DNA of 64,000 bases, taken from NCBI GenBank assembly GCA_003169845.1, contig PNAG01000017.1, positions 62,001 through 126,000 on the forward strand, in the 5' to 3' direction. Of the stretch, positions 1-64,000 are shown one piece after another. This DNA is from Candidatus Dormiibacterota bacterium (GTDB taxonomy: Bacteria; Chloroflexota; Dormibacteria; Dormibacterales; Dormibacteraceae). Every line of letters starts with the position of its first letter. Position 1 is the first letter of the stretch. The notes under the pieces were generated by a model. That model had not been told where the DNA came from. It searched no databases and saw only the letters and a program-made list of their open reading frames with translations. The translations under genes and the position numbers were made by a program.

Positions 1-2
1 TC

Positions 3-632
3 ACGCAGGGGGCCAGAGTCGACGAGGTGACCGCCTACAACGACCTGGCCAACCAGACGCCTTGTACCGTTCTGAGTGGCGGGGCTCTCGACGGCCGGAA
101 CCTCGTCCCGGGCTGCTATAAGTTCTCTTCGGCGGCCATCCTCAACGTCGACAACACGCTCACCCTCAGCGGCTTTGGCGTCTATGTCTTCCAGATCGGG
201 AGCGACCTCACGATTGGGAACACCACAACAGTGAACCTCATCAACGGCGCTTTGGCCTGCGGTGTCTACTGGCAGGTCACGGGTTCGGCGACCATTGGGA
301 CGGCCACGCCTAACTTTGTGGGAACCCTGATCGCTGGTAGCAGCATCAGTGTCAACACCAACGCAGTCTGGACCGGCCGAGCTCTGGCCGGCGCTCTGGC
401 CCCATCCGGGGCCGTGACGTTGCTGGGCAACACGATTACCAGGCCCCCCGCCCTCTGCTCCAGCCTGCCGACGACTGGCGGGACTGGCGGGACTGTATTG
501 CCGGGCAATACCGGTGTCCCTCTCGAGCTGCGCGGGCAGTTTCCCTGGCTGCTCCTGATCGGAATCGGCGCCGGGCTCGGTGCAACCGCAATGGGCATCA
601 GCAGCCGGAGGCGTCGCCGCCGCAACGCGTAG
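3..632 (+). CDS. DUF3494 ice-binding-like surface protein, 5'-truncated by window edge
   Basis: The frame is open to the left edge of the window, so the true start lies outside; the first internal start codon is GTG at 27. The protein shows the beta-solenoid pattern of the DUF3494/ice-binding-like family: PGCYKFSSAA, VYVFQIGSDLTI, VNLINGALACGVYWQV, FVGTLIAGSSISV and GRALAG blocks, ending in NTITRP. After the domain comes an LPTTG pentapeptide (residues 147-151 counting from 27), a Gly-rich linker, one hydrophobic segment (about 173-190) and a tail of six arginines, which is the order of a cell-wall sorting signal, although the gap between LPTTG and the membrane segment is unusually long. Family members bind ice or act as adhesins; the role here is not shown by the sequence. 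It is probably exported and membrane- or wall-anchored. Confidence 0.8.
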   Translation, partial: TQGARVDEVTAYNDLANQTPCTVLSGGALDGRNLVPGCYKFSSAAILNVDNTLTLSGFGVYVFQIGSDLTIGNTTTVNLINGALACGVYWQVTGSATIGTATPNFVGTLIAGSSISVNTNAVWTGRALAGALAPSGAVTLLGNTITRPPALCSSLPTTGGTGGTVLPGNTGVPLELRGQFPWLLLIGIGAGLGATAMGISSRRRRRRNA

Positions 633-1075
633 CGCGACGGAATAGCAAGGGTTGGCCCGCATAGGTCCACCGCGCCCAGCCATCAGTGCAGCTGCTGGGT
701 CAGAAGGTGGAGCGGGAGACGGGGGTTGTCGTCCCTAGTACCAAGCACCCCGTTGAATTCACTTATCGGCTCGCGTAGGGCTCAAGCCGCCGGCACTGAG
801 CCGTTGACGGAGGAAATGTATGGCGGCCGCGCTCGACTCGAACCACCTACCTCCGCGGTAATTGGCCCTGAGCGGTCTACTACTGAACGTACGATAGCGC
901 TCGAGATGAGCGGTGTTATCAGGCTCGGCCTGGCTCCTCATCCTGTTTGAGCCGGCGTCGGCCGTTCGAACAGGCGCTCAGTACCGTCCATGACTCACTA
1001 CAACACACTTCCCAGACTCTCTGTTGCAAGCTCGCGGAACCATGATGCCTCGCCCGGTGTAGAAGATTCGTTCCG
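633..1075. other. 443-bp intergenic region without a convincing gene
   Basis: No reading frame here resembles a protein. A stretch at about 821-905, read on the minus strand, carries a GGTTCGAGT T-loop-like motif and a D-loop-like GTTCAGTAGTAGA, but neither acceptor nor T stem pairs, so it can at most be a decayed tRNA. The promoter of the downstream sigma factor gene must lie in its right part; I see only weak -10-like hexamers (TAGAAG, 1060-1065). Confidence 0.5.
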
Positions 1076-1639
1076 ATGGAGGGCCGCCCTGAGGACGATT
1101 CCGAGCTGTTCGCGCGCGCCCAGCGCGGCGATATGGCCGCCTATGAGGAGATTGTGCGCCGCTATCAACAACTTGCGTTCCGGACCGCGTTCGTGATCAC
1201 GGGCTCAGCCGCGGAGGCTGAAGACGCCGCCCAGGACGGCTTCGTGAAGGCTTTCCGCGCGCTGGATCGTTTCCGGCCGGGGGCGCCTCCTAGGCCGTGG
1301 ATCCTGCGGATCGTCGCGAACGAAGCTCGAAACCGGGTCCGCTCCACCCAGCGCAGGCTCGGGCTCGAGCTTCGCTTGGCGGAAGGGTTCCGCCCGGGGG
1401 ATGCGGCCCCATCCCCCGAGGCGGCATCCGTCGCGGCGGAAGACAGGGCCAGGCTGCTCGGCCTGGTCAACACGCTCGGCGACGAGGACCGCCTCGTCAT
1501 CGCGAGCCGGTATTTCCTGGAGCTCAGCGGCGAGGAGACGGCGGCGGCGCTGGGCATCCCCGAAGGCACCGTCAAGTCACGCCTCTCGAGGGCGTTGGCA
1601 CGCCTCCGGGCCAGGTACGAGGAGGCGCCCCATGCCTGA
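1076..1639 (+). CDS. ECF-type RNA polymerase sigma factor
   Basis: The 187-residue protein has the two-domain build of extracytoplasmic-function sigma factors. Region 2 spans about residues 20-90 (YEEIVRRYQQLAFRTAFVITG, AEDAAQDGFVKAFRAL, PRPWILRIVANEARNRVRS) and region 4 about 125-178 with the helix-turn-helix LGIPEGTVKSRLSRAL. Region 3 is absent, as expected for the class. Length is typical (about 170-200). The next gene starts 8 bp before this stop codon and encodes a protein with one membrane segment, the usual arrangement of an ECF sigma factor and its membrane anti-sigma factor, so this factor probably answers an envelope signal. ATG at 1076 begins just before the conserved region 2, so the start is well placed. 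Confidence 0.9.
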   Translation: MEGRPEDDSELFARAQRGDMAAYEEIVRRYQQLAFRTAFVITGSAAEAEDAAQDGFVKAFRALDRFRPGAPPRPWILRIVANEARNRVRSTQRRLGLELRLAEGFRPGDAAPSPEAASVAAEDRARLLGLVNTLGDEDRLVIASRYFLELSGEETAAALGIPEGTVKSRLSRALARLRARYEEAPHA

Positions 1640-2441
1640 GCTCGAACAGCAGCTGACCGCCCTCGGCGCCTCCCTGGACTGGCCGCCCACCCCGGACCTA
1701 GCATCCCGGAGGGTGAGATACCTCCCCGCTAGCCGGGGAGGTCGGGTGCCGCTGGCGGCGACCGGGTGGTGGGGTCCGGTTGGCAACCCGCCTAAATGGG
1801 CCCTGGCCGCCGCGGCAGTCGTGATCGCCGTCACCGCCCTCTCGATCTACCCGCCCAGCCGCGAAGCGATCGCGAACTGGGTCAACGTCCACACCAGCTT
1901 CCAGCAGGTTCCGCACCTGGCTACGCCGTCTCCCCAGCCCCCCGGGCCGCTGGGCGAAAGACTGGGACTCGGCGGCCGCACCACGCTGCCCGACGCGCAG
2001 AAACAGCTCGCTTGGCACATCGCCGTCCCGTCCGAGCTCGGCCAGCCCGACGAGGTCTACCTCCAGCCGCCGCCCAACGCCCCTGCGCAGGGCGAGGTCA
2101 CCCTGGTTTACGCGACGCGGCCAGGAATTCCGGTGGCAGGCCAGACCGGAGTGTCGGTCCTGATCACAGAGGCCCGGGGCGCCGTCGACCAGAACTTCTT
2201 CGTCAAGATGATCGGGCCGGGCACCACGCTAGAGGCGGTCACGGTCGCCGGCCACCAGGGCTACTGGATTGCGGGGCCGCTCAACGAGTTCTTCTTCACC
2301 GATGCAAACGGCGATGTCAGAAGCGACACAGTGCGACTCGCCGCCAACACGCTCATCCTCGACTTCGCGGGCACAATCGTGCGTATCGAGGGCGACCTCA
2401 CCAAAGCCCAGGCCGAGGAGATCGCCACCTCGCTCTCCTAG
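1632..2441 (+). CDS. single-pass membrane protein, putative anti-sigma factor or sigma-coupled sensor
   Basis: The 269-residue product starts at ATG 1632 inside the sigma factor gene (ATGCCTGA, 8-bp overlap), so the two are translationally coupled. A short cytoplasmic N-terminus (about 55 residues) is followed by one membrane segment (WALAAAAVVIAVTALSIY, about 56-73) and an extracytoplasmic domain of about 190 residues that ends in a DUF4367-like pattern (VTVAGHQGYWIAGPLNEFF, then TLILDFAGTIVRIEG near the C-terminus). The N-terminal part lacks the HxxxCxxC zinc motif of ZAS anti-sigma factors. The gene carries an in-frame palindromic repeat at 1720-1742 that adds part of the linker before the membrane segment. 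Sigma inhibition is inferred from context only. Confidence 0.7.
   Translation: MPELEQQLTALGASLDWPPTPDLASRRVRYLPASRGGRVPLAATGWWGPVGNPPKWALAAAAVVIAVTALSIYPPSREAIANWVNVHTSFQQVPHLATPSPQPPGPLGERLGLGGRTTLPDAQKQLAWHIAVPSELGQPDEVYLQPPPNAPAQGEVTLVYATRPGIPVAGQTGVSVLITEARGAVDQNFFVKMIGPGTTLEAVTVAGHQGYWIAGPLNEFFFTDANGDVRSDTVRLAANTLILDFAGTIVRIEGDLTKAQAEEIATSLS
1720..1742. repeat. short palindromic element, copy 1 (inside coding sequence)
   Basis: A perfect 9-bp inverted repeat (ACCTCCCCG / CGGGGAGGT) around a 5-nt loop. It lies within the membrane protein gene at 1632-2441 without breaking its frame. Closely similar palindromes occur at 9483-9504 and 43699-43719. Confidence 0.6.
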
Positions 2442-2676
2442 CAGTCGGAGAACCCACCCGCCTCCTGATGGAAATCATCGCCAGCCTGAACGCGGGATGG
2501 ACGATCCCGCAACATTCTCCGAGCCCGTGTCCGTGAGTGCCTTCGATATCGTCGATCACGCCGGAGTTGTCGGAACAGTCACGGTTTTCCGTCGTCACAC
2601 TGGCGTGACATCAGGGAGAAAGCGAGAAGCCCTTGCACGATGGGAACCTCGGAGGGCTGGCCGGTGTACTAGGGCT

Positions 2677-3225
2677 ATGGGTCTCGGAGCCAGGTCTAAA
2701 TGCGCCTGTAACGCCGCCGCCCTGCTCATCATTCTGGTCGGCGGCTGCACATCTTCCCAAGCGACACAAGTCAAGGCGAGCCCGACGGTTCCCATCCGGA
2801 CTTTCGCTGGCGGCTGCGCAGGCACGGTGCTAACCGATGCCGAGCCACCGGTGTGGGCACAAACTGGTTTTGCCAAGTTAACACCGTGGCCCGTGCCGTG
2901 GGCCTTCGGGACGCAGGACACCACCGTGGCCTTCCTTTTCTCGACTGTACTTGTGGCGGGGAGCGGCCCCCGCGTGGACGGCGCTTCCAACAAGGTTGGT
3001 TGGGTTGCCAAGGGGGACTACCCAACAAGCGGAACGACCGCCATAGCAATCGACGTTCGTCCGTTGGGCGAGTCCCAACCGGTCCTGACCAATGCGAGTG
3101 GTGCCCGCGTCGTGGATTTACCAAAGTCAGGCTGCTGGACATTCCGCCTGTCTTGGACCGCCCATGGTCAGCAACAGGTCAGCACCATCAACCTCGAGGT
3201 ACTACCGGTCGGGTCGCGGCCGTAG
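2677..3225 (+). CDS. putative lipoprotein of unknown function, paralogue of the gene at 3494-4027
   Basis: The 182-residue product starts at ATG 2677 with a positively charged N-terminus (GARSK), a hydrophobic core and a lipobox ending LVGGC, so it is probably lipidated and exported. The mature part has a GGCAGTVL motif near the start and ends in SGCWTFRLSW; the second cysteine could form a disulfide with the first. The same skeleton (GGCGSTQLL ... AGCWHFTLRW) is found in the next gene, so the two arose by duplication. No known family is recognised and no enzyme motif is visible. The long open frame continues upstream to 2269 but overlaps the previous gene, so only the part from 2677 is likely translated. 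Confidence 0.65.
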   Translation: MGLGARSKCACNAAALLIILVGGCTSSQATQVKASPTVPIRTFAGGCAGTVLTDAEPPVWAQTGFAKLTPWPVPWAFGTQDTTVAFLFSTVLVAGSGPRVDGASNKVGWVAKGDYPTSGTTAIAIDVRPLGESQPVLTNASGARVVDLPKSGCWTFRLSWTAHGQQQVSTINLEVLPVGSRP

Positions 3226-3493
3226 GGATTGTGACTGCCGCTGTTTTGTGGGAGGACTGCTTACCAGGGCACTCTCCCTCGACGTCTATATCGTTGTGAG
3301 CTGACTCCCTCTGCCGGGTTACGTGGGAGACCTGAGGTGCGGCCGCCGACCTGAGCCGGCACGATTCCAATCTCCGTTGATGCACGCGATCCTCTGGGTG
3401 CCCCGTGTTTGCTGAAAGTGCATCAACTTGAACTCGGCGGTCGGCCGCAGGAACAACACCCAGGGAACGCTAGTCGGGGCAGAGGTGTATTAG

Positions 3494-4027
3494 GTGCGGA
3501 TGTGCCGTTTCGTTCTAGTTTCCGCGTTGGTTCTTCTTGTCGCCGGATGCTCGGCCGGGCCGACCTCAGCCTCGCGCCCCTCGCCCACAAGCGGAGCCGG
3601 TGCGGTCAGCCCACACCCCGGAGCAACGGCGGTCGCTGGCGGATGCGGCTCGACACAACTCCTTAGTGGCGGCTTTCCGACGTGGCTCGACCCTACGGTC
3701 CGTGACCTGAGCAACATGACTGATGTCCCATACGCCATCTCGAGTAACTCGACGGCGGCAGCTTTCGTCCTCGCTTATCCCCTGAAAGCGAACGTGTCAC
3801 ACGCGAAGATCCTTTGGGTCGTGGCCACCCCCCGCCAGGGCGCCCCTTTGAGTATCCAGGCCCATCCCCGTAGCTCAACAGCGCCTCTCGTCACAGAGTC
3901 GGTGCCGGCGGGCGCATCGCCGGGCGAGATTTACCCTGATGGTGTCACGATTCCATCAGCCGGCTGCTGGCACTTCACTCTTCGGTGGGCTACGGGTCAA
4001 GCGGAACTTGATCTGCTGTATGGCTAA
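3494..4027 (+). CDS. putative lipoprotein of unknown function, paralogue of the gene at 2677-3225
   Basis: The 177-residue protein begins MRMCRFVLVSALVLLVAGC (GTG at 3494, or ATG two codons later), a clear lipoprotein signal with lipobox LVAGC, followed by a Ser/Pro/Gly-rich linker of about 25 residues. The mature domain shares with its neighbour the motifs GGCGSTQLL, ILWVV and SAGCWHFTLRW, with one cysteine at each end of the domain. Function is unknown. The two copies lie in the same direction with 268 bp between them; I see nothing else in that gap. Confidence 0.65.
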   Translation: MRMCRFVLVSALVLLVAGCSAGPTSASRPSPTSGAGAVSPHPGATAVAGGCGSTQLLSGGFPTWLDPTVRDLSNMTDVPYAISSNSTAAAFVLAYPLKANVSHAKILWVVATPRQGAPLSIQAHPRSSTAPLVTESVPAGASPGEIYPDGVTIPSAGCWHFTLRWATGQAELDLLYG

Positions 4028-4194
4028 AAGCGCGTTATTCGTCCTCAGTATTCACGCGATTCAGGGCCATGCGGCGCTGAATTGTCAATCGAAGACAGCG
4101 TGCCCCGTATTCATCGCGTCGAGAGCGTCGTGGAGCCACCACTCGATTCAGCGACCACACCATCCGAAAGCATCCCTGCATCGCAGGCGACCTT

Positions 4195-4941
4195 TCATCG
4201 AGAGCCACGGAGGAGGAGCTCATTCAGTTCGTCAGAGCCGAGGCCGACGATGTTGATGGCCCAGATCTGCTCGGGCGAGAGTCCGGCTCGCCGAAGTCCG
4301 GCCCTTTCGTCCTGCAGGAGCCGCTTGACTTTGAACGCCGGCCGAGGCCGATCGGGATGGGTTGGTGGCCCGATCCGACGCCTGCCTCGCATCACCCATT
4401 TGTGAAAACGAATGCCCTCGGCTTGAAGCTGAGCGCGCAGGGCACGCACGATTCGACGCGCTTCGATCGGCGCCCACCGGTGGGCTGCCTTGGCGACTGC
4501 TACACCGGGGTCCTTGCCGATCAACCGCCGGGCGTGACGCGCTGAGACGCCAAGCCGCGCCGCGATGTCGTCAGCGTTGAAACCCAGTTCGTGGAGGCCG
4601 CGGGCGCAGACCAGCCGATAGGCAGCCAGGTTGATGGCGCGGTTGATCGTCAGCGCCTCCAGAAAGGGCACCAGCTCTTCGTGAGCGGCCGGCGCCCGCT
4701 TCAGCCGCCTCTCCATCGCCCGCCATGCCACGTTCAGGTCTTCAGCCGTCGGCGTCCGGCGTTGACGAACTGGCCGCGTACGCACGCGCAGAACGCGGAG
4801 CGACCTGCTGGAGATGAAGTAGGCCCCATGTGGGCCACGAACAGCCTTCAACCTCCCGCTTCGTATCCGCAGCCGCAACGTCTCGACGTGACAGCCAAGC
4901 TGCTCGGCGACCTGGTCGAGTTTGAGAAAGCGTCCTTTCAC
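4195..4941 (-). CDS. two-HTH DNA-binding protein, MerR/excisionase-like N-terminus
   Basis: The 248-residue protein has a MerR/excisionase-type winged helix at residues 6-48 (LKLDQVAEQLGCHVETLRLRIRSGRL, followed by a FISS wing) and a second helix-turn-helix at about 130-152 (NADDIAARLGVSARHARRLIG). The rest is basic and helical. The start is GTG at 4941 (GTGAAAGGACGC). It is transcribed away from the replication-relaxation gene and lies at the left side of a block ending in a serine recombinase and tRNA-Gly, so it may be the excisionase or regulator of that element; this role is inferred from fold and position. About 170 bp to its left (4028-4194) hold no gene. Confidence 0.65.
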   Translation of the reverse strand: MKGRFLKLDQVAEQLGCHVETLRLRIRSGRLKAVRGPHGAYFISSRSLRVLRVRTRPVRQRRTPTAEDLNVAWRAMERRLKRAPAAHEELVPFLEALTINRAINLAAYRLVCARGLHELGFNADDIAARLGVSARHARRLIGKDPGVAVAKAAHRWAPIEARRIVRALRAQLQAEGIRFHKWVMRGRRRIGPPTHPDRPRPAFKVKRLLQDERAGLRRAGLSPEQIWAINIVGLGSDELNELLLRGSR

Positions 4942-5375
4942 GAGCTCACGCGGTCTCTATCCGTCGCCGCAGCTTCAAGGTTAGGGACACGAATCGTCCA
5001 CATTGTGAATAAGTAGAAGCAATAGAGCTTGTTGGCACGCCCTCGGCATTCGAAGACCCGGGGCCCTCGGCGCGGAGCTGAGTGGCAAGACAGGGGTCGG
5101 CCGAAGGCGATTTGGCTCCCCACGCCCGACCTCGATGGGCGTCAATGCCCAGCCTGGCACGGCCAGATGTGGGCGCGTTACCGGAGGGGGCCGGACTCTG
5201 ACCCCCGCCGCGGTCGACGCCTACCGAGCAGCGTGCGCACGGCGTGCGCACGGCGTGCGCACGCTGCCGAGTGTGGAAACGCCACGGTACGATCGCCCAG
5301 GAAGAGCGTTGGGCAACGCACGGCTGGCTCGATGGCGTGCATGGAATCGGCCAGGGGCTTCGGGAGCCGAAGTCA
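4942..5375. other. 434-bp non-coding region between divergent element genes, with iteron-like repeats
   Basis: This gap separates the HTH gene (-) from the replication-relaxation gene (+). The only clear structure is the three-unit direct repeat at 5233-5265. The rest has no convincing reading frame. The gap must hold the promoters of both flanking genes and could hold an origin or operator region of the element. Confidence 0.45.
5233..5265. repeat. three tandem 11-bp repeats (iteron-like), each with an 8-bp palindrome
   Basis: The unit GTGCGCACGGC occurs at 5233-5243 and 5244-5254, and again as GTGCGCACGCT at 5255-5265. Every unit contains the palindrome GTGCGCAC. The 11-bp period places each unit near the same face of the helix, as for binding sites of replication initiators or autoregulators. 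The array ends 110 bp before the replication-relaxation gene. Confidence 0.7.
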
Positions 5376-6578
5376 ATGATGCCGCCCCACCCGGACTCGC
5401 TCGAGGACGACCTGGATGACGCCGGCGATGAGCTCGAGTTCGCTGCGGCCTTCGCTTCTGGGGATTCGCTGCGTCCTGCGCCTCAGGAAGCGCAGGACGA
5501 AGCGCAGGCCTCCCGAACTCAATTCGGCCCACCACGCAGACCAGGACGGTCTCTCATTCCAACTCATCCGATCATCCTCAGAGACCTTCCTCCTCAAAGC
5601 GAAGCTCGTCCTTCGCAGACTCAACTCAATCGACTACACCGAAGCCTCAACCAACGCGACCTGCTCATCCTCCAAGCTCTCTACGACTACCGCTACCTGA
5701 ACACGCTCCAGGTTAAAGAACTGTTCTTCCCCAGCCTCCGCTCCTGTCAGATGCGACTCCAGTCCCTGAAACATCTCGGTCTCATCTACTCCTGGAAAGT
5801 CATCGAAACCCCAGGCGTTCGTCGTCGTCATTCGCTGCTCCTGATTTCAGCCCGAGGGGCGCGGGTGCTCGCCGACTGGCACGGCGACGATCCCCGGGAC
5901 TACGTCGAGCGCAGCCACGACGCGCGTGACCACTGCTGGCACGCCACCCACGACCTGGAGGCCAACCAGTTCTTCGTCGCCCTGATCACGCAAAGCCGAG
6001 CGCGCAAAGACGAGGGCCTGCTTGTCTGGTATGGCGAGGAGCACGTCCGGGCCGAGCGCCGGACGACCGCACGCGAGTACAAGTCGCCCGTCCCCACGCC
6101 CGACGGCTGTGGGGTCTATCTGGCGGCCGGCGGCCGCATCCTGTTCGACCTGGAGTGGGATCGGGCTACCGAGTCGCTGGCTCGCTTGCGCCAGAAGATC
6201 GGCTCCTACGTCGGCCACTTCGAGCACTACCGCGACGCCGAGCTGCACCACGTTCTCTTCGTCGTCCCCACCGACGACCGAGAGGACAAGCTTCAGCACA
6301 CCATCTGGCGCGAGAGGCCGCGTTTCGGCCACGACACCTGCTGCAGCTTCTGGACGACCACCGCCTATCGGCTGCGGACCTGGGGTCCGCTTGGCGCGAT
6401 CTGGCTCAAGGTCGACATCCGCGCCTCCGAAACGCCACCGCTGTCGGTGACCAGACTCAGGAAGCGAACCGCTTTGAACCAGCTGCCACCGATTCAGCCC
6501 AATGAGCGACCGATCGCCGATTGCGTCGGCAAGCCGTCGTGGTGGGAATGCCGGCCAGGCGGAGGGCAAGTTGCGTGA
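5376..6578 (+). CDS. replication-relaxation family protein
   Basis: The 400-residue protein matches the replication-relaxation family known from actinobacterial plasmids and integrative elements. An N-terminal winged-helix region (LNQRDLLILQALYDYRYLNTLQVKELFF, then MRLQSLKHLGLIYSW) is followed by a domain resembling restriction-endonuclease-like folds with FDLEWDRATES and FVVPTDDRE segments. In the family it is associated with plasmid replication or DNA processing; the exact activity is not established. I chose the ATG pair at 5376/5379 preceded by GGGAG; the frame is open further upstream to 5244 but that part would read through the iteron-like repeats. The stop codon overlaps the next small ORF by 4 bp (GTGA). 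Confidence 0.75.
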   Translation: MMPPHPDSLEDDLDDAGDELEFAAAFASGDSLRPAPQEAQDEAQASRTQFGPPRRPGRSLIPTHPIILRDLPPQSEARPSQTQLNRLHRSLNQRDLLILQALYDYRYLNTLQVKELFFPSLRSCQMRLQSLKHLGLIYSWKVIETPGVRRRHSLLLISARGARVLADWHGDDPRDYVERSHDARDHCWHATHDLEANQFFVALITQSRARKDEGLLVWYGEEHVRAERRTTAREYKSPVPTPDGCGVYLAAGGRILFDLEWDRATESLARLRQKIGSYVGHFEHYRDAELHHVLFVVPTDDREDKLQHTIWRERPRFGHDTCCSFWTTTAYRLRTWGPLGAIWLKVDIRASETPPLSVTRLRKRTALNQLPPIQPNERPIADCVGKPSWWECRPGGGQVA

Positions 6579-6730
6579 GCCTTAAGCCGCGTCGCCGACG
6601 CATAGCCTTCTCGACGACTAAAGACGAGTCCGTGGAATTGGCGCCTGAAATCCTGCAAGTCATTGCGGTGATCGCCGAGATCATGCTCGACCATCGACGC
6701 CGAAAATCGGAGGCTCGCAAAGCCGCATGA
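6575..6730 (+). CDS. small basic protein coupled to the replication-relaxation gene
   Basis: A 51-residue ORF starts at GTG 6575 in a GTGA overlap with the upstream stop, with a good ribosome site GGAGGG at 6561-6566. The product has a basic N-terminus (KPRRRR), a hydrophobic helix (EILQVIAVIAEIMLDH) and a basic tail. No family is recognised. The overlap and the ribosome site support translation; its role in the element is unknown. Confidence 0.5.
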   Translation: MSLKPRRRRIAFSTTKDESVELAPEILQVIAVIAEIMLDHRRRKSEARKAA

Positions 6731-6752
6731 CCTCGCTACACACTGGTCGATG

Positions 6753-6758
6753 TACAAT
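6753..6758 (+). promoter_or_regulatory. -10 box for a leaderless antitoxin transcript
   Basis: TACAAT (preceded by TG) ends 7 nt before the ATG at 6766, and there is no ribosome binding site in between. A transcript would begin at or next to the A of the start codon. Confidence 0.6.
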
Positions 6759-6765
6759 CTGTGTC

Positions 6766-6987
6766 ATGTTGGTTCGCAAACAGATCATCGTTCCGTCCGA
6801 GACAGACAAGAGGATCCGACGACTCGCCCGCAAGAAGGGGATTTCCCAGAGCGCTCTAATTGTGGAAGCGGTTGAAGCATTTCCCGACGCGTCGAGCCAG
6901 GTCGACCACGTTCTCGCCTTCGCCGGTGCTATCAAAGGGGCGCCTCGAAACCTGTCGGAGGAAGTCGACGAGGTGGTCTACCGCTGA
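6766..6987 (+). CDS. ribbon-helix-helix antitoxin, VapB-like
   Basis: The 73-residue product has the short ribbon-helix-helix pattern: a beta strand KQIIVPSE, then TDKRIRRLARKKGISQSALIVEAVEAF, the order of MetJ/Arc/CopG antitoxins. A C-terminal acidic tail (LSEEVDEVV) would contact the toxin. ATG 6766 was chosen over an upstream start at 6727 because the domain begins directly after it and because a TACAAT box lies 7 nt upstream. The toxin gene follows after 3 bp. The pair probably represses its own promoter by RHH binding and stabilises the mobile element. Confidence 0.75.
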   Translation: MLVRKQIIVPSETDKRIRRLARKKGISQSALIVEAVEAFPDASSQVDHVLAFAGAIKGAPRNLSEEVDEVVYR

Positions 6988-6990
6988 CGC

Positions 6991-7425
6991 GTGCAGGCAG
7001 CCATCCTCGATACCGGACCGATCGTTGGACTGCTCTCGGATGTCGACGAGCACCACGCCGCGTCGGTGGCGGCGATCGCGGCGAGTGGGCGCAAGGGGAG
7101 AAAGCTCTTCACTATCTGGGAAGTGGTCGGCGAGGCCTACACGCTATTTCGCATGCGCATCGCTCCTGCTCGCTCGGCGGACGCGGCACTGGTTGTTCTG
7201 CGCTGGGCGCGCGAGAGCGGAATCGAGCTGTTTCAGTCGGACGAGAGCGATCATCAGCGGGCCGCGGCAATCCTCCAGCGGTATAGCCAGTTGCGTCTCT
7301 CCTATGTCGATGCTTTGCTATTGGGGCTCGCAGAGCGACATCGCATCGAAGAGGTCATCACCGTTGACATGCGCCACTTCGGCGCCGTGAACCTTGCCCA
7401 TCGGATGACAGTGACCCGGGTATGA
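6991..7425 (+). CDS. PIN-domain toxin ribonuclease, VapC-like
   Basis: The 144-residue protein (GTG start) has the PIN-domain acidic residues in order: D7 in AILDTGPIVGLL, the glutamate in WEVVGEAY, the aspartate in LSYVDALLLGLAERH and the aspartate in ITVDMRHFG. Such proteins cleave RNA with bound Mg2+ or Mn2+ and are held inactive by the cognate antitoxin. Length fits VapC (about 130-145). It lies 3 bp after the RHH antitoxin gene. The start of the recombinase follows after 10 bp, so the three genes may be one transcript. Confidence 0.8.
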   Translation: MQAAILDTGPIVGLLSDVDEHHAASVAAIAASGRKGRKLFTIWEVVGEAYTLFRMRIAPARSADAALVVLRWARESGIELFQSDESDHQRAAAILQRYSQLRLSYVDALLLGLAERHRIEEVITVDMRHFGAVNLAHRMTVTRV

Positions 7426-7435
7426 AGGTGAGAAC

Positions 7436-9097
7436 GTGAGTCGACGGAACTTGAGCCGACAGGACGAGTGGACGCGCGAGAGCGAGGCTGAGTCATTGGA
7501 GCGGTTGCGGGTGGCAGCTGGCGCAGGCCCGCATGGTCCGATCGTGCTCGTCTACACGCGGCAATCGGTGAGCGACTTCGATGCCGATGGACGACCCCGC
7601 GGTCCCTCATTGAACCAGCAGCTCGACGCAGTGACCCGCCGCCCGGAGTTGCAGAGTCTCGCCTTCGAGCACTTCGAGGACGCTGACCGATCGGGCAAGG
7701 AGACGTCCAAGCGGCCTGGCTACCTCGCACTCATGGAGCGCGTCCGGACTGCGCCGGCGGCCCAGATTGGTGCGGTCGCCTTCTATGACGCCGATCGCCT
7801 TCATCGCAACGACCTTGAGTTCTTCCGCTTTATGGCCGAAATGACCGAGCGCCAAATCCTTGTGTTCGACGGGAACGGCCTGATCAGCAACGTAGATCGG
7901 CTCTCTTGGAAGATCAAGGCGATCGTCGCACAGGAGGAGCGAGAGAAAGTCGCCCGGCGCGTCCGCGACAATCTCCGCTACCTGCGGCGCAACGGCAAGA
8001 TGCTGGGCACGATCCCGCAGGGCTACAGCCGTGTCGACGGTCAAATCGTTGAAGACCCCTTGGCGGCACCCGCGATCAAAGAAATCTTTGGGCTCTACGC
8101 CAGCGGCCGATTTAGCCTCCGCAGCCTGGCCGAGCACCTGAACCGGAACGGCATCAAGCCCTTCCGCGGCGCCGACAAGACCAACCACAACCGTCCGAAG
8201 GCGATCATCTTCACGGGCGACGTCCTCAAGGACGTCATCGGAAACCTCTCGTACGTGGGAAAGATCCTTGTCGATGGCGAGCTCATCGAGGGCCTCCACC
8301 CGGCTCTCGTCGACGATGAGACCTGGCGAGCCTGCCAGGAAGTCAAGAGACGCAACGTGAGGCGAACGAGCAAAGCCTGGACCAAGCACACCTATCCGCT
8401 TACTCCAATCCTGCTCTGCGCCCGCTGCGGCGGCCCGATGCATGGAGAGGCGTTCTCGCGAGGCGGGCACATACTTCGCTACTACGGCTGCCACGTTGCC
8501 CGCCGGAATCGATCAGCCGTGCACCCCTCTGGTCCAACGTGCGATGCCCGGATGTTCAGAAGCGAGATTCTGGAGGAAGCAATCCGTCACGAACTCTCGC
8601 GATACGCGCCCACCAAGGCGATGCACGCGGCTCTTCGCAGTCGCCTTCGCAGCGCGGGACGAATCGCAGCTTCGCGCAAGAGCGCAGCAACTGCTGCAAG
8701 GCGCCTCGACGAGCAGCTCGAGCGGGCCAAGCGGCTCTTTGAGTACGGCGAATACGACTGGGCGACCTTCTGCGCTCGACGGGACGAAATCACCGAGCAG
8801 AAGCGCCAGCTGGCCGAGTCAGCGGCGAAGCCCGAGAGCGTCGATCTGGAGTGGTGCGAATCACAGATCCTGGACCTGGTGTCCGCATGGGAGGCCGCCG
8901 ATTCCGGTCAACGGTCGCGTCTTGTCGCCGGAATCTTCGAACAGCTGGAGGCCGAGGCTTTGCCAGAGGGCACGATCCGCGTGGTGGCCGTTCCACGCGA
9001 AGCCTGGAAGCCATTTTTTGAAAGCTTGGTACTGGAGCGGGAGACGGGCTTCGAACCCGCTACCTCGACCTTGGCAAGGTCGCGCTCTACCAAGTGA
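7436..9097 (+). CDS. large serine recombinase (integrase)
   Basis: The 553-residue protein contains a resolvase catalytic domain (about 35-190) with the nucleophile motif YTRQS (Ser44), a recombinase domain (about 210-325), a zinc ribbon (LLCARCGGPMHG ... YYGC ... CDARMF) and a helical, coiled-coil C-terminus, the order of large serine integrases. These cut and rejoin attP and attB through a Ser-linked intermediate and need no host factor. A ribosome site AAGGTGAG precedes the GTG start. The last 21 codons and the stop lie inside the tRNA-Gly gene on the opposite strand, so the C-terminus (ETGFEPATSTLAR) is encoded by tRNA sequence. Real C-terminal length in the excised form may therefore differ. 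Confidence 0.9.
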   Translation: MSRRNLSRQDEWTRESEAESLERLRVAAGAGPHGPIVLVYTRQSVSDFDADGRPRGPSLNQQLDAVTRRPELQSLAFEHFEDADRSGKETSKRPGYLALMERVRTAPAAQIGAVAFYDADRLHRNDLEFFRFMAEMTERQILVFDGNGLISNVDRLSWKIKAIVAQEEREKVARRVRDNLRYLRRNGKMLGTIPQGYSRVDGQIVEDPLAAPAIKEIFGLYASGRFSLRSLAEHLNRNGIKPFRGADKTNHNRPKAIIFTGDVLKDVIGNLSYVGKILVDGELIEGLHPALVDDETWRACQEVKRRNVRRTSKAWTKHTYPLTPILLCARCGGPMHGEAFSRGGHILRYYGCHVARRNRSAVHPSGPTCDARMFRSEILEEAIRHELSRYAPTKAMHAALRSRLRSAGRIAASRKSAATAARRLDEQLERAKRLFEYGEYDWATFCARRDEITEQKRQLAESAAKPESVDLEWCESQILDLVSAWEAADSGQRSRLVAGIFEQLEAEALPEGTIRVVAVPREAWKPFFESLVLERETGFEPATSTLARSRSTK

Positions 9098-9108
9098 GCT
9101 ACTCCCGC
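9033..9108 (-). tRNA. tRNA-Gly(GCC)
   Basis: A complete 76-nt cloverleaf with encoded CCA: acceptor GCGGGAG pairs fully with CTCCCGC, the anticodon stem CGACC/GGTCG encloses loop TTGCCAA (anticodon GCC), and the T loop is TTCGAAG. The serine recombinase gene runs into it from its 3' side, marking this tRNA as the probable integration site. Confidence 0.95.
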
Positions 9109-9151
9109 TCGGCCAGAGGACAGATCATACCCTGGCCCGTCCGACGGGCAG

Positions 9152-9433
9152 CTAGGCTCCCTTGACCGGCCGGTATTGCGCGAACCGGCGGCCCCACCTG
9201 TCGCGAAGCTGGTTCACCCTCATCGCGGATCCATGAAGGGCCGCCCGATCCAGCCGGCCGGACAGGACCGCTGCACGGACCGCCGCCATCGCATCCGCTT
9301 CGTTGGCCGGGTCGCCGTTGCCGAGCAGCACCAGGTCATTTCCCGCTGCCAGCGCGAGCACCGGTGCCTCGGGCAGCGAGTACCGCGCGCCAATGCCACC
9401 AATGCTCACGCGGCCGTCGTCACGGCCGAGAGT
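9152..9433 (-). pseudogene. C-terminal fragment of a glycoside hydrolase family 3 (NagZ-like) protein
   Basis: The open part encodes about 94 residues with the pattern VSIGGIGARYSLPEAPVLAL AAGNDLVLL and a helical end, which matches the segment of family 3 N-acetylhexosaminidases around the D-x-MGGI-x-x-Y motif and the following AGND strand. The catalytic N-terminal two thirds are missing. A TAG stop at 9434-9436, which also ends the upstream XRE gene, closes the frame. The fragment therefore looks like a deletion remnant next to the integration site. Recognition rests on a short stretch. Confidence 0.5.
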
Positions 9434-9688
9434 CTAAGGCCCGTCTCCCCAGCCGGCCTCGCTCGCTTCGCGAGCGGCGCCGCCTTCCCCGAATGGCGGG
9501 GAGGCTAGAAAGATTTCTTCGATTCGCCGCTTGAACGTCCGCGCCAGCGAGAACGCGAGCGGCAGGCTTGGATCGTACTTGCCGGTCTCGATCGCGTTCA
9601 CGGTCTGTCGTGACACGCCAAGCTTCTGCGCCAGCTCGGCCTGCGACCACGCGAACTCGGCCCGCAGCACTTTCAGGCGGTTCTTCAC
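9434..9688 (-). CDS. XRE-family transcriptional regulator
   Basis: The 84-residue product begins VKNRLKVLRAEFAWSQAELAQKLG and continues VSRQTVNAIETGKYDPSLPLAFSLAR, a textbook Cro/CI-type helix-turn-helix of the short YozG/PF01381 type, then IEEIF. The GTG start at 9688 overlaps the stop of the upstream membrane protein gene (GTGA). A membrane protein paired with a small XRE regulator is a common two-gene unit; the regulator probably controls the pair. A palindromic repeat (9483-9504) lies in its 3' part and supplies residues PPFGEGG. Confidence 0.85.
   Translation of the reverse strand: MKNRLKVLRAEFAWSQAELAQKLGVSRQTVNAIETGKYDPSLPLAFSLARTFKRRIEEIFLASPPFGEGGAAREASEAGWGDGP
9483..9504. repeat. 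short palindromic element, copy 2 (imperfect)
   Basis: CCTTCCCCG at 9483-9491 and CGGGGAGG at 9497-9504 form an imperfect inverted repeat with a 5-nt loop. It resembles the perfect copy at 1720-1742 and again lies inside a coding sequence near its end. Confidence 0.45.
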
Positions 9689-10215
9689 CGATACCGCCAG
9701 GTGAAAATCGCCGCCCCGAGCGCCCACAGCACCGCCATCAGGGGAAGGACGTAGGTCCAGCTCAGGTGAGGGAGGCCCGCACCCTCCAGGAATCCATATC
9801 CGAACGTCAGGAGAGCGGTCGCCCCGAGCGAGAAGCCGAATGCCTGCATCTGGATCCGCTTCTGCATCTCGTCGAGCCGCGTCAGCGCCCGCGCGAAGAG
9901 CCAGAGCACGAAGCCCGCCGGCGCCACCGGGAGCAGCACCACGAAGTAGCGCCAGCCTGCCCCGGGGTTCGCCTGCACGACCACGACCGAGCCCACCAGA
10001 ACCATGAGGTACGCGAGCATCGCCAGCCCGAACTCGATCTGGGTGCGGTAGAGAACCCACGTCGAATAAATGGGGACTTGTTGCACGGGGGTGGGCGGGG
10101 ACGCGAACGCGACCGGGGCCGGGACCTCCGTGTGGATGAACGGCGAAGCCGGGTGGGTGAAAAGAGGATCGATGGGGGCGTCTGCCGGGTTCGGGCTCGG
10201 TGAGTGCTCAGTCAT
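9685..10215 (-). CDS. four-helix membrane protein, partner of the XRE regulator
   Basis: The 176-residue protein has a Pro-rich N-terminus of about 45 residues and four membrane segments (about 58-82, 87-106, 125-145, 152-172), with a short cytoplasmic stretch RALTRLDEMQKRIQMQA between the second and third. This layout is found in small membrane proteins that precede YozG-type XRE genes. Function is unknown. The ATG at 10215 follows a strong promoter with no ribosome site, see 10224-10252. Confidence 0.75.
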   Translation of the reverse strand: MTEHSPSPNPADAPIDPLFTHPASPFIHTEVPAPVAFASPPTPVQQVPIYSTWVLYRTQIEFGLAMLAYLMVLVGSVVVVQANPGAGWRYFVVLLPVAPAGFVLWLFARALTRLDEMQKRIQMQAFGFSLGATALLTFGYGFLEGAGLPHLSWTYVLPLMAVLWALGAAIFTWRYR

Positions 10216-10223
10216 CTTGCCGG

Positions 10224-10252
10224 ATGGTAAAGCACGCTTAGCAGTATGTCAA
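10224..10252 (-). promoter_or_regulatory. sigma70-type promoter for a leaderless transcript
   Basis: On the minus strand, TTGACA (10252-10247), a 17-nt spacer and TACCAT (10229-10224) form a near-consensus promoter. The -10 box ends 8 nt before the ATG at 10215, which places the transcription start at the start codon. Confidence 0.75.
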
Positions 10253-10270
10253 GCGTCCTTGTCTTGTTGA

Positions 10271-10525
10271 TCATCGGGCAATGGCGCCAAAGATCAACGC
10301 GCTTGCGACCAGGATCGCTCCGACCATGCCGAGACGGTCGAAGACGCCCTTCACCACGTCATTACGAACTACAACGCCGGCCTGACGCTGAACGGTCGCT
10401 TAAATCGCAACGGCTACTTCGACGGCTTCTCGATCGTTGGGGGCCACGAGTCCGGCGAGACGGTCACCGACCCCTTCCCCAGCAGCGGCTGGCTCGACGG
10501 CAGCGGCGCCGAGAACGGCGGTTGA
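10271..10525 (+). pseudogene. 3' fragment of a secreted metallopeptidase-like gene
   Basis: An 84-codon open frame after TGA at 10268 has no start codon suited to it and reads as the end of a larger protein: a segment with HHVITNYNAGLTLNG, then GGHESGETVTDP, GWLDGSGAENGG and a stop. The HE-x-x-E followed by TDP and GW-D-x-x-G-x-EN resembles secreted zinc-peptidase-like families in which a cysteine pair normally follows. Here it stops before that part. It is likely a broken gene end. The family assignment is tentative. Confidence 0.35.
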
Positions 10526-10549
10526 AAGTAACGTGACGCCGCCCGGACG

Positions 10550-13500
10550 CTAAACCCGGGCGGCGAACCGGTCCACGTAATTGACGTCGCCGAGCTTCTT
10601 CAAGATGGCCAGGCCGGCGTCGGTCTCGGCCTGGTCGCCGGTCAGGAGGCCGAGCTCCGCTCGCGCGCGGCCCTGGTGCGGCACCGCGCCGATCCGATCC
10701 CAGATTGCCAGCGCGGCCGTCAGCTCATTCGGGTCGCGATAGGCGAGCGCTCGCGCGCGCCGCATCTGAGCTTCGAGGAGCGGCACGCCGGCGTCGACCG
10801 ATTTGGCCAGACCTGCTTCGAGAAGTTCCCTGGGAAGCTGCTCGCGCCCATCCGAGGCCAGGCAAAGTCGCCGCTCGGCCGCTTCGAACGGGTAACGGCC
10901 AAACAGGTAAGGGTCGTTGGACGTGAGCCCACTTTCGCCGCGAATGTACGAAACCCAAATCCGGCTGATGTGATCGATCGGAAAACGGTTGACCACCGAC
11001 TCCATAGCGTCGGTAGCCGCGCCGATGAGCCGGGAATCGCCGCGCGCCCGACCGATGTCGAGCCCGACCGAGAAGCCCCGCAGGCCATAGCCGGCGGCAT
11101 GCCGGCCCGCGTCATGCCACGACTCGATGGCTCGCCAGAACGCAGCGACCGCCTCATCCCAGCGGCCGAGGGCGTAGAGCGTGACCGCGCGCCAGGCGAA
11201 GAGATGGAGGGCCGGGTAGGGCGCCTGGCCTGGCAGCAGACGCGCCGCCATCTCAGCCGAATCGCGGTCGGCGGTCGCAAGGTCGCCCATGAGGTAGGAC
11301 ATCCACGCGATCATCGAATGAGCGTCCAGGCGTTCGTAGAGGCCCAGCCTGGCTTCGAACTCCATTCGCCGCCGTGCGGTCGCTCGGGCGCCGGCCCAGT
11401 CAAAGAGCGACGTGGCTATACCGCCGGTGGCATCGAGCGCCAGGCTGGCCAGATCGGGGTCGTCGAGGTCGGTGGCGATCTGCAACGCGCGATTCGCATC
11501 GGAGCCTGCCTCCGCGAGCTCCTCGGAAGTAGGTTCGCGGACTCCCTGCAGCCAGAAAGGAAAGAAGGCATCCGCCGCCAGGAAGCGTCCGATGGAGCGG
11601 GCGTCTTGGGCCCGAGCGAGGAGGAGGCGGCCGCGCGCGCGGAGCTCGTCCATCCATTCCGGCGTCGGCCGGTCCCCTACCGATCCGGCCCATCGGGTCG
11701 TCACCATCAGCATGCCGGCAAGCGCCCTGAGCTGGTGGTCGACGGCGGCATCGCCCGCTTCGTAAAGCTCGAGGGCCAGCCGGTACTCCTCCAGCCCGCT
11801 GTCGCCGCCCGTCATGTCACCGATCCGCTCGTGGAGACTCGGCCGGAGTAAGGGATCGACGAAGTCCAACGCCTCGCGAATATGACGCACCGCCTCAGGT
11901 GTAGCGCCCGCCGCGGCGGCGACCTCGGCCGCCTTGAGCAGCCACCGGCCGGCTGACTCCCTCGCCCGCGCGGTGCCCTCCGAGGCGGGTTCCAGTGCGG
12001 CGCTGAGCACGGCAGCCTCGCGATGGTGGAACGCCAGAATCTCTGCCACGGCGCCCTCGCGCCCGGCGCTGGTCGATTCCACCCAGCGTGCCGCCGCTCC
12101 GTGAAGCCTCGCCCGCTCGCTGCGGGGCAGAGTGCTGTAGGCGACTTCCTGGATGAGGATGTGCCTGAAGGCGAACCGGTCGCCGTCGGCGGGCCGGATC
12201 AGGTCGCGATCGGCCAGGTTCTCGCAGAGCTCGACCGCGGCCAGCCCGCTCTCGAGCGCGGCGATGCCCGCCGCCCGGAACGCGCGGCCGAACACGCTGC
12301 CCAGCTGAAGGACGCGCCGCTCCATCGGCGGGAGCAGGTCGAGGCGAGCCAGCACGGTCGCCTGCACGGTGTCGGGCAGCCGCTCCAGCGACCCATGCTC
12401 GAGGTACGAACGCACGAGCTCGCCGGCATAGAAGGGGTTGCCCTCCGAGCGCTCGGACACCAGCTTGATGACGTCTGGCGCCTCGGTGTCGAGGAGGTGC
12501 CTCACGAGGTCGGCGATCGCGGTGTCTCCGAGCGGCTCGAGCGCCATCGCAAGGTGGTTGAGGCGCCCTCCGCCCCACGTCGGCCGGCGGTCGAGCAACT
12601 CGGGACGCGCAAGCACCACCATCAGCACCGGCGCCTCGCCGCGGGGCTGCATCACGAACTCGGCTAGATCGAGAAGGCTGTCGCTGGACCAGTGCAGGTC
12701 CTCGAACACGATGACAACCGGCGTCCGGCGCGCGGCCGCTTCCAGCGCCGAGCGCCAGGCCGTGAACAGCAGGTCTTTGTCGACGCCCTCGGTCCCTGCC
12801 TCGCCGATGGTGGCGGCGAGCAGCTTGGTGTCGCGGTCGGCGTTCTCGACCCCGAGGCCTCGAAGCCAGGCTTCGATCGCTTCACGCACCTGCGCCGGTG
12901 TGGCCTCATCGCTCGCGCCGGTGAGGGTGAAGAGCACCTGCCGCATCGGCCAGTAGGTCAGCTGCTGGCCGTACGGCAAACACTGCGCGGTGGCCACGAC
13001 CGCATCGGGAGCCAGGGATGGCAACCAGTCCAGGAACTCCTCGACGAGCCGCGTCTTACCGGTGCCGGCGGGCGCGATCACGCTGACCATCGACGGCCGT
13101 CTCTCGCCGATGGCGCGGCGCGCCACCAGCTGAAGCTGCGCCAGGTCGTTTTCGCGCCCGACAAGCGGCAGGCTGGCTCGCCGCCGGGCCCTCGTTTTGC
13201 GCGGACCCAGTACCTCGCGCGCGCTGACCGGGACGGCTTTCCCCTTGGCGGCGACCTGGATCTCATCGCCGAACTCGAAAGCGTCGAGCGCCGCGCGCAC
13301 GGTGCGTTCGCTGACCAGGATCGACCACGGCTCGGCCGCCTGCTGCAGGCGCGCGGCGACGTTGGTCGCGTCGCCGGTGATGAGGAAGTCGCCCGCCGAC
13401 TGGTCGCGACTCGCCACCACCTCGCCCGTGCTGACGCCGAAGCGGATGGCAAGACGCCCGCTCAGCCGGTCGTCCGTACGGATGCGGTCGCGCATGGCGA

Positions 13501-13840
13501 GGGCCGCGGCGACAGCGCGGTCCGGGTCGTCTCCGTGCGCGGTCGGCAAGCCGAACACGGCCATCACCGCGTCGCCGATGAATTTCTCGACCGTGCCGCC
13601 GTGCTGGGTTACGGTGTCGCGCGCGAGGGCGTAGTAGCGCGCCAGCAGCCGGCGCATCTCCTCGGGGTCGAGCTCCTCGCCGAGCGCGGTCGAGCCCGCC
13701 ATGTCGGCGAACAGCACCGTCACGATGCGACGCTCTTCGGTCGAGATGGACATCCGGCCGCCTAGCGTAGCCCGGTCAGCTGGAACCGGCCAGGCCTGCT
13801 TTGTGAGACTGTGGGTCTCGACGATCGTGGTGTTTTCCAT
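10550..13840 (-). CDS. adenylate/guanylate cyclase-like, AAA ATPase and TPR signalling protein
   Basis: The 1096-residue protein has a class III nucleotide cyclase homology domain (about 36-210) with metal-binding aspartates in LFADMAGST (D46) and FIGDAVMAVFG (D90), then an ATPase with Walker A PAGTGKT (about 258-264) and Walker B VVIVFEDLHW, then a long TPR-type helical repeat region to the end. This cyclase-STAND architecture is widespread in Actinomycetota and Chloroflexota; the ATPase may act as a signal-controlled switch. I placed the start at ATG 13840 because a TAATGT box ends 7 nt upstream; ATG 13753, directly before the cyclase domain, is the alternative. It is divergent from the TfoX-like gene. 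Confidence 0.8.
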   Translation of the reverse strand: MENTTIVETHSLTKQAWPVPADRATLGGRMSISTEERRIVTVLFADMAGSTALGEELDPEEMRRLLARYYALARDTVTQHGGTVEKFIGDAVMAVFGLPTAHGDDPDRAVAAALAMRDRIRTDDRLSGRLAIRFGVSTGEVVASRDQSAGDFLITGDATNVAARLQQAAEPWSILVSERTVRAALDAFEFGDEIQVAAKGKAVPVSAREVLGPRKTRARRRASLPLVGRENDLAQLQLVARRAIGERRPSMVSVIAPAGTGKTRLVEEFLDWLPSLAPDAVVATAQCLPYGQQLTYWPMRQVLFTLTGASDEATPAQVREAIEAWLRGLGVENADRDTKLLAATIGEAGTEGVDKDLLFTAWRSALEAAARRTPVVIVFEDLHWSSDSLLDLAEFVMQPRGEAPVLMVVLARPELLDRRPTWGGGRLNHLAMALEPLGDTAIADLVRHLLDTEAPDVIKLVSERSEGNPFYAGELVRSYLEHGSLERLPDTVQATVLARLDLLPPMERRVLQLGSVFGRAFRAAGIAALESGLAAVELCENLADRDLIRPADGDRFAFRHILIQEVAYSTLPRSERARLHGAAARWVESTSAGREGAVAEILAFHHREAAVLSAALEPASEGTARARESAGRWLLKAAEVAAAAGATPEAVRHIREALDFVDPLLRPSLHERIGDMTGGDSGLEEYRLALELYEAGDAAVDHQLRALAGMLMVTTRWAGSVGDRPTPEWMDELRARGRLLLARAQDARSIGRFLAADAFFPFWLQGVREPTSEELAEAGSDANRALQIATDLDDPDLASLALDATGGIATSLFDWAGARATARRRMEFEARLGLYERLDAHSMIAWMSYLMGDLATADRDSAEMAARLLPGQAPYPALHLFAWRAVTLYALGRWDEAVAAFWRAIESWHDAGRHAAGYGLRGFSVGLDIGRARGDSRLIGAATDAMESVVNRFPIDHISRIWVSYIRGESGLTSNDPYLFGRYPFEAAERRLCLASDGREQLPRELLEAGLAKSVDAGVPLLEAQMRRARALAYRDPNELTAALAIWDRIGAVPHQGRARAELGLLTGDQAETDAGLAILKKLGDVNYVDRFAARV

Positions 13841-13847
13841 GACCCTC

Positions 13848-13853
13848 ACATTA
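13848..13853 (-). promoter_or_regulatory. -10 box for a leaderless cyclase-ATPase transcript
   Basis: TAATGT on the minus strand ends 7 nt before ATG 13840. No clear -35 is visible. Confidence 0.4.
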
Positions 13854-13932
13854 GGTTTCAAAAGACGTGGCGTCGTCAGCCGTGAGATCGATCTTTGATC
13901 TCATCCTCGAGGAGGAGGAGAATCCGTTTTTT

Positions 13933-14322
13933 ATGCCTCCGATGCAACGCGGAACCAAGATGCCCAAGCCGACCGAGGAGGCGAAGGCCGCATTCAGCAA
14001 GCTGGTGCCGGACGGACCGGCGGTCGCATTGAAGCCGATGTTCGGCAACCTCGCGGCGTTCGTGAACGGCCACATGTTCGCGGGGCTTTTCGGCGAGGAC
14101 CTTTTCGTGCGCCTCCCCGACGCCGAGATCGCGGCGGTGAAGAAGCAGGGCGGCCGTGACTTCGAGCCGATGGCCGGGCACGCGATGAAGGGCTACGTGG
14201 TCGTGCCAGGCGCCTGGCGCACGAAGCCGGCGCCGGCCGCGGTGCTGATCAAGCGTTCGCTCGACCTGACACGCGCGATGCCCGCCAAAGCGGCCAAGCA
14301 AAAGGCGGCGAAAAAGGGCTAG
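13933..14322 (+). CDS. TfoX N-terminal domain protein
   Basis: The 129-residue product matches the TfoX N-terminal domain: FSKLVPDGPAVALKPMFGNLAAFVNGHMFAGLFGEDLFVRL, then MKGYVVVP. Stand-alone proteins of this kind have unknown function; in gamma-proteobacteria the domain belongs to a competence regulator. A strong ribosome site GAGGAGGAG (13909-13920) precedes ATG 13933 by 12 nt; ATG 13942 and 13960 are in frame too. The C-terminus is Lys/Ala-rich (AAKQKAAKKG). Its stop TAG overlaps the stop of the convergent bactofilin gene in a shared CTAG. Confidence 0.75.
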   Translation: MPPMQRGTKMPKPTEEAKAAFSKLVPDGPAVALKPMFGNLAAFVNGHMFAGLFGEDLFVRLPDAEIAAVKKQGGRDFEPMAGHAMKGYVVVPGAWRTKPAPAAVLIKRSLDLTRAMPAKAAKQKAAKKG

Positions 14323-14846
14323 CGGCGCTTGCCTTTCGTTTCGGGAGGCCTGGTGGCTTGCGGCTTCGCAGGCTGCGCCGGTTTGACCGCCTGCTGCCCC
14401 CGGATAGGCTGCATGGGCTGAGCTGGTTCTGCGACCGTCGCTGCGGGCGCATTGATGACCGGCTCGGCTGCCTGGACTGCTTCGACGGGCTTTGGCGGTG
14501 CCTCGACCTGCTTGCCCATCGAAACCTTGCCGCTGAACGTCGCGCCGTCCTGTACGACCAGGCGCGCCACGCGCACATCGCCCAGAAGGGAGCCGGCCCG
14601 TCCAACCACCAGCCGGTCGCGCGCCGTGACCGGTCCTGTCACCCGACCCCCGTCGTCGATCTCGACGCTGCCGGTGACCTCGAGCCCGCCTTCGACCGTG
14701 CCCACCACGCGAAGGTCGCCCTCGACGTAGAGCTGGCCGACCAGCCGGTCACGAGGACCGAGGACGATCGAGCTGTGGTCGCCGTCCGACCCGTTCCCGG
14801 CCGGTACGGGGGTGCGGTTCCTAGCCGCCGGACCCGTGCTGCTCAA
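14319..14846 (-). CDS. bactofilin-like polymer-forming protein with Pro/Ala-rich tail
   Basis: The core (about residues 25-115) is a DUF583/bactofilin domain of short beta-helix turns: GQLYVEGDLRVVGTVEGGLEVTGSVEI, GRVTGPVTARDRLVVG, GDVRVARLVVQDGATFSGKVSMG. A tail of about 55 residues is rich in Pro, Ala, Gln and Lys. Bactofilins form non-polar filaments that scaffold envelope enzymes. It follows another bactofilin gene in the same direction. No ATG or GTG lies in a fitting place; TTG at 14846, with GGGAG 5 nt upstream and a 26-bp overlap with the upstream gene, is the best start. The start is uncertain. Confidence 0.7.
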   Translation of the reverse strand: MSSTGPAARNRTPVPAGNGSDGDHSSIVLGPRDRLVGQLYVEGDLRVVGTVEGGLEVTGSVEIDDGGRVTGPVTARDRLVVGRAGSLLGDVRVARLVVQDGATFSGKVSMGKQVEAPPKPVEAVQAAEPVINAPAATVAEPAQPMQPIRGQQAVKPAQPAKPQATRPPETKGKRR

Positions 14847-15237
14847 TGTCTCCCATTCGGACGTGGCCGTTGAGGCTCGCTCCGTCATCGATCTGGAGCC
14901 TCTTGACCACGATGTCCCCGCTGAGCCTCGCATTCTTGCCCAGCGTGAGCTTGTCACGGACGTTGACCGAGCCCTCGACCTGGCCTTTCACGGTCACGTT
15001 CGCGGCCTCGATCGAGATCCTGGCCGTCGCGCCCTGCGCGACGTCAAGGTTTCCGGTGACCTTGAACTCGCCTTCAGCCCGGCCGTCGACGTGCACGCTG
15101 CCGTCGTAGACCAGCTTGCCTTCGAGGCTGTCGTTCGGGCCCATAGTGAACTTGCGCTGCCCGTCGCGCTTGGCGTCGCCGTTGTCATCGCCAGAAGCCA
15201 CCGATGTGCTTCCTGCCACTGCCTCCTGAACGTCCAT
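14821..15237 (-). CDS. bactofilin family protein
   Basis: The 138-residue product has a disordered N-terminus and a bactofilin domain (about 33-130) with the repeating turns GKLVYDGSVHVDGRAEGEFKVTGNLDV, ARISIEAANVTVKGQVEGSVNVRDKLTLG and GDIVVKRLQIDDGASLNGHVRMG. Length fits the family. The two bactofilins form an overlapping pair and may co-polymerise. ATG 15237 is the only start before the domain. The 140 bp upstream (15238-15377) separate it from the PIG-L gene, which is read in the same direction; I see no clear terminator there. Confidence 0.85.
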   Translation of the reverse strand: MDVQEAVAGSTSVASGDDNGDAKRDGQRKFTMGPNDSLEGKLVYDGSVHVDGRAEGEFKVTGNLDVAQGATARISIEAANVTVKGQVEGSVNVRDKLTLGKNARLSGDIVVKRLQIDDGASLNGHVRMGDIEQHGSGG

Positions 15238-15377
15238 GAGCTTTCGTCACCCCCGACTTGATACGGCCCACCCTGGGCAGGGAATCAGGCGTTAAAGGTT
15301 ACCCCTCGGCGGCTGCAATTCGCCGACGGCGCTCTTCAGCCTTGCCAGGCAACTATTAAGAGCCGGGTCCAGCGGAT

Positions 15378-16133
15378 TTACGCAAATTCCCCGAGCAAAC
15401 CGTTGGCGCTGAGCCCGGTCGCGCGTGAGCTGATCGCGAGATACGGCTCATGTCCGTATCCGTCCTGCATGAGTCGCGGGTGGTCGCGGATCGCGATACG
15501 CCACTCCTCCAGCTGGCTTCGATGACAGTCGATCGCGCGGAGCTTCATCATCACCTCGTCGGATTCCAGGTCGAAGGCGACGTCGAACCTGTTCTGCACG
15601 ATCAGCGGCAGCTGCTGACCGTCACCGGACAGCCGAAAGGCTTCCTTGTAGAAGCCGGCGACCTTCTGATCGATCGCGATGTGGTACAGCGCGGGGCGAT
15701 CCCCCTCCGCCATTGAGGTCACAGCGGTATCGGCGCACGCACCGACCGCGATGTGGTCCGGATGCCCATACCCACCATCTGGGCCCCAGGCGACGACCAC
15801 TTTTGGGCGCAGCTTCGTGATCTGCTCCCAGATTCGCTGCGTGATCTCCTGCCGGTCGCACCGGGCGACGCCGCCGTCGGGGTAGTCCCACAGCTCGACT
15901 CCGCGGATCGCGAGGGCGGCCGCCGCCTCCTCGAGCTCGTCTGTCCGGATCTGTGCGAGGTCCTCCTTCTTGGCGCCAAGAGGCTTGCCGCCCCAGCCTG
16001 CCTCGCCGCGGGTGGCGCAGATGAGGTTGACCGGGATTCCGGCGCGCGTGTGTCGCAGGATCAGGCCGCCACACCCCATCGACTCATCGTCCGGATGGGC
16101 CATCACGACCAGCACGCCCGGCGCGTTTTCCAT
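15378..16133 (-). CDS. PIG-L family (LmbE-like) N-acetylglucosamine deacetylase
   Basis: The 251-residue protein carries the zinc-binding AHPDDES motif (residues 12-18) and the second motif GYGHPDHIAV, both diagnostic of the PIG-L/LmbE family, which removes acetyl groups from GlcNAc-linked substrates. Family members include MshB (mycothiol) and Mca; the substrate here is not fixed by the sequence, and no other thiol-biosynthesis gene is nearby. ATG 16133 begins six residues before the first beta strand (VLVVMAHPDDE); a TATCTT box ends 6 nt upstream, so the mRNA may be leaderless. Confidence 0.85.
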   Translation of the reverse strand: MENAPGVLVVMAHPDDESMGCGGLILRHTRAGIPVNLICATRGEAGWGGKPLGAKKEDLAQIRTDELEEAAAALAIRGVELWDYPDGGVARCDRQEITQRIWEQITKLRPKVVVAWGPDGGYGHPDHIAVGACADTAVTSMAEGDRPALYHIAIDQKVAGFYKEAFRLSGDGQQLPLIVQNRFDVAFDLESDEVMMKLRAIDCHRSQLEEWRIAIRDHPRLMQDGYGHEPYLAISSRATGLSANGLLGEFA

Positions 16134-16156
16134 CACGCCAAGATAGCCGGGGCGGG

Positions 16157-16810
16157 TTAAGGGCTGCTTCTGTCCTCGATCTCCCACGCGTGGTCGATCG
16201 CATGCCACGCGGTCCGGCGCGCCGCATAGGGAATCGGCCACTTCTCCGCTCGATTGGGGTAATCGAATCCCTCAAGGATCGCTTTCCGGAAGGCATGCAC
16301 CGCGACCTTGTCCCTGCCGTCCGGCTGCTTCTGCCGGACCCCGATCCCCTTCCCGTACTCCATCTCGGCACCGAGGACGTGGTCGAACATCACGTCGCGA
16401 TCCCGGCCTCCGCCACGCGGCCCCTTGCGCAGCGAAGGCGGTGCCTTGGCGACCACGTGGTCGAGGTACGCCCAGCAGGCTTCGACGAGCTTCCTCATTC
16501 GCGCTGCCTGCTGTGGAGTCAAGGGCTTGGTCTCGCCATCGGCCGGAATGCCCGGCGCGCCGAAATCGGTAGTTGCGTTGCCCGGGAGACGCTCGACGAC
16601 CTCGAATACCTTGGCGCCGGCCGGAAATGGAATCCTGGCCAGCTTTGGCACCGCGGCGTAGCGCGGCGCAGACGCGGCCAGTGCGTCCAGGGCGGCGCGC
16701 TCATCATTTCCGGAGCGGCACCAGCCTGGCCAGTCGGCGGCACTCGCGAACGTGCGCTTGCCGCCGACCTCCAGGTAGACCCGAATCTTGGTTTTCGCCT
16801 CGCCCGGCAC
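16157..16810 (-). CDS. conserved protein with DinB-like C-terminal motif
   Basis: The 217-residue protein starts with a beta-rich segment (KIRVYLEVGGKRTFASAADWPGWCRSGNDERAALDAL) and ends with a helical part containing RRTAWHAIDHAWEIEDR. The last motif resembles the histidine-bearing helix of DinB/YfiT-like four-helix proteins. Such two-part proteins are found in actinobacteria and are of unknown function. It is read in the same direction as the PIG-L gene, 23 bp upstream of its start codon. Confidence 0.6.
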   Translation of the reverse strand: MPGEAKTKIRVYLEVGGKRTFASAADWPGWCRSGNDERAALDALAASAPRYAAVPKLARIPFPAGAKVFEVVERLPGNATTDFGAPGIPADGETKPLTPQQAARMRKLVEACWAYLDHVVAKAPPSLRKGPRGGGRDRDVMFDHVLGAEMEYGKGIGVRQKQPDGRDKVAVHAFRKAILEGFDYPNRAEKWPIPYAARRTAWHAIDHAWEIEDRSSP

Positions 16811-16828
16811 GAGGCCTATTTTCGGCGG

Positions 16829-17155
16829 TTAGGTCTTCTCAGCGGATTCGCGAGCGGCAGATTCCGTGGCTTCGTGGGCCGCGGTCTCGTTGGACGGACC
16901 GCCGCCGGGGCCTCCCGGGCCTCCGGGACGGAACGTGCCGTTGTTCTCGGCCGTCTCCTGGGCGGCGCTTTCACCGGCCTCGTGGGCCGTGGCCTCGTTC
17001 GACTTGAACGGGCTCGGGGCTGGGGACGCGGCAGTCGCGGCGGCGCTGACGTTCAATGGGTTTGCGTTGGTGAAGATGGCCGCGCTGATGACTCCCCCGA
17101 AAATCATCGATGCGACCACGACCGATCCGAAGATTAGGCGGCGGGTCTTAGTCAT
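16829..17155 (-). CDS. small membrane-anchored or secreted protein with internal repeat
   Basis: The 108-residue product has a basic start (MTKTRR), one hydrophobic helix (LIFGSVVVASMIFGGVISAAIF) and a low-complexity extracytoplasmic part. Two copies of a 20-residue repeat are visible: NEATAHEAGESAAQETAENN and NETAAHEATESAARESAEKT, separated by a Pro/Gly-rich linker. GGGAG lies 3 nt before ATG 17155. No family is recognised; the repeats look like solvent-exposed helical segments. It is read away from the aldehyde dehydrogenase gene that starts at 17233. Confidence 0.55.
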   Translation of the reverse strand: MTKTRRLIFGSVVVASMIFGGVISAAIFTNANPLNVSAAATAASPAPSPFKSNEATAHEAGESAAQETAENNGTFRPGGPGGPGGGPSNETAAHEATESAARESAEKT

Positions 17156-17232
17156 GCTCCCATGCTCTGGTCGCAAGCTCAAAACGGCCTTGGAATCGGG
17201 TGTGAGTTTTTGGGCGCTATTGTTTAAGGGCC

Positions 17233-18603
17233 TTGGCCTCAACCGCCACGTTGAAGGTGATCGAGCCGGCGACCGAGCAGGTCCTGGCTGAGGTTCCCCT
17301 GGCCGGCGTCGAGGAAGCCGACGCTGCGGTCGCCCGGGCCAAGGCTGCTTATCCAGCCTGGAGGGCGCTCGCGCCTCGGGAGCGGGCGAACGCCCTGCGC
17401 CGGCTGGCTTCCGCTGTCGAGCGGGAGGCCGGCAAGCTGGCCACCCTCGAGGCGCGCAACGTCGGCAAGCCGATCAGCGACGCCCGAGGCGAGGTGTCCA
17501 TGGTGGTGGACGTCTTCAACTACTTCGCCGGCGCCCCGGAGCGCCTTTTCGGCGAGACGATCCCGGTGGCCGGGGGCGTGGACATGACGTTTCGCGAACC
17601 TCTCGGCGTCGTGGCGCTCATCGTGCCCTGGAACTTCCCTCTCGCCATCGCGTCATGGAAGGTGGGGCCGGCGCTCGCGGCCGGCAACACGATCGTGCTG
17701 AAGCCCGCCGCCCTGACCCCTCTGACTGCGATCGAGCTCGAACGTATCGCGCTCGAGGCCGGCCTTCCTGAGGGCGTGCTGAACGTGGTGGTCGGCGCCG
17801 GTCGCACGGTTGGCGAGCGACTGGTCGAGCACCCGGACGTGGCGAAGGTCGCGTTCACCGGCTCAACCGAGGTCGGGATGCGAATCGGACAACTCGCCGC
17901 CGCCTCGATCAAGCGCGTCACCCTCGAGCTCGGTGGGAAGTCCGCGAACATCGTCTTCGCGGATGCAGACCTCGAGAAGGCGGCTGCGTCCGCGCCGCTG
18001 GCGGTTTTTGGCAATGCCGGGCAGGACTGCTGCGCGCGCTCACGGATCCTGGTCGAACGGTCCGCCGTCGATCGGTTCATGCACGCGCTCGAGGCGTCGG
18101 TCAAGGCACTTAGGGTCGGCGATCCGCTCGACGAAAAGACCGAGATGGGTCCACTCATCTCGGCCGACCAGCGGGACAAGGTCGCGTCGTACCTGCAGGA
18201 CGGAGCGCACGTCGCGATTCGAGGCAGCGCCCCAGGCGGCCCGGGGTTCTGGTTTCCACCGACCGTGCTTTCGCCGGTCGCGAACACCGACCGCGCCGCG
18301 CGCGAGGAGATCTTCGGCCCGGTGGCGGTCGTCATCCCGTTCGAGGACGAAGCCGATGCGATCCGGATCGCGAACGACACCGTGTACGGCCTTTCCGGAT
18401 CGATCTGGACGGGCAATGCGGGCCGAGCCATGCGCGTGGCTCGCGCGCTGGAGACCGGAACCATCTCCATCAACTCGAACAACTCGGTGCGAGTGACGAC
18501 TCCGTTCGGAGGGTTCAAACAATCGGGCATTGGCCGCGAGCTGGGGCCGCACGCGCTGGAGCACTACACCGAGCTCAAGAACGTCTTCCTGTCCACCACC
18601 TGA
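17233..18603 (+). CDS. NAD(P)-dependent aldehyde dehydrogenase
   Basis: The 456-residue protein is a complete aldehyde dehydrogenase: N169-type motif VPWNFPLA, cofactor motif FTGSTEVG, catalytic Glu in LELGGKS (E232), catalytic Cys in GQDCCARSR (C266), EEIFGPV and the C-terminal PFGGFKQSGIGRELG. It oxidises aldehydes to acids; the closest look is to gamma-aminobutyraldehyde/betaine-aldehyde dehydrogenases. TTG at 17233 is the only start codon before the first conserved strand. An APC-family permease gene follows after 11 bp, so the pair may take up and degrade an amine or amino acid; this is inferred. Confidence 0.9.
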   Translation: MASTATLKVIEPATEQVLAEVPLAGVEEADAAVARAKAAYPAWRALAPRERANALRRLASAVEREAGKLATLEARNVGKPISDARGEVSMVVDVFNYFAGAPERLFGETIPVAGGVDMTFREPLGVVALIVPWNFPLAIASWKVGPALAAGNTIVLKPAALTPLTAIELERIALEAGLPEGVLNVVVGAGRTVGERLVEHPDVAKVAFTGSTEVGMRIGQLAAASIKRVTLELGGKSANIVFADADLEKAAASAPLAVFGNAGQDCCARSRILVERSAVDRFMHALEASVKALRVGDPLDEKTEMGPLISADQRDKVASYLQDGAHVAIRGSAPGGPGFWFPPTVLSPVANTDRAAREEIFGPVAVVIPFEDEADAIRIANDTVYGLSGSIWTGNAGRAMRVARALETGTISINSNNSVRVTTPFGGFKQSGIGRELGPHALEHYTELKNVFLSTT

Positions 18604-18614
18604 GCGGCGCGTCG

Positions 18615-20462
18615 GTGAATGCGATGCGGCCGCGGCAGGGACGCCGCCTCGGTCCGTTTCTCTGCTGGGCGGTCGTCTTCGCCGACATCGGGACCTCCGT
18701 CTACTACACGCCCGGAATCCTGTACTCGCAGGTCGGCGTCCACGCGGCGCTCTTCGTCACGATGACCCTCGCCGTCTTCGTCCTCCTATGCGTCAAGTAC
18801 GCCGAGGTCGCGATCCGCTACCCGGGCGGTGGCGGGGTGGTGACCGTCGCGACGCGAGCCATCCACCCCTTCGCCGGACTCGTGGGCGGCCTTCTGATCC
18901 TGGTCGACTACTTCCTGACCGCCGCGCTGAGCGCTCTGTCTGGCGTCATCTACCTCACCGTGGTGGCAGGCGCACTCAAGCCCCTGGTCCTTGCGGTGGC
19001 GGTGGCGGCCTTGATTTTTCTGGGCCTCCTCAACCTCATGGGCGTCAGGACCAGCGCCCAGGCGACTGCCATGTTCGCGACCGCCGCCGCGGCCGGGCAG
19101 CTCGCGGTCGTCGTGGGCGTGGCCATCCATCTCGGGCCGGGCGGAATCCTGACCTCGTTCTCGCACCTGCTGTCAGGGCCACGCCTCGGCCCGCTGGGAG
19201 TGCTGACCGGCTTCTCAGGCGCCTTCCTTGCCTTCTCGGGTCTCGAAAGCATCGCCCAGCTGTCGCCGGCGATGGCCGAGCCGCGCAAGCGGGTCGCGCC
19301 CCTCGCGATGGGGCTGGTGGTGATGACCGTTGCAATCACGAGCCCGCTCCTGACGCTGTGGTCGACCACGCTCCTGAATCCAACCAAGAACGATCCGAAT
19401 CAGTTCGTTTCGTTGCTCGGCGGGTTCGCCGCCGGCCCGGGGCTGCAGGTCTCAGTCGCCATCAGCGGCGCGCTGCTGCTTGTCTTTGCGAGCAATACCG
19501 CGTTGATCGGGACCTACAACGTGTTCCTCGCGCTGGCGCGCCTGCGCTTCCTGCCCAGCGCCCTCACCGCGACGAATCGCTGGCGGAACACCCCACACGT
19601 GGCGATCGTCGTCGCCACCGCGGTCCCGGTAGGGATCGTCGTCCTTTCTAGGGGCAACGTCGGGCTGCTTGGAGACCTCTACGCCTTCGGGCTGCTGGGC
19701 GCTTTCTCCTTGACCTGCATCGCGCTCGACTTCGTGCGCTTCAATGAGCGCCACGTCCAGCGTGTGAGCCACGAGGCCGTCAATGTGGGCCGGGTCCGGT
19801 TCATCCTCGGTGTGATCACCACGGTTTTGGTCAGCGTTGCGTGGATCACGAACCTGTTCGCGAAGCCTCGGGCCACCGTGTTCGGAACCGCAGTCGTGGT
19901 GGTTGGACTCGCAATTGCCTTCGTCACCTATCGCCGTGAGCGCGGGCGAGGCCCATCGCCCATCTTCCCGCACGTGTACCACCACCAGCATCCCGTCGTC
20001 TTCATGTCCAGAGGCCGCCGGCTACCGGCGGCGCGCGTGCTCGCCCTCCTACCCCACGACCCCGAGCAGGCGGAAACGCTTGCCAACCTGGCTGCGGCGG
20101 ATACGTCAGGCCGGCCGGTTGCGTTCCTATACATCGCCCACCCGGACACGGCTCGAAAGAGGCCTCCTCAGATGTTCGAGATCGTCGACCCGTATCGCGA
20201 TGACACCACCGCGCAAGAGGTCTTCGCCAAAGCGGAGGCAGCCGCTCGCAAGGCGCGCCTTGACAGCCGGTTCATCTACGTGCCGGCCGGGGCCGGCGCG
20301 ACCGCAGTCGACTGGCTCGTCGCGCACATGGCGCCCGAGGAGACGATCATGCTCGATGACGGCGCCGGGCTCGCGGCAGCCGACAGGTTCACCCTGGAAC
20401 GCCGCAAGGCCGGCGACACCCCCGTACTCCATTACCGAGCCAAGCCCGACCGCGAAGATTGA
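18615..20462 (+). CDS. APC-superfamily permease with C-terminal soluble domain
   Basis: The 615-residue protein has about 12 membrane segments (roughly residues 12-445). The first carries ADIGTSVYYTPGILY, like the unwound helix 1 of APC transporters and of KUP/KimA-type potassium importers. A cytoplasmic domain of about 150 residues follows, with ARVLALLPHD ... RPVAFLYIAHPD ... VDWLVAHMAPEETIMLD, resembling a universal-stress-protein-like fold. That tail is seen in APC proteins under nucleotide control. Substrate (amino acid, amine or K+) cannot be fixed. The start is GTG 18615; a second start, ATG, lies three codons on. Confidence 0.8.
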   Translation: MNAMRPRQGRRLGPFLCWAVVFADIGTSVYYTPGILYSQVGVHAALFVTMTLAVFVLLCVKYAEVAIRYPGGGGVVTVATRAIHPFAGLVGGLLILVDYFLTAALSALSGVIYLTVVAGALKPLVLAVAVAALIFLGLLNLMGVRTSAQATAMFATAAAAGQLAVVVGVAIHLGPGGILTSFSHLLSGPRLGPLGVLTGFSGAFLAFSGLESIAQLSPAMAEPRKRVAPLAMGLVVMTVAITSPLLTLWSTTLLNPTKNDPNQFVSLLGGFAAGPGLQVSVAISGALLLVFASNTALIGTYNVFLALARLRFLPSALTATNRWRNTPHVAIVVATAVPVGIVVLSRGNVGLLGDLYAFGLLGAFSLTCIALDFVRFNERHVQRVSHEAVNVGRVRFILGVITTVLVSVAWITNLFAKPRATVFGTAVVVVGLAIAFVTYRRERGRGPSPIFPHVYHHQHPVVFMSRGRRLPAARVLALLPHDPEQAETLANLAAADTSGRPVAFLYIAHPDTARKRPPQMFEIVDPYRDDTTAQEVFAKAEAAARKARLDSRFIYVPAGAGATAVDWLVAHMAPEETIMLDDGAGLAAADRFTLERRKAGDTPVLHYRAKPDRED

Positions 20463-20523
20463 TACCGGCTTTGAGACCCGATGGGACTGACCTGGACACC
20501 TCATCCGGCCGAAACTGGCTGCC

Positions 20524-21216
20524 ATGGCGAAGCTACTGGCGACCGAACACCTCCTGACCGTCGCTGTGATCGCGGCGATCATCACGAGCCTCGTCGTCGC
20601 CGCCCGCCGGCGGCCGGGGCCATGGACGGTGGTCGCGTGCCGGGTGCTCGCGGTCGTCATCCTCGCCAACGAAGCCGCTTGGTGGATCTGGCTGGGCGCT
20701 CATCACACCTGGTCCTCAAGCTACGCGCTGCCCTTTCAGCTCTGCGACGTGGCCGCGGCCGTCTCCGCGGCGGCGCTCTGGACGCGGCAACCGCTGCTCG
20801 TCGAGCTGACATATTTCTGGGGCCTGGCCGGCACCGCGAACGGCCTCGTCACGCCCGACATCTCGGACCACTTCCCGAGCTTCGGGTTCATGCAGTACTT
20901 CATCGCCCACGGAACGATCGTCGCTGCGGCCTTGTTGCTGGTGTTCGGTCTTCGCCTGGTGCCTCGGCGCGGCGCGGTCTTTCAGGTGTTCGGCCTGACG
21001 TTGGGACTGCTTGCGCTCGACGCCGGGGTCAATCTCCTGACAGACGGCAACTACCTGTACCTGCGTCACACGCCCGGCGCCCACAGCCTGCTCGACGTGC
21101 TCGGCCATTGGCCGTGGTACATCGTCGGTGCCGCGGTGCTCGCCCTGGCGTTGTTCCTGGTCCTCGACCTGCCATTCGCCATCAACCGTCGCCGCGCCGA
21201 GTGCGCAGCCGGATAG
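20524..21216 (+). CDS. YwaF/TIGR02206-family membrane protein
   Basis: The 230-residue protein has about six membrane helices and the family signatures WSSSYALPFQLCDVAA, LTYFWGLAGTANGLVTPDI, FMQYFIAHGTIV and ANYLYLR-type DGNYLYLRHTPGAHSLLDVLGHWPWYI. The family is widespread in Gram-positive-type bacteria and of unknown function. It starts 61 bp after the permease gene and ends 1 bp before the tRNA-Gly(TCC) gene on the opposite strand. Confidence 0.85.
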   Translation: MAKLLATEHLLTVAVIAAIITSLVVAARRRPGPWTVVACRVLAVVILANEAAWWIWLGAHHTWSSSYALPFQLCDVAAAVSAAALWTRQPLLVELTYFWGLAGTANGLVTPDISDHFPSFGFMQYFIAHGTIVAAALLLVFGLRLVPRRGAVFQVFGLTLGLLALDAGVNLLTDGNYLYLRHTPGAHSLLDVLGHWPWYIVGAAVLALALFLVLDLPFAINRRRAECAAG

Positions 21217-21217
21217 A

Positions 21218-21291
21218 TGGAGCGGGCGATGGGAATCGAACCCACGTAAACAGCTTGGAAGGCTGCCGCACTACCATTGTGCTACGCCCGC
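21218..21291 (-). tRNA. tRNA-Gly(TCC)
   Basis: A 74-nt cloverleaf with encoded CCA: acceptor GCGGGCG/CGCCCGC, anticodon stem CAGCC-type with loop CTTCCAA (anticodon TCC), T loop TTCGATT. Confidence 0.95.
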
Positions 21292-21307
21292 TTTTTGACC
21301 TGTGGCC

Positions 21308-21384
21308 TGGTAGCCCGGAGGGGATTCGAACCCCTGATATCCACCTTGAAAGGGTGGCGTCCTAGTCCACTAGACGACCGGGCC
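21308..21384 (-). tRNA. tRNA-Glu(TTC)
   Basis: A 77-nt cloverleaf with encoded CCA: acceptor GGCCCGG pairs with CCGGGCT (one G-T), anticodon stem CCACC/GGTGG, loop CTTTCAA (anticodon TTC), T arm AGGGGTTCGAATCCCCT. It lies 16 bp upstream of tRNA-Gly(TCC) in the same direction. Confidence 0.95.
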
Positions 21385-21467
21385 GAGGCTAGAGGATTGT
21401 GCCCGAAACTGCCGGCCTACTTTTGAATGCGCATCTGCTGAATGCGCCCTGTGAGCGCCCGGCCGCG

Positions 21468-21543
21468 TGGTGGGCGGCGAGGGTTTCGAACCCCCGACCT
21501 CCAGCATGTCAAGCTGGCGCTCTTCCAACTGAGCTAGCCGCCC
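21468..21543 (-). tRNA. tRNA-Val(GAC)
   Basis: A 76-nt cloverleaf with encoded CCA: acceptor GGGCGGC/GCCGCCC, anticodon stem CCAGC/GCTGG, loop TTGACAT (anticodon GAC). It heads a three-tRNA cluster Val-Glu-Gly on the minus strand. Confidence 0.95.
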
Positions 21544-21583
21544 TCATTATTCGGGGCCACCGCGAAGGTTCCGAGTGACGATT

Positions 21584-21589
21584 TATTGT
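21584..21589 (+). promoter_or_regulatory. -10 box for a leaderless molybdenum hydroxylase transcript
   Basis: TATTGT ends 7 nt before GTG 21597; no ribosome binding site is present. Confidence 0.45.
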
Positions 21590-21596
21590 AGTTGCC

Positions 21597-23864
21597 GTGC
21601 CTCCCCACATCGGCCGGCGCACGCGCCGGGTCGAAGACGAACAACTCATCACGGGAGGCGGGCGCTTCGCGGGTGACATCAAGCTCGACGGCCTGGCGCA
21701 TGCCGTCTTCTGCCGCTCGACGCTTCCTCACGCGCGAATTCGGGCGATCGACAGGTCGGCAGCCGTCGCCATGCCGGGAGTGATCGCCGTGTGGACTGCA
21801 GACGACCTGCCTGAGGTGGTCGCGGGCCTGACCGAATCCGGCCCGGTGGACATGGAGCGCCGCGGGCGTCCAATCCTCAACCGGGACGAGGTGAACTACA
21901 TCGGTGAGGCATACGCGATGGTGGTCGCCGAAACCTCGTACCAGGCGCAGGACGCAGCCGAGCAGGTTTCGCCGGAGCTCGATCCACTGCCCGGGGTCGG
22001 CGATGTGATAACAGCGACCGCCGGCGATGCGCCGACGGTCCATGCGGATATGAAATCCAACATCGCGCGGTCCGCCTCGACCACGTATGGCGACGTCACA
22101 GCCGCATTCACGCCCGACAGCATCACAGCGAAAATCCGCCTCACGACCGCGCGCGTCGCCGGCGCCGCGATGGAGCCTCGCACCGTGACGGCCACGCCGG
22201 ACACGGAAACCGGCGGGATCAAGGTGTGGACGTCCACGCAAAACGTCTTCGCGGTCCGGGCCGCCGTGGCATCGACGCTCGCCATTGACGAGGCCAAGGT
22301 CCAGGTTCTCGCCGAAGACGTCGGAGGCGGGTTCGGCGCGAAGGGGAGCGTTTTCCCCGAAGAGGTCCTGACCACGCTGGCGGCCTGGCGCTTGAAGAGA
22401 CCGGTGCGCTGGGTCGCATCACGGAGCGAGGACGGCGCCACGACCGCCCAGGGCCACGGGTCCGTGATCGAGCTGGAGCTCTCTTCGGACACGGACGGCA
22501 AGCTGCGCGGGTTGCGGGGGAAGCTGATGCACGACCTGGGCGCATACGCCGGCTCTGGCACAGGCCAGCCAGAGATCATCCTCGCCCACATGATCTCGGC
22601 TTACGTGCTGCCTGCGATGGACGTCGAGCACCAGCTCGTGTACACGAACGCCGTTCCCGGCGGTTTCATCCGGGGAGGCGGCCGGCCCCTCGGCAACTAC
22701 GCGATGGAGCGCATCATCGACCGGCTGGCGCGGCGGCTCGAGCTTGACCCCGTCGAGCTGCGACGCAGGAACCTGATCCAGCCGGAACAGATCCCGTACA
22801 CGACAGGGTTCCCCGCCGGCCGCAGAGGCTACGTCTACGACAGCGGGGATTACCCTCGGCTGCTCGAGCTCGCGCTGGAGCAGATTGGTCCAGACCCCGC
22901 GCGCGATGGTCAGGCCGACGGCCGGCTGGTTGGATTCGGTGTGGCCTGCTGCGTCGAGTCAACGGGGTTCGGCCGGGGCGAGCCCGCGAAAATCCACCTG
23001 GCCAAGGACGGCTCAGTCCACGTTTACGTGGGCTCGACTCCGCAGGGACAGGGCCACGAAACGATGGTCGCGCTGGTCATCGCCGAGAGGCTGGGCTGGC
23101 CATTCGAAAAGATTCGCGTCACGGCCGGAGACACTCAGCACATACCCTTCGCGCTCCTGACCGCGGGCAGCCGCAGCGCGGTGCAAGTCGGTAATGCCGC
23201 GGCGCAGGCCGCGACCGCGATGCGAAAGAAGATCCTCGAGCGGGCCGGCGACGTGCTCGAGGCGGACGTGCAGGACCTCTTCCTCGAAGAGGGCGTGATC
23301 GGGGTGCGCGGAACGCCGGCGCGAAAGGTGGCCGCGACCGACGTGCTGCCGGACGAGGGCCTCGAGGTCTTCGAGAGCTTCGATCCGAAGCGCCCGCTCG
23401 CCTTCTCCAGCGGCTGCCACGCGGCGGTGGTCGCGGTCGATCCCGAAACCGGCCAGGTCGAGGTGCTGAAGTACGCGATCGCGCACGACACCGGCAAGCC
23501 GATCAACCCCTTGACTCTCGAGGGTCAGCTCCACGGCGGCTTCGCCCACGGCCTCGGCTACGCGCTCTATGAGGCTGCGATCTACGACACCGATGGCAGC
23601 TACCGGACCGCAAGCTTTCTTGACTACACCATCGTGACTACGGGAGAGGTCGGAGTCACGCCGTTGCTCGTGAGCTCCGAGACGCCGACCGACGCAAACC
23701 CCGAAGGGTTCAAGGGTGCGGGCGAGAGCGGGACGATCCCGGTCCCGGCGGCGATCTCCAACGCCGTGGAAGATGCACTCCGAAAGCGCAACCCGAACGC
23801 AGTCGTGGATCGCCTGCCGATCACGTCCGACCGGATCGTCGAGCTGCTGAGCTCTCCCAACTGA
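21597..23864 (+). CDS. xanthine dehydrogenase-family molybdopterin-binding large subunit
   Basis: The 755-residue protein has the aldehyde oxidase/xanthine dehydrogenase hammerhead (about 10-120) and the molybdenum-cofactor domains: VGGGFGAKG, GGFIRGGGRPLGNYAMERIID, TPQGQGHETMVALV, and the catalytic glutamate motif KGAGESGT (E710). It lacks the AYxCSFR active-site loop of form I CO dehydrogenases. Such subunits hydroxylate aldehydes, purines or aromatic heterocycles together with a 2Fe-2S and an FAD subunit; neither is next to it, so the partners must be elsewhere or the gene is an orphan. The MFS gene overlaps its stop. Confidence 0.85.
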   Translation: MPPHIGRRTRRVEDEQLITGGGRFAGDIKLDGLAHAVFCRSTLPHARIRAIDRSAAVAMPGVIAVWTADDLPEVVAGLTESGPVDMERRGRPILNRDEVNYIGEAYAMVVAETSYQAQDAAEQVSPELDPLPGVGDVITATAGDAPTVHADMKSNIARSASTTYGDVTAAFTPDSITAKIRLTTARVAGAAMEPRTVTATPDTETGGIKVWTSTQNVFAVRAAVASTLAIDEAKVQVLAEDVGGGFGAKGSVFPEEVLTTLAAWRLKRPVRWVASRSEDGATTAQGHGSVIELELSSDTDGKLRGLRGKLMHDLGAYAGSGTGQPEIILAHMISAYVLPAMDVEHQLVYTNAVPGGFIRGGGRPLGNYAMERIIDRLARRLELDPVELRRRNLIQPEQIPYTTGFPAGRRGYVYDSGDYPRLLELALEQIGPDPARDGQADGRLVGFGVACCVESTGFGRGEPAKIHLAKDGSVHVYVGSTPQGQGHETMVALVIAERLGWPFEKIRVTAGDTQHIPFALLTAGSRSAVQVGNAAAQAATAMRKKILERAGDVLEADVQDLFLEEGVIGVRGTPARKVAATDVLPDEGLEVFESFDPKRPLAFSSGCHAAVVAVDPETGQVEVLKYAIAHDTGKPINPLTLEGQLHGGFAHGLGYALYEAAIYDTDGSYRTASFLDYTIVTTGEVGVTPLLVSSETPTDANPEGFKGAGESGTIPVPAAISNAVEDALRKRNPNAVVDRLPITSDRIVELLSSPN

Positions 23865-25093
23865 GCACTGATCCACGCGCGACCAGCCCTCCACTGGGCC
23901 CGGGGGGAATCGACTGGCGGCGCAACCTGGCGGCCCTGTGGTTCGCCGAGTTCACGGCGATTTTCGGATTCAGCTTTGCCTTTCCCTTCCTGTCGATCTT
24001 CATCTCCAAGGACCTGGGCGTGCCGCAGGGCAGTGAGCTGGATCTCTGGACGGCGGCGGTCGCGAGCGTTTCGGGGTTCTCGATGGCCGTCGCAAGTCCC
24101 ATTTGGGGAGTGCTCGGTGACCGCTACGGACGCAAACCCATGCTGCTGCGGTCGATGGTGGGCGGAGCGCTCACGGTCGGGCTGATCTATTTCGCGCGAT
24201 CTCCGACGGACCTGCTGATCCTGCGCTTCCTCCAGGGCGCGACCAGCGGCACAGTGGCCGCGGCGACGGCGCTCGTTGCAGTCGAGACCCCACGCAACCG
24301 CGTGGGCTGGGCGCTCGGCGTCGTCACTTCGGCTGTCGCACTCGGCGGTGCGATCGGGCCTGTCGTCGGCGGACTGGCCGGAGCGGTTTTCGGCCTGCGC
24401 CTCGTCTTCTTGGGAGGCGGCGTCCTCCTCCTCCTGGCGACGCTTCCGGTGCTGATGATCGTGCGCGAGGGTCCGCGACGCCGGCGCGAGGGCCCGCAGC
24501 TCGGGACCATCGCGCTCATCAGGCAGCGGCCAGGTGCGATCCGCGCGTTGAGTGTGCTCATCGGTTCGCAGGGCCTGATCAGCGTTTGCAACTCGGCAAC
24601 GCAGCAGCTCCTGGTCCTGCGCCTCCTGGAGATGGTGGGCAATGGGGTTGCCGCTGTCACGGGCGTCGCGTTCGGTCTCGCGGGCGTTGCGAGCAGCGGC
24701 TCGGCGATTTTCTACACCCAGGTGACGCGGCGGTTGGGCTACGTTCGAACGACGGCCGTCGCTGCGGTGATGGTCGCGGTCGCCGTGTCGCTGATTGCAG
24801 TCGCGCCCTGGGCGGCCGTGGTGGTCGCAGGGGTGGCCTTGAACGGCCTGTTCAGCGGGGTGGTCATACCCGCGACCGCCAGCATGATCGGGCTCGAAAC
24901 GCCGCCGGAGGCCCAGAGCACCGTCTTCGGCGCCAACGCGAGCTCCGTCGCGCTCGGGTTTGCCATCGGTCCGCTGATCGGCGGCGGCGTCGCGGCAACG
25001 GCTGGGGTGCCCGCCGCGCTCATCGTGATCGCGGGTCTGGCTCTGGCGCTGGCCGTGCTGGTCGCGGCCGGCGCACGCGAACCAACCCGCTAA
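23861..25093 (+). CDS. MFS transporter, probably with CTG start
   Basis: The full frame gives 410 residues and about 12 membrane segments. Motif A (GVLGDRYGRKPMLL) sits between helices 2 and 3, and a conserved GAIGPVVGG motif in helix 5. The first helix (NLAALWFAEFTAIFGFSFAFPFLSIFI) is encoded before the first GTG (24020); starting there would give 357 residues and lose it. No ATG, GTG or TTG lies upstream in frame, but CTG at 23861 overlaps the previous stop as CTGA, exactly like ATGA or GTGA overlaps elsewhere here. Drug or sugar efflux is typical for the class; the substrate is unknown. Confidence 0.75.
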   Translation: MSTDPRATSPPLGPGGIDWRRNLAALWFAEFTAIFGFSFAFPFLSIFISKDLGVPQGSELDLWTAAVASVSGFSMAVASPIWGVLGDRYGRKPMLLRSMVGGALTVGLIYFARSPTDLLILRFLQGATSGTVAAATALVAVETPRNRVGWALGVVTSAVALGGAIGPVVGGLAGAVFGLRLVFLGGGVLLLLATLPVLMIVREGPRRRREGPQLGTIALIRQRPGAIRALSVLIGSQGLISVCNSATQQLLVLRLLEMVGNGVAAVTGVAFGLAGVASSGSAIFYTQVTRRLGYVRTTAVAAVMVAVAVSLIAVAPWAAVVVAGVALNGLFSGVVIPATASMIGLETPPEAQSTVFGANASSVALGFAIGPLIGGGVAATAGVPAALIVIAGLALALAVLVAAGAREPTR

Positions 25094-25100
25094 TTCCCGG

Positions 25101-25106
25101 TATCGT
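25101..25106 (+). promoter_or_regulatory. -10 box for a leaderless peptidyl-prolyl isomerase transcript
   Basis: TATCGT ends 7 nt before GTG 25114, within the 20-bp gap after the MFS gene. Confidence 0.4.
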
Positions 25107-25113
25107 CTCGCGG

Positions 25114-25713
25114 GTGAAGCAGGGATTCGCAATGGGGCTCGTATTGCTCGCGCTCGCGGCCTGCGACTCGGGAGGCACTCCGGCGACTTCGTTTGCCCCC
25201 GGCTGCGACAATGAGATCGTTACCTGTATGGAGAACAGAACCACTCCCCCACCCAACGTGATCGATCCGAGCAAGAAGTACACGGCGACCGTTCACACGT
25301 CGCGAGGCGACTTCGTGATCTCGTTCGTCGACCCCAAGATCGCCCCCCAGACCGTCAACAACTTCGTCTACCTGTCGCAGAACCACTTCTACGACGGACT
25401 GACGTTCCACCGCGTCGAGCCGGGCTTCGTCGTCCAGGGCGGCGACCCGCTCGGCAACGGAACTGGCGGTCCCGCCTACAAGCTGCCCAACGAGAGCAAC
25501 CCGTCGAAGTGGCCGCGGGGCACGGCGGGTATGGCCTCCAGCGCCGCGGGGGTGAGCGGCTCGCAGTTCTTCATCACGATCGGCGACGCCCCTTTTCTCG
25601 ACAACGCGCAAGGGGTCTACAACCACTTCGGCCAGGTCACCTCCGGGATGGACGTGCTCGACAAGATCCAGAAGGGCGACACGATGAGCTCGATCGACAT
25701 CACAGCCTCGTGA
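25114..25713 (+). CDS. cyclophilin-type peptidyl-prolyl isomerase lipoprotein
   Basis: The 199-residue product starts with a lipoprotein signal (VKQGFAMGLVLLALAAC), a short linker with CDNEIVTC, and a cyclophilin domain (about 50-195): TVNNFVYLSQNHFYDGLTFHRVEPGFVVQGGDP, GTAGMASS, GSQFFITIGDAPFLD, VFGQV-type NHFGQVTSG. The FHR and QFFIT motifs carry the active-site Arg and Phe. It would speed proline isomerisation of exported proteins at the membrane surface. The next gene encodes a second isomerase class and overlaps by 4 bp (GTGA), so the two are made together. Confidence 0.9.
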   Translation: MKQGFAMGLVLLALAACDSGGTPATSFAPGCDNEIVTCMENRTTPPPNVIDPSKKYTATVHTSRGDFVISFVDPKIAPQTVNNFVYLSQNHFYDGLTFHRVEPGFVVQGGDPLGNGTGGPAYKLPNESNPSKWPRGTAGMASSAAGVSGSQFFITIGDAPFLDNAQGVYNHFGQVTSGMDVLDKIQKGDTMSSIDITAS

Positions 25714-26330
25714 GAGGACGGCTGGTGCTGGCCGGCGTTCCCCTGGCCGCGATCTTGTTGACCGCGTGCGGCTACCCCGACCCTTACGCGAGCAGTGGAG
25801 CGGTCGCCAACGAAAGCCCCGGTCCAGGCGCTCTGGTGAGCCCGTCACCCGGCACGGACAACTTCAACGACGGCGCCGGGCTGCCGGTGATCACCTACCC
25901 CGACGGGCTCAAGTACATCGACCTCACGGTCGGTACCGGCGATGTCGCCAAGAGCGGCATGAACATCACCGTTCAGTACACCGGATGGCTGGACACCGGG
26001 GCCGTGTTCGACTCCAGCCGGCCGGCCGGTCGCACTCCCTTCATCGTGCAGATTGGTGTCGGAAGCGTCGTTCCCGGCTGGGACGAGGGAATTCCCGGCA
26101 TGAAGGTAGGCGGGAAACGCAAGCTGATCATCCCCGGGGCGCTGGGTTATGGCTCCGCGGGTCAGACCGATCCGAACACCGGCACGGTGATCATCCCGCC
26201 CAACGCGACGCTCCTGTTTGACGTCGAGCTCCTGGGCCTGGCGCCGGGACCGAGCCCGGTGCCGAGCCCTTCGCCTAGCCCTTCGCCATCACCCAGCCCT
26301 TCAGCTTCGCCCACCGCGACGCCGACCTAG
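25710..26330 (+). CDS. FKBP-type peptidyl-prolyl isomerase lipoprotein
   Basis: The 206-residue protein has a lipoprotein signal ending LLTAC, a Ser/Pro/Gly linker, an FKBP domain (about 60-172) with LKYIDLTVGTGDVAKSGMNITVQYTGWL, FDSSRPAGRTPFIVQIGVGSVVPGWDEGIPGMKVGGKRKLIIPGALGYG and IPPNATLLFDVELLG, and a C-terminal tail of Ser-Pro repeats. All drug/substrate pocket residues of the family (Y, F, D, V-P-G-W) are present. It is translationally coupled to the cyclophilin. A similar Ser-Pro tail ends cytochrome oxidase subunit II at 28778, suggesting a local habit of surface linkers. Confidence 0.9.
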   Translation: MRGRLVLAGVPLAAILLTACGYPDPYASSGAVANESPGPGALVSPSPGTDNFNDGAGLPVITYPDGLKYIDLTVGTGDVAKSGMNITVQYTGWLDTGAVFDSSRPAGRTPFIVQIGVGSVVPGWDEGIPGMKVGGKRKLIIPGALGYGSAGQTDPNTGTVIIPPNATLLFDVELLGLAPGPSPVPSPSPSPSPSPSPSASPTATPT

Positions 26331-26351
26331 ACCCTAGTCAAGCTCGAGTCG

Positions 26352-26376
26352 CCCAGATTGCCCCCTGAGGAGGAGG
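26352..26376. terminator. GC hairpin between convergent genes, possible terminator
   Basis: GCCCC and GGGGC arms around a GA-rich loop lie in the 50-bp gap between the FKBP stop (26330) and the cupredoxin stop (26381). There is no clear T tract, so it is only a candidate bidirectional terminator. Confidence 0.3.
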
Positions 26377-26380
26377 GGCT

Positions 26381-26743
26381 CTAGGTGATTGTCAGCGTCC
26401 CTTTCATTCCTGAGGCTTCATGCCCCGATTGGTCGCAGAAGTACGTGTACGTCCCTGTTTGGATGCTGGTGACGGTGAACACGAAAGTGTCGCCGGCGGA
26501 GATCAGCTCGCTGCCGTCGACACGGTTGTTGGAGCTGTCCCGAATGATCAGGTCGTGCGACGTCGTGCCGGCGTTGACCAGGTAGAACACGACCTTGCCG
26601 CTGGGCACGCTGATCGTCGACGGGTCGAACTTGAACTCGGTCAGCGTCACCTTGATCGACCCGGCAGGTTGAGTCGCGCCGCCGCCACCACCGCAACCGG
26701 CGAGCACGGCCACGACCGCGAAGGCCGCCGCCAGAGCTTTCAC
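26381..26743 (-). CDS. plastocyanin-like cupredoxin lipoprotein
   Basis: The 120-residue product has a lipoprotein signal (VKALAAAFAVVAVLAGC), a Gly-rich linker and a cupredoxin domain with a full type-1 copper site: histidine in TTSHDLIIR and the loop FCDQSGHEASGM, giving Cys, His and Met ligands. It would carry electrons or copper outside the membrane. GTG 26743 overlaps the stop of the oxidase subunit III gene (GTGA), so it is part of the oxidase operon and a likely electron donor or copper donor for it. Confidence 0.85.
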   Translation of the reverse strand: MKALAAAFAVVAVLAGCGGGGGATQPAGSIKVTLTEFKFDPSTISVPSGKVVFYLVNAGTTSHDLIIRDSSNNRVDGSELISAGDTFVFTVTSIQTGTYTYFCDQSGHEASGMKGTLTIT

Positions 26744-27366
26744 CGGAATGCAGTGATCCCGAGATACAGAATCCCGAACAGGAAGAGCCACACCACGTCC
26801 ACGAAGTGCCAGTAGAGCGTGACCGCGTTCACGGCGACGTGATGCTTCGATGAGAACTGCCCCTTTGAAGCCCGATACAGGATGAGAGTCAGCAGAACGA
26901 GTCCACCCAGCACGTGGGCGCCGTGAAAGCCGGTCAGCGTGAAGAAAGCACTGGCGAAGGTGTTTGCCGTCAGGCTGAGCCCACGCCCGAAGGCCGTGAT
27001 GAACTCGTACAGCTGAAAGCCTTCGAAGGCAAGTCCCAGGATGATCGTCGAGATCTGCAGCATGAAGAACCGCCGGCGGTTGTCGTGCGCGATCGCCTCC
27101 GCGGCGTAGTGGCAAGTGATACCGCTGGACAGAAGGATGATCGTGTTGACGAACGGAATTGGGAACCAGTTGACGTAGAACTCGTTCGTGGCGCTGGGCG
27201 GGGGCGGCGGCCAGACCAGGTGCGATCCGTACAGGTAGAAGTACACGGCGAAGAGGCTGCCGAAGAACATCACCTCGGAAGCCAGGAAGATGTACATGCC
27301 CATCATCCCGGGCTTGATCGCCGGGTACTGTGGCTGAACCTCGGGGCGCATCGTGGCTACAGCCAT
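26740..27366 (-). CDS. ctaE: cytochrome c oxidase subunit III
   Basis: The 208-residue protein has five predicted membrane helices with family motifs: MYIFLASEVMFFGSLFAVYFYL, ILLSSGITCHYA, GFHGAHVLGGLVLL and LYWHFVDVVWLFLFGILYL. Short five-helix forms are standard in Gram-positive-type bacteria. It belongs to the proton-pumping haem-copper oxidase together with subunits I and II, encoded divergently at 27930-30449. It overlaps its upstream neighbour by ATGA and its downstream neighbour by GTGA. Confidence 0.95.
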   Translation of the reverse strand: MAVATMRPEVQPQYPAIKPGMMGMYIFLASEVMFFGSLFAVYFYLYGSHLVWPPPPPSATNEFYVNWFPIPFVNTIILLSSGITCHYAAEAIAHDNRRRFFMLQISTIILGLAFEGFQLYEFITAFGRGLSLTANTFASAFFTLTGFHGAHVLGGLVLLTLILYRASKGQFSSKHHVAVNAVTLYWHFVDVVWLFLFGILYLGITAFR

Positions 27367-27854
27367 CAGTGGTGGACCTCCGACTGAGGGCTGTCGCTCG
27401 GAAACATCCGGGTGTCGTCGATCACGACCCAGCCGATCACTCCCCAGAGGAAGATCAGCCCACCGATCACGGCCAGAACGATGCGAGTGGTGGCCGAGAA
27501 CGGGATCGCCGCAAGCGACAGGAACAGGGCGCCAGAGCAGATCACGAAAGGCCAGTTGCTGTCGGGAGATAGATGGATGCCGAGCTGATGCGCCCGCGCC
27601 ACGTAGTCGACGGTGTTGTCGATGTGGACCGGGTAGTCGAGGTCGAACCGCGACACCTCGGAACGCCGCTCGGGGTCAGTCGCCTGCCAGGCCTTGAACG
27701 CGGCGGAGGCCATCTCGCTCGAAGGCCAGAGCTTGTATCCGCAGTTTCGGCACAGGTCGATGAAGCGCGCCGTGATCAGACCGCACCGGGGGCACTCCAC
27801 GGCCAGGCTGGTGTTCGACACGTCAACATAGCGAGTCTGCTTCGATGCCGCCAC
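27366..27854 (-). CDS. zinc-ribbon membrane protein, cytochrome oxidase subunit IV-like
   Basis: The 162-residue product begins with a zinc ribbon (VECPRCGLITARFIDLCRNCGYKLW, about residues 18-43), followed by a soluble stretch and two membrane helices (about 104-121 and 126-147) that end in IDDTRMFP. The two-helix end and its position before subunit III recall the small subunit IV of actinobacterial aa3 oxidases; the zinc ribbon is not a usual part. The GTG start at 27854 has a TAGAAT box 12 nt upstream. This fusion-like form may be specific to the lineage. Confidence 0.65.
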   Translation of the reverse strand: MAASKQTRYVDVSNTSLAVECPRCGLITARFIDLCRNCGYKLWPSSEMASAAFKAWQATDPERRSEVSRFDLDYPVHIDNTVDYVARAHQLGIHLSPDSNWPFVICSGALFLSLAAIPFSATTRIVLAVIGGLIFLWGVIGWVVIDDTRMFPSDSPQSEVHH

Positions 27855-27916
27855 AGTCGATTTTGGATTCTATCCGGTCGCTGGGGCGCCTCGCCGGTTG
27901 GAGTTCCGGTCATCGA

Positions 27917-27922
27917 TATACT
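27917..27922 (+). promoter_or_regulatory. -10 box for a leaderless oxidase subunit II transcript
   Basis: TATACT ends 7 nt before GTG 27930. A TAGAAT box for the opposite strand lies at 27867-27872, so the 75-bp gap between the divergent oxidase transcripts holds both promoters. Confidence 0.6.
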
Positions 27923-27929
27923 GACCGCC

Positions 27930-28778
27930 GTGCCAGCACGCGCCCGCGCGACTTTCACGGCGCTCGGCCTGATGGCCGGAGCGCTCATGCTCAGCTCGTG
28001 TGGCGGGCTCGGGGGCATTTCGCCCATCTTCCCGACCCCGGTCTCACCCAACGGGCAGGGCATCTACGACCTCTACCTGTTAATTTCGATCCCGGCGATC
28101 ATCGTGTTCATCGGGGTCGAGGCGGCGCTCCTGTGGGTCGTCCTCCGCTACCGGCGCTCGAAACAACCGGCGGGCTATGTCCCGCCGCAGATCCACGGAC
28201 ACAACGGTCTCGAGGTCGCGTGGACGATCGTACCGCTCGCGATCGTCCTGGCGATCTCCCTCGTCAGCTTCCAGGAGCTCCAGAAGGACTTCCAGCCGAT
28301 CAACAACCAGCAGATGCTCGTCGTCGTGAGCGGCCACCAGTTCGGGTGGATCTACACGTATGAAAACGGCGTCAAGGTGGACCAGGAGGGCACGCTCGCG
28401 GGCGACGTGACGCCATTCGTCGTCCCGGTCAACACGCTGATCAAGCTGCAGTTCCAGGGCACTGACGTGATCCACTCATGGTGGGTGCCGGCGATCTCCG
28501 GGAAGACGGATGCCGTCCCTGGTTACGACAACTTTTCGTGGCTGAAGATCAGCCAGCCCGGCACGTGGCGGGGAGAGTGCGCTGAGCTGTGCGGCGCAGG
28601 ACACAGCACGATGCAGATCATCGTGCAGGCGATGGACCAGGCCGACTACGACCAGTGGATGCAGACGCAGCTGGCGGCCAGCAACGCCTCGCCGTCGCCG
28701 TCGCCGTCACCGTCGCCGTCCGCTTCTCCATCGCCCTCCCCGTCCGCCTCCCCCAAGCCCTCAGCCACGCCGAGTTAG
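27930..28778 (+). CDS. ctaC: cytochrome c oxidase subunit II
   Basis: The 282-residue protein has a lipoprotein signal ending LSSC, two membrane helices (about 50-72 and 93-113) and a cupredoxin domain with the CuA site: HSWWVPAISGKTDAVPG and CAELCGAGHSTM (two Cys, His, Met and the Glu). It accepts electrons from cytochrome c or a cupredoxin and passes them to haem a. There is no fused cytochrome c domain. The last 35 residues are Ser-Pro repeats. GTG 27930 was chosen because it starts the signal peptide and is preceded by TATACT at 7 nt. Confidence 0.95.
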   Translation: MPARARATFTALGLMAGALMLSSCGGLGGISPIFPTPVSPNGQGIYDLYLLISIPAIIVFIGVEAALLWVVLRYRRSKQPAGYVPPQIHGHNGLEVAWTIVPLAIVLAISLVSFQELQKDFQPINNQQMLVVVSGHQFGWIYTYENGVKVDQEGTLAGDVTPFVVPVNTLIKLQFQGTDVIHSWWVPAISGKTDAVPGYDNFSWLKISQPGTWRGECAELCGAGHSTMQIIVQAMDQADYDQWMQTQLAASNASPSPSPSPSPSASPSPSPSASPKPSATPS

Positions 28779-28793
28779 GATAGGAAGCACCTG

Positions 28794-30449
28794 GTGGCCA
28801 CCACAGTCCTGCCTCGCCCGAAGACATACGACGACTCATTCTTCCGGCCAATCAGCCTATGGCTGACGACGACCGATCACAAGCTGATCGGGATCATGTA
28901 CATGGTCACCGGCGTGCTCAGCTTCGTGGTCGGCGGCATCTTCGCGCTGGTCATCCGGCTGCAGCTGTCGCAGCCCAACCTGAAGGTCGTCGACGCCGAG
29001 ACTTACAACCAGCTGATCTCGGCGCACGGAGTGACGATGATCTTCTTCTTCGTCACGATCTTCCTGACCGGCATCGCCAACTACATGGTCCCGATCATGA
29101 TCGGCGCACGCGACATGGCCTTCCCGCGCGTGAACCTGCTCGGGTTCTGGCTCGTGCCGGTCTCGATCATCCTTTACTACAGCGGCTTCTTCACCGGCGG
29201 GGCGCTCGACGCGGGCTGGACCGGCTACGCGCCGCTGACCGAGAAGGCCTACCAATCGCACAGCCTCGGCGTGGACTTCTGGGCGATGAGCATCATCGTC
29301 TGGGCGATCTCCGGGATCATGGCTTCGACCAACTTCCTGACCACCATCGTCGCCCTTCGTGCTCCGGGCATGAAGCTGACCCGACTGCCTCTTTTCGTAT
29401 GGGCGCAGATCTCGACCTCGATCCTGCTTCTGGTCGTAGGCGCGCCGCTGGCCGCGGCAATGATCCTGATCGAGTTCGACCGCCAGCTTGGAACGCAGTT
29501 CTTCACGACCCAGGGCCGGCCGGTTCTCTACCAGCACCTGTTCTGGTTCTTCGGACACCCCGAGGTTTACATCATGATCCTGCCCGGCTTCGGCATGATC
29601 TCGGAGATCATCCCGGTCTTCGCGCGCAAGCCGATCTTCGGCTACATGTCGATGGTCATGGCTTTGTTCGGGATCGTCTTCCTCTCGATGACCGTATGGG
29701 CGCACCACATGTTCACCGTCGGGATGAACACCTACGTCGAGACCTTCTTCATGGTCATGACGATGCTGATCGCGGTGCCGACCGGCATCAAGTTCTTCAA
29801 CTGGATCGCGACGGCATGGTGGGGCTCGATCGAGTTCACAGTGCCCATGAAGTTCGTCTTCGGCTTCCTCGCCACGTTCCTGATCGGCGGCATCACCGGC
29901 GTCTACCTGGCGTCTGTGCCGGTGGACACCCAGCTCCACCAGTCGTACTACGTGGTCGCTCATCTCCACTACGTGCTCTTCGGCGGCAGCGTGTTCACGA
30001 TCTTCGCCGGCCTGTACTACTGGTTCCCGAAGATCACGGGCCGCACGCTCAACCGAACTCTCGGCGAGTGGAACTTCTGGACGCTGTTCGTCGGCTTCAA
30101 CGGAACGTTCCTGATCATGCACACCCTGGGCCTCGAGGGCATGCCCCGGCGCATCGCGACCTACACCAACCAGGCATGGGCGACGACCAACACGATCATC
30201 ACCGTCTCGTCGTTCCTGATCGCCTTCTCGGTCCTGCTGTTCCTGATCAACGTCGTGCGGAGCTGGCAGGGGGGCGAGATCGCCGGGAACGATCCGTGGG
30301 GAGGCAACACTCTCGAGTGGGCGACGACCTCTCCACCGCCGCCATACAACTTCGAGCGGGTGCCGCCGATCCGCAGCTTCATGCCGCTGCGCGACCTGCG
30401 TGAGGCGGGAGAGTTCGTTGACCCGGAGCCGAAACCCGCGCTGGCTTAG
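28794..30449 (+). CDS. ctaD: cytochrome c oxidase subunit I
   Basis: The 551-residue protein has 12 membrane helices and all haem-copper oxidase ligands: haem a His in SAHGVTMIFF, the CuB histidines in FGHPEVY (with the cross-linked Tyr) and WAHHMF, and the two haem ligands in VVAHLHYVLFGG. The GHPEVY tyrosine and the D-channel aspartate region (GARDMAFPRVN) mark a type A1 proton pump. GTG 28794 follows AGGAAG. It lies 15 bp after subunit II, so the two are co-transcribed. It is the catalytic core of aerobic respiration in this organism. Confidence 0.97.
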   Translation: MATTVLPRPKTYDDSFFRPISLWLTTTDHKLIGIMYMVTGVLSFVVGGIFALVIRLQLSQPNLKVVDAETYNQLISAHGVTMIFFFVTIFLTGIANYMVPIMIGARDMAFPRVNLLGFWLVPVSIILYYSGFFTGGALDAGWTGYAPLTEKAYQSHSLGVDFWAMSIIVWAISGIMASTNFLTTIVALRAPGMKLTRLPLFVWAQISTSILLLVVGAPLAAAMILIEFDRQLGTQFFTTQGRPVLYQHLFWFFGHPEVYIMILPGFGMISEIIPVFARKPIFGYMSMVMALFGIVFLSMTVWAHHMFTVGMNTYVETFFMVMTMLIAVPTGIKFFNWIATAWWGSIEFTVPMKFVFGFLATFLIGGITGVYLASVPVDTQLHQSYYVVAHLHYVLFGGSVFTIFAGLYYWFPKITGRTLNRTLGEWNFWTLFVGFNGTFLIMHTLGLEGMPRRIATYTNQAWATTNTIITVSSFLIAFSVLLFLINVVRSWQGGEIAGNDPWGGNTLEWATTSPPPPYNFERVPPIRSFMPLRDLREAGEFVDPEPKPALA

Positions 30450-30479
30450 AGTTTCCCGGCGGGATCCAGGTTCGCGGTC

Positions 30480-30662
30480 TTAGTGGTGGGCCTCTTTCGG
30501 TTGAGGTTCGGCGGCCGCAAGCTCAGCCTCTTCGGCGGCTCGGTTGAGCGCATCCTTGCGCAGGACCCACCAGCCAAGCCCGACCACGCCCAACGCCGCG
30601 ACCAGCAACGTGGCGCTCATGCCAAGCCAGGCCGGCACCCATTCCCCGGCAAGAAAGACCAC
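30480..30662 (-). CDS. small single-pass membrane protein convergent with ctaD
   Basis: The 60-residue product has a short N-terminus (VVFLAGEWVPAWLG), one membrane helix (MSATLLVAALGVVGLGWWVL) and a charged cytoplasmic tail with RKDALNRAAEEAELAAAE and a His-rich end. The GTG start at 30662 is preceded by GATAAT ending 7 nt upstream, a strong leaderless promoter pattern, which supports it as a real gene. It ends 30 bp from the ctaD stop. Size and place suggest an accessory subunit of the oxidase, but nothing in the sequence proves this. Confidence 0.6.
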   Translation of the reverse strand: MVFLAGEWVPAWLGMSATLLVAALGVVGLGWWVLRKDALNRAAEEAELAAAEPQPKEAHH

Positions 30663-30669
30663 GTCTGTA

Positions 30670-30675
30670 ATTATC
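30670..30675 (-). promoter_or_regulatory. -10 box for a leaderless small-protein transcript
   Basis: GATAAT on the minus strand ends 7 nt before GTG 30662. Confidence 0.55.
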
Positions 30676-30724
30676 GGGAATGCGCCGGTCCAAGACCTCG
30701 CCCGTCTAGGGTGTTAATACGCTG

Positions 30725-31912
30725 ATGGGGTTCGACCTCGTGGACCTGGTGATCCTGGCCGCCACGCTGATCGGGCTTGCGAACGGCTACCGGCGCGGCT
30801 TCTGGCTCTCCGCCGCCCAGTACGCGGGCCTCGTCGTGGGCGTGCTGCTGGGCGCCACCGCGGCGGACCCGCTGCTCAACTATCTCGAGATCCACAATCC
30901 CGGCGCGCGTCCGCTGGGCGCCGCCCTCGTGCTCGTGATCGGTGGAAGCCTGGGCTCCAGCATCGGCTTTGCCGCGGGCGAGCCGATTCGCCGCCGCATC
31001 CTGCGTGCCGGTGTACACACGGCTACCGATTCGATCGCCGGGTCCGTGCTGTCGGTGGTCGCGGTGCTCATGATCTGCTGGTTCCTCGGATTGAGCTTCT
31101 CGCGCGGGCCGAGCGCGGAGATCGCGCAGCAGATTCAGCGATCTGTCGTCCTGCACACGCTCGACAACGCGGCTCCGAGGCCGCCCGCGTTCCTCGCCAG
31201 CGTCGAAGGAATCCTGTCCGGCGTCAATTTTTCGCCCGTGTTCGCGGGCCTCGAACCGGGATCGCTGCCCGCGCCGCTGCCCGTCCCGGCCGCTGTCGAC
31301 ACGCCCGGGGTCATAGCCGCCAGGCAGTCGGTCGTGAAGGTTGCAAGCTTTGGCTGCGGAGGCCTGGTGACGGGCAGCGGCTTTCCGGTAGGCCCCGGAT
31401 ACATCGTCACCAACGCCCACGTCGTCTCCGGGACGAGTACGCACACGATCGAGGCGCCCGGCAGGGCCGAGATGCAGGCGACTGTCGTCTTCTTCGATCC
31501 GGAACGAGACGTTGCAGTGCTCTACGTGCCGGAATACAGGGCGGCGGCGCTGGCGTTCGGCACTGCCACTCGGGGGACCAAGGGCGCCGCGATCGGCTAT
31601 CCGGGTGGCGGCCAGGAGACGACGTCTCCGGCAGTCGTCGACGGGGAGGTCGCCGCGGAGGGACGAGACATCTACAACGCCAACCTGGTCACCCGGCAGA
31701 TTCTCGTGATCCAGGCCAGGGTGCGTCCAGGCAACTCAGGTGGCCCTCTGGTGGACCTCGACGGGCGCGTGATCGGCCTGGTTTTCGCAACCTCGGCCGG
31801 CGACCCGAACCAGGCCTACGCGCTGGCCGACAGCGAGATCACGAGCGACATCAGGGACGCCCAGTCGCACCCGTCGCCGACTGACACGAGCCGCTACGCC
31901 TGCGCCGCCTAG
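30725..31912 (+). CDS. MarP-like membrane serine protease (CvpA domain plus trypsin-like domain)
   Basis: The 395-residue protein has four N-terminal membrane helices of the CvpA type (about 5-135) and a chymotrypsin-like protease domain (about 190-380) with the triad H232 (TNAHVV), D262 (PERDVAVL) and S338 (GNSGGP). Two cysteines (C217-region GCGGLV and YACAA at the end) could form the redox-sensitive disulfide known from the mycobacterial acid-resistance protease MarP, whose layout and residue spacing are nearly the same. It would cleave envelope proteins under acid or oxidative stress. Confidence 0.9.
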   Translation: MGFDLVDLVILAATLIGLANGYRRGFWLSAAQYAGLVVGVLLGATAADPLLNYLEIHNPGARPLGAALVLVIGGSLGSSIGFAAGEPIRRRILRAGVHTATDSIAGSVLSVVAVLMICWFLGLSFSRGPSAEIAQQIQRSVVLHTLDNAAPRPPAFLASVEGILSGVNFSPVFAGLEPGSLPAPLPVPAAVDTPGVIAARQSVVKVASFGCGGLVTGSGFPVGPGYIVTNAHVVSGTSTHTIEAPGRAEMQATVVFFDPERDVAVLYVPEYRAAALAFGTATRGTKGAAIGYPGGGQETTSPAVVDGEVAAEGRDIYNANLVTRQILVIQARVRPGNSGGPLVDLDGRVIGLVFATSAGDPNQAYALADSEITSDIRDAQSHPSPTDTSRYACAA

Positions 31913-31973
31913 CCTCCCACGCAAGGGCGAGGGCGGCGCTGCCCCAGGGCACCGCCGGGTGGGGGGACGATCG

Positions 31974-32144
31974 CTATTGATCCTGGTCGGGTTTTGCCTC
32001 TTCAATCAGCATCACGGGGATTCCGTCGACGATTGGATAGAGGACTTTGCAGTTCGGGCAGCGGAGCTGGTCCGGCTCCTTGAACTCCACCTTGGTGTGG
32101 CATTTCGGGCACGCCAGGATTTCGAGCAGCTCTTGAGAGATCAC
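31974..32144 (-). CDS. Trm112 family zinc-ribbon protein
   Basis: The 56-residue protein reads VISQELLEILACPKCHTKVE then LRCPNCKVLYPIVDGIPVML, the complete Trm112/YcaR pattern with two CPxC zinc pairs. In bacteria these small proteins are of unsettled function and may activate methyltransferases or serve in lipid A or coenzyme pathways. GTG 32144 is preceded by TACCAT at 6 nt. The gap to the convergent protease gene (31913-31973) contains a GC-rich hairpin (GGCGG ... CCGCC) that may stop transcription. Confidence 0.85.
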   Translation of the reverse strand: MISQELLEILACPKCHTKVEFKEPDQLRCPNCKVLYPIVDGIPVMLIEEAKPDQDQ

Positions 32145-32150
32145 CCGCGC

Positions 32151-32163
32151 ATGGTAGTACGGT
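32151..32163. promoter_or_regulatory. back-to-back -10 boxes in a 26-bp divergent gap
   Basis: Minus strand TACCAT (32156-32151) ends 6 nt before GTG 32144; plus strand TACGGT (32158-32163) ends 7 nt before ATG 32171. Both transcripts would be leaderless and both -35 regions would lie inside the opposite gene. Confidence 0.55.
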
Positions 32164-32170
32164 TCGGGCC

Positions 32171-33856
32171 ATGATTCTGCGGCGTCTCTACCTCTACCTG
32201 GTGAGCGCCGCCGGCCTCGGCCTCCTGGCCGCGGGGCTCGCCCTTCTCGGCACCACAGTCCTGCTCTTCGTCTTCAACGATCCATCCGCCCAGGACAGCC
32301 GCACCCAGCTCGCGGGATTCACCGCGATGACCCTGGTCGCGCTGCCCGTGTGGGGCGTTCATTTCTGGTTCGCACGCCGCTACGCCAGGCGCGATCCGTA
32401 CGAGCGGGCCTCCGCGATCCGCCGCCTCTACCTCTATTGGGCGTGCCTCGGAAGCTCGATCGGCGTGTTGATAGCGCTGTCGATCACGATCGGCGATCTA
32501 CTGCGCCCGGAAGTCGAGATGTGTCTTTTTCGGGGCATTGACGCTCCCTGCCCCACGAGCCCGAACTGGCTTGCGACCTCGCAGGCCGGCTGGGTCGCGC
32601 TCGTCTTCCTCGCGATCTTTGCCTTTCATTTCCGGATCGCGGCGCGCGATCGTGCTGCGGTCGGCGAGACCGGCGCGTCCGCGACCCTGCGGCGCTGGTA
32701 CATGTACGTCGTCCTGCTCGTCGGATTGCTCGTGATGCTCAGCGGCGCGAGCACCCTCATCGAGGTCGCCTGGTTGAAGGCCATCAACAGCCCGCTCGGC
32801 AGCAACCTCTACCTGGGTGATAGCGCCGGTTTGCTCATCGCCGGCGTGCTGGTCTGGGGTTTCCACGCCCGCACCGTCGCGCAGAACCACCTCGCGGACG
32901 ACCGTCACTCCACCCTTCGCGCGCTGCAGGGTTTCATCGCCGTGGCGGTCAGCATCTCAATCGCCCTGTACGGCGCGAGCCAGATCCTCTACTACGCGCT
33001 CGCGCGAGCGCTCAGGGTGGACAACCCGGGAGGCGCCGGCAACGACATCCTCGGAGCTCTCGCAGCTCCGGCCTCGCTGCTCTTGGTGTACGGAACCGCC
33101 TGGTTCTTCGTGCGGCGACAGCTGGCGAGGGACGCCGCAGCACAGGAGGCCGACCGCCAGGCCGGCATCCGCCGGTTGTATACGAACCTGGCCACGCTAG
33201 TTTCGCTCGCCGCGTGGGCGATCGGCGCCGGCGGCCTGCTCTGGACTCTCGCCGAGCAGGTTGAGGCGCCGATCATCGGAGTCACAGCCGGCGAGTGGAA
33301 GAACCCGGTCAGCCTGTGGCTCACGTTGCTGGTCGTGGGCGCGGTCGTGTGGCTCGCGCACTGGCGGCAGGCGCCGTGGGCGGCCGATCGCCAGGCACTG
33401 CCGCGGCGCCTGTACGTGTGGGCGGCCCTGCTGGCCAGCGTGCTGGTGATCCTGGGCGCGGGCGTGGGAATGCTGGCGGCCGTGCTGAGCCAGGTGTTCA
33501 GCTCGCACCCCACTCTCGCTGACAGCGCGAACCTGGGTGCCGGCCACTACCTCGCGGTGATCGTGGTCGCCGCGGGGGTCGGCTTCTACCACTGGAGGGT
33601 GCTCAGGGCAGACGCTGCGGCACGGCCCCCCAAAGTCGTGGTCGAGCCGCCGCCGGCAGCGGCCGCGATCGTGACGGCTGCTCCGGTCGTCATCGCGGCA
33701 GCCGAGCCGGCGGACCCGCACACGCATCGCTACGTGCTCTCGGTGACCGACGCGACCGAAGACGACGTGCACCAGGCGCTCGCGAGCCTGCCGCCGCAGG
33801 CCGCCTACAAGCTCACCCCGGCTGAACAGGGCGCGGTACCAGTCGATGGCCGCTGA
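32171..33856 (+). CDS. DUF5671 repeat membrane protein
   Basis: The 561-residue protein has about 14 membrane helices arranged in repeated units. Each unit begins with an RRLYLY-type motif followed by a membrane helix: RRLYLYLVSAAGLG (residue 4), RRLYLYWACLGSS, RRWYMYVVLLVG, RRLYTNLATLVS and RRLYVWAALLAS. These are DUF5671 domains, found in Actinomycetota and Chloroflexota and without known function. The C-terminal part is soluble (about 470-561). The downstream gene starts 11 bp before its stop, so the two are coupled. Confidence 0.8.
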   Translation: MILRRLYLYLVSAAGLGLLAAGLALLGTTVLLFVFNDPSAQDSRTQLAGFTAMTLVALPVWGVHFWFARRYARRDPYERASAIRRLYLYWACLGSSIGVLIALSITIGDLLRPEVEMCLFRGIDAPCPTSPNWLATSQAGWVALVFLAIFAFHFRIAARDRAAVGETGASATLRRWYMYVVLLVGLLVMLSGASTLIEVAWLKAINSPLGSNLYLGDSAGLLIAGVLVWGFHARTVAQNHLADDRHSTLRALQGFIAVAVSISIALYGASQILYYALARALRVDNPGGAGNDILGALAAPASLLLVYGTAWFFVRRQLARDAAAQEADRQAGIRRLYTNLATLVSLAAWAIGAGGLLWTLAEQVEAPIIGVTAGEWKNPVSLWLTLLVVGAVVWLAHWRQAPWAADRQALPRRLYVWAALLASVLVILGAGVGMLAAVLSQVFSSHPTLADSANLGAGHYLAVIVVAAGVGFYHWRVLRADAAARPPKVVVEPPPAAAAIVTAAPVVIAAAEPADPHTHRYVLSVTDATEDDVHQALASLPPQAAYKLTPAEQGAVPVDGR

Positions 33857-34478
33857 CGGCCAGGGTCGTCAACTTTTCGATCTAGTCGACTGGCGGCGTC
33901 GGGTCGGCGACCTGTACCGGACCAGCGGTCCGGACGCGATCCCGCGCTTCAGGCAAGGACGCGACGAACTCTTTCGATCGCATGCGCAGTCGCCGATCGA
34001 GGCCGACCAGCGCAGCTCCTTCGCCGGCCTCCACTACTTTCCACACGACCCCGCCTATCGTGTGGAAGCGCGCTTCGAGCCGGGCGAGGGCTCGGAGCTG
34101 CTCATCGACACCGGAGGCGAGGACGGCGCCGTGCGCTATCGAAGAGCCGGCACCCTGATGTTCCGCCTCCACGGCGAAGGCTGCCGGCTGACCATCCTCA
34201 GCCTGGTCCAGTACGCCGGCGGTTTATTCGTCCCCTTTCGCGACGCCACGTCCGGTCGCGAGACCTACGGCGGCGGTCGCTATTTGTTCGACACCGCCAA
34301 GGACACGGATGGGCTGGTGCTCGAGATCACGCCCGGCTCGAGCGACGTGGTGATCGACTTCAACTACGCCTACAACGCCTCGTGCGCCTACAGCCCGCGC
34401 TGGGCGTGTCCACTCGCTCCTCCGGAGAACTTTCTTACGGTGCCGGTGCGCGCTGGGGAGCTTACCTACAAGAGCTAG
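33846..34478 (+). CDS. DUF1684 family protein
   Basis: The 210-residue protein shows the DUF1684 pattern: WRRRVGDLYRT, FRQGRDELFRSHAQSPI, F-x-GLHYFPHDPAYRVEA, then YAGGLFVPFRDATSGRETYGGGRYL and IDFNYAYNASCAYSPRWACPLAPPENFLTVPVRAGE. The strongly conserved NPYCAYSPR-like C-terminal block has Cys residues that may bind metal, but the function of the family is unknown. It overlaps the upstream membrane protein gene by 11 bp. Its stop overlaps the convergent LLM gene's stop in a shared CTAG. Confidence 0.9.
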   Translation: MAADGQGRQLFDLVDWRRRVGDLYRTSGPDAIPRFRQGRDELFRSHAQSPIEADQRSSFAGLHYFPHDPAYRVEARFEPGEGSELLIDTGGEDGAVRYRRAGTLMFRLHGEGCRLTILSLVQYAGGLFVPFRDATSGRETYGGGRYLFDTAKDTDGLVLEITPGSSDVVIDFNYAYNASCAYSPRWACPLAPPENFLTVPVRAGELTYKS

Positions 34479-35431
34479 GCGGCAGCGTGGGTCTTGTTCA
34501 CGACCTTGATCAGCTCGCCGACGCGCGCGATCGACTCAACTGTGCCGTAGATGTTGTTGTTGAACGTGAAGCCGGTGAACCCAGCGTCCATGTACTGGCC
34601 GATCACCTCGGCAGCCTGGGGCACCGTCGTGACCCTGGCCATGGCGCGCCGCTCCGGGGTGAGGCTGTCGAGGATTGCCTTGCCGTCCTTTTCGTTTTCC
34701 ACGAGTACCAGGCCGACGCCCAGGGTCAGCTGCACCTCGGAAGGATCCCGTTTGACCGCCTCGCAATGCTCGTAGAAGATCTGCTTCTTTCGCTTCAGCT
34801 CCTCAAGGCTCGCGGCAAACCAGTGGCCGATATCACCATGCTGGGCGAGCAAGCGCAGCGTTCGCCGCTCGCCGGTGCCGCCGATCAGGATCTTCGGTCC
34901 CCCGGGTTGTAGAGGTCGCGGGACGTTCAGCGCGCGGTCGATCTTGTAGTACTTGCCTTCGAACGACGGGCGGTCCTTGGTAAACATCAGCTTGGCGATC
35001 GTCAGCGCCTCATCGAGGCGGTCCATGCGCTGGCCGATGGGCGGAAACTCAGCGCCGTAGCCCTTGTGCTCGTCCTCATTCCAGGCGGCGCCGATGCCGA
35101 GGATGGCGCGCCCGTGGGAGATCACGTCGAGCGTCGTCACCTGCTTGGCGAGGATCGCCGGGTTGCGATAGGTCACACCCGTGACGAGCGTGCCGAGCTT
35201 CACGCGGGACGTTGTCGCGGCGAGGGCCCCGAGGGTCGTATACGCCTCCATCATCGGGTCCGTCTCCGGACCTAACCCACGGATCTGATAGAAGTGGTCC
35301 ATCACGGTCACGAGGTCGAAGCCGGCCTTCTCGGCCGCCTTCGCCTGTTCGACCACGTGGTCGAAAAGCCGGTCCTTGGGCACACCGGGATAGGTGTAGT
35401 TGGGCATGTGGAATCCAAAAAGTGCGTTCAT
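34475..35431 (-). CDS. LLM-class, probably F420-dependent oxidoreductase
   Basis: The 318-residue protein matches the TIGR03560-type luciferase-like monooxygenase fold: FGFHMPNY, AEKAGFDLVTVMDHFYQIRGLG, LGALAATTSRVKLGTLVTGVTYRNPAILAKQVTTLDVISHGRAILGIGAAWNEDEH, and ILIGGTGERRTLRLLAQHGDIGHWF. Such enzymes in this branch usually use coenzyme F420 rather than FMN; substrate is unknown. ATG 35431 was chosen; TTG two codons earlier is also possible. It implies that the organism makes F420. Confidence 0.85.
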   Translation of the reverse strand: MNALFGFHMPNYTYPGVPKDRLFDHVVEQAKAAEKAGFDLVTVMDHFYQIRGLGPETDPMMEAYTTLGALAATTSRVKLGTLVTGVTYRNPAILAKQVTTLDVISHGRAILGIGAAWNEDEHKGYGAEFPPIGQRMDRLDEALTIAKLMFTKDRPSFEGKYYKIDRALNVPRPLQPGGPKILIGGTGERRTLRLLAQHGDIGHWFAASLEELKRKKQIFYEHCEAVKRDPSEVQLTLGVGLVLVENEKDGKAILDSLTPERRAMARVTTVPQAAEVIGQYMDAGFTGFTFNNNIYGTVESIARVGELIKVVNKTHAAA

Positions 35432-35632
35432 ACCCAACAGGAACTTGCGATTGCCGCCCGATCATTCCGTAACGCGCAAATGTCGACCGCAACTCCAACT
35501 CGGCCAGCGACACCATCCGACCGTTCGTGATCACGATGGGGCCGGTCTGGGCGCTGGTGATCTGGGCGGCCACGGTGATTCTGAAGAGGCAGCGTTAGGC
35601 CGCTCGTTTTCGCGCAGCCATAGATAGAATTT

Positions 35633-36568
35633 GTGGCTACGGCCTTGGCCATAGACGAATCACGTAACGGCAAGCCCAGCGGGATCCAGCTGGTGCAGGT
35701 CGAGGGCTTCCTCGAGGTGGCCCGCAGGGGCAGCGTCAGCCGGGCCGCGGAAGCCCTCTTCATCACCCAGCCGACGCTGACGGCGCGCCTTCACGGCCTC
35801 GAACGAGAGCTCGGCACCCCCCTCTTCCTGCGCACTCCACACGGCATGCGTTTGACCGACGCCGGGCGGGCCTGGATCCCATTTGCCGAGCGGGCTCTGC
35901 GAGCCCTGGTCGACGGCAGGGATGCGCTCGAGCAGGTGATGACGGCCTCGGCGGGCCACCTCATGATCGCGGCGGCCCCGGCGGTGAGCACCTACGTCCT
36001 GCCCGAGCTGCTCGAGCGATTCGTGGCGAAGCACCCCAGGGTCGAGGTGTCGGTTCGGACCGGCCATTCCGAGGACGTGGTCGACCTGGTGGTGCGCGAT
36101 GAGGTGCAGCTCGGACTGGGCCGTACCATCCGCCATCCGGACCTCGAGCTCCGGCCATTTCACACCGAGGTGCTCGTCCTCGTCTGCGCGCCCGACCACC
36201 CTTTCACCAAGCGGGACGCAGTCGCGCTGGCCGAGGTCGCCGCGGAAAAGCTGATCATGTTCGACCGCACGTCGAGCTACTACGAAATCACGCAGGGCGC
36301 CTTTCTGTCAGCCGGCGTGAAGCTCCGAGGATTGATGGAGCTCGACTCGATCGAAGCCGCTAAGAAGATGGTGGAACGGGGGCTCGGGGTTGCACTCCTG
36401 CCCGCCACCGCGGTCGCACGCGAGGCTGCAGGCGGAACGCTGGCGGTCGTTGCGATGACGGATGCACCGCCCATGCACAACTCGATCGTGGTCTTCCGGC
36501 GCAGGGATGCAGGCGAGCCAGAAGGCATCGTGGCCGCATTCCTCGAATTGATAGAAACGCGCGCCTGA
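35633..36568 (+). CDS. LysR-family transcriptional regulator
   Basis: The 311-residue protein has an N-terminal winged HTH (QLVQVEGFLEVARRGSVSRAAEALFITQPTLTARLHGLERELGTPLFLRTPHGMRLT, about 18-75) and a periplasmic-binding-like effector domain. GTG 35633 is preceded by TAGATA at 6 nt. It lies directly upstream of the isocitrate-lyase-family gene in the same direction, with a putative LysR-type operator in between (36591-36645). It therefore probably controls that enzyme in response to a pathway intermediate. This coupling is inferred from position and the inverted repeat. Confidence 0.9.
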   Translation: MATALAIDESRNGKPSGIQLVQVEGFLEVARRGSVSRAAEALFITQPTLTARLHGLERELGTPLFLRTPHGMRLTDAGRAWIPFAERALRALVDGRDALEQVMTASAGHLMIAAAPAVSTYVLPELLERFVAKHPRVEVSVRTGHSEDVVDLVVRDEVQLGLGRTIRHPDLELRPFHTEVLVLVCAPDHPFTKRDAVALAEVAAEKLIMFDRTSSYYEITQGAFLSAGVKLRGLMELDSIEAAKKMVERGLGVALLPATAVAREAAGGTLAVVAMTDAPPMHNSIVVFRRRDAGEPEGIVAAFLELIETRA

Positions 36569-36590
36569 CCTGTTTCCTGCATCGGATTTC

Positions 36591-36645
36591 TCGATAGCTT
36601 TGATCAGATCTATCAATTGGACTTATACAGGTCTGCTTGATAGCG
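36591..36645 (+). promoter_or_regulatory. LysR-type operator and promoter of the isocitrate-lyase-family unit
   Basis: GATAG (36593-36597) and CTATC (36610-36614) form an inverted repeat around the palindrome TGATCA (36601-36606), and a further GATAG lies at 36640-36644. Overlapping it, TTGATC (36600-36605), an 18-nt spacer and TATACA (36624-36629) form a plausible promoter. The repeat thus covers the -35, as at LysR activation sites. Confidence 0.5.
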
Positions 36646-36653
36646 TCTGGCTC

Positions 36654-36752
36654 GTGGACAGTCACGAACCGTCGCGGGAGCTCGAGACGGAGCCTTCAGC
36701 ACACGAGTGCGAATGCCCCGAACCCTGCAACTGCGACCACGAAAACGAATAG
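36654..36752 (+). CDS. possible Cys-rich micropeptide (32 aa)
   Basis: A short frame from GTG 36654 encodes 32 residues, ending HECECPEPCNCDHENE. Four cysteines (CxCxxxxCxC) with flanking His and acidic residues form a possible metal site. It lies between the promoter at 36600-36629 and the lyase gene, ending 22 bp before that gene's ATG, so it would be made from the same transcript. There is no ribosome site, and the start lies 24 nt after the -10 box. It could be a metal-sensing leader peptide, a small zinc protein, or chance. No family is recognised. Confidence 0.35.
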   Translation: MDSHEPSRELETEPSAHECECPEPCNCDHENE

Positions 36753-36774
36753 CTCGAAACCGAAGGAGGGCCTG

Positions 36775-37902
36775 ATGGACCTTGTCTCCACGCCCCTGCT
36801 CCCGCAGGGGTTGAAAGTCCCGGCGTCGCGCAACGAGGACCCAAGCAAGCGCTTGCGCCGGCTGCTGGCGAGCAAGCCGTACGTATTCGGCCCGGGCGTG
36901 TACGACCCGATGGGGGCCGAGCTCGTCATGTACCACGGCTTCGACGCCGTGTATTTCAGCGGCTACTCCTTCGCCATCGGCCACCTCGGCACCACCGACA
37001 TGGACCTGTACTCGTCGGTCGAGATCGCCGACGGCGCGCGGCGCACGGTCAGCGCGCTGCGCAAGTTCCAGCTCACGATGGCGACCGGTGACCCGGAGAA
37101 GGAGGTGCCTCCGGTCCACCTCGAGATTCCGCCGGTCGTCGTGGACATGGACGCCGGCTACGGAAACCTGTTCAACGTGCAGCGCACAGTCGACCTGTAT
37201 GTGCGCGCCGGAGTGGCAGCGGCCCACCTCGAGGACCAGGTGATGCCGAAACGGTGCGGTCACATCGCCGGGAAAGCTTTGATCTCGGCCGGCGAGTTCG
37301 TCGGCAAGCTCAAGATGATGCGGGCCGCGGCAGACGACCTCGGGCACCCGGACTTCGTCATCATCGCCCGCACCGACGGCGTCTCGGCCAGCGAAGCGCC
37401 TGAGTCGAAGCGAGGCATAGAGCTCGCGATCGACCGCGGGCTTCGCTACCTCGACAGCGGAGTTCCCGACCTCCTCTGGTGCGAGTTCCCCACTGCGGAG
37501 CGCGGGCCCACGGAGAAGTTTTGCGCTGAGATTCGAAAGCGGTTTCCAAAGGCTCGGTTTGCCTTCAACTACTCGTCATCCTTCAAGTGGCACAACGAGA
37601 AGGACCCGATCACCTGGGACGACCTGGGCGAGCTGGGCGTCGGCTTCATATTCATCACGCTTGCTCTCCAGCACGCCGCCGGGCACGGCATGTCGGTGCT
37701 GCTGCGCGACCTCAAGCAGGACAAAGAGCAGGGCTACATGGCGCTGCAGCGCCAGGAGTGGGCCGCCGGCGCTGACATTCCTACCCGGAGCCACCATCTG
37801 TTCACCGGCGTGCCGTATCACCAGCACGTCGGCCAGGAGTACGGCGCAACCCGCCTGAGCCAGGAGATGGACGAGCACGTCGAGGTGTCGAAAGTAGTCT
37901 GA
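36775..37902 (+). CDS. isocitrate lyase/PEP mutase superfamily enzyme
   Basis: The 375-residue protein has the superfamily beta-barrel with metal-binding DMDAGYGN, the catalytic cysteine loop KRCGH (isocitrate lyases have KKCGH), a following IARTDG motif and WCEFPT. It is shorter than classical AceA (about 430) and could be an isocitrate or methylisocitrate lyase or a related acid lyase; the sequence does not decide. No malate synthase gene is in the window. GGAGG (36765-36769) lies 5 nt before ATG 36775. The LysR gene upstream is the likely regulator. Confidence 0.85.
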   Translation: MDLVSTPLLPQGLKVPASRNEDPSKRLRRLLASKPYVFGPGVYDPMGAELVMYHGFDAVYFSGYSFAIGHLGTTDMDLYSSVEIADGARRTVSALRKFQLTMATGDPEKEVPPVHLEIPPVVVDMDAGYGNLFNVQRTVDLYVRAGVAAAHLEDQVMPKRCGHIAGKALISAGEFVGKLKMMRAAADDLGHPDFVIIARTDGVSASEAPESKRGIELAIDRGLRYLDSGVPDLLWCEFPTAERGPTEKFCAEIRKRFPKARFAFNYSSSFKWHNEKDPITWDDLGELGVGFIFITLALQHAAGHGMSVLLRDLKQDKEQGYMALQRQEWAAGADIPTRSHHLFTGVPYHQHVGQEYGATRLSQEMDEHVEVSKVV

Positions 37903-37933
37903 GGTCGGCTACCCCGTAACCTTGTTGCGGGGC

Positions 37934-39622
37934 ATGATCCTTTTTCCATTTCGGTACCTTCGGTGGCTGGTCTCCAGCGTGCGCCGCTCGTTGGGCAAGC
38001 CGCCTGGATATGTCGTCTTCGTCCTCGAGCAGGACCTGCCGGCGCTTCCGGACCCGCCCCGCCCGCTCTGGCAGCGATTCACCTCCCGACCGCGCCTGAG
38101 CATCAGGGAGCTGGGCGAGCGGTTCGATCTCATCGCCAATGATCCGCGGATCAAGGGCGTGGTTCTGCATCTCCGGCCCGTGGGCATGTCGATGGCGACG
38201 CTTCAGGACCTGAGAGAGCTGGTCGGCAGGCTCCGGCAGTCCGGTCGCCGGGTCGTGGCGTGGGCGCCCTTCTATACGACGGGCACGTACTACCTGGCGT
38301 GCGCGTGCGATGAGATCCTCCTCATGCCTGTTGGCACGGTGCAGCCGCTCGGCTTCGCCAGCACGGGCATGTTCCTTCGCGACGGCCTCGCCAGGTTCGG
38401 CATCGAGGCTGACTTCGTGCAGATCTCGCCCTACAAATCCGCCGTCGACGTCCTGACAAAGTCTCAAATGTCGGGCGAGCTGCGAGAGCAGGTGACGTGG
38501 CTGCTCGACTCGCAGCACAAGGAGCTCTTGAGCGCGATCGGCAAGGGCCGCGTGCTAGACGAAGAAGGCGCGCAAGCACTGGTCGACGGTTCTCCCTACG
38601 GCGACGACGCGGCGATCGAGAATCGCGTGGTCGACGCGGTGATCCCCGAAGAGGCACTGGCCGAAAGGCTCGCCCAGGGAACCGGCTCTCCAGTCGTGAT
38701 CGGCACGTGGGAGCGAGCGCGCACCAAGATGCGCACACCAGCGCCAATGCTTGGGCGCGGCAGGTACGTGGCGGTGCTGCGGATCGAGGGCACGATCATC
38801 GACGGGCGCTCGGGCAAGCTTCCGGTCAAGCCGCCGATCGAAATCCCGCTCGTCGGCGATGATCGCGCGGGCGACCTGACAGTCGTGCAGGCGGCGCGCC
38901 TTGTTGCGAGCGACAAGCGCGCAGCGGCCGTGGTTCTGTACGTCAACTCGCGAGGTGGTTCTGCCACCGCTTCTGAGGCCATGCGGCAGGCGCTCAACGC
39001 GATCGCCGCGCGCAAACCGCTCGTCGTCGCAATGGGTCCTGTCGCCGGGTCGGGCGGTTACTGGGTCTCGACGCCGGCCAGCTGGATCGTCGCCCGCCCG
39101 GGCGCTCTCACCGGGTCGATCGGAGTGCTCACTGGGAAGATCGTGACCAGCGGCATGTGGTCGAAGCTGATGTTCAGCCGGGAGACCGTCGCGTTCGGGC
39201 AGCATGCGACGATCGAGAGTGACGACAGGCCGTACAGCGACGAGGAGCGCGGGATCGTGACAAGCGAGATCGACCGCGTCTACAAGCTGTTCCTGGAGGT
39301 CGTCGCCAAAGCCCGGAGGATGTCTCCGGAAGAAGTCCATCCGATTGCAGCGGGTCGCGTGTGGACCGGTCGGCAGGCGTTCGAGCGGAAGCTGGTGGAC
39401 GAGCTGGGCGGCTTCGATGCGGCGGTGCGCAAGGCGCGGACGCTGGCCGGCCTGCCGGACACCGCACGGGTGCGGGAGTCACGGGCGCCGAAGCGAATGA
39501 TCCCGCCGCCCGCAACCGCGGGCGCGGCGGGCTATTTCGGATACTTGCTGGAAGGAGCCGCGCTGCTGAGCAGGGCGCCGGCGCTGGCAGTGATGGAATA
39601 CCTGCCGGGAGAGCTCACCTAG
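37934..39622 (+). CDS. sppA: signal peptide peptidase SppA (67K type)
   Basis: The 562-residue protein has an N-terminal membrane helix, two tandem S49 domains and the Ser/Lys dyad split over them: K168 in SPYKSAVDVLTK and S373 in GPVAGSGGYWVS. Spacing between the two (205) agrees with E. coli SppA (200). It digests cleaved signal peptides in the membrane. ATG 37934 is taken; a TTG at 37922 in frame adds four residues. It is followed by the convergent dehydrogenase gene after 8 bp. Confidence 0.9.
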   Translation: MILFPFRYLRWLVSSVRRSLGKPPGYVVFVLEQDLPALPDPPRPLWQRFTSRPRLSIRELGERFDLIANDPRIKGVVLHLRPVGMSMATLQDLRELVGRLRQSGRRVVAWAPFYTTGTYYLACACDEILLMPVGTVQPLGFASTGMFLRDGLARFGIEADFVQISPYKSAVDVLTKSQMSGELREQVTWLLDSQHKELLSAIGKGRVLDEEGAQALVDGSPYGDDAAIENRVVDAVIPEEALAERLAQGTGSPVVIGTWERARTKMRTPAPMLGRGRYVAVLRIEGTIIDGRSGKLPVKPPIEIPLVGDDRAGDLTVVQAARLVASDKRAAAVVLYVNSRGGSATASEAMRQALNAIAARKPLVVAMGPVAGSGGYWVSTPASWIVARPGALTGSIGVLTGKIVTSGMWSKLMFSRETVAFGQHATIESDDRPYSDEERGIVTSEIDRVYKLFLEVVAKARRMSPEEVHPIAAGRVWTGRQAFERKLVDELGGFDAAVRKARTLAGLPDTARVRESRAPKRMIPPPATAGAAGYFGYLLEGAALLSRAPALAVMEYLPGELT

Positions 39623-39630
39623 AACCCGCG

Positions 39631-42021
39631 TCAGGTCAGGGGTGGGAATCTCCATGGTTGGCGTTCTCGGACCAGGTCGTAGACGGTGGCGACGATGCTC
39701 TCGCGGTTCGGTTTGCTGAAGTAATCCCCGTCGGGCCCATAGGCCGGCCGGTTGGGCGAGGCCGCAAGCGTGCGCGGGGCCGCGTCCAGGTGCCACCAAC
39801 CCTGCTGCACCTCGAGGATCTGCTGCAGCATGAACGCCGACGCGGCACCCGGCATGTCCTCATCCAGACAGATGAGGGCATGCGTCTTTTCGATCGAGCG
39901 CACGATCGTGTGGTCGATGTCGAAGGGATTCAACGTCTGAACGTCGATCACCTCGCATGAAACGCCGAGCTCGTCGAGCGTTTGGGCGGAATCGAGAGCG
40001 ATGCCGCAGCACGCCCCATAGGTGACGATCGTGGCGTCGGTGCCTTTCCGAAGCACCTCCGGCACCCCGAGTGGCAAGGTGAAGTCGCCGATGTTGTCCG
40101 GCACCCGCTCTTTCAGCCGGTAGCCGTTCAACACCTCGATCACCACCGCAGGGTTGTCGCCTCGAAACAGCGTGTTGTAGAACCCCGCGGCCTGCGTCAT
40201 GTTGCGAGGCACCGCCACGTAGAGCCCTTGCAGCGCGTTCAGCAGAACCGCCATCGGCGAGCCTGAGTGCCAGATCCCGACGAGCCTGTGCCCCTTCGTG
40301 CGAATGATCACCGGCGCCTTCTGGCCCCCGACGGTCCGCCAATGCATCGTGGCGAGGTCGTCCGAGGCGGTCTCCAACGCGTAAAGGAAGTAGTCGAGGT
40401 ACTGGATGTCGCAGATCGGCCTCAGCCCACGCATGGCCGCGCCGATCGCCTGGCCGAGGATGGTGGCTTCGCGGATGCCGGTGTCGGTGAGTCGCAGCTC
40501 GCCGTACTTCGCCTGCAGGCCTTCGAACACCAGGTTGACGTCCCCCAACCTGCCCACGTCCTCCCCGATCACGAAAAGGCGCGGATCGCGCGCGAAGTTC
40601 GCGTCGAAGTTGCGGAGCAGCACCTGCCGGCCGTCCACCTTCGGTGACGCGTCCGTGAAAGCCGCCGGAACGATCGGCACTTTCAAAGGCGACTCTTCCG
40701 ACCGGCTGTAGAGGTGGGAGTTGTACCGCTCGTTGTTCTCCTTCCCGTACTCCTCGACAAACTTCGCCAGCTCAGTCCGGGCCGGTGACTCGATGCCCCG
40801 CAGCCGGTGCAGGGCCCGGGTTGCGCTCGACATCACGAGGGACCGGGTCACCTTGCCCGCCTCCTCCAGCAGATTGGTGATCGGCGCGATCTCCGGCATG
40901 TCGACCCGCTTGAGGATTGCGACCGCGCGATCGCGCTCGGACCGGATCGGCGCCTGGAAGGCCTCCCATGCAAGGTCGCGCGCGGCCTCGACCGCCTCTT
41001 TGTCGGCCGCCTCCCAACCTTCCAGCTGAGACTCGCTGGCGAAGCCCGACTCGATGATCCAGTCCCGCATCCGCGCGACGCAGTCGAACTCGCTTTCGAA
41101 GCGCAGCCTCTCCTTCGATTTGTAACGCTCGTGACTCCCGCTCGTCGAGTGCCCCTGTGGCTGCGTCAGCTCGGTGATGTGGAAGAGCGCCGGCTTGTGC
41201 TCGCGGCGGACCTTGTCGACGCCTTTGGCGTACGCCTCCACGAGGGCCGGGTAATCCCAACCAGGGACCACGTAGATGTCGATGCCCGGCCGATCGTCGG
41301 GGGTGAAGCCACGCAGCACGTCGGAGATCGAAGCCTTGGTCGTCTCGGCCGTGATCGGGACCGAGATTCCGTAGCCGTCGTCCCAAACCGACATGGCGAG
41401 CGGAACCTGAAGCACCCCGACGGCGTTGATCGCCTCCCAGAACAACCCTTCACTCGTGGCCGCATCGCCGATGGTTCCGAAGGCGACCTCGTTTCCGTTC
41501 ACGGAGAAACCGTCCTGGGCCGCCTTCAGCTGCGGATTGTCGCGATACAGCTTCGAGGCGTATGCCAGGCCAAGGAGCCGCGGCATCCATCCGGCGACGT
41601 TGGATACATCGGCGCTCGAGTTCAGCATCTCGACCGACCTGGAGAACGCACCGCTTTCGTCGAGGAAGCGCGTCGCGAAGTGGTTGCCCATCTGGCGACC
41701 CCCTGAAGCCGGGTCGGCCTCCTCGTTCGCATTGCCATACAGCTGGGCGAAGAACGCGCGGACGTTGGACATTCGAGTGGCCCACATGAACGTCTGGTCG
41801 CGGTAGTAGCCGGCCCGCCAGTCGCCCGGCCGGAAAGCCTTGGCCATCGCAAGCTGCGGAATCTCTTTGCCGTCGCCGAAGATCCCGAAAGTGGCGTTGC
41901 CCCGCAGCACCTCAGCCCGACCGATGATGCTCGCCCGGCGGCTGCTGTAAGCCAGGCGGTAATCGGCGACTATGGTTTCCGCGGCCAGCGAAGACCTGGA
42001 GTTGCGCAGCGCTTTCGCCAG
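39631..42021 (-). CDS. fused alpha/beta 2-oxoacid dehydrogenase E1 component, probable CTG start
   Basis: The 796-residue protein joins an E1-alpha half (thiamine diphosphate motif GDAATSEG ... VWDDGYGIS) to an E1-beta half (from about VDGRQVLLRNFDANF with GEDVGRLGDVN and TDTGIREATILGQAIGAAMRG), as in branched-chain 2-oxoacid dehydrogenases of the fused type. The first conserved residues (VADYRLAYSSRRASIIGRAEVLRGNATFGIFGDGKE) start before the only normal start codon (GTG 41910). In frame upstream there is no ATG, GTG or TTG, but CTG at 42021 follows a strong AGGGGAGG ribosome site by 8 nt. E2 and E3 genes are not in the window. Confidence 0.85.
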   Translation of the reverse strand: MAKALRNSRSSLAAETIVADYRLAYSSRRASIIGRAEVLRGNATFGIFGDGKEIPQLAMAKAFRPGDWRAGYYRDQTFMWATRMSNVRAFFAQLYGNANEEADPASGGRQMGNHFATRFLDESGAFSRSVEMLNSSADVSNVAGWMPRLLGLAYASKLYRDNPQLKAAQDGFSVNGNEVAFGTIGDAATSEGLFWEAINAVGVLQVPLAMSVWDDGYGISVPITAETTKASISDVLRGFTPDDRPGIDIYVVPGWDYPALVEAYAKGVDKVRREHKPALFHITELTQPQGHSTSGSHERYKSKERLRFESEFDCVARMRDWIIESGFASESQLEGWEAADKEAVEAARDLAWEAFQAPIRSERDRAVAILKRVDMPEIAPITNLLEEAGKVTRSLVMSSATRALHRLRGIESPARTELAKFVEEYGKENNERYNSHLYSRSEESPLKVPIVPAAFTDASPKVDGRQVLLRNFDANFARDPRLFVIGEDVGRLGDVNLVFEGLQAKYGELRLTDTGIREATILGQAIGAAMRGLRPICDIQYLDYFLYALETASDDLATMHWRTVGGQKAPVIIRTKGHRLVGIWHSGSPMAVLLNALQGLYVAVPRNMTQAAGFYNTLFRGDNPAVVIEVLNGYRLKERVPDNIGDFTLPLGVPEVLRKGTDATIVTYGACCGIALDSAQTLDELGVSCEVIDVQTLNPFDIDHTIVRSIEKTHALICLDEDMPGAASAFMLQQILEVQQGWWHLDAAPRTLAASPNRPAYGPDGDYFSKPNRESIVATVYDLVRERQPWRFPPLT

Positions 42022-42130
42022 CTGGATAACCTCCCCTACGCCTCTAGAGTGGCCGCCGACGCTAGCCCGGAGGCGAAATCTACACTAGCACCTGCCGCCT
42101 CGAATTCGATCTGCCGCGGAGATCGGAGAG

Positions 42131-43507
42131 CTAGGCGGAGCTGGCGCGCTCCTGCTCTTCTTCCTGCTGCATCTGCCGCACTCCTGGGCGGCTCGCCTCG
42201 AGGGCCTTCTTCATGTGCACGTACGCCTTCGCCACATCGCCCCTCCGCTCGAGGATCTCCGCATAGACGCCGTGCGTGTGGAAGAGGCTTTCGCGCCGCC
42301 CAAGCTGCTCGAGGCCCTGGATCGCCTGGGCGAACTCGCGGTCCGCTCCTTCCGGGTCCCCCAGCTTGTCCGCGATCCGGCCCAGCCACATATGCGCATC
42401 TGCGACGTTCTGGCCCTCGTGCAGCCGGCCGGCCAGGGCCAGCGCCTCTCGAGCGAACTCGCCGGCCCGATCGATGTTGTCCTCCTGGAGGCACAGCTCA
42501 CAGAGGTTGAGCAGCATGCGGCTGCGGCCCAGCTGCAGGTCGGCCTCCCCGCCAAGCTCGATCGAACGATCAAGGTGCTTTCGGGCGGCAGAAAGATCGC
42601 CGCGAGCCATGAGGATCAGCCCCAGGCCGCTCTCGGAGCGCGCCAGTGCCATGCGGTCTCGCAGTACCTCGAGCAGGGCCACGGATCTGGTCGCGTACCT
42701 TGCCGCAGTGTCCATCTGGCCGAGCTCTTTGTAGGCGGACGAAAGTCCTCTGTACAACCTCGCGAGCAGCCTCAAGTCCACGAACGACGCTGCGGCTTCG
42801 ATCGAAGCGCCGTACGTCTCGACGGCCTTGTCCCAGTCGAGGTTCGCGACATGGGCTGTCGCCAGAATGCCCAGCAAGCGAGCCTCGATCGGAAGTGGAA
42901 CCGGGTCGAGGGCGCGGCAGACGGCCAGCGCTTTCTCGGCCAGGTCGAGGGCCTCGGGTCGCTGGTTCAGGTAGGCCAGCGAGGCCTCGGCGCCCAGGCA
43001 CTCCGCCAGCATCACGCCGTCGTTGATCGCCTCGAAATGAGCACGCGCCTGCGCGAGAAGACGCTCGGCTTGCTCGGTCTGGCCCATCTGTACATAAGCC
43101 ATCGCGACCAGGTACCGGATCCTGCCCAATCGGTGTGCGGACGTCCCCAGGTCAAGCAGCGATTCGCCCAGCGCGATCGCCTCGGTGAAACGACCATCTC
43201 CCACCATCGCTTCGAGGTCGGCGAGGGCTGACAGCGTTTCGTCGGCGGTCCCGGCGGGGTCGGCGAGGAAGAACTCGACCGGCTTATTCGTGCGGCTTGC
43301 GATGTGCTCGAGAGTCGGGAGTGACGGTCGGGTCCGACCGGTTTCGATCAGGTAGATGGCCGGAGCGGTGACGCGGCCTTTGCCGACCTGCGCGAGGCTC
43401 ATGCCGGCTTCCTGCCTGGCTTGCTTGACCGAGCCGGGCTTGATCGTCACGCCCGGCAGGCGCCGGCGCGGGGTCTTAGGAGCGGGGGGCTGGTTCTCGG
43501 CGGGCAC
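42131..43507 (-). CDS. XRE-type regulator with TPR domain
   Basis: The 458-residue protein has a Cro/CI-type HTH (about 18-75: SVKQARQEAGMSLAQVGKGRVTAPAIYLIETGRTRPSLPTLEHIASRTNKPVEFFL) and a long TPR region (about 85-440, repeats such as AHVANLDWDKAVETYG and YKELGQMDTAARYATRSVALLE). This build is that of peptide-responsive or self-contained regulators (RRNPP-like or the actinobacterial TPR-XRE group). GTG 43507 is chosen over TTG 43516 because TACAGT ends 8 nt upstream of it. It ends 109 bp from the E1 start codon; any regulatory link is only positional. Confidence 0.8.
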   Translation of the reverse strand: MPAENQPPAPKTPRRRLPGVTIKPGSVKQARQEAGMSLAQVGKGRVTAPAIYLIETGRTRPSLPTLEHIASRTNKPVEFFLADPAGTADETLSALADLEAMVGDGRFTEAIALGESLLDLGTSAHRLGRIRYLVAMAYVQMGQTEQAERLLAQARAHFEAINDGVMLAECLGAEASLAYLNQRPEALDLAEKALAVCRALDPVPLPIEARLLGILATAHVANLDWDKAVETYGASIEAAASFVDLRLLARLYRGLSSAYKELGQMDTAARYATRSVALLEVLRDRMALARSESGLGLILMARGDLSAARKHLDRSIELGGEADLQLGRSRMLLNLCELCLQEDNIDRAGEFAREALALAGRLHEGQNVADAHMWLGRIADKLGDPEGADREFAQAIQGLEQLGRRESLFHTHGVYAEILERRGDVAKAYVHMKKALEASRPGVRQMQQEEEQERASSA

Positions 43508-43515
43508 TGTCTTCA

Positions 43516-43521
43516 ACTGTA
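43516..43521 (-). promoter_or_regulatory. -10 box for a leaderless XRE-TPR regulator transcript
   Basis: TACAGT on the minus strand ends 8 nt before GTG 43507. Confidence 0.4.
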
Positions 43522-43698
43522 AGAGAGACGCAAATCCAGGATCACCTCAACCACACCGGTAAGAATTGTTTCAGATTCCCAGACCTCGGCGTCGCTGGTT
43601 AATAAATGGAGGTCGCGTGACTCGCGACTTAACCCAGGTTTCGGTTAAGTTGACAACGCAGGTCGCGGTTAGAGTGCTTCCCGCCGCGGCCTGCCTGT

Positions 43699-43719
43699 CC
43701 TCCCCACATGGTGGGGAGG
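43699..43719. repeat. short palindromic element, copy 3
   Basis: A perfect 9-bp inverted repeat CCTCCCCAC / GTGGGGAGG around ATG. It lies 8 bp beyond the stop codon of the prephenate dehydratase gene and has no T tract. It resembles the copies at 1720-1742 and 9483-9504. It may also act as a 3' stabiliser of the ilv-leu-phe transcript. Confidence 0.6.
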
Positions 43720-43726
43720 TGAATCT

Positions 43727-44542
43727 TTACCCCGCTGACGCCGGATAAGCCCCGAACAACCTGATCTCGGCGCTCGCCTCTTCCAGGTCGCTCAGAGCGG
43801 CCTCCGCCGCCGCCGCGTTCCCGTTGACCGTGAAGTCGAGGTAGAAGCGATATTCAAACGGCCGCCCCTTCATGGGCCGGCTGTCAAGTCGGGTGAGGTT
43901 CACGTCGCGGCGCGCAAAGCAGTCGAGCGCCTGGGAAAGGCCTCCCGGCCGGTGGGCGGTGACAAAGGCGAGCGAGCACTTGTAACCGGCGCCGGCGTCG
44001 CGTGGCCTTGCGGGCTCGCCACGCTCGACCACCACGAATCGCGTGCGGTTCTCCGAGTCGTCCTGGATCGATTCCGCCAAGACGTAGAGCCCGTAGCGTG
44101 CGGCGGCCGCCTTGCTGGCAATCGCCGCGGTGCCCGGCTGTCGCTGCTCCGCGACGGCACGAGCGGCTCCGGCTGTGTCGTGGTAGGCGACGGAGCGGAT
44201 CTGCCTTGAATGCAGGTAGGCATCGCACTGCGCCAGAGCCTGCGGATGCGAGAGCGCCCGCTCGACCGGCCCCGGCCAGCCGAGGAGGCAGTGGCGGACC
44301 GGGTGTACGTGCTCGCGCACCACGCGAAGACCCGGCAGCTCCCAGAGGAGGTCCGAGACTTCCTGCACGACGCCGGCGCTGCTGTTCTCCACCGGCAGCA
44401 CCGCGACCTCGACGGCGCCCATGGTGAGGGCTTCGAAGGTCAGCCGGAAGGTGGCAAACCCGACTGCATCGGCGTCTGTGAACAGCGCCGACACGGCCTC
44501 GTCGGAGTAGGCGCCAGGCTCACCCTGGTACGCGACTTTCAC
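43727..44542 (-). CDS. pheA: prephenate dehydratase
   Basis: The 271-residue protein has the catalytic domain (AYQGEPGAYSDEA, VLPVENSSAGVVQEVSDLL, HPQALAQCDAYL, DTAGAARAV, AIASKAAAARYGL, NRTRFVVV) with the TRF motif, and a C-terminal ACT domain with HRPGGLSQALDCFARRDVNLTRLDSRPMKG, where Phe binds for feedback control. It converts prephenate to phenylpyruvate. It is the last gene of the ilvB-ilvN-ilvC-leuA-pheA unit, 10 bp after leuA, which places one aromatic step under the control of the branched-chain operon. Confidence 0.95.
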   Translation of the reverse strand: MKVAYQGEPGAYSDEAVSALFTDADAVGFATFRLTFEALTMGAVEVAVLPVENSSAGVVQEVSDLLWELPGLRVVREHVHPVRHCLLGWPGPVERALSHPQALAQCDAYLHSRQIRSVAYHDTAGAARAVAEQRQPGTAAIASKAAAARYGLYVLAESIQDDSENRTRFVVVERGEPARPRDAGAGYKCSLAFVTAHRPGGLSQALDCFARRDVNLTRLDSRPMKGRPFEYRFYLDFTVNGNAAAAEAALSDLEEASAEIRLFGAYPASAG

Positions 44543-44552
44543 CCCAAAAAAC

Positions 44553-45854
44553 TCATCCGAAGATGAGATGCCTCAGGGTGTCCGCCACGTGGTTGTGGTC
44601 CAAAAGCTGATCGGTCACGGGCGGGTGGCCGTTGGTCTCGTGACCGTTGGTCTCGCCACCGGCCGGCTCAGCGGCAGCCGCCACGATCTTGCGGAGGTCC
44701 TCGTCCGTCACCTCTTTCTTGGTGTCGGCGACCTGGAGGAAGCGCTGCCATGCGGCGTCCACCTGTCCGTCGGCCAGCGTGATGCCCAGCCGGCCGAGGC
44801 GATGGTGAAAGGCGTGGCGGCCAGAGCGTGCGGTCAGCACGATTCGCGAGTCGCTCAACCCAACGTCTTCCGGTTTCATGATCTCGTAGTTCAGGCGGTC
44901 CTTCAGGACGCCGTCCTGGTGGATCCCTGACGCATGCGCGAAGGCGTTTGCGCCAACCACCGCCTTGTTGGGCTGGACGGGCGTGCCCGTGAGCTCGGCC
45001 ACAAGACGTGACGCGCGCGTGATCTCTTTGGTGTCCACTCCGCACTCGAGACCGAGCTTCGCCTGCCGAACATTGAGGAGCATCACGATCTCTTCCAGCG
45101 AGGTGTTGCCGGCTCGCTCGCCGATGCCATTGATGGTGCACTCGACGCGTCGCGCCCCGGCCGCCAGCGCGGCGAGCGTGTTCGCGACGGCGAGGCCCAG
45201 GTCGTTGTGGCAGTGGACGGAGAACAACGCCTTCTCGCTGCCTCGTGCTTCTTCGATCGCGCGGCGCACGATCTCGCCGAACTCCCAGGGCAGGCAGTAG
45301 CCGGTCGTGTCGGGGATGTTGATCACGTTGGCGCCCGCGGCGATCATGGTCTCGACCGTCTCCACGAGGTAGTCGGGATCCGCCCGCCCCGCGTCCTCGG
45401 GCGAGTACTGCACACGGTCACACAGCGAACGCGCGTAGGAAACCATCTCCGCACCGCGCTGCAGAACCTGCGCGCGTGTCATGCCGAGCTTGCGGTCGAT
45501 GTGCACGTCGGACACCGAAAGCACGATGTGGATCTGCGGCGACTCCGCCTCCTTGATCGCGCCCCATACGGCGTCGATGTCTTCGCGCACCGCACGCGCA
45601 AGGGCCGTGACGGTCGCGCCCCGAATCTCACGAGCGATGCGGCGGCAGGCCTCGAAGTCGCCTGGCGATGAGATCGGGAAGCCGGCCTCGATCACGTCGA
45701 CCCCGAGCTTCTGCAGCTGCCGCGCGATGCGCAGCTTGGAGTTGGCGTCCAGGTGAAAGCCGGGCGACTGCTCGCCATCGCGCAGGGTCGTGTCGAAGAT
45801 GAATACTCTGTCCGGAACCGCTGTAAGCGAAGCTGAAGGCGCCTTCTCTCTCAT
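44553..45854 (-). CDS. leuA: 2-isopropylmalate synthase without full regulatory domain
   Basis: The 433-residue protein has the HMGL-type TIM barrel with FIFDTTLRDGEQSPGFHLD, HCHNDLGLAVANTLAALAAGARRVECTINGIGERAGN and the metal histidines, then the linker (GIHQDGVLKDRLNYEIMKPEDVG). The C-terminal leucine-binding regulatory domain of about 90-100 residues, normal in LeuA of about 510, is missing; instead there is a short Gly/His-rich tail. It makes 2-isopropylmalate from 2-oxoisovalerate and acetyl-CoA. ATG 45854 overlaps the ilvC stop by one base (TAATG), a strong sign for this start; the longer upstream frame is not coding. Confidence 0.9.
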   Translation of the reverse strand: MREKAPSASLTAVPDRVFIFDTTLRDGEQSPGFHLDANSKLRIARQLQKLGVDVIEAGFPISSPGDFEACRRIAREIRGATVTALARAVREDIDAVWGAIKEAESPQIHIVLSVSDVHIDRKLGMTRAQVLQRGAEMVSYARSLCDRVQYSPEDAGRADPDYLVETVETMIAAGANVINIPDTTGYCLPWEFGEIVRRAIEEARGSEKALFSVHCHNDLGLAVANTLAALAAGARRVECTINGIGERAGNTSLEEIVMLLNVRQAKLGLECGVDTKEITRASRLVAELTGTPVQPNKAVVGANAFAHASGIHQDGVLKDRLNYEIMKPEDVGLSDSRIVLTARSGRHAFHHRLGRLGITLADGQVDAAWQRFLQVADTKKEVTDEDLRKIVAAAAEPAGGETNGHETNGHPPVTDQLLDHNHVADTLRHLIFG

Positions 45855-46846
45855 TACTTTTCTACAGGCTCCAACCAGGTCATCATCGAGCGCAGCTCGC
45901 GTCCGACCTTCTCTATCGGATGTTCGGCGTCCTTTTGACGCATGCTCAGAAATCCTTCGCGACCGTTCGAGTTCTCGTCCAGCCACTTTTCCGCGAAGCT
46001 GCCGTCCTGGATCTCCGTGAGGACCTGCCGCATCTGCTTGCGGACGTGGTCGTCGATCACGCGCGGTCCGGAGACATAGTCGCCGTACTCGGCCGTGTCC
46101 GAGACGGAGTAGCGCATGAAGCCGAGGCCGCCGCGATACATGAGGTCGACGATGAGCTTCAGCTCGTGCAGCACTTCGAAATACGCGATCTCGGGCTGGT
46201 AGCCGGCTTCGACCAGGGTCTCGAAGCCGGTCTTGACAAGCGAGCTGACCCCACCGCAGAGCACGGCCTGCTCGCCGAAAAGGTCGGTCTCCGTCTCTTC
46301 CTTGAAAGTCGTCTCGACGATTCCGGCCCGGCCGGCGCCCAGCGCCCGTGCGTAGGCGAGCGCGCGCTGGAGAGCGCGGCCCGAGGCGTCCTGGTAGACG
46401 GCGATGAGAGCGGGAACGCCCATGCCCTGCACGTAGGTGCTGCGCACCAGGTGGCCAGGCCCTTTGGGGGCGATCATCGCGACGTCGATGTTCTGGTCCG
46501 GCTTGATCTGTGCGAAGTGGATCGAGAAGCCGTGCGCGAACATCAACATCGTTCCGGGCTGGAGGTGCTTCTCGATCGACTCCCGGAAAAGCTTGCCCTG
46601 GCCCGCGTCAGGGGTCAGCACCATCACGACCGTCGCCTCCGAGACCGCCTCCGGGACGGGCACGGCGCGCAGGCCGTCGGTCTCGACGCGCTCGATCGAC
46701 TTGCTGCCGGGGTAGAGGCCTACGCGCACGTCTTCTCCGCTGTCCCGCAGGTTGAGCGCATGCGCTCTGCCCTGGCTGCCGTAACCGATCACCGCGACGG
46801 GCTCTCCCAGTGCGGGCGGGCAGTCGCGGTCGTAGTGGATCTTCAT
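45854..46846 (-). CDS. ilvC: ketol-acid reductoisomerase, class I
   Basis: The 330-residue protein has the NADPH-binding motif [19 protein letters not shown] near residue 20 and the knotted C-terminal domain with [20 protein letters not shown] and [18 protein letters not shown], which carry the Mg2+-binding Asp and Glu. Length is typical for the short class I. It converts acetolactate to dihydroxyisovalerate. It overlaps ilvN by ATGA and leuA by one base. Confidence 0.97.
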
Positions 46847-47316
46847 GCGGTTCTCCTCATGACTACAGGTCCCGAACGCGCGACGTCCAGGACGCCGTGT
46901 TGGATCAGCTCGTCGATGAAATCGCCGACGTCCTTGCCTTCGCCGGCAAACTCGACCGTGGTTCCGTCGGGACCCGCGTCGAGCACCTTCGCGCCCCGTT
47001 TCAGCAGGCCCGCCACCTCGGACGCCGACACCTTGGCAACGACCAGCTCGCGGCTGTGCACGTACTGGCCGGTCACGTCCTCGACCTCGACCACCTCGAC
47101 GAGCCGCTCGAGCTGCTTGCGAACCTGGTCGACCTCGGCATGCCCGGCATCGACCGTCAGCGTCATCCGGGAGCGTCCGGCGGCTCGGCTCGGACCGACC
47201 GAGATCGAGCGGACGTGAAAGCCGCGGCGGCGGATGAGCCCGGACACCTTGCTCAACGTGTTCGAGCCGTCCTCAACGAGCACCGAGAGCACTCTTACCC
47301 GCTCCTGGTCGCTCAC
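46843..47316 (-). CDS. ilvN: acetolactate synthase small (regulatory) subunit
   Basis: The 157-residue protein has an N-terminal ACT domain ([35 protein letters not shown], about 8-82), which binds valine, and the C-terminal ALS-associated domain. It activates the large subunit and gives feedback control. GTG 47316 overlaps the ilvB stop (GTGA) and its own end overlaps ilvC (ATGA), so the three proteins are made in step. Confidence 0.95.
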
Positions 47317-48995
47317 TTGTCAGGTGCCTCCCAGAAGTCGTTCAGGCTCTTGCCGAGCGGGACGATCGGGTAGACGTTGGCCTCCGGGTCGATGCGAAAG
47401 TCGATGAGGAAGGGACCCTTGGTCCGCTCTGCCGCGTCCATCGCAGGGCCGATCTCCTCGAACCTGTCGACCCGCACCGCCGGCATGCCATAGGCGTCGG
47501 CGAGCTTGACGAAGTCCGGCATGTGGGTGAGCTCCGACTGCGACCGCACTCCACCGTAGAAGTCGTCCTGGAACTGGCGCACCATGCCGAGCGAGAAGTT
47601 GTTGAGCAGGACGATCTTGACGTCGAGCTGGTGCTCGACGGCGACCGACAGCTCCTGCGCCGTCATCACAAAGCCGCCCTCACCCGCGACGCACCAGACG
47701 GCCGCGTCCGGGCGGCCGAACTTGGCGCCGATCGCGGCCGGCAGGGCGAAGCCCATCGTGCCGGAGCCGCCGGAGTTGAGGAACAACCCGGGCCGGTCGT
47801 AGTTCCACCACAGCGCCGCCCAGATCTGGTTCTGGCCGACGTCGGCGACCACGATCGCCTCGTTCCGGCATCGCCGATACATGTCGATCAGCACGTCCTG
47901 CGGCTGCAGGTGGCCGTTCGAGTGCGTGTACTTGAGGGGATGCTCCTCGCGCCATGCGTCGATCTGGGAAAACCACTGGCCGCGGCCTTCGTGCAGCTCC
48001 CCGATATGCGGGGTCATCGCCTCGAGGGCGTTCTTGGCGTCGGCGACCAGCTCGATGTGCGGCCGCACGTTCTTGCCCATCTCCGAGCCGTCGATATCGA
48101 TGTGGATGAAGGTCTTGACCTTCGGAGCGAAGTCAGCGAGGCGCGCGGTGACCCGGTCGTCGACGCGCATGCCCACCATCATCAGCACGTCGGCGTTCTG
48201 GACCGCCTTGAGGTTCCAGCCCGTGCCCATGAAGCCGGTCATGTGCAGCGAGAGCGGGTGGTTGACGGGGAACGCTCCGATGCCGAGCAGGGTCGTCCCG
48301 ACGGGCGCGCCTGCCTTCTCGGCGAACTCGCGCAGCTCAGACTCCGCATGGCTGAGAAGCACGCCGTGTCCGGCGAGGATGACGGGGCGCTCGGCGTTGG
48401 CCACCGCTCGAGCCGCCTCACGCGCACGCTCGAGGTGGACGTGGCCGTTGAGCTGGTAGCCGGGGATGTCGAGCCGTTCGGTGTTGATGCGCTCGGCGTC
48501 GGCCTGCTGCACGTCCTTGCAGATGTCGATCAAGACCGGACCGGGCCGGCCGGTGGTGGCGATGTGGAACGCCTCATGGATTACGCGCGGAAGCTGGTCA
48601 ATGTTGGTGACGAGGTAGCTGTGTTTGGTGACTGAGCTGGTGGCGCCGATGACGTCGGTTTCCTGGAACGCGTCCCGCCCGACCTGCGTGCTGGCGACCT
48701 GTCCGGTGATGGCGATCATCGGCACTGAGTCCATGTACGCGGTGGCGAGGCCGGTGACCAGGTTCAACGCGCCGGGACCGGAAGTTGCGAACACCACGCC
48801 CGGCTTGCCGCAGGCCCTCGCGTAGCCGTCTGCCATGTGCGCGGCGCCTTGCTCGTGGCGGACCAGGATGTGTTTGAGCTTGGGGTGCTCGGGCAGGTGC
48901 TGGTAGATCGGCAGGTTGGCGCCGCCGGGGTAGCCGAAGATGAATTCGACTCCCTCGCGCTCCAGCGCCTCCAGGATCATGTCCGCTCCGGTCAA
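47313..48995 (-). CDS. ilvB: acetolactate synthase large (catalytic) subunit
   Basis: The 560-residue thiamine diphosphate enzyme has the catalytic glutamate in VRHEQGAAHMADGYAR, FAD-binding and central domains, and the cofactor motif VAGEGGFVMTAQELSVAVEHQLDVKIVLLNN (GDG-type motif with GEG here). It condenses pyruvate to acetolactate as the first step of valine, leucine and isoleucine synthesis. TTG 48995 is the best start (TGADMILEALEREGVEFIFGYPGG follows) with AAAGGAG 13 nt upstream. A leader peptide and an attenuator-like hairpin precede it (49028-49164). Confidence 0.95.
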   Translation of the reverse strand: MTGADMILEALEREGVEFIFGYPGGANLPIYQHLPEHPKLKHILVRHEQGAAHMADGYARACGKPGVVFATSGPGALNLVTGLATAYMDSVPMIAITGQVASTQVGRDAFQETDVIGATSSVTKHSYLVTNIDQLPRVIHEAFHIATTGRPGPVLIDICKDVQQADAERINTERLDIPGYQLNGHVHLERAREAARAVANAERPVILAGHGVLLSHAESELREFAEKAGAPVGTTLLGIGAFPVNHPLSLHMTGFMGTGWNLKAVQNADVLMMVGMRVDDRVTARLADFAPKVKTFIHIDIDGSEMGKNVRPHIELVADAKNALEAMTPHIGELHEGRGQWFSQIDAWREEHPLKYTHSNGHLQPQDVLIDMYRRCRNEAIVVADVGQNQIWAALWWNYDRPGLFLNSGGSGTMGFALPAAIGAKFGRPDAAVWCVAGEGGFVMTAQELSVAVEHQLDVKIVLLNNFSLGMVRQFQDDFYGGVRSQSELTHMPDFVKLADAYGMPAVRVDRFEEIGPAMDAAERTKGPFLIDFRIDPEANVYPIVPLGKSLNDFWEAPDK

Positions 48996-49027
48996 CTTGG
49001 TTTCGTAACTCCTTTAAGAAATGAAGA

Positions 49028-49052
49028 AGCCCCCACCTCTCGGTCGGGGGCT
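49028..49052 (-). terminator. attenuator-like hairpin in the ilvB leader
   Basis: AGCCCCC and GGGGGCT form a 7-bp stem with an inner ACC/GGT extension. On the minus strand it is followed by TTCTTCATTTCTT and then the ilvB ribosome site; on the plus strand it is followed by TTTT. It lies between the leader peptide stop (49078) and ilvB (48995), the place of a transcription attenuator. Confidence 0.7.
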
Positions 49053-49077
49053 TTTGCGATCTACTCTGTGGTCTGGG

Positions 49078-49164
49078 TTAGTTCGCGCGCGCCCCCGTTC
49101 GTCCGAAGCCAATAAGGCCCAGGAGTCCAAGGAGGAGTACGAGGGTGCGGGGTGAGGTGACCAT
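49078..49164 (-). CDS. leader peptide of the ilvB operon, Leu/Val/Ile-rich
   Basis: A 28-residue frame from ATG 49164 reads MVTSPRTLVLLLGLLGLIGF and then a basic end. Six leucines, one valine and one isoleucine are packed in 11 residues (TLVLLLGLLGLI), the mark of branched-chain amino acid attenuation peptides. It stops 26 bp before a hairpin with a T-rich flank, and ilvB follows. When charged tRNA-Leu, -Val or -Ile is scarce, ribosome stalling in this stretch would let the operon be transcribed. A TAATAT -10 box lies 11 nt upstream. The mechanism is inferred from this layout. Confidence 0.7.
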   Translation of the reverse strand: MVTSPRTLVLLLGLLGLIGFGRTGARAN

Positions 49165-49175
49165 GTGGACTTTGC

Positions 49176-49181
49176 ATATTA
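49176..49181 (-). promoter_or_regulatory. -10 box of the ilvB leader transcript
   Basis: TAATAT on the minus strand ends 11 nt before the leader peptide ATG. A -35 is not clear. The 93-bp gap to leuC (49165-49257) also holds the leuC promoter, with a possible TAGAGT at 49241-49246. Confidence 0.5.
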
Positions 49182-49257
49182 ACGAGCGGGACGGCCCTTT
49201 GGTTGTGCCCGAGACACAAATTTCGGCCCCAGGCGTTGCGTAGAGTTGTCGTTCCCA

Positions 49258-50634
49258 ATGCCCAGGACAATCGCTCAGAAGCTGTGGGACGCCCACGTGG
49301 TACGCGTCGCCCCGGGCGAACCCGACCTGCTCTACGTCGACCTTCACCTCGTCCACGAGGTCACCTCGCCGCAGGCTTTCGAGGGGCTGCGCCTTTCCGG
49401 CCGGCATGTCAGGAGACCGGATCTCACCCTGGCGACGATGGACCACAACGTGCCGACGAAGGGAGGGATCAAGGCGGCCGACGACCTCTCCAGGCGCCAG
49501 ATGGAGCTCCTGGCGGAGAACTGCAAGCGTGAGGCCATCCCCCTGTATCAGATCGGCAGCCGCCACCAGGGCATCGTGCACGTGATCGGACCGGAGCTCG
49601 GGCTCACGCAGCCCGGGATGGTGATCGTGTGCGGCGATTCGCACACCTCGACCCATGGAGCGTTTGGGGCGCTGGCCTTCGGGATCGGGACCTCTGAGGT
49701 GGAGCTGGTGCTCGCGACCCAGTGCCTGCCCCAGAAGCGCCTGGGCGACCTCGCAGTGACCGTGTCGGGCGAGCTTCCGCTGGGCGTGACGGCGAAGGAC
49801 ATCGTGCTGGGGGTCATCGGCCGGACCGGTATCTCCCAGGGTCAGGGCCACCTGGTCGAGTACCGGGGCTCGGCGATCCGCGCGCTTTCGATGGAAGGCC
49901 GGATGACTGTCTGCAACATGTCGATCGAGTGGGGTGCCAAGGCGGGGATGATCGCCCCGGACGACACGACCTTCGCCTACCTGCACGGCCGTCCGAGCGC
50001 GCCGAAGGGCGCGGCCTGGGAGGCCGCCCTGGATTACTGGCGCTCGCTCACGTCCGACGAGGGCGCGTCATTCGACGGCGAGACCTCGATCGACGCCTCG
50101 CAGCTGGAGCCGCACGTCACGTGGGGCACGAACCCGGGCCAGGTGGTGCCGGTCACCGGGCGGGTACCTCAGCCCAGGTCCGACACTGACGAACGCGCGC
50201 TGAAGTACATGGACCTGGTGCCGGGCACTGCGCTTGCCGATATCGCGATCGATCGGGTGTTCATCGGCTCGTGCACCAACGCACGGATCGAGGACCTGCG
50301 CGCGGCCGCGAGCGTGATTCGTGGCCGGCACGTCCACCCTAAGGTGCGCGCGATGGTCGTGCCGGGCTCCATGACCGTGAAGCGGGCAGCCGAGGACGAA
50401 GGGCTGGACCTCGTGTTCAAGGCCGCGGGATTCGAGTGGCGCAACGCGGGCTGCTCGATGTGCCTGGGCATGAACACCGACATCCTGGCCCCGGGTGAGA
50501 GATGCGCTTCGACCTCCAACCGGAACTTCGAAGGACGCCAGGGCTCGGGCGGCCGTACTCATTTGATGAGCCCGCCGATGGCCGCTGCCGCGGCAGTGAC
50601 GGGCCACGTCGTGGACGTGCGGGAGCTGCTCTAG
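49258..50634 (+). CDS. leuC: 3-isopropylmalate dehydratase large subunit
   Basis: The 458-residue protein is a full aconitase-family LeuC with the three 4Fe-4S ligands ([11 protein letters not shown] and [10 protein letters not shown]), [26 protein letters not shown] and [10 protein letters not shown]. It isomerises 2-isopropylmalate to 3-isopropylmalate with LeuD. ATG 49258 is preferred; TTG at 49246 adds four residues. It is divergent from the ilvB operon and shares the control region. The stop TAG overlaps the start of leuD by one base. Confidence 0.97.
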
Positions 50635-51221
50635 TGGATCCGGTCTCCCGCGTCACCGGGCGCATGGCGCCGATTGACCGCGCGGACGTCGATACCGACC
50701 AGATCATCCCGAAGCAGTTCTTGAAGCGAATCGAGCGGACCGGCTACGGCCCGTTCTTGTTCTTCGACTGGCGGGCGGGGGGCGATTTCGTGCTGGACAA
50801 GCCGGAGCACGCCGGCGCCTCGGTCCTGGTGACCGGCGCGAACTTCGGGTGCGGCTCGTCGCGCGAGCACGCGCCGTGGGCGCTGCGCGATTTCGGATTC
50901 AAAGCGATCATCGCGCCGAGCTTTGCGGACATCTTTCTGGCCAACTGCTTCAAGACGGGATTGCTCGCGGTAACGCTGCCGGACCGGCAGGTGCGTCACC
51001 TGATCGACCTGGCCGCGGAGGATCCGGCGGCGCAGGTGACCGTCGACCTCGAGACGCAGGAGGTGCGAGGCGAGGGCTTCGCCTACGGGTTCGCCGTCGA
51101 CCCGTTCTCGCGCGAGTGCTTGCTCGGCGGGCTGGACGAGATCGGGCTGGTCGAGAAGCATTTGTCGGAGATAGGGGCGTACGAGTCCCACCGGCAGGAG
51201 TGGTTGCCGGCGGTCAAGTAG
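50634..51221 (+). CDS. leuD: 3-isopropylmalate dehydratase small subunit
   Basis: The 195-residue protein has the swivel domain with DVDTDQIIPKQFLKRIERTGYGPFLFFDWR, the substrate loop GANFGCGSSREHAPWALRDFGFKAIIAPSFADIFLANCFKTGLL and the usual C-terminal part. It pairs with LeuC. GTG 50634 overlaps the leuC stop (TAGTG). No leuB gene follows; it must lie elsewhere. Confidence 0.95.
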   Translation: MDPVSRVTGRMAPIDRADVDTDQIIPKQFLKRIERTGYGPFLFFDWRAGGDFVLDKPEHAGASVLVTGANFGCGSSREHAPWALRDFGFKAIIAPSFADIFLANCFKTGLLAVTLPDRQVRHLIDLAAEDPAAQVTVDLETQEVRGEGFAYGFAVDPFSRECLLGGLDEIGLVEKHLSEIGAYESHRQEWLPAVK

Positions 51222-51267
51222 GCGTTTCTTCGGCTGGCGCTTGGCACCCGCCCGTCGCGGGGCCTTT

Positions 51268-51343
51268 GAAACCCGCATTCGCCAGTCCTCAGCGGGTATG
51301 CGCCGGGCCGGAAACCCGCATCCGCCAGTCCGTTGCGGGTTAT
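51268..51343. repeat. two tandem hairpin-forming repeats
   Basis: Two copies of about 32 bp with the pattern GAAACCCGCAT-CGCCAGTCC-GCGGGT-AT lie at 51268-51299 and 51311-51343. In each, ACCCGC and GCGGGT can pair across the conserved CGCCAGTCC, so each copy forms a hairpin. They sit in the gap between leuD and the convergent ilvD. The rest of this 278-bp gap has no gene. Confidence 0.6.
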
Positions 51344-51499
51344 ACCGCTGTCCAAGGTCGTGGGGTCGCCCCCCGGAAGGCACACCCCAGGCGGGGCCCT
51401 CCCTACCGTTTTGGCTTCCCTCCCCCAAGCCGTCGCACCAAACCAGCGCCCAGATTGACTTTTGGTTCTGCGGAGGTCAACCCTGCCTGTAAAGGCCGG

Positions 51500-53167
51500 C
51501 TACGGCTTGAGCATCGCTCCTTCGGAGGCTGAGCCCACCAGGAGCGCGTAACGAGCCAGCACTCCTTTGCGATAGTGCGGCTCCGGCGGCGACCAGCTCT
51601 TCAGGCGCGCTTCGATGTCGACCCCTTCGACCGCCAGGCGGCGGCTGTCCACGTCCATGACGATCACGTCGCCATCCTCCAGCGCGGCGAGCGGCCCGCC
51701 CACCGCCGCCTCCGGTGCGACATGCCCGACCATCAGCCCCTGCGTCGCTCCCGAGAACCTCCCGTCCGTGACCATCGCCACCGAATCGCCGAGACCCTCG
51801 CCAACGATTGCGGCCGTCACCTGCAGCATCTCGCGCATACCGGGCCCACCCTTCGGTCCTTCGTACCTGATCACGACCGTGTCCCCCGGCTTGATCCGGC
51901 CGGCGTACACCGCGGCGAACGCATCCTCCTCTCGGTTGAAGACCCGAGCCGGACCGCGATGCGAGGTGGGCGTGTGCTGCGTGATCTTGACCACCGCTCC
52001 GTCAGGAGCAAGGTTTCCGCGCAGCACCACGAGGCCGCCCTCCGCGCGCAGCGGTCGCGAAAGCGGCGCCACGACCTCCTGGCCGGCCGTTTCCGTCACC
52101 GACTCGCACTCCTCGCCGAGCGAGCGTCCGGTCACGGTCAGCGCGTCCCCGTCGATGTAGCCCCCTTCGATGAGGCGCCGCGTCAGGAGCGCGATGCCTC
52201 CGGCACGGTGCAGCTCCACCGCGGCAAATCGCCCGCCCGGCTTGAGGTCGCACAGCAAAGGGGTGCGGCGGCTGATCCGGTCGATTTCGTCGATCGCCAG
52301 GTCCACCCCGACCTCGCGCGCCAGCGCAAGCAGGTGCAGCACCGCGTTGGTCGAGCCACCGCTGGCCGCGACGGCGGCGATCGCGTTGTCGAACGCGAGA
52401 CGCGTGAGGATGCGCGAGGGCCGCAGGTCCTCCTCGAGCGCGTTCATGACCACGCGGCCCATGGTCTCGGCCGCGCGGTGCTTGCTTGGATCCATCGCCG
52501 GGATCGAGTTGAAGCCGACCGGCGACAGGCCGATCACCTCCATGACCATCGACATGGTGTTCGCGGTGTACTGGCCGCCGCACGCACCTGCCCCTGGGCA
52601 TGCCACCCCTTCGAGCTCGGCGAGATCCGCGTCGCTGATCTTGCCGGCCGCAGCCGCGCCGATCGCCTCGTATACGTCACCGACCGCAACCTGCCGGCCG
52701 CGAAACATGCCCGCCATGATCGAGCCGCCATAGAGGAGCAGGCCCGGGCGATCAAGGCGTGCCAGCGCGATGGCAGAGGCGGGAATGGTCTTGTCGCACG
52801 CGCACAGGGTGCACATCGCGTCGAACATGTGGCCGCGCCCGACGAGCTCGATGGAGTCGGCGATCACCTCGCGGCTGACCAGCGAGGTCTTCATCCCCTC
52901 GGTGCCCATCGTGATGCCATCGGAAATCGCGATGGTGTTGAACTCCATCGGGTTGGCGCCGGCCGCCCGGATGCCCGACTTTAGAGGGACGGCGAGGTCG
53001 CGCAGCCCGAAGTTGCACGGCATGGTCTCGGTCCAGACGTTCGACACCCCGACGAACGGCTTGTCGATGTCGGCGTTGGTCAGACCGATCGCATGAAGAA
53101 AAGAGCGCGCGGCGGCGCGGTCGCGTCCCTGATACAGGGTGCGGCTGGGCAGCTCACGGCCGGGCAT
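51500..53167 (-). CDS. ilvD: dihydroxy-acid dehydratase
   Basis: The 555-residue protein has the Fe-S cysteines of the family (MPCNFG, MCTLCACDKTIPA, GVACPGAGACGGQYTANTMSMVMEVIGLS) and the C-terminal RFSGATQGLMVGHVAPEA block. It dehydrates dihydroxyisovalerate and dihydroxymethylvalerate. ATG 53167 is preceded by TAAACT ending 7 nt upstream, so the mRNA is probably leaderless. The gene is convergent with leuCD and is transcribed separately from the ilvB operon. Confidence 0.97.
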   Translation of the reverse strand: MPGRELPSRTLYQGRDRAAARSFLHAIGLTNADIDKPFVGVSNVWTETMPCNFGLRDLAVPLKSGIRAAGANPMEFNTIAISDGITMGTEGMKTSLVSREVIADSIELVGRGHMFDAMCTLCACDKTIPASAIALARLDRPGLLLYGGSIMAGMFRGRQVAVGDVYEAIGAAAAGKISDADLAELEGVACPGAGACGGQYTANTMSMVMEVIGLSPVGFNSIPAMDPSKHRAAETMGRVVMNALEEDLRPSRILTRLAFDNAIAAVAASGGSTNAVLHLLALAREVGVDLAIDEIDRISRRTPLLCDLKPGGRFAAVELHRAGGIALLTRRLIEGGYIDGDALTVTGRSLGEECESVTETAGQEVVAPLSRPLRAEGGLVVLRGNLAPDGAVVKITQHTPTSHRGPARVFNREEDAFAAVYAGRIKPGDTVVIRYEGPKGGPGMREMLQVTAAIVGEGLGDSVAMVTDGRFSGATQGLMVGHVAPEAAVGGPLAALEDGDVIVMDVDSRRLAVEGVDIEARLKSWSPPEPHYRKGVLARYALLVGSASEGAMLKP

Positions 53168-53174
53168 GCTGCGA

Positions 53175-53180
53175 AGTTTA
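53175..53180 (-). promoter_or_regulatory. -10 box for a leaderless ilvD transcript
   Basis: TAAACT on the minus strand ends 7 nt before ATG 53167. Confidence 0.5.
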
Positions 53181-53242
53181 TCCGGACGCCAGCGCCCCCA
53201 CCCTGCCCTGCGCGCAAGCGGCGATCAGGCCGGCCACGTACT

Positions 53243-54031
53243 TCATCGCACCCTTCGGGATTGTAGGCTCGCCAGGTCGATCTGATCTGCGCGCTGCTCT
53301 CCGCCAAACCACCGGACGAACACGGCGATCGCCACGACCGCAAGCGTCGCTTTGCCGAGGATCATCAACACGGCGCCGGCCACGGTCTGGTCGATCAGTG
53401 GCGAGAGGGATGAGATGAGACGCGGTGCGTGGGTGTAGTACTCGTAAAACGGCACGCGCGAGAAGATGAGGGCGAGGGCGACTCCGTCTTGCGGAAGCGT
53501 CGCCACCAGCATGTAGAGGAGCTTGGCCGCGGGCGACATGTTCCAGCGCGCGCGAGCTGACGTGGCTTCGAGCATTGGCCAGTACATCAGCAGGCCGGCC
53601 GCGATGAACATCACATGCTCGATCGCGTGCAGCCATCCCGAGTACAGCGTGGCGTCATACAGCGCGGGGACATGCCACACGACCATCACCAGCCCGGCGA
53701 TCACCAGCGCCGGCACCGGCTCGGTGATGGCGCGGACGCCCGGCACCCGCACAATCCTCCCCACCATCTGAGGAGACAGGCCCAGCAGCATAAGCGGTGG
53801 CGCGACGAAACCCAGGAGGACGTGCTGCAGCATGTGGACGCTGTCCAGGTAGTAGTCGCTGATCGTGTCGAGCGGTGTCTCGAGGGCGACCCATAAGGTC
53901 ACCAGCCCTAGACCGAAGTAAAGAGTGTGCTTCCGCTGTGCATCGTCCACCGAACCCGCGAGCCAGGCGTGCCCGAGGAAAAGGACCACGAGGCCGGCAT
54001 ACACAGTCGGATCCACAGGCCAGCCGATCAC
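53243..54031 (-). CDS. CtaG-type cytochrome c oxidase assembly factor
   Basis: The 262-residue protein has seven membrane helices and the caa3_CtaG pattern: DSVHMLQHVLLGFVAPPLMLLG, VPALVIAGLVMVVWHVPALYDATL, HAIEHVMFIAAGLLMYWPML and a late LPQDGVALALIF stretch. The conserved histidines (HMLQH, WHVP, HAIEH) are likely copper ligands for building the oxidase copper centres. GTG 54031 overlaps the VKOR stop (GTGA). It ends the seven-gene envelope operon that begins with lgt. Confidence 0.85.
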   Translation of the reverse strand: MIGWPVDPTVYAGLVVLFLGHAWLAGSVDDAQRKHTLYFGLGLVTLWVALETPLDTISDYYLDSVHMLQHVLLGFVAPPLMLLGLSPQMVGRIVRVPGVRAITEPVPALVIAGLVMVVWHVPALYDATLYSGWLHAIEHVMFIAAGLLMYWPMLEATSARARWNMSPAAKLLYMLVATLPQDGVALALIFSRVPFYEYYTHAPRLISSLSPLIDQTVAGAVLMILGKATLAVVAIAVFVRWFGGEQRADQIDLASLQSRRVR

Positions 54032-54456
54032 GACCTCACCCTGGTGCCGTTCCGACTCGTCAGCGCAACCAGGAAGATCACCAGCACCAGGACGTGCGCG
54101 GCGGAGCACCAGGTACAGATCGCGCCGAGCTGGACGATCTCGACATAGATGAGGAACAGCACCGTGAGCAGGCCAAGGGCAGACCACCCGAGCTGTAGCC
54201 GAGCGAGGCCCTCGCTGCGGGCGATCAGCCCCGCCGCCAAGAGTGCGCTCACCGCAAACCAGACGATCCCCGCCGCCGATGTCGGGATGGCGGACCCGCC
54301 GATTACTCCGTACCGGCTGGACAGCACCTGTTCGCAGCTGATCACCCCGTTCGCCGGGCAGACCAGGGGGATCGTCGAGTAGTGCACCACGGTCAGGTAA
54401 AGCGAGATACCCAGGCCGGCCAGGCTGGCGACCAGCGCCAGCGCTTGCAGCCTCAC
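54028..54456 (-). CDS. vitamin K epoxide reductase (VKOR) family protein
   Basis: The 142-residue protein has four membrane helices, the loop cysteine pair (LVCPANGVISCEQVLSSRYG) and the CxxC active site in AICTWCSAAH. Bacterial VKOR reoxidises a periplasmic thiol oxidase and passes electrons to quinones, so it drives disulfide formation. The GTG start abuts the stop of the DUF929 gene. The pair VKOR-DUF929 suggests that the DUF929 protein is its thioredoxin-like partner. Confidence 0.9.
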   Translation of the reverse strand: MRLQALALVASLAGLGISLYLTVVHYSTIPLVCPANGVISCEQVLSSRYGVIGGSAIPTSAAGIVWFAVSALLAAGLIARSEGLARLQLGWSALGLLTVLFLIYVEIVQLGAICTWCSAAHVLVLVIFLVALTSRNGTRVRS

Positions 54457-55302
54457 CTAGCCGAGTTTCTGTTCTATGGCCTGGATCGCGGACGAGGAGC
54501 ACACCGTCGCCGGCTGGTCGGCGGTCAGCCGGCAGATGGCGGCCGTGACGAGGTTCGCTGACCCAAGGATTGCCTTCGCCTGCGGCGAGCTCGACTGAGC
54601 CAGCGAGTCCGCGACCGCCTGCCAGCTCATCCCGCTCAGCACGTCGGGCAGGTACATGGCGCCGTTGAATGCGTACCGATTGCCAAAATCAACAAACGGT
54701 ATCGAGCCGGAGGTGTCGTACTGGTTGACGAGGGCCTGCTGAGCCGAGGTCGGAGTCTCCAGGGGGTTGCGGTTGCGGTCTGTCGTCTCGACCGAGACGA
54801 AGTCGACGTACTGACTGGTGTACGTCGCGCCGTGGAACGTGAAGGTAGGGGTGTTGGCGTAGACGTCGGTCGATGAGGAGGACGTGGTCTTCAGGCCGGA
54901 GAACGTCCCGAACCGTGACAGGGCGATGATCATCGGCCACCTCTCGGCCGCGCAGTACGGGCAGTACTCGGCTCCCAGGTAGAACACCTCGGGGTGACCG
55001 TTCGGGCCCGTCTGCGGAGTCCCCGATACGCGCTTGATCAGGTTGTTGGCGGAGCCGGTACCGACGGCATCCAGCTCCGACGCGGGGAGGCTCGTGATGC
55101 TCGAAATCACCAGCTGCGTCGCGTCCACAGTCAGCGGAGGGGGTGCGACCGGGGTCGTGTACCACCTGATGACCAGGAAGGCGACCACCAGCAGCGCGAT
55201 GCCGGCCACCACCGCCACCGGGGCGACCCAGGAGGGAGTGCGCGACACCGGCTTGCGCATCGACCGCGAGACGGGTGGCCGCTTCGCTGCGGGCCGGCTC
55301 AT
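54457..55302 (-). CDS. DUF929 thioredoxin-like membrane protein
   Basis: The 281-residue product has a basic cytoplasmic N-terminus, one membrane helix ([21 protein letters not shown], about 25-45) and an extracytoplasmic thioredoxin-like domain with the redox motif [21 protein letters not shown]. Two more cysteines lie near the C-terminus ([15 protein letters not shown]), a spacing that would allow a second disulfide. It probably oxidises exported proteins and is recharged by the VKOR protein encoded next. It overlaps its upstream neighbour by ATGA. Confidence 0.85.
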
Positions 55303-56696
55303 CCTGTCTCTCTCGTGATGGGCTGGGCCAGGATCCAGAGGCTGGTCATGGTGTACATCACCATCAGGATCAGCATGGGGTACTGGCTGAGCAATGCGCG
55401 CTGGGCCGTGCGGAAACGCTCACCCGCCCGCAGATGGGCGAGGTACACCGCAATGACGTGGCCGAGGACGATCAGCACCACCTGGGCATACCAGACCGTC
55501 GACGCCTGGGCGAGCGCAAAGCTTGGTGTGAACCCGGCCACCGCGGGCCAGAGGTGCCAGCCTTTCTGGAGCGGGTCGTTGAGCAGCGGGATGAGGCCCT
55601 GGGACTGCACGACCACGTAGCTGTAGTTGTGGGCGGCGTTGTAGACGAGGGCGATGGGCACCAGCGTCAGCGCGAAGGCGGAGACTGTCGCCTTCAAATC
55701 CACATTGCGCCTGCCGAGCCAGACGACGAGCTCCATGAAGGTGATGAACACGAGCAGAAAGGCAATGGAAAGCAATAGCAAGCCGAGGGTCTTGACGAAG
55801 AAGAATCCGAACGCGCCCATCGGCAGCCAGATCGGCTCGAGCGCAACGGTGAAGTCCTGCCACGAAGGCGTGGCGAGGATGCCGTCGAAGGCGAGGGTCG
55901 ACAGCATGAGGATCACGAAGACGACGCGGTCCCAGCCGGTCGGCGACGGCTTGAGCAGCCCAACGCCCCACGGCCGCAGGTAGACCATGCTGATCCGGCC
56001 CGATTCGTCGCGCTCAGCCTCGACCGGGCTGAAGCGGCCGACGATTCCGAAGAGGACGGTGAAGGCCTCGCAGTGTTCCAGCCACTCGTCGCGGCCGAAC
56101 AGGAACATCCCTGTGAGGGTCACGGCCGAATAGATGATCGCGAGGACCGCGACGAGCCACGGCCGGTTGGCCATGCCGGTGGTGAGCTCGAGGCAGGCGA
56201 ACGACAGGTAGGCCGCGGCCGCAGGCCAAACCCCCACATTGGGCAGCTTCCACACCGGCGCAAGGTGGACGAGCCTGTTGACGCCGTCATAGATGGCGGT
56301 CCACGGGTTGACGAGGTACCAGAGATTTCCGACGAGCCCCGAGACGATGAAGAGCCCGGCCCAGAAATAGATCCAGACGAGGTACTCGGCCGGGTTGTAC
56401 AGCGGGTTGGAGGAGCCGAAAAGGCCGGTGATGACGACGGCGAGCAGGCCCGCGATCCCGCTGACGCCGCCTACGATTCGCGGCCATGGCGTGCGCGCGA
56501 TCGACGTGAGGATGGGCACCGCACGCCGCGGGTACTGGAGCGCCTTCGCCCCCACCTGGTCGCCGGTGAAAAGGACCACGAGCACGAACGAGATGACGAC
56601 CACGCCGGCCGCCGCATATAGATAGAGAGCGAGCGAGATGGGAAGGTCATAGCGCGCTCCGAAGCCGTGGAGGTGGATTCCGAGCGCGGGGATCAT
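55299..56696 (-). CDS. multi-spanning membrane protein of unknown function
   Basis: The 465-residue protein has about 11-12 predicted membrane helices. Conserved-looking features are [20 protein letters not shown] at the start, [12 protein letters not shown] with NLWYLVNPW in the middle, and [32 protein letters not shown] before the last helices. I do not recognise the family. It overlaps the cupredoxin-like gene (ATGA) and the DUF929 gene (ATGA), so it belongs to the maturation operon. ATG 56696 lies at the first helix and is favoured by the overlap; the open frame beyond it is not coding. Confidence 0.7.
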
Positions 56697-57085
56697 GGGC
56701 TCACGACCAGGGCGCCGAGCGGGGTGCTCGTGCTCTCCCATTCGATGATGCAGTCGCACGTGTTGACGGCTTTGAAGGTGTGGCTGACCGTCTGGCCTGC
56801 CCTGGTATTGAAGGCGATGTCGTACACGTGAAGGTGAACCTCGCCATCCGTGTCGCTGGTGATGTTGATCGTCACGGTGTCGTTCTGATTGGCGGATAGG
56901 GTGCTGGGCGACAGGCAATTGCCTGGGAAAGGGTCTGTACAGTCCATCGACCTGGCACCCATGACGGTGACATTGAAGGTCAGGTTACGGCCCCCGTGAC
57001 GCTGGCCGGCCAGGATGATGACGCCGCCGACCACAACGAAAACCGCGAGCACGCCGATGGCGATGGCGAGACGAGCACGACTCAT
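56693..57085 (-). CDS. cupredoxin-like membrane-anchored protein
   Basis: The 130-residue product has one N-terminal membrane helix (ARLAIAIGVLAVFVVVGGVIIL) and a beta-sandwich with NQNDTVTINITSDTDGEVHLHVYD and a C-terminal GALVVSP strand. Two histidines (HLH) remain, but the usual Cys-x-His-x-Met copper loop is replaced by NTCDCIIEWESTSTP. It may bind copper with a different site or have lost it. The best ribosome site of the region, AAAGGAGG, lies 5 nt before ATG 57085. Confidence 0.65.
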   Translation of the reverse strand: MSRARLAIAIGVLAVFVVVGGVIILAGQRHGGRNLTFNVTVMGARSMDCTDPFPGNCLSPSTLSANQNDTVTINITSDTDGEVHLHVYDIAFNTRAGQTVSHTFKAVNTCDCIIEWESTSTPLGALVVSP

Positions 57086-57127
57086 TTTTCCTCCTTTAGA
57101 TTTGTGCGCGCGTGAGCGCGCGTGCGA

Positions 57128-57760
57128 TCAGCTAGACCTGAGGCGCACGGAGGAGGGCGGGCCGCGCTTGGCGAGCGATGCGCCCGCGACCGGCCTGAGC
57201 ACGAGATGGCGGCGGCCGTAGCCCCACAAAGGGATTGCCACCGCCACGGGTGAAACCCGAGCCGGCGGCGCAGCAATGGCAACTCGGATCTCGCTGATGG
57301 CAGACTCAAACCTGAGCAGCAGCCACTTGAACGCGAGGGCGCCGAGGGCCGCCACCGGCAGCTGGCCCACCGTGCCCAGAAGAAGAATGTGAGGAGCCGA
57401 GGCGACCGCCGCACCTGCTGCCAGCGACTCGACCGTTTCCTGCAATCCGAAGCAGGCCATCAGGATCGTGAACATCAGCGCCAGCAAGCTCACGTAGGAA
57501 GGACCGCCCGCCGGCCTGGCAGCGAGACCGCCGGCCACGAACCTGGACGCGCCGATGACCAGGAGGCTCGCCAGGAGCGCCGCGGCCCCGAAGCCAAGGC
57601 CTGTCTTGACGAGCATCGGAAAGTAGGCGTGAGCGCCGGTGCTCTGGACCGTCTGCGCGGCGGAGCCGAACTGCAGCTGATACACCAGCAGGTGGCCCAG
57701 CTGCGACAGGAGGACGCCGAATCCGGCCAGCGCCCCGCCCATCTTCAGGGAGCGGTTCAC
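57128..57760 (-). CDS. five- to six-helix membrane protein of unknown function
   Basis: The 210-residue protein starts at GTG 57760, overlapping the lgt stop (GTGA). It has membrane helices at about 8-28, 49-70, 87-105, 116-133 and 135-150, and a basic C-terminus. One conserved-looking feature is SQLGHLLVYQLQFG with a membrane histidine. I do not recognise the family. A palindrome GCGCGC-GTGA-GCGCGC (57107-57122) lies in the 42-bp gap after it and might slow or stop transcription before the cupredoxin-like gene. Confidence 0.6.
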   Translation of the reverse strand: MNRSLKMGGALAGFGVLLSQLGHLLVYQLQFGSAAQTVQSTGAHAYFPMLVKTGLGFGAAALLASLLVIGASRFVAGGLAARPAGGPSYVSLLALMFTILMACFGLQETVESLAAGAAVASAPHILLLGTVGQLPVAALGALAFKWLLLRFESAISEIRVAIAAPPARVSPVAVAIPLWGYGRRHLVLRPVAGASLAKRGPPSSVRLRSS

Positions 57761-58602
57761 GCGCGGATCATACCCTCGGGGGTCACGCCCACCTCGCGTT
57801 TGGGCCGAGTTCGAAGCCACATCACGAAAAAGATCGGGACGATGGTCAAGAGCATCGCCACCGACGTGAGCTGGGCCTGCTTCAAACCCCACAGGATGAC
57901 CGGCGTCTCATAGTCAGTCCGCCACTGGAAGAGGATCAGCTGGCTCACCGGATAGAGGACGAGGTACGTCAGCCCCAACACCCCCGAGGGCACGCCACGA
58001 CGCCGCAGGTAGAGCAGCACGGCAAGAATCAGCAGCGTGCCGATCGCTTCGTACAGGTTCGCCGGCTGGTAAGCGACGCCGAGCTGGGGAGCCATGGAGG
58101 CGGGGTTGGTGTAGCGGATCGCCCACGGCAGGTTGGACGGAGGGCCCAGGATCTCACCGTTCATCACATTGCCCAGCCGGCCGATGGGCTGCCCGACGGC
58201 GGCGAAAAGCACCCCCGCGTCGAGAAGGTCCCAGAAGCTGATGTGGTGCCGCCGCGCCATCACGATCAGAACGATCAGAGCGGCAAAGATCGCGCCGAAG
58301 AACGCCATGCCTCCTTCCCAGAAGGCAAAGATGTGCTGCGGATGGGTCAGGTAGAACCACCAGCCTGACTGGACGTCGTAGTAGAGCCGCGCCCCGATCA
58401 GCCCGAACACGATCGTCCAGAAGGCGATGTTCCCGCTCAGGTTCGACGAGATGCCCTTTCGCTCGAGGTGCCGTGTGGCCACGGCCGTGCCCACGAGAAA
58501 CGCGACGGCGTAGGCGAGCCCGTAAAAGCGGATCTGGAGGGGACCCAGGAAGAACCCGGGCGGGAATGGGTCGGTGATCACGAGCCAGGGCACGTGGTGC
58601 AA
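57757..58602 (-). CDS. lgt: prolipoprotein diacylglyceryl transferase
   Basis: The 281-residue protein has seven membrane helices and the Lgt signature GQPIGRLGNVMNGEILG, with the conserved Arg and Asn, and IRFYGLAYAVAFLVG with the essential arginine/tyrosine region. It transfers diacylglycerol to the cysteine of lipoprotein precursors, several of which are encoded in this window. TTG 58602 gives the longest form; GTG 58593 is equally possible and has TAGCCT 8 nt upstream. It is the first gene of a seven-gene operon. Confidence 0.93.
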   Translation of the reverse strand: MHHVPWLVITDPFPPGFFLGPLQIRFYGLAYAVAFLVGTAVATRHLERKGISSNLSGNIAFWTIVFGLIGARLYYDVQSGWWFYLTHPQHIFAFWEGGMAFFGAIFAALIVLIVMARRHHISFWDLLDAGVLFAAVGQPIGRLGNVMNGEILGPPSNLPWAIRYTNPASMAPQLGVAYQPANLYEAIGTLLILAVLLYLRRRGVPSGVLGLTYLVLYPVSQLILFQWRTDYETPVILWGLKQAQLTSVAMLLTIVPIFFVMWLRTRPKREVGVTPEGMIRA

Positions 58603-58687
58603 GGCTACGACGAGCGTTAAGCACGTGCAAATTGCGCGACTTACAATTCGGGCCGACGGCCCAGTTGCTGCGAAGGAGAGGCTACCT

Positions 58688-59665
58688 ATGAGCGCTCAGA
58701 AAGCGTTATCGGCGATCGCGGCGGCCATCGTGCTCGCCGCGTGCGGCGGTTCGTCCACACCGACGACCACCACGTCCGGCGGGCCGGGCAAGGTCGCCAG
58801 CATCGCGAGCGAGGTCCCTTCGACGGTTTCGGGGCCGATTCAGATCGCCACCGACGCCACCTACGCGCCTAACGAGTTCATCGATCCGAACACGGGGGCG
58901 ATCTCCGGTTGGGACATCGACCTCGGCAACGCGATCTGCAAGGTGATGGGCCTGGTCTGCACCTTCAACAACGTGACCTTCGACGACATCATCGCCCAGC
59001 TCAAAGCGAGCACTCCGAGCGAGGTCGCGGGCGGCGACAAGCCGCGCTACTCGTTCAGCATCTCGAGCTGGAGCCCGACGCAAACACGCGAGAACAACGG
59101 CATCGATTTCGTCACCTACTACAAGGCCGGAGAGGCCTGGATCGTCAAGGTCGGCGGCGCGACGATCAGCACGGCCGCGGACATGTGCGGGCACACCGTC
59201 GCCGTCGAATCAGGCACGACTGAGGAATCCGACGCCTGGGGCTACATGGGCCAGTCGGTCGGCGGCACAGCGATCGCCGGCGACAAGGACAACTGCCCCA
59301 CCGGCAAGGACATCAAGGTGCTGAGCTTCGGAACCCAGACCGACGCCAACTCGGCGCTGCTTTCGGGCCGAGCCGACTTCGGGTGGCTGGACCAACCGGT
59401 GGCCGACTTCCAGGTCAAGCAGTCCAACGGCAAGTTCAAGATCGGCGGGCAGCCCTGCAGCGTCGCGCCGTACGGCATCGCCATGGTCAAGGGCAGCCCG
59501 CTGGAGAAGCCGATCACGGACGCGGTCAAGTACCTGATCGACAACAACAGCTACTACAGCAACATCCTCAAGAACTGGAACGTCAGTGACGGCGCCATCA
59601 CCAGCTCAGACGTGGTGCTCAACAACAACAACTCGATCGGCGCGACGTGCGTGCCGTCGTACTGA
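58688..59665 (+). CDS. polar amino acid ABC transporter, substrate-binding lipoprotein
   Basis: The 325-residue product has a lipoprotein signal ending VLAAC, a Thr/Ser-rich linker and a family-3 solute-binding domain (IQIATDATYAPNEFIDPNTGAISGWDIDLGNAICKVMG, SFSISSWSPTQTRENNGIDFVTYYKAGEAWIV, VAVESGTT). The ATG follows GGAGAGG and a TACAAT box at 58642-58647. Permease and ATPase follow, so it captures a polar amino acid or related compound. It contains six cysteines in the mature part, more than usual, which may form disulfides made by the neighbouring VKOR system. Confidence 0.9.
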   Translation: MSAQKALSAIAAAIVLAACGGSSTPTTTTSGGPGKVASIASEVPSTVSGPIQIATDATYAPNEFIDPNTGAISGWDIDLGNAICKVMGLVCTFNNVTFDDIIAQLKASTPSEVAGGDKPRYSFSISSWSPTQTRENNGIDFVTYYKAGEAWIVKVGGATISTAADMCGHTVAVESGTTEESDAWGYMGQSVGGTAIAGDKDNCPTGKDIKVLSFGTQTDANSALLSGRADFGWLDQPVADFQVKQSNGKFKIGGQPCSVAPYGIAMVKGSPLEKPITDAVKYLIDNNSYYSNILKNWNVSDGAITSSDVVLNNNNSIGATCVPSY

Positions 59666-59686
59666 GGTAGAACCGCATAAGTTGAA

Positions 59687-60676
59687 GTGACCGACATCGC
59701 CTCTGGCCCGGCGGCGCCCGGCTCACAAGCCGGCCCGCGGCCGGAGGCGATCAAGGCGATCCCGGTCCGCCACCCATGGCGATGGGTATCCGGGGCGCTG
59801 GTCCTTGCCTTCGCCGGCGATGTCGTCTACACGTTTGCGACCGCGCCCGACCTCCGCTGGGATGAGGTGTGGAAGTGGCTTTCCGGCAGGCTGATCCTCG
59901 AAGGCATCGTCATCACGCTGGAGCTCACCGTGCTGGCGATGGTGATTGGCATCGTGCTTGGCATCGTCCTGGCCGTGATGCGGCTCTCACCCAGCCCGGT
60001 GATGTCGTGGGTGAGCTGGATCTACATCTGGTTCTTTCGCGGCACCCCGGTCCTGGTCCAGATCTTTTTCTGGTTCAACCTGAACACGGTCCTCCCGCAC
60101 ATCGGAATCGGCATCCCCGGCACTCCACTCCACTGGCAGGAAAGCACCAACCTGCTCATCAGCGCCTTCACAGCGGCGACCCTCGGCCTGGGCCTCAACG
60201 AAGCCGCGTATATGGCGGAGATCGTGCGCGCCGGCATCATTTCGGTGGAGCAGGGCCAGACCGAGGCCGCCCAGGCGCTCGGCATGAACCGGCTGCAGGT
60301 GATGCGCCGGATCGTCCTTCCTCAAGCGATGCGCGTGATCATCCCTCCCACCGGGAACGAGACGATCTCGATGTTGAAGACGACATCGCTCGCCTCCATT
60401 GCCGCAGTGCCAGAGCTCTTCACGCGATCGGAACAGATTGCGAACTTCACTTTTCTGGTCATCGAGCTCGCGATCGTGGCGAGCATCTGGTACCTGGCCA
60501 TGACGACGGTTCTGACCGTCGGCCAGTACTACGTCGAGCGCTATTTCGCTCGAGGCGCACAACGGGAGCTTCCACCCACGCCGTTCCAGAGATTCCGGCG
60601 GATGCTCGTCACGTTCCACGCGCCGCCTCCGGCGGTGCCGGATGTGTCGCCGTACTTCCCTCCTGGGCGCAGATGA
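59687..60676 (+). CDS. polar amino acid ABC transporter, permease
   Basis: The 329-residue protein has an N-terminal extra helix and the His/Glu/Gln/Arg/opine-type permease domain ([48 protein letters not shown]), with the EAA loop [33 protein letters not shown] that contacts the ATPase. The C-terminal tail is Pro-rich. The GTG start lies 21 bp after the binding protein gene. Its stop overlaps the ATPase start (ATGA). Confidence 0.92.
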
Positions 60677-61437
60677 GCGGCCCGATGGTCAAGGCGGAGG
60701 CGGTGCACAAGAGCTTCGGCCGGCTCGAGGTGCTGCGCGGAATCGACCTCGAGGTGAATCCAAAAGAGGTGATGTGCCTGATCGGCCCGTCGGGCTCCGG
60801 CAAGAGCACGTTCCTCCGGTGCATCAACCACCTGGAGAAGATCGATGCCGGCCGGCTGTCGGTCGACGGAGAGCTGGTCGGCTATCGCCAGCATGGCGAC
60901 AAGCTCTACGAGCTTCCGGATCGCGAGGTGTGCCAGAAGCGGTCGGAGATCGGCATGGTCTTCCAGCACTTCAACCTGTTTCCTCACATGACCGCGCTCG
61001 AGAATCTCATCGAGGCTCCGATCCGCGTCAAGAAGGCGAGCCGTTCGACGGCGGTGACCTACGCGCGCGCACTGCTGGATCGGGTGGGCCTGGCCGACAA
61101 GACAAACGCGTACCCGAAGCAGCTGTCGGGCGGCCAGCAGCAGCGCGTGGCGATCGCGCGTGCGCTGGCGATGGATCCGAAGCTGATGCTCTTCGACGAG
61201 CCCACCTCCGCCCTCGACCCTGAGCTCGTCGGCGAGGTGCTCGACGTCATGCGCCGTCTCGCGCAGGACGGTATGACCATGGTCGTGGTGACGCACGAGA
61301 TGGGCTTCGCCCGCGAGGTTGGTGACACGCTGGTGTTCATGGATGGCGGGGTGATCGTCGAGGCGGGCAAGCCGCGCGACGTGCTGGCGAATCCCCAGCA
61401 GGAGCGCACCCGGTCGTTCCTGTCTAAAGTCCTGTAG
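60673..61437 (+). CDS. polar amino acid ABC transporter, ATP-binding protein
   Basis: The 254-residue ATPase has Walker [11 protein letters not shown]-loop [12 protein letters not shown], signature [15 protein letters not shown], Walker [15 protein letters not shown] and H-loop VVTHEMGFA. All catalytic residues are present. It is closest to the GlnQ/HisP group. It completes the binding protein-permease-ATPase operon. Confidence 0.95.
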
Positions 61438-61459
61438 TGGCCTGCAGCCGGCGAGTTCT

Positions 61460-62578
61460 CTAGTGCAGCGACTCTCCCGGTGCGGCGCCTTCCCACGCCG
61501 TCGTCTCCCAGTTGTCGTGCCGCTCCTCCAGCGGCATCCAGGGCGGCAGCTCCATCAACAGCTCATGGCTCAACGCGATCGCGTAGGGCTCGTAGCCCTT
61601 GCGCAAAGCGTTGAGCCGTTCCCGAAAAGCGGATATCTCCACGTCGATCCCCGCGGCCGTGACCGCGTCGTGCAGCGCGGCGAACTCGGCCTCGGAGAGA
61701 CGGTCGGGCGCGTCGAACTCCGGCTCTGCACGAAGCACCTGGCTCAGGTCGCCGAGGGCATGGCGGCCGATCGCGTAGACCCGCCGCGCCTGCCAGGATT
61801 TGCCGTGATCCTTGGTCGCCTGCCAAAGCGCGGAGAAATCCATGATCGCGGTCAGCGCGGCGACCCACGACTGGTTCTCGTGCTGCGAGCGGAAGTAGCT
61901 GAGCACCTGGTACGAGAGGTGGCTCTCGAGCAGCTCGGCCGTCCAGGTTTCCCAACGCGCCATCAACGGCAGCAGCTCGACCATCTCGCCTGACTCGCCT
62001 GCACGGCGGAGCAGGTCGCCCGCGCTGGGCGGCGAGCCCGCCCACTCGTCGAGCATCGAGATCGCGATCTCCCTCCGCGAAAAGCTCTGATACAGCACGG
62101 GCAGGTACGAGATAAGGATCGCGAGAAAGCCGAAGCCGGTGCCGGCTTCGACCACGGTCAAAAAACGTGCCAGGTCGGTGTGCGGGGTGAAATCGCCGAT
62201 TCCGAGAGTCGTGAACGTCGTGCCGCTCACGTAGAAATTTCCTGGTCCGGACAGATTGACGTCGAATCCCGCCGCCCACAACAGGGCGGCGAACCCGGTG
62301 ATCAGGAGGCCTCCCCAGAGCACGAAGAGGACGATCAGCGAGAGCGGACCATAGGTGCTGAGGTAGGTCTCGCGCCAGTCGCTCGACCGGAGGCGCCGGC
62401 CGGCGGCCCTCCAGGGCTTCCACGTGACACGGTAGAAGATCTTCGACACCCGAAACCGGGCCGAGACGCGACGCGGAAGGATGATCGTCTCGAAGGCATC
62501 CCTGAGCACGATCGCGACAAGCAGGATGCCGATGAGCGCAACGAGGACTTGCATTTCTCTCGCGTGAAACCCTGACAT
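61460..62578 (-). CDS. potassium channel-like membrane protein
   Basis: The 372-residue protein has a first membrane helix (about 9-25), a pair of helices (about 78-102 and 136-160) and between them a pore loop GTTFTTLGIGDFTP, whose TLGIGD (124-129) stands where K+ channels have TVGYGD. A cytoplasmic helical domain of about 200 residues follows. The changed filter residue (Ile for Tyr) leaves ion selectivity open. It is transcribed away from the ROK repressor side and convergent with the ABC operon. Confidence 0.8.
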   Translation of the reverse strand: MSGFHAREMQVLVALIGILLVAIVLRDAFETIILPRRVSARFRVSKIFYRVTWKPWRAAGRRLRSSDWRETYLSTYGPLSLIVLFVLWGGLLITGFAALLWAAGFDVNLSGPGNFYVSGTTFTTLGIGDFTPHTDLARFLTVVEAGTGFGFLAILISYLPVLYQSFSRREIAISMLDEWAGSPPSAGDLLRRAGESGEMVELLPLMARWETWTAELLESHLSYQVLSYFRSQHENQSWVAALTAIMDFSALWQATKDHGKSWQARRVYAIGRHALGDLSQVLRAEPEFDAPDRLSEAEFAALHDAVTAAGIDVEISAFRERLNALRKGYEPYAIALSHELLMELPPWMPLEERHDNWETTAWEGAAPGESLH

Positions 62579-62612
62579 CCCGCGCGAAATTCATCAAGCG
62601 GCTCGGAGTCTC

Positions 62613-63815
62613 CTAGGGCCGCGCGCCTCCATTAGCCGTTGCCATCCGGTCGCTCGAGCTCTGGAGCGCAAGGGCGAGGGAGCCCAGCAGCTCGGCCCTT
62701 TCGACGAACACGGCGGGGACAACTTCGAGCGTCTCGGCCGCGGCCTGCACGGCATGGCGCCGGATCGACTCCCTCATGGGATGAAGGAGGACCTCACCGG
62801 TCCGGCTCAAGAGGCCGCCCACAACGACCCGTTCCGGGTTGATGAGGTTGCACAGGCCCGCGATGGCGACTCCGATCTCGTGGCCGGCGTCGGCGATCGC
62901 GCGATGGCAGCGGAGCTCGCCCGCAACCGCAAGCTCCACGATGCGAGACAGCGTGGGGACCTCTCCGTTGATCAGACCCACCAGCTCGATGATCGCCGGA
63001 CCCGACGCCACCGTTTCGAGGCATCCTCGGTTGCCGCAGTAACAGAGGGCGCCCGCTTCGTCCAGCGTGGTGTGCCCGATCTCACCCGCGGTGCCCGACG
63101 CGCCGCGCAGCAGCTTGCCGCCGATCACCAGGCCCGCGCCGATGCCGGTCGCGACCTTGACGTAGGCAAAGTTCGAGCACTCGCGACCCGCGCCCCAGGT
63201 CAGCTCGGCCAGCGCGCCGAGGTTGGCGTCGTTCTCGATCTCGACCGGCATCGCCAGGCGATCCTGCATCTCGCTTCCGATACGCAGACCGAGCCAGCCC
63301 GGAAGGATGGTGGCCGATCCCACGGTGCCTTGCACGCGATCGACGGGTCCGGGAATGCCGATACCGGCGCCGATGACCGACTTCCGCTCCACCTGTGCCT
63401 CCGCCAGCACCTCGCCCACCATGCGGGTGGCGGTGTCGAGGGCCTTCTCGGCGTGGTGGCTTACATCAAGGTCGCAGCGCCGCTCCGCCAGCACGTTGTG
63501 GCCGATGTCCGCGACCGCGACCCCCACGTGGCTGTGCCCGAAGTCGATACCGACGACCGCCAGCGAGGAATCCCGCAGCATGAGCAGCACGGCAGGCCGA
63601 CCGCCTCGAGAACCCGGAACGCCCGCCTCGACCTCGTGCAGGACGCCCGAATCCTTGAGCTCGGAGACGAGCGTGTGCACGGTCGTGCGCGACAGCCCGG
63701 TGATCCTCGCGATGTCGGCCTGGCTGATCCGCCCACGCTCGCGCAGCACGCCCAACACACGCTCCCGGTTGCGGTGTCGCAACCAACTGAGCGTCCCCTC
63801 CCCATTCTTCGCCAT
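62613..63815 (-). CDS. ROK-family transcriptional repressor
   Basis: The 400-residue protein has an N-terminal winged HTH (RHRNRERVLGVLRERGRISQADIARITGLSRTTVHTLVSELKDSG, about 12-60) and a ROK sugar-kinase-like domain with GIDFGHSHVGVAVAD, ENDANLGALAE, and the zinc motif GHTTLDEAGALCYCGNRGCLE. It resembles XylR/NagC-type repressors that sense sugars or sugar phosphates. The inverted repeat at 63847-63901 upstream is the likely operator, shared with a divergent gene beyond the window edge. Confidence 0.92.
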   Translation of the reverse strand: MAKNGEGTLSWLRHRNRERVLGVLRERGRISQADIARITGLSRTTVHTLVSELKDSGVLHEVEAGVPGSRGGRPAVLLMLRDSSLAVVGIDFGHSHVGVAVADIGHNVLAERRCDLDVSHHAEKALDTATRMVGEVLAEAQVERKSVIGAGIGIPGPVDRVQGTVGSATILPGWLGLRIGSEMQDRLAMPVEIENDANLGALAELTWGAGRECSNFAYVKVATGIGAGLVIGGKLLRGASGTAGEIGHTTLDEAGALCYCGNRGCLETVASGPAIIELVGLINGEVPTLSRIVELAVAGELRCHRAIADAGHEIGVAIAGLCNLINPERVVVGGLLSRTGEVLLHPMRESIRRHAVQAAAETLEVVPAVFVERAELLGSLALALQSSSDRMATANGGARP

Positions 63816-63846
63816 GGCGCAGGGGAATCATGGCCGCCCCGGTGGG

Positions 63847-63901
63847 TTTGTCAAGAGCTTGAACATAATGTGTGGTCCGCACCATCGCACTCTTGACAAA
63901 C
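63847..63901. promoter_or_regulatory. inverted repeat with TTGACA at each end: divergent promoter/operator
   Basis: TTTGTCAAGAG (63847-63857) and CTCTTGACAAA (63891-63901) are exact inverted copies, 33 bp apart. Each arm contains TTGACA pointing outward, with CATGAT (minus, 16-nt spacer) and CATGCT (plus, 17-nt spacer) as possible -10 boxes. The repressor gene is on the left; the right-hand transcript leaves the window. The rest, to 64000, shows no gene. Confidence 0.55.
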
Positions 63902-64000
63902 ATGTGGGCGTAAGACATGCTCTCAGTGGCGGGCGGTCCCGCCGTGGGGATTCTGAGTAAGGCCTGTTCGCCGGCGCACTCTCGCCCCGGGGCTTCCGGG

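Follow-up and report, generated by a model that had tools for sequence, protein, structure and literature searches.

Two proteins encoded in a seven-gene operon of Candidatus Dormiibacterota bacterium, a membrane protein of an unnamed family (P465) and a small cupredoxin-fold protein (cup), may, with about even probability, work as a pair that handles metal, most likely copper, outside the cytoplasm, within an operon for copper-oxidase assembly. The P465 family is well placed as a candidate for a new component of the cellular copper supply, because buried histidines replace the Fe-S sites of its relatives and because genes for copper or other metals are often found near it.

Results

A seven-gene operon on the minus strand

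In the window (the whole 64,000-nucleotide stretch that was analysed), seven minus-strand open reading frames follow one another in the order lgt, P210, cup, P465, DUF929, VKOR and CtaG, bearing out the original prediction of a seven-gene operon joined mostly by 4-bp overlaps. Four of the six junctions (lgt/P210, cup/P465, P465/DUF929 and VKOR/CtaG) are at -4; the DUF929/VKOR junction is at 0, and that between P210 and cup is at +42, with AGGAGG directly 5' of cup. GC3 ranged from 0.80 to 0.89 across the seven frames. A scan of the operon for promoters and terminators gave no signal above that of shuffled sequences.

Four of the members named beforehand were confirmed by profile matches. The first gene (57757..58602) encodes a prolipoprotein diacylglyceryl transferase, Lgt, of 281 residues (PF01790, 1.2e-55; TIGR00544, above cut-off). 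Downstream of P465, a thioredoxin-like DUF929 protein of 281 residues with a CPYC motif (54457..55302; PF06053, 5.9e-34), whose family has been assigned to the thioredoxin clan (PMC3091736), is followed by a disulfide-generating membrane protein of the VKOR family (54028..54456, 142 residues; PF07884, 1e-22), in whose alignment a loop Cys pair and CTWC were seen. The last gene (53243..54031) encodes the cytochrome oxidase assembly factor CtaG (Caa3_CtaG; PF09678, 2e-44), which scored below the cut-off of the stricter equivalog TIGR02737 (82 bits against 279). Its start, within the overlap with VKOR, is the GTG at 54031; the frame used as query in profile searches began one codon 5', at GTC 54034, which did not affect the result. 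Subunit II of the oxidase had been described as a lipoprotein bearing a CuA site, and the COX2 frame at 27573-28778, with its LSSC lipobox and CAELCGAGHSTM, is consistent with this.

cup, P210 and P465

The 130-residue membrane-anchored protein cup (56693..57085) is predicted to adopt a cupredoxin fold, its AlphaFold2 model (pLDDT 85.4, pTM 0.69) matching 77 PDB chains at E<=0.001, including CuA domains, CupA and FtrB. In Pfam scans it gave sub-threshold matches only, with no CopC (PF04234) among the matches at E<=1. The motif HxHxYD (H84, H86, Y88, D89) is invariant in cup; a type-1 Cys-His-Met loop was also sought, and the C-terminal loop has no conserved Cys or Met. P210 (57128..57760), a hydrophobic membrane protein of 210 residues, had no Pfam match at E<=1 and no NCBIfam match; H23, H44, Y46, Q107-E108, E111 and a C-terminal RGPP are invariant in 23/23 sequences. 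Its occurrence was limited to Dormibacteria genomes of families f1 and f3 and a single f17 locus, and a tblastn search of plasmids returned none.

P465 (55299..56696) is, by charge distribution, an N-out membrane protein of about 10 helices. The window copy had no Pfam match at E<=1, and no credible Pfam or NCBIfam match was found for the histidine-bearing (His-type) members scanned. With a structural model as query, Foldseek matched no solved structure at E<=0.001, and a VIA structure search gave an unconvincing best match (Z 7.1). Sequence searches of the PDB returned nothing usable for the P465 profile and only short ferredoxin stretches for its Fe-S relatives. A description of the family was not found in the open literature searched, which does not show its absence from print.

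A His/His/His/Met set in the transmembrane part is nearly invariant. Among the 68 sequences aligned (those of the 72 hits that covered at least 330 residues), H356 is present in 68/68, H413 in 67, M445 in 66, H421 in 65 and H10 in 60, and E170 is likewise conserved in most members. H10 lies at the outer face. For comparison, histidine-brace copper proteins ligate copper with a mature N-terminal His; in P465 of Proteobacteria the first His comes after an AxA signal-cleavage motif, and in the window copy only nine residues precede H10. The family is widespread: P465 or its Fe-S relatives were present in 90 out of 400 genomes from the phylum, and 63 plasmid records from haloarchaea, actinobacteria and proteobacteria carry P465.

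The operon is a mosaic of modules

Across 48 P465 loci scanned, cup was directly upstream in 31, CtaG lay within 1.1 kb downstream in 27 and P210 was upstream in 24. As these linkages recur across the 48 loci, the gene order is not due to chance. When the His-type loci were made non-redundant, cup was directly upstream in 18 of 46. The adjacent cup-P465 pair was found in Dormibacterota, other Chloroflexota, Proteobacteria and Actinobacteria, and 21 of the 22 genomes carrying P210 also carry P465. The cup profile found no cup in haloarchaea, in plasmid loci of Rhodobacterales and Rhizobiaceae, or in Dormibacteria families f2-f3.

The remaining genes behaved differently. DUF929 was next to P465 in 12/48 loci and VKOR in 10/48; lgt was linked in 3/48, local to few genomes. 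In 61 genomes, P465 showed no association with VKOR (both in 18, P465 only in 25, VKOR only in 6; Fisher p 0.58) or with DUF929 (p 1.0), and both were thereby ruled out as its constant partners. DUF929 was present in 23 of the 24 VKOR genomes, and the two also occur together in genomes without P465; they are a separate, self-standing pair. The expected co-occurrence of P465 with VKOR, DUF929 and CtaG held for CtaG alone, which was present in 43/43 P465 genomes, against a background of 56/61 genomes with CtaG. Since P465 occurs without VKOR, and also where neither a copper nor a thiol gene is apparent nearby, a fixed tie to VKOR is refuted, while within the class that to CtaG is not. The operon is thus a mosaic of modules, and the earlier notion that all seven genes act stepwise in a single system was not supported.

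A possible but rather doubtful reading of these counts is that the operon is a dense packing of envelope housekeeping genes, with common transcription and no common pathway. The sporadic linkage of lgt and DUF929 and the independent distribution of VKOR and DUF929 would agree with it; the cup-P465 and P210-P465 linkages, however, are conserved across large distances, and P465 repeatedly has thiol-redox proteins of other, unrelated kinds as neighbours (CcdA in family f11, SCO1 in L147).

P465 is related to Fe-S polyferredoxins and bears histidines at their cluster sites

By profile alignment, P465 is homologous to the membrane domain of Fer4_5/NapH-type polyferredoxins (hhalign E 3.7e-39 over 400 columns, end to end). 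In control alignments, CtaG gave E 0.56 over 22 columns and CopC-CopD E 0.082 over 32 columns, and homology of P465 with CtaG or CopD was rejected. The Fer4_5 Pfam profile itself did not match P465; the Fe-S relatives matched PF12801 (down to 6.9e-14) and, below its cut-off, the NapH/MauN model TIGR02163 (down to 1.1e-11). P465 thus has its membrane domain in common with NapH/MauN and NosR, but these carry two CxxxCP motifs and a ferredoxin insert. In P465 the insert is absent and the CxxxCP sites are replaced by NPW and WLEHCEAF, and it has H413, H421 and M445.

The two types were separated in a tree with 100/100 support. After two His-type rows (L143_8 and L178_1) had been moved out of the script's Fe-S bin, the split was 18 Fe-S against 87 non-Fe-S members; 75 of the 87 read HHHHM at positions 10/356/413/421/445, whereas H413 was present in 0/18 and H421 in 1/18 of the Fe-S relatives. 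A single non-Fe-S member reads HACQM, off this signature.

This relationship allows a reading, which we consider unlikely, in which P465 is a heme electron-transfer protein whose transmembrane histidines hold heme b instead of Fe-S clusters and which reduces Cu(II)/Fe(III) or cup at the outer face. Where the relatives have the ferredoxin insert, eight members retain a Cys-rich one, and cytochrome c domains are often encoded nearby (7/289 near against 1/329 far in a local count), both of which favour it, as does the homology itself. CcoG, a member of the same superfamily as the Fer4_5 polyferredoxins, would be a precedent. It has been reported to be a cupric reductase containing two Fe-S clusters (PMC7558416). 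The window P465, however, has neither the Fe-S-motif cysteines nor the insert, so that no electron entry is obvious, and M445 varies no more than the histidines do, as would fit Cu(I). The spacing of eight residues between H413 and H421 is, to our knowledge, also unusual for diheme proteins.

Metal genes near P465

CopC-CopD genes lie beside P465 at four loci (L058, L149, L161 and L162), SCO1 at L147 and CcdA at L155, L159 and L161. Genes for pMMO-type monooxygenases are near it in two mycobacteria, PCu(A)C is near it in Sulfitobacter, and an HMA-type P-ATPase is among its haloarchaeal neighbours. Together with CtaG, these independent neighbours support the direction proposed for P465, copper and oxidase assembly. 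The suggestion that the two unknowns act in copper-site or thiol maturation therefore survives in part: neither has a family match and P465 has copper neighbours, but the tie to VKOR is lost.

With no families preselected, CopC was the commonest Pfam family (5) among 139 genes within two of P465; for 123 distal genes, the 25 families listed did not include it. These genes came from random samples of 140/185 near and 140/317 far proteins, from which one near and 17 far proteins, mostly frames cut by the locus end or very long, were removed by hand. The local count gave 8/289 near against 0/329 far for CopC and 21/243 against 3/277 for any metal family, figures that are descriptive only, as the families were picked after seeing the neighbourhoods. 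Several P465 contexts contain no metal gene at all, which counts against the copper reading, as do the missing type-1 ligands of cup and the lineages in which its profile found no cup.

Improbable, on balance, is a pair for uptake of ferrous iron or mixed metals like EfeUOB/FtrABCD, with P465 as permease and cup standing in for FtrB/EfeO. Brucella FtrB (8vuk, TMt 0.77) is among the structures that the cup model matches, and these systems likewise have a cupredoxin-fold partner. In haloarchaea P465 is near a Fe2+-transport protein (Iron_transport, PF10634) and a Dyp-peroxidase-like DUF7405 protein, neighbours that suggest iron as much as copper and so count against the copper reading; other loci hold Fur, VIT1 and NicO (L083, in the order P465-CtaG-Fur-VIT1-NicO-ArsP_1) or ZnuA/ABC (L088). 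The permease of EfeUOB/FtrABCD, however, is of the FTR1 type, for which Pfam scans of P465 gave no match; the invariant buried residues are His/Met, a set that fits Cu(I), even if E170 too is conserved in most members; and the commonest neighbour family is CopC. A role of P465 as a transporter in catabolism or as a membrane hydrolase is very improbable: it does occur in catabolic clusters of Variovorax, Rhizobiales and Rhodobacterales in which no copper or thiol gene is apparent, but 'fenitrothion hydrolase', presumably a name given to similar actinobacterial proteins, is on no P465 match listed, the papers found do not describe a P465 protein, and metal contexts are common elsewhere.

Discussion

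On the best reading, drawn by analogy, P465-cup would work like CopC-CopD (PcoC-PcoD, YcnJ), yet is not a member of that system. Both combine an outer beta-sandwich protein that binds metal (putatively, in cup) with a multi-helix membrane protein bearing key His residues; a CopC-CopD-type membrane protein has been reported to have an essential His, and YcnJ to support respiration under copper limitation (PMC13344008). The two systems have no sequence relation (the CopD profile PF05425 did not match P465 at E<=1), and in some loci P465 is encoded alongside CopC-CopD, not instead. Similarly, the oxidase-assembly factors Caa3_CtaG, SCO1 and CcdA are gene neighbours of P465 in several lineages, but CtaG is unrelated to it in sequence.

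In a copper-handling pair of this kind, cup would bind copper at the outer face through HxHxYD and hand it to P465, which would receive it at the outer N-terminal His. From there copper would enter or cross the membrane by way of H356-H413/M445-H421 and would supply, together with CtaG, the assembly of CuA/CuB. P210, with its two invariant His, would be an accessory component in the membrane. DUF929 and VKOR would carry out a separate disulfide step, so that SCO-type carriers and cysteine ligands have the proper redox state, and Lgt would anchor the lipoprotein COX2.

More tentatively, and with less than even probability, P465 might be the founder of a new class of membrane copper transporters or donors in bacteria and haloarchaea, derived from a NapH/NosR-like Fe-S polyferredoxin by loss of the clusters and gain of a transmembrane His/Met ladder, and forming with cup a second CopC-CopD-like route to oxidases and particulate monooxygenases. 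As the near-invariant residues are few and there are cultured hosts (Haloferax, Mycolicibacterium, Rhizobium), the copper idea is testable. The route of copper to extracytoplasmic oxidases and particulate monooxygenases is still incompletely known in most phyla, and the P465 family may record a redox protein that lost its Fe-S clusters and gained candidate metal ligands within the membrane.

Organization of the operon

Seven open reading frames (ORFs) were found on the minus strand at window positions 53243-58602, where the original prediction had placed them: lgt, P210 (a 210-residue membrane protein), cup (an anchored cupredoxin-fold protein of 130 residues), P465 (a 465-residue membrane protein), DUF929, VKOR and CtaG. 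Four of the six junctions are 4-bp overlaps, one is abutting and one is a 42-nt gap, in which an AGGAGG precedes cup. Pfam assigned Lgt, DUF929, VKOR and Caa3_CtaG among the products; cup gave weak matches in Pfam/NCBIfam scans, and P210 and P465 gave none. The C-terminal RGPP tail of P210 (window 57128-57160) keeps its R and both P residues in 23/23 homologs and its G in 21/23; a similar tail is presumably present in DUF2946 proteins near copper genes. Near relatives of this genome are the Dormibacterota. Elsewhere in the window, a COX2 ORF (27573-28778, plus strand), one of three COX2 matches in the genome, carries a CuA motif (CAELCGAGHSTM) and an LSSC lipobox, which supports the proposal that this subunit is a lipoprotein.

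Gene order and co-occurrence

In a gene-order comparison of 48 loci around P465, cup lay immediately upstream in 31 and P210 upstream in 24. On the downstream side, CtaG began no more than 1.1 kb away in 27 and DUF929 was the next gene in 12; VKOR was linked in 10 loci and lgt in 3. Among 61 genomes, P465 was present in 43, CtaG in 56, DUF929 in 27, VKOR in 24 and P210 in 22. CtaG accompanied P465 in 43/43 genomes (p 0.0014, the 61 genomes all being kin and 4/5 of those without CtaG incomplete). VKOR was present in 18/43 genomes with P465 vs 6/18 without it (p 0.58). DUF929, assigned to the thioredoxin clan in 2010 (PMC3091736), occurred in 23/24 VKOR genomes and was adjacent to VKOR in 20, including genomes lacking P465. 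By these counts, the operon brings together P210-cup-P465 as a metal module and DUF929-VKOR as a disulfide module, along with CtaG and lgt. Mere packing of genes is a rival explanation for the operon. The gene arrangement of the original prediction was confirmed and its interpretation supported in part: the copper idea found support, whereas the thiol step and a single seven-part system did not, VKOR showing no association with P465.

At one locus (L062, 5070-5813), a 247-residue membrane ORF without a match in the Pfam scan lies between P465 and CtaG, the position of DUF929-VKOR elsewhere.

The P465 family and its descent

P465 was detected by tblastn in 63 plasmid records (haloarchaea, Rhizobium, Sulfitobacter, Mycolicibacterium and others), and P465 or its Fe-S relatives (Fer4_5/NapH-type homologues) in 90/400 genomes of the phylum. 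No credible Pfam match was obtained for 18 P465 alignment members or for the further His-type members (those with the His set) scanned; the family is widespread and nameless, and appears to be new. Loop charge counts fit ten helices with both termini outside. Conserved candidate ligands in 68 sequences are H356 (68), H413 (67), H421 (65), M445 (66) and, on the outer side, H10 (60). An AxA signal-cleavage motif precedes H10 in proteobacterial members, recalling histidine-brace copper proteins, which is only a lead; in the window's P465 just nine residues lie ahead of H10.

One genome carries two P465 genes in tandem (L052, 6184-9035) and a third copy elsewhere; upstream of the tandem pair lie an ORF that looks DoxX-like by eye and another, Met-rich, of 193 residues. 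P465 at L003 (10001-11727) is without a single continuous reading frame, and at L014 (9037-9975) the cup match is confined to the second half; both are probably assembly errors.

The farthest P465-profile matches were proteins with Fer4_5 4Fe-4S motifs (PF12801, best 6.9e-14), which also match NapH/MauN weakly. Profile-profile alignment with these relatives covered 400 columns (E 3.7e-39), vs 22 for CtaG (E 0.56) and 32 for CopC-CopD (E 0.082) as controls. Their first CxxxCP corresponds to NPW in P465 and their second to WLEHCEAF, and their ferredoxin insert is missing from P465; eight His-type members have a 6-7 Cys insert at that place. H413 is found in 0/18 Fe-S relatives and H421 in 1/18, and HHHHM in 75/87 other members. 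In the unrooted tree, the Fe-S group stood apart with full support and Cys-insert members fell in two places. P465 varies on kinds already known: in its descent it is the membrane domain of a polyferredoxin minus the clusters. Cluster loss in the P465 line is the likely direction. CcoG is a member of the Fer4_5 superfamily; no CcoG model gave a match in the present scan.

Fe-S relatives at L170, L171, L172 and L180 cluster with a PCYCGC protein (PF13798), a COX2-like cupredoxin and a Fer4_5 membrane protein, some also with a COX2-cytochrome c protein, a module without a described role.

Metal context and proposed role

The copper direction of the original prediction was supported by P465 contexts with CopC-CopD, SCO1, CtaG and pMMO-type genes. 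Strong copper/oxidase contexts were P210-orf-cup-CopC/CopD-orf-P465 (L058) and cup-P465-SCO1-DUF3105 (L147). The same strong group takes in P465 with CopC-CopD-cytochrome c (L149, L161, L162), cup-P465-CcdA (CcdA-type match tested in L155 and L159, by eye in L161), P465-CtaG-Fur-VIT1-NicO-ArsP_1 (L083), P465 adjoining ZnuA and its ATPase (L088), pMMO-type genes in two mycobacteria, PCu(A)C in Sulfitobacter, and an HMA P-ATPase and an Fe2+-transport protein in haloarchaea. Iron transport is a rival role for the P465 system. Counting against the copper direction, no metal gene was found near P465 in Variovorax, Neorhizobium, Sagittula, Fuscovulum and one Haladaptatus. CopC was the top family (5) among 139 P465 neighbours scanned and was not among 25 families listed for 123 distal genes; in local counts from 55 non-redundant loci it occurred in 8/289 near and 0/329 far genes. 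Any metal family accounted for 21/243 near and 3/277 far genes (46 His-type loci; families picked after the contexts were known).

The predicted model of cup (pLDDT 85.4) matched 77 PDB chains at E<=0.001, including CuA domains and nitrous oxide reductase, with TMt 0.70 against CupA and 0.77 against Brucella FtrB; a profile search retrieved nitrosocyanin (8.4e-4) and, more strongly, two-domain copper oxidases (2.5e-5). H84, H86, Y88 and D89 are among the invariant residues of cup, which has no type-1 Cys-His-Met loop. We infer that cup is more likely a metal carrier or receiver than an electron carrier.

PMC13344008 presents YcnJ as a CopC-CopD protein, such a pair being able to feed respiratory oxidases, and links CtaG to caa3 oxidase via an unknown step. 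P465 resembles CopC-CopD by its likely action. CcoG, described as a cupric reductase in PMC7558416, offers a precedent for an Fe-S membrane protein in the copper supply of oxidases. Heme binding is a rival role for P465; the best fit is that P465 and cup form a metal relay, probably for copper. In such a relay, cup would hold the metal outside the membrane, the metal would then run along the His/Met ladder within P465, and the relay would end in delivery to oxidase assembly.
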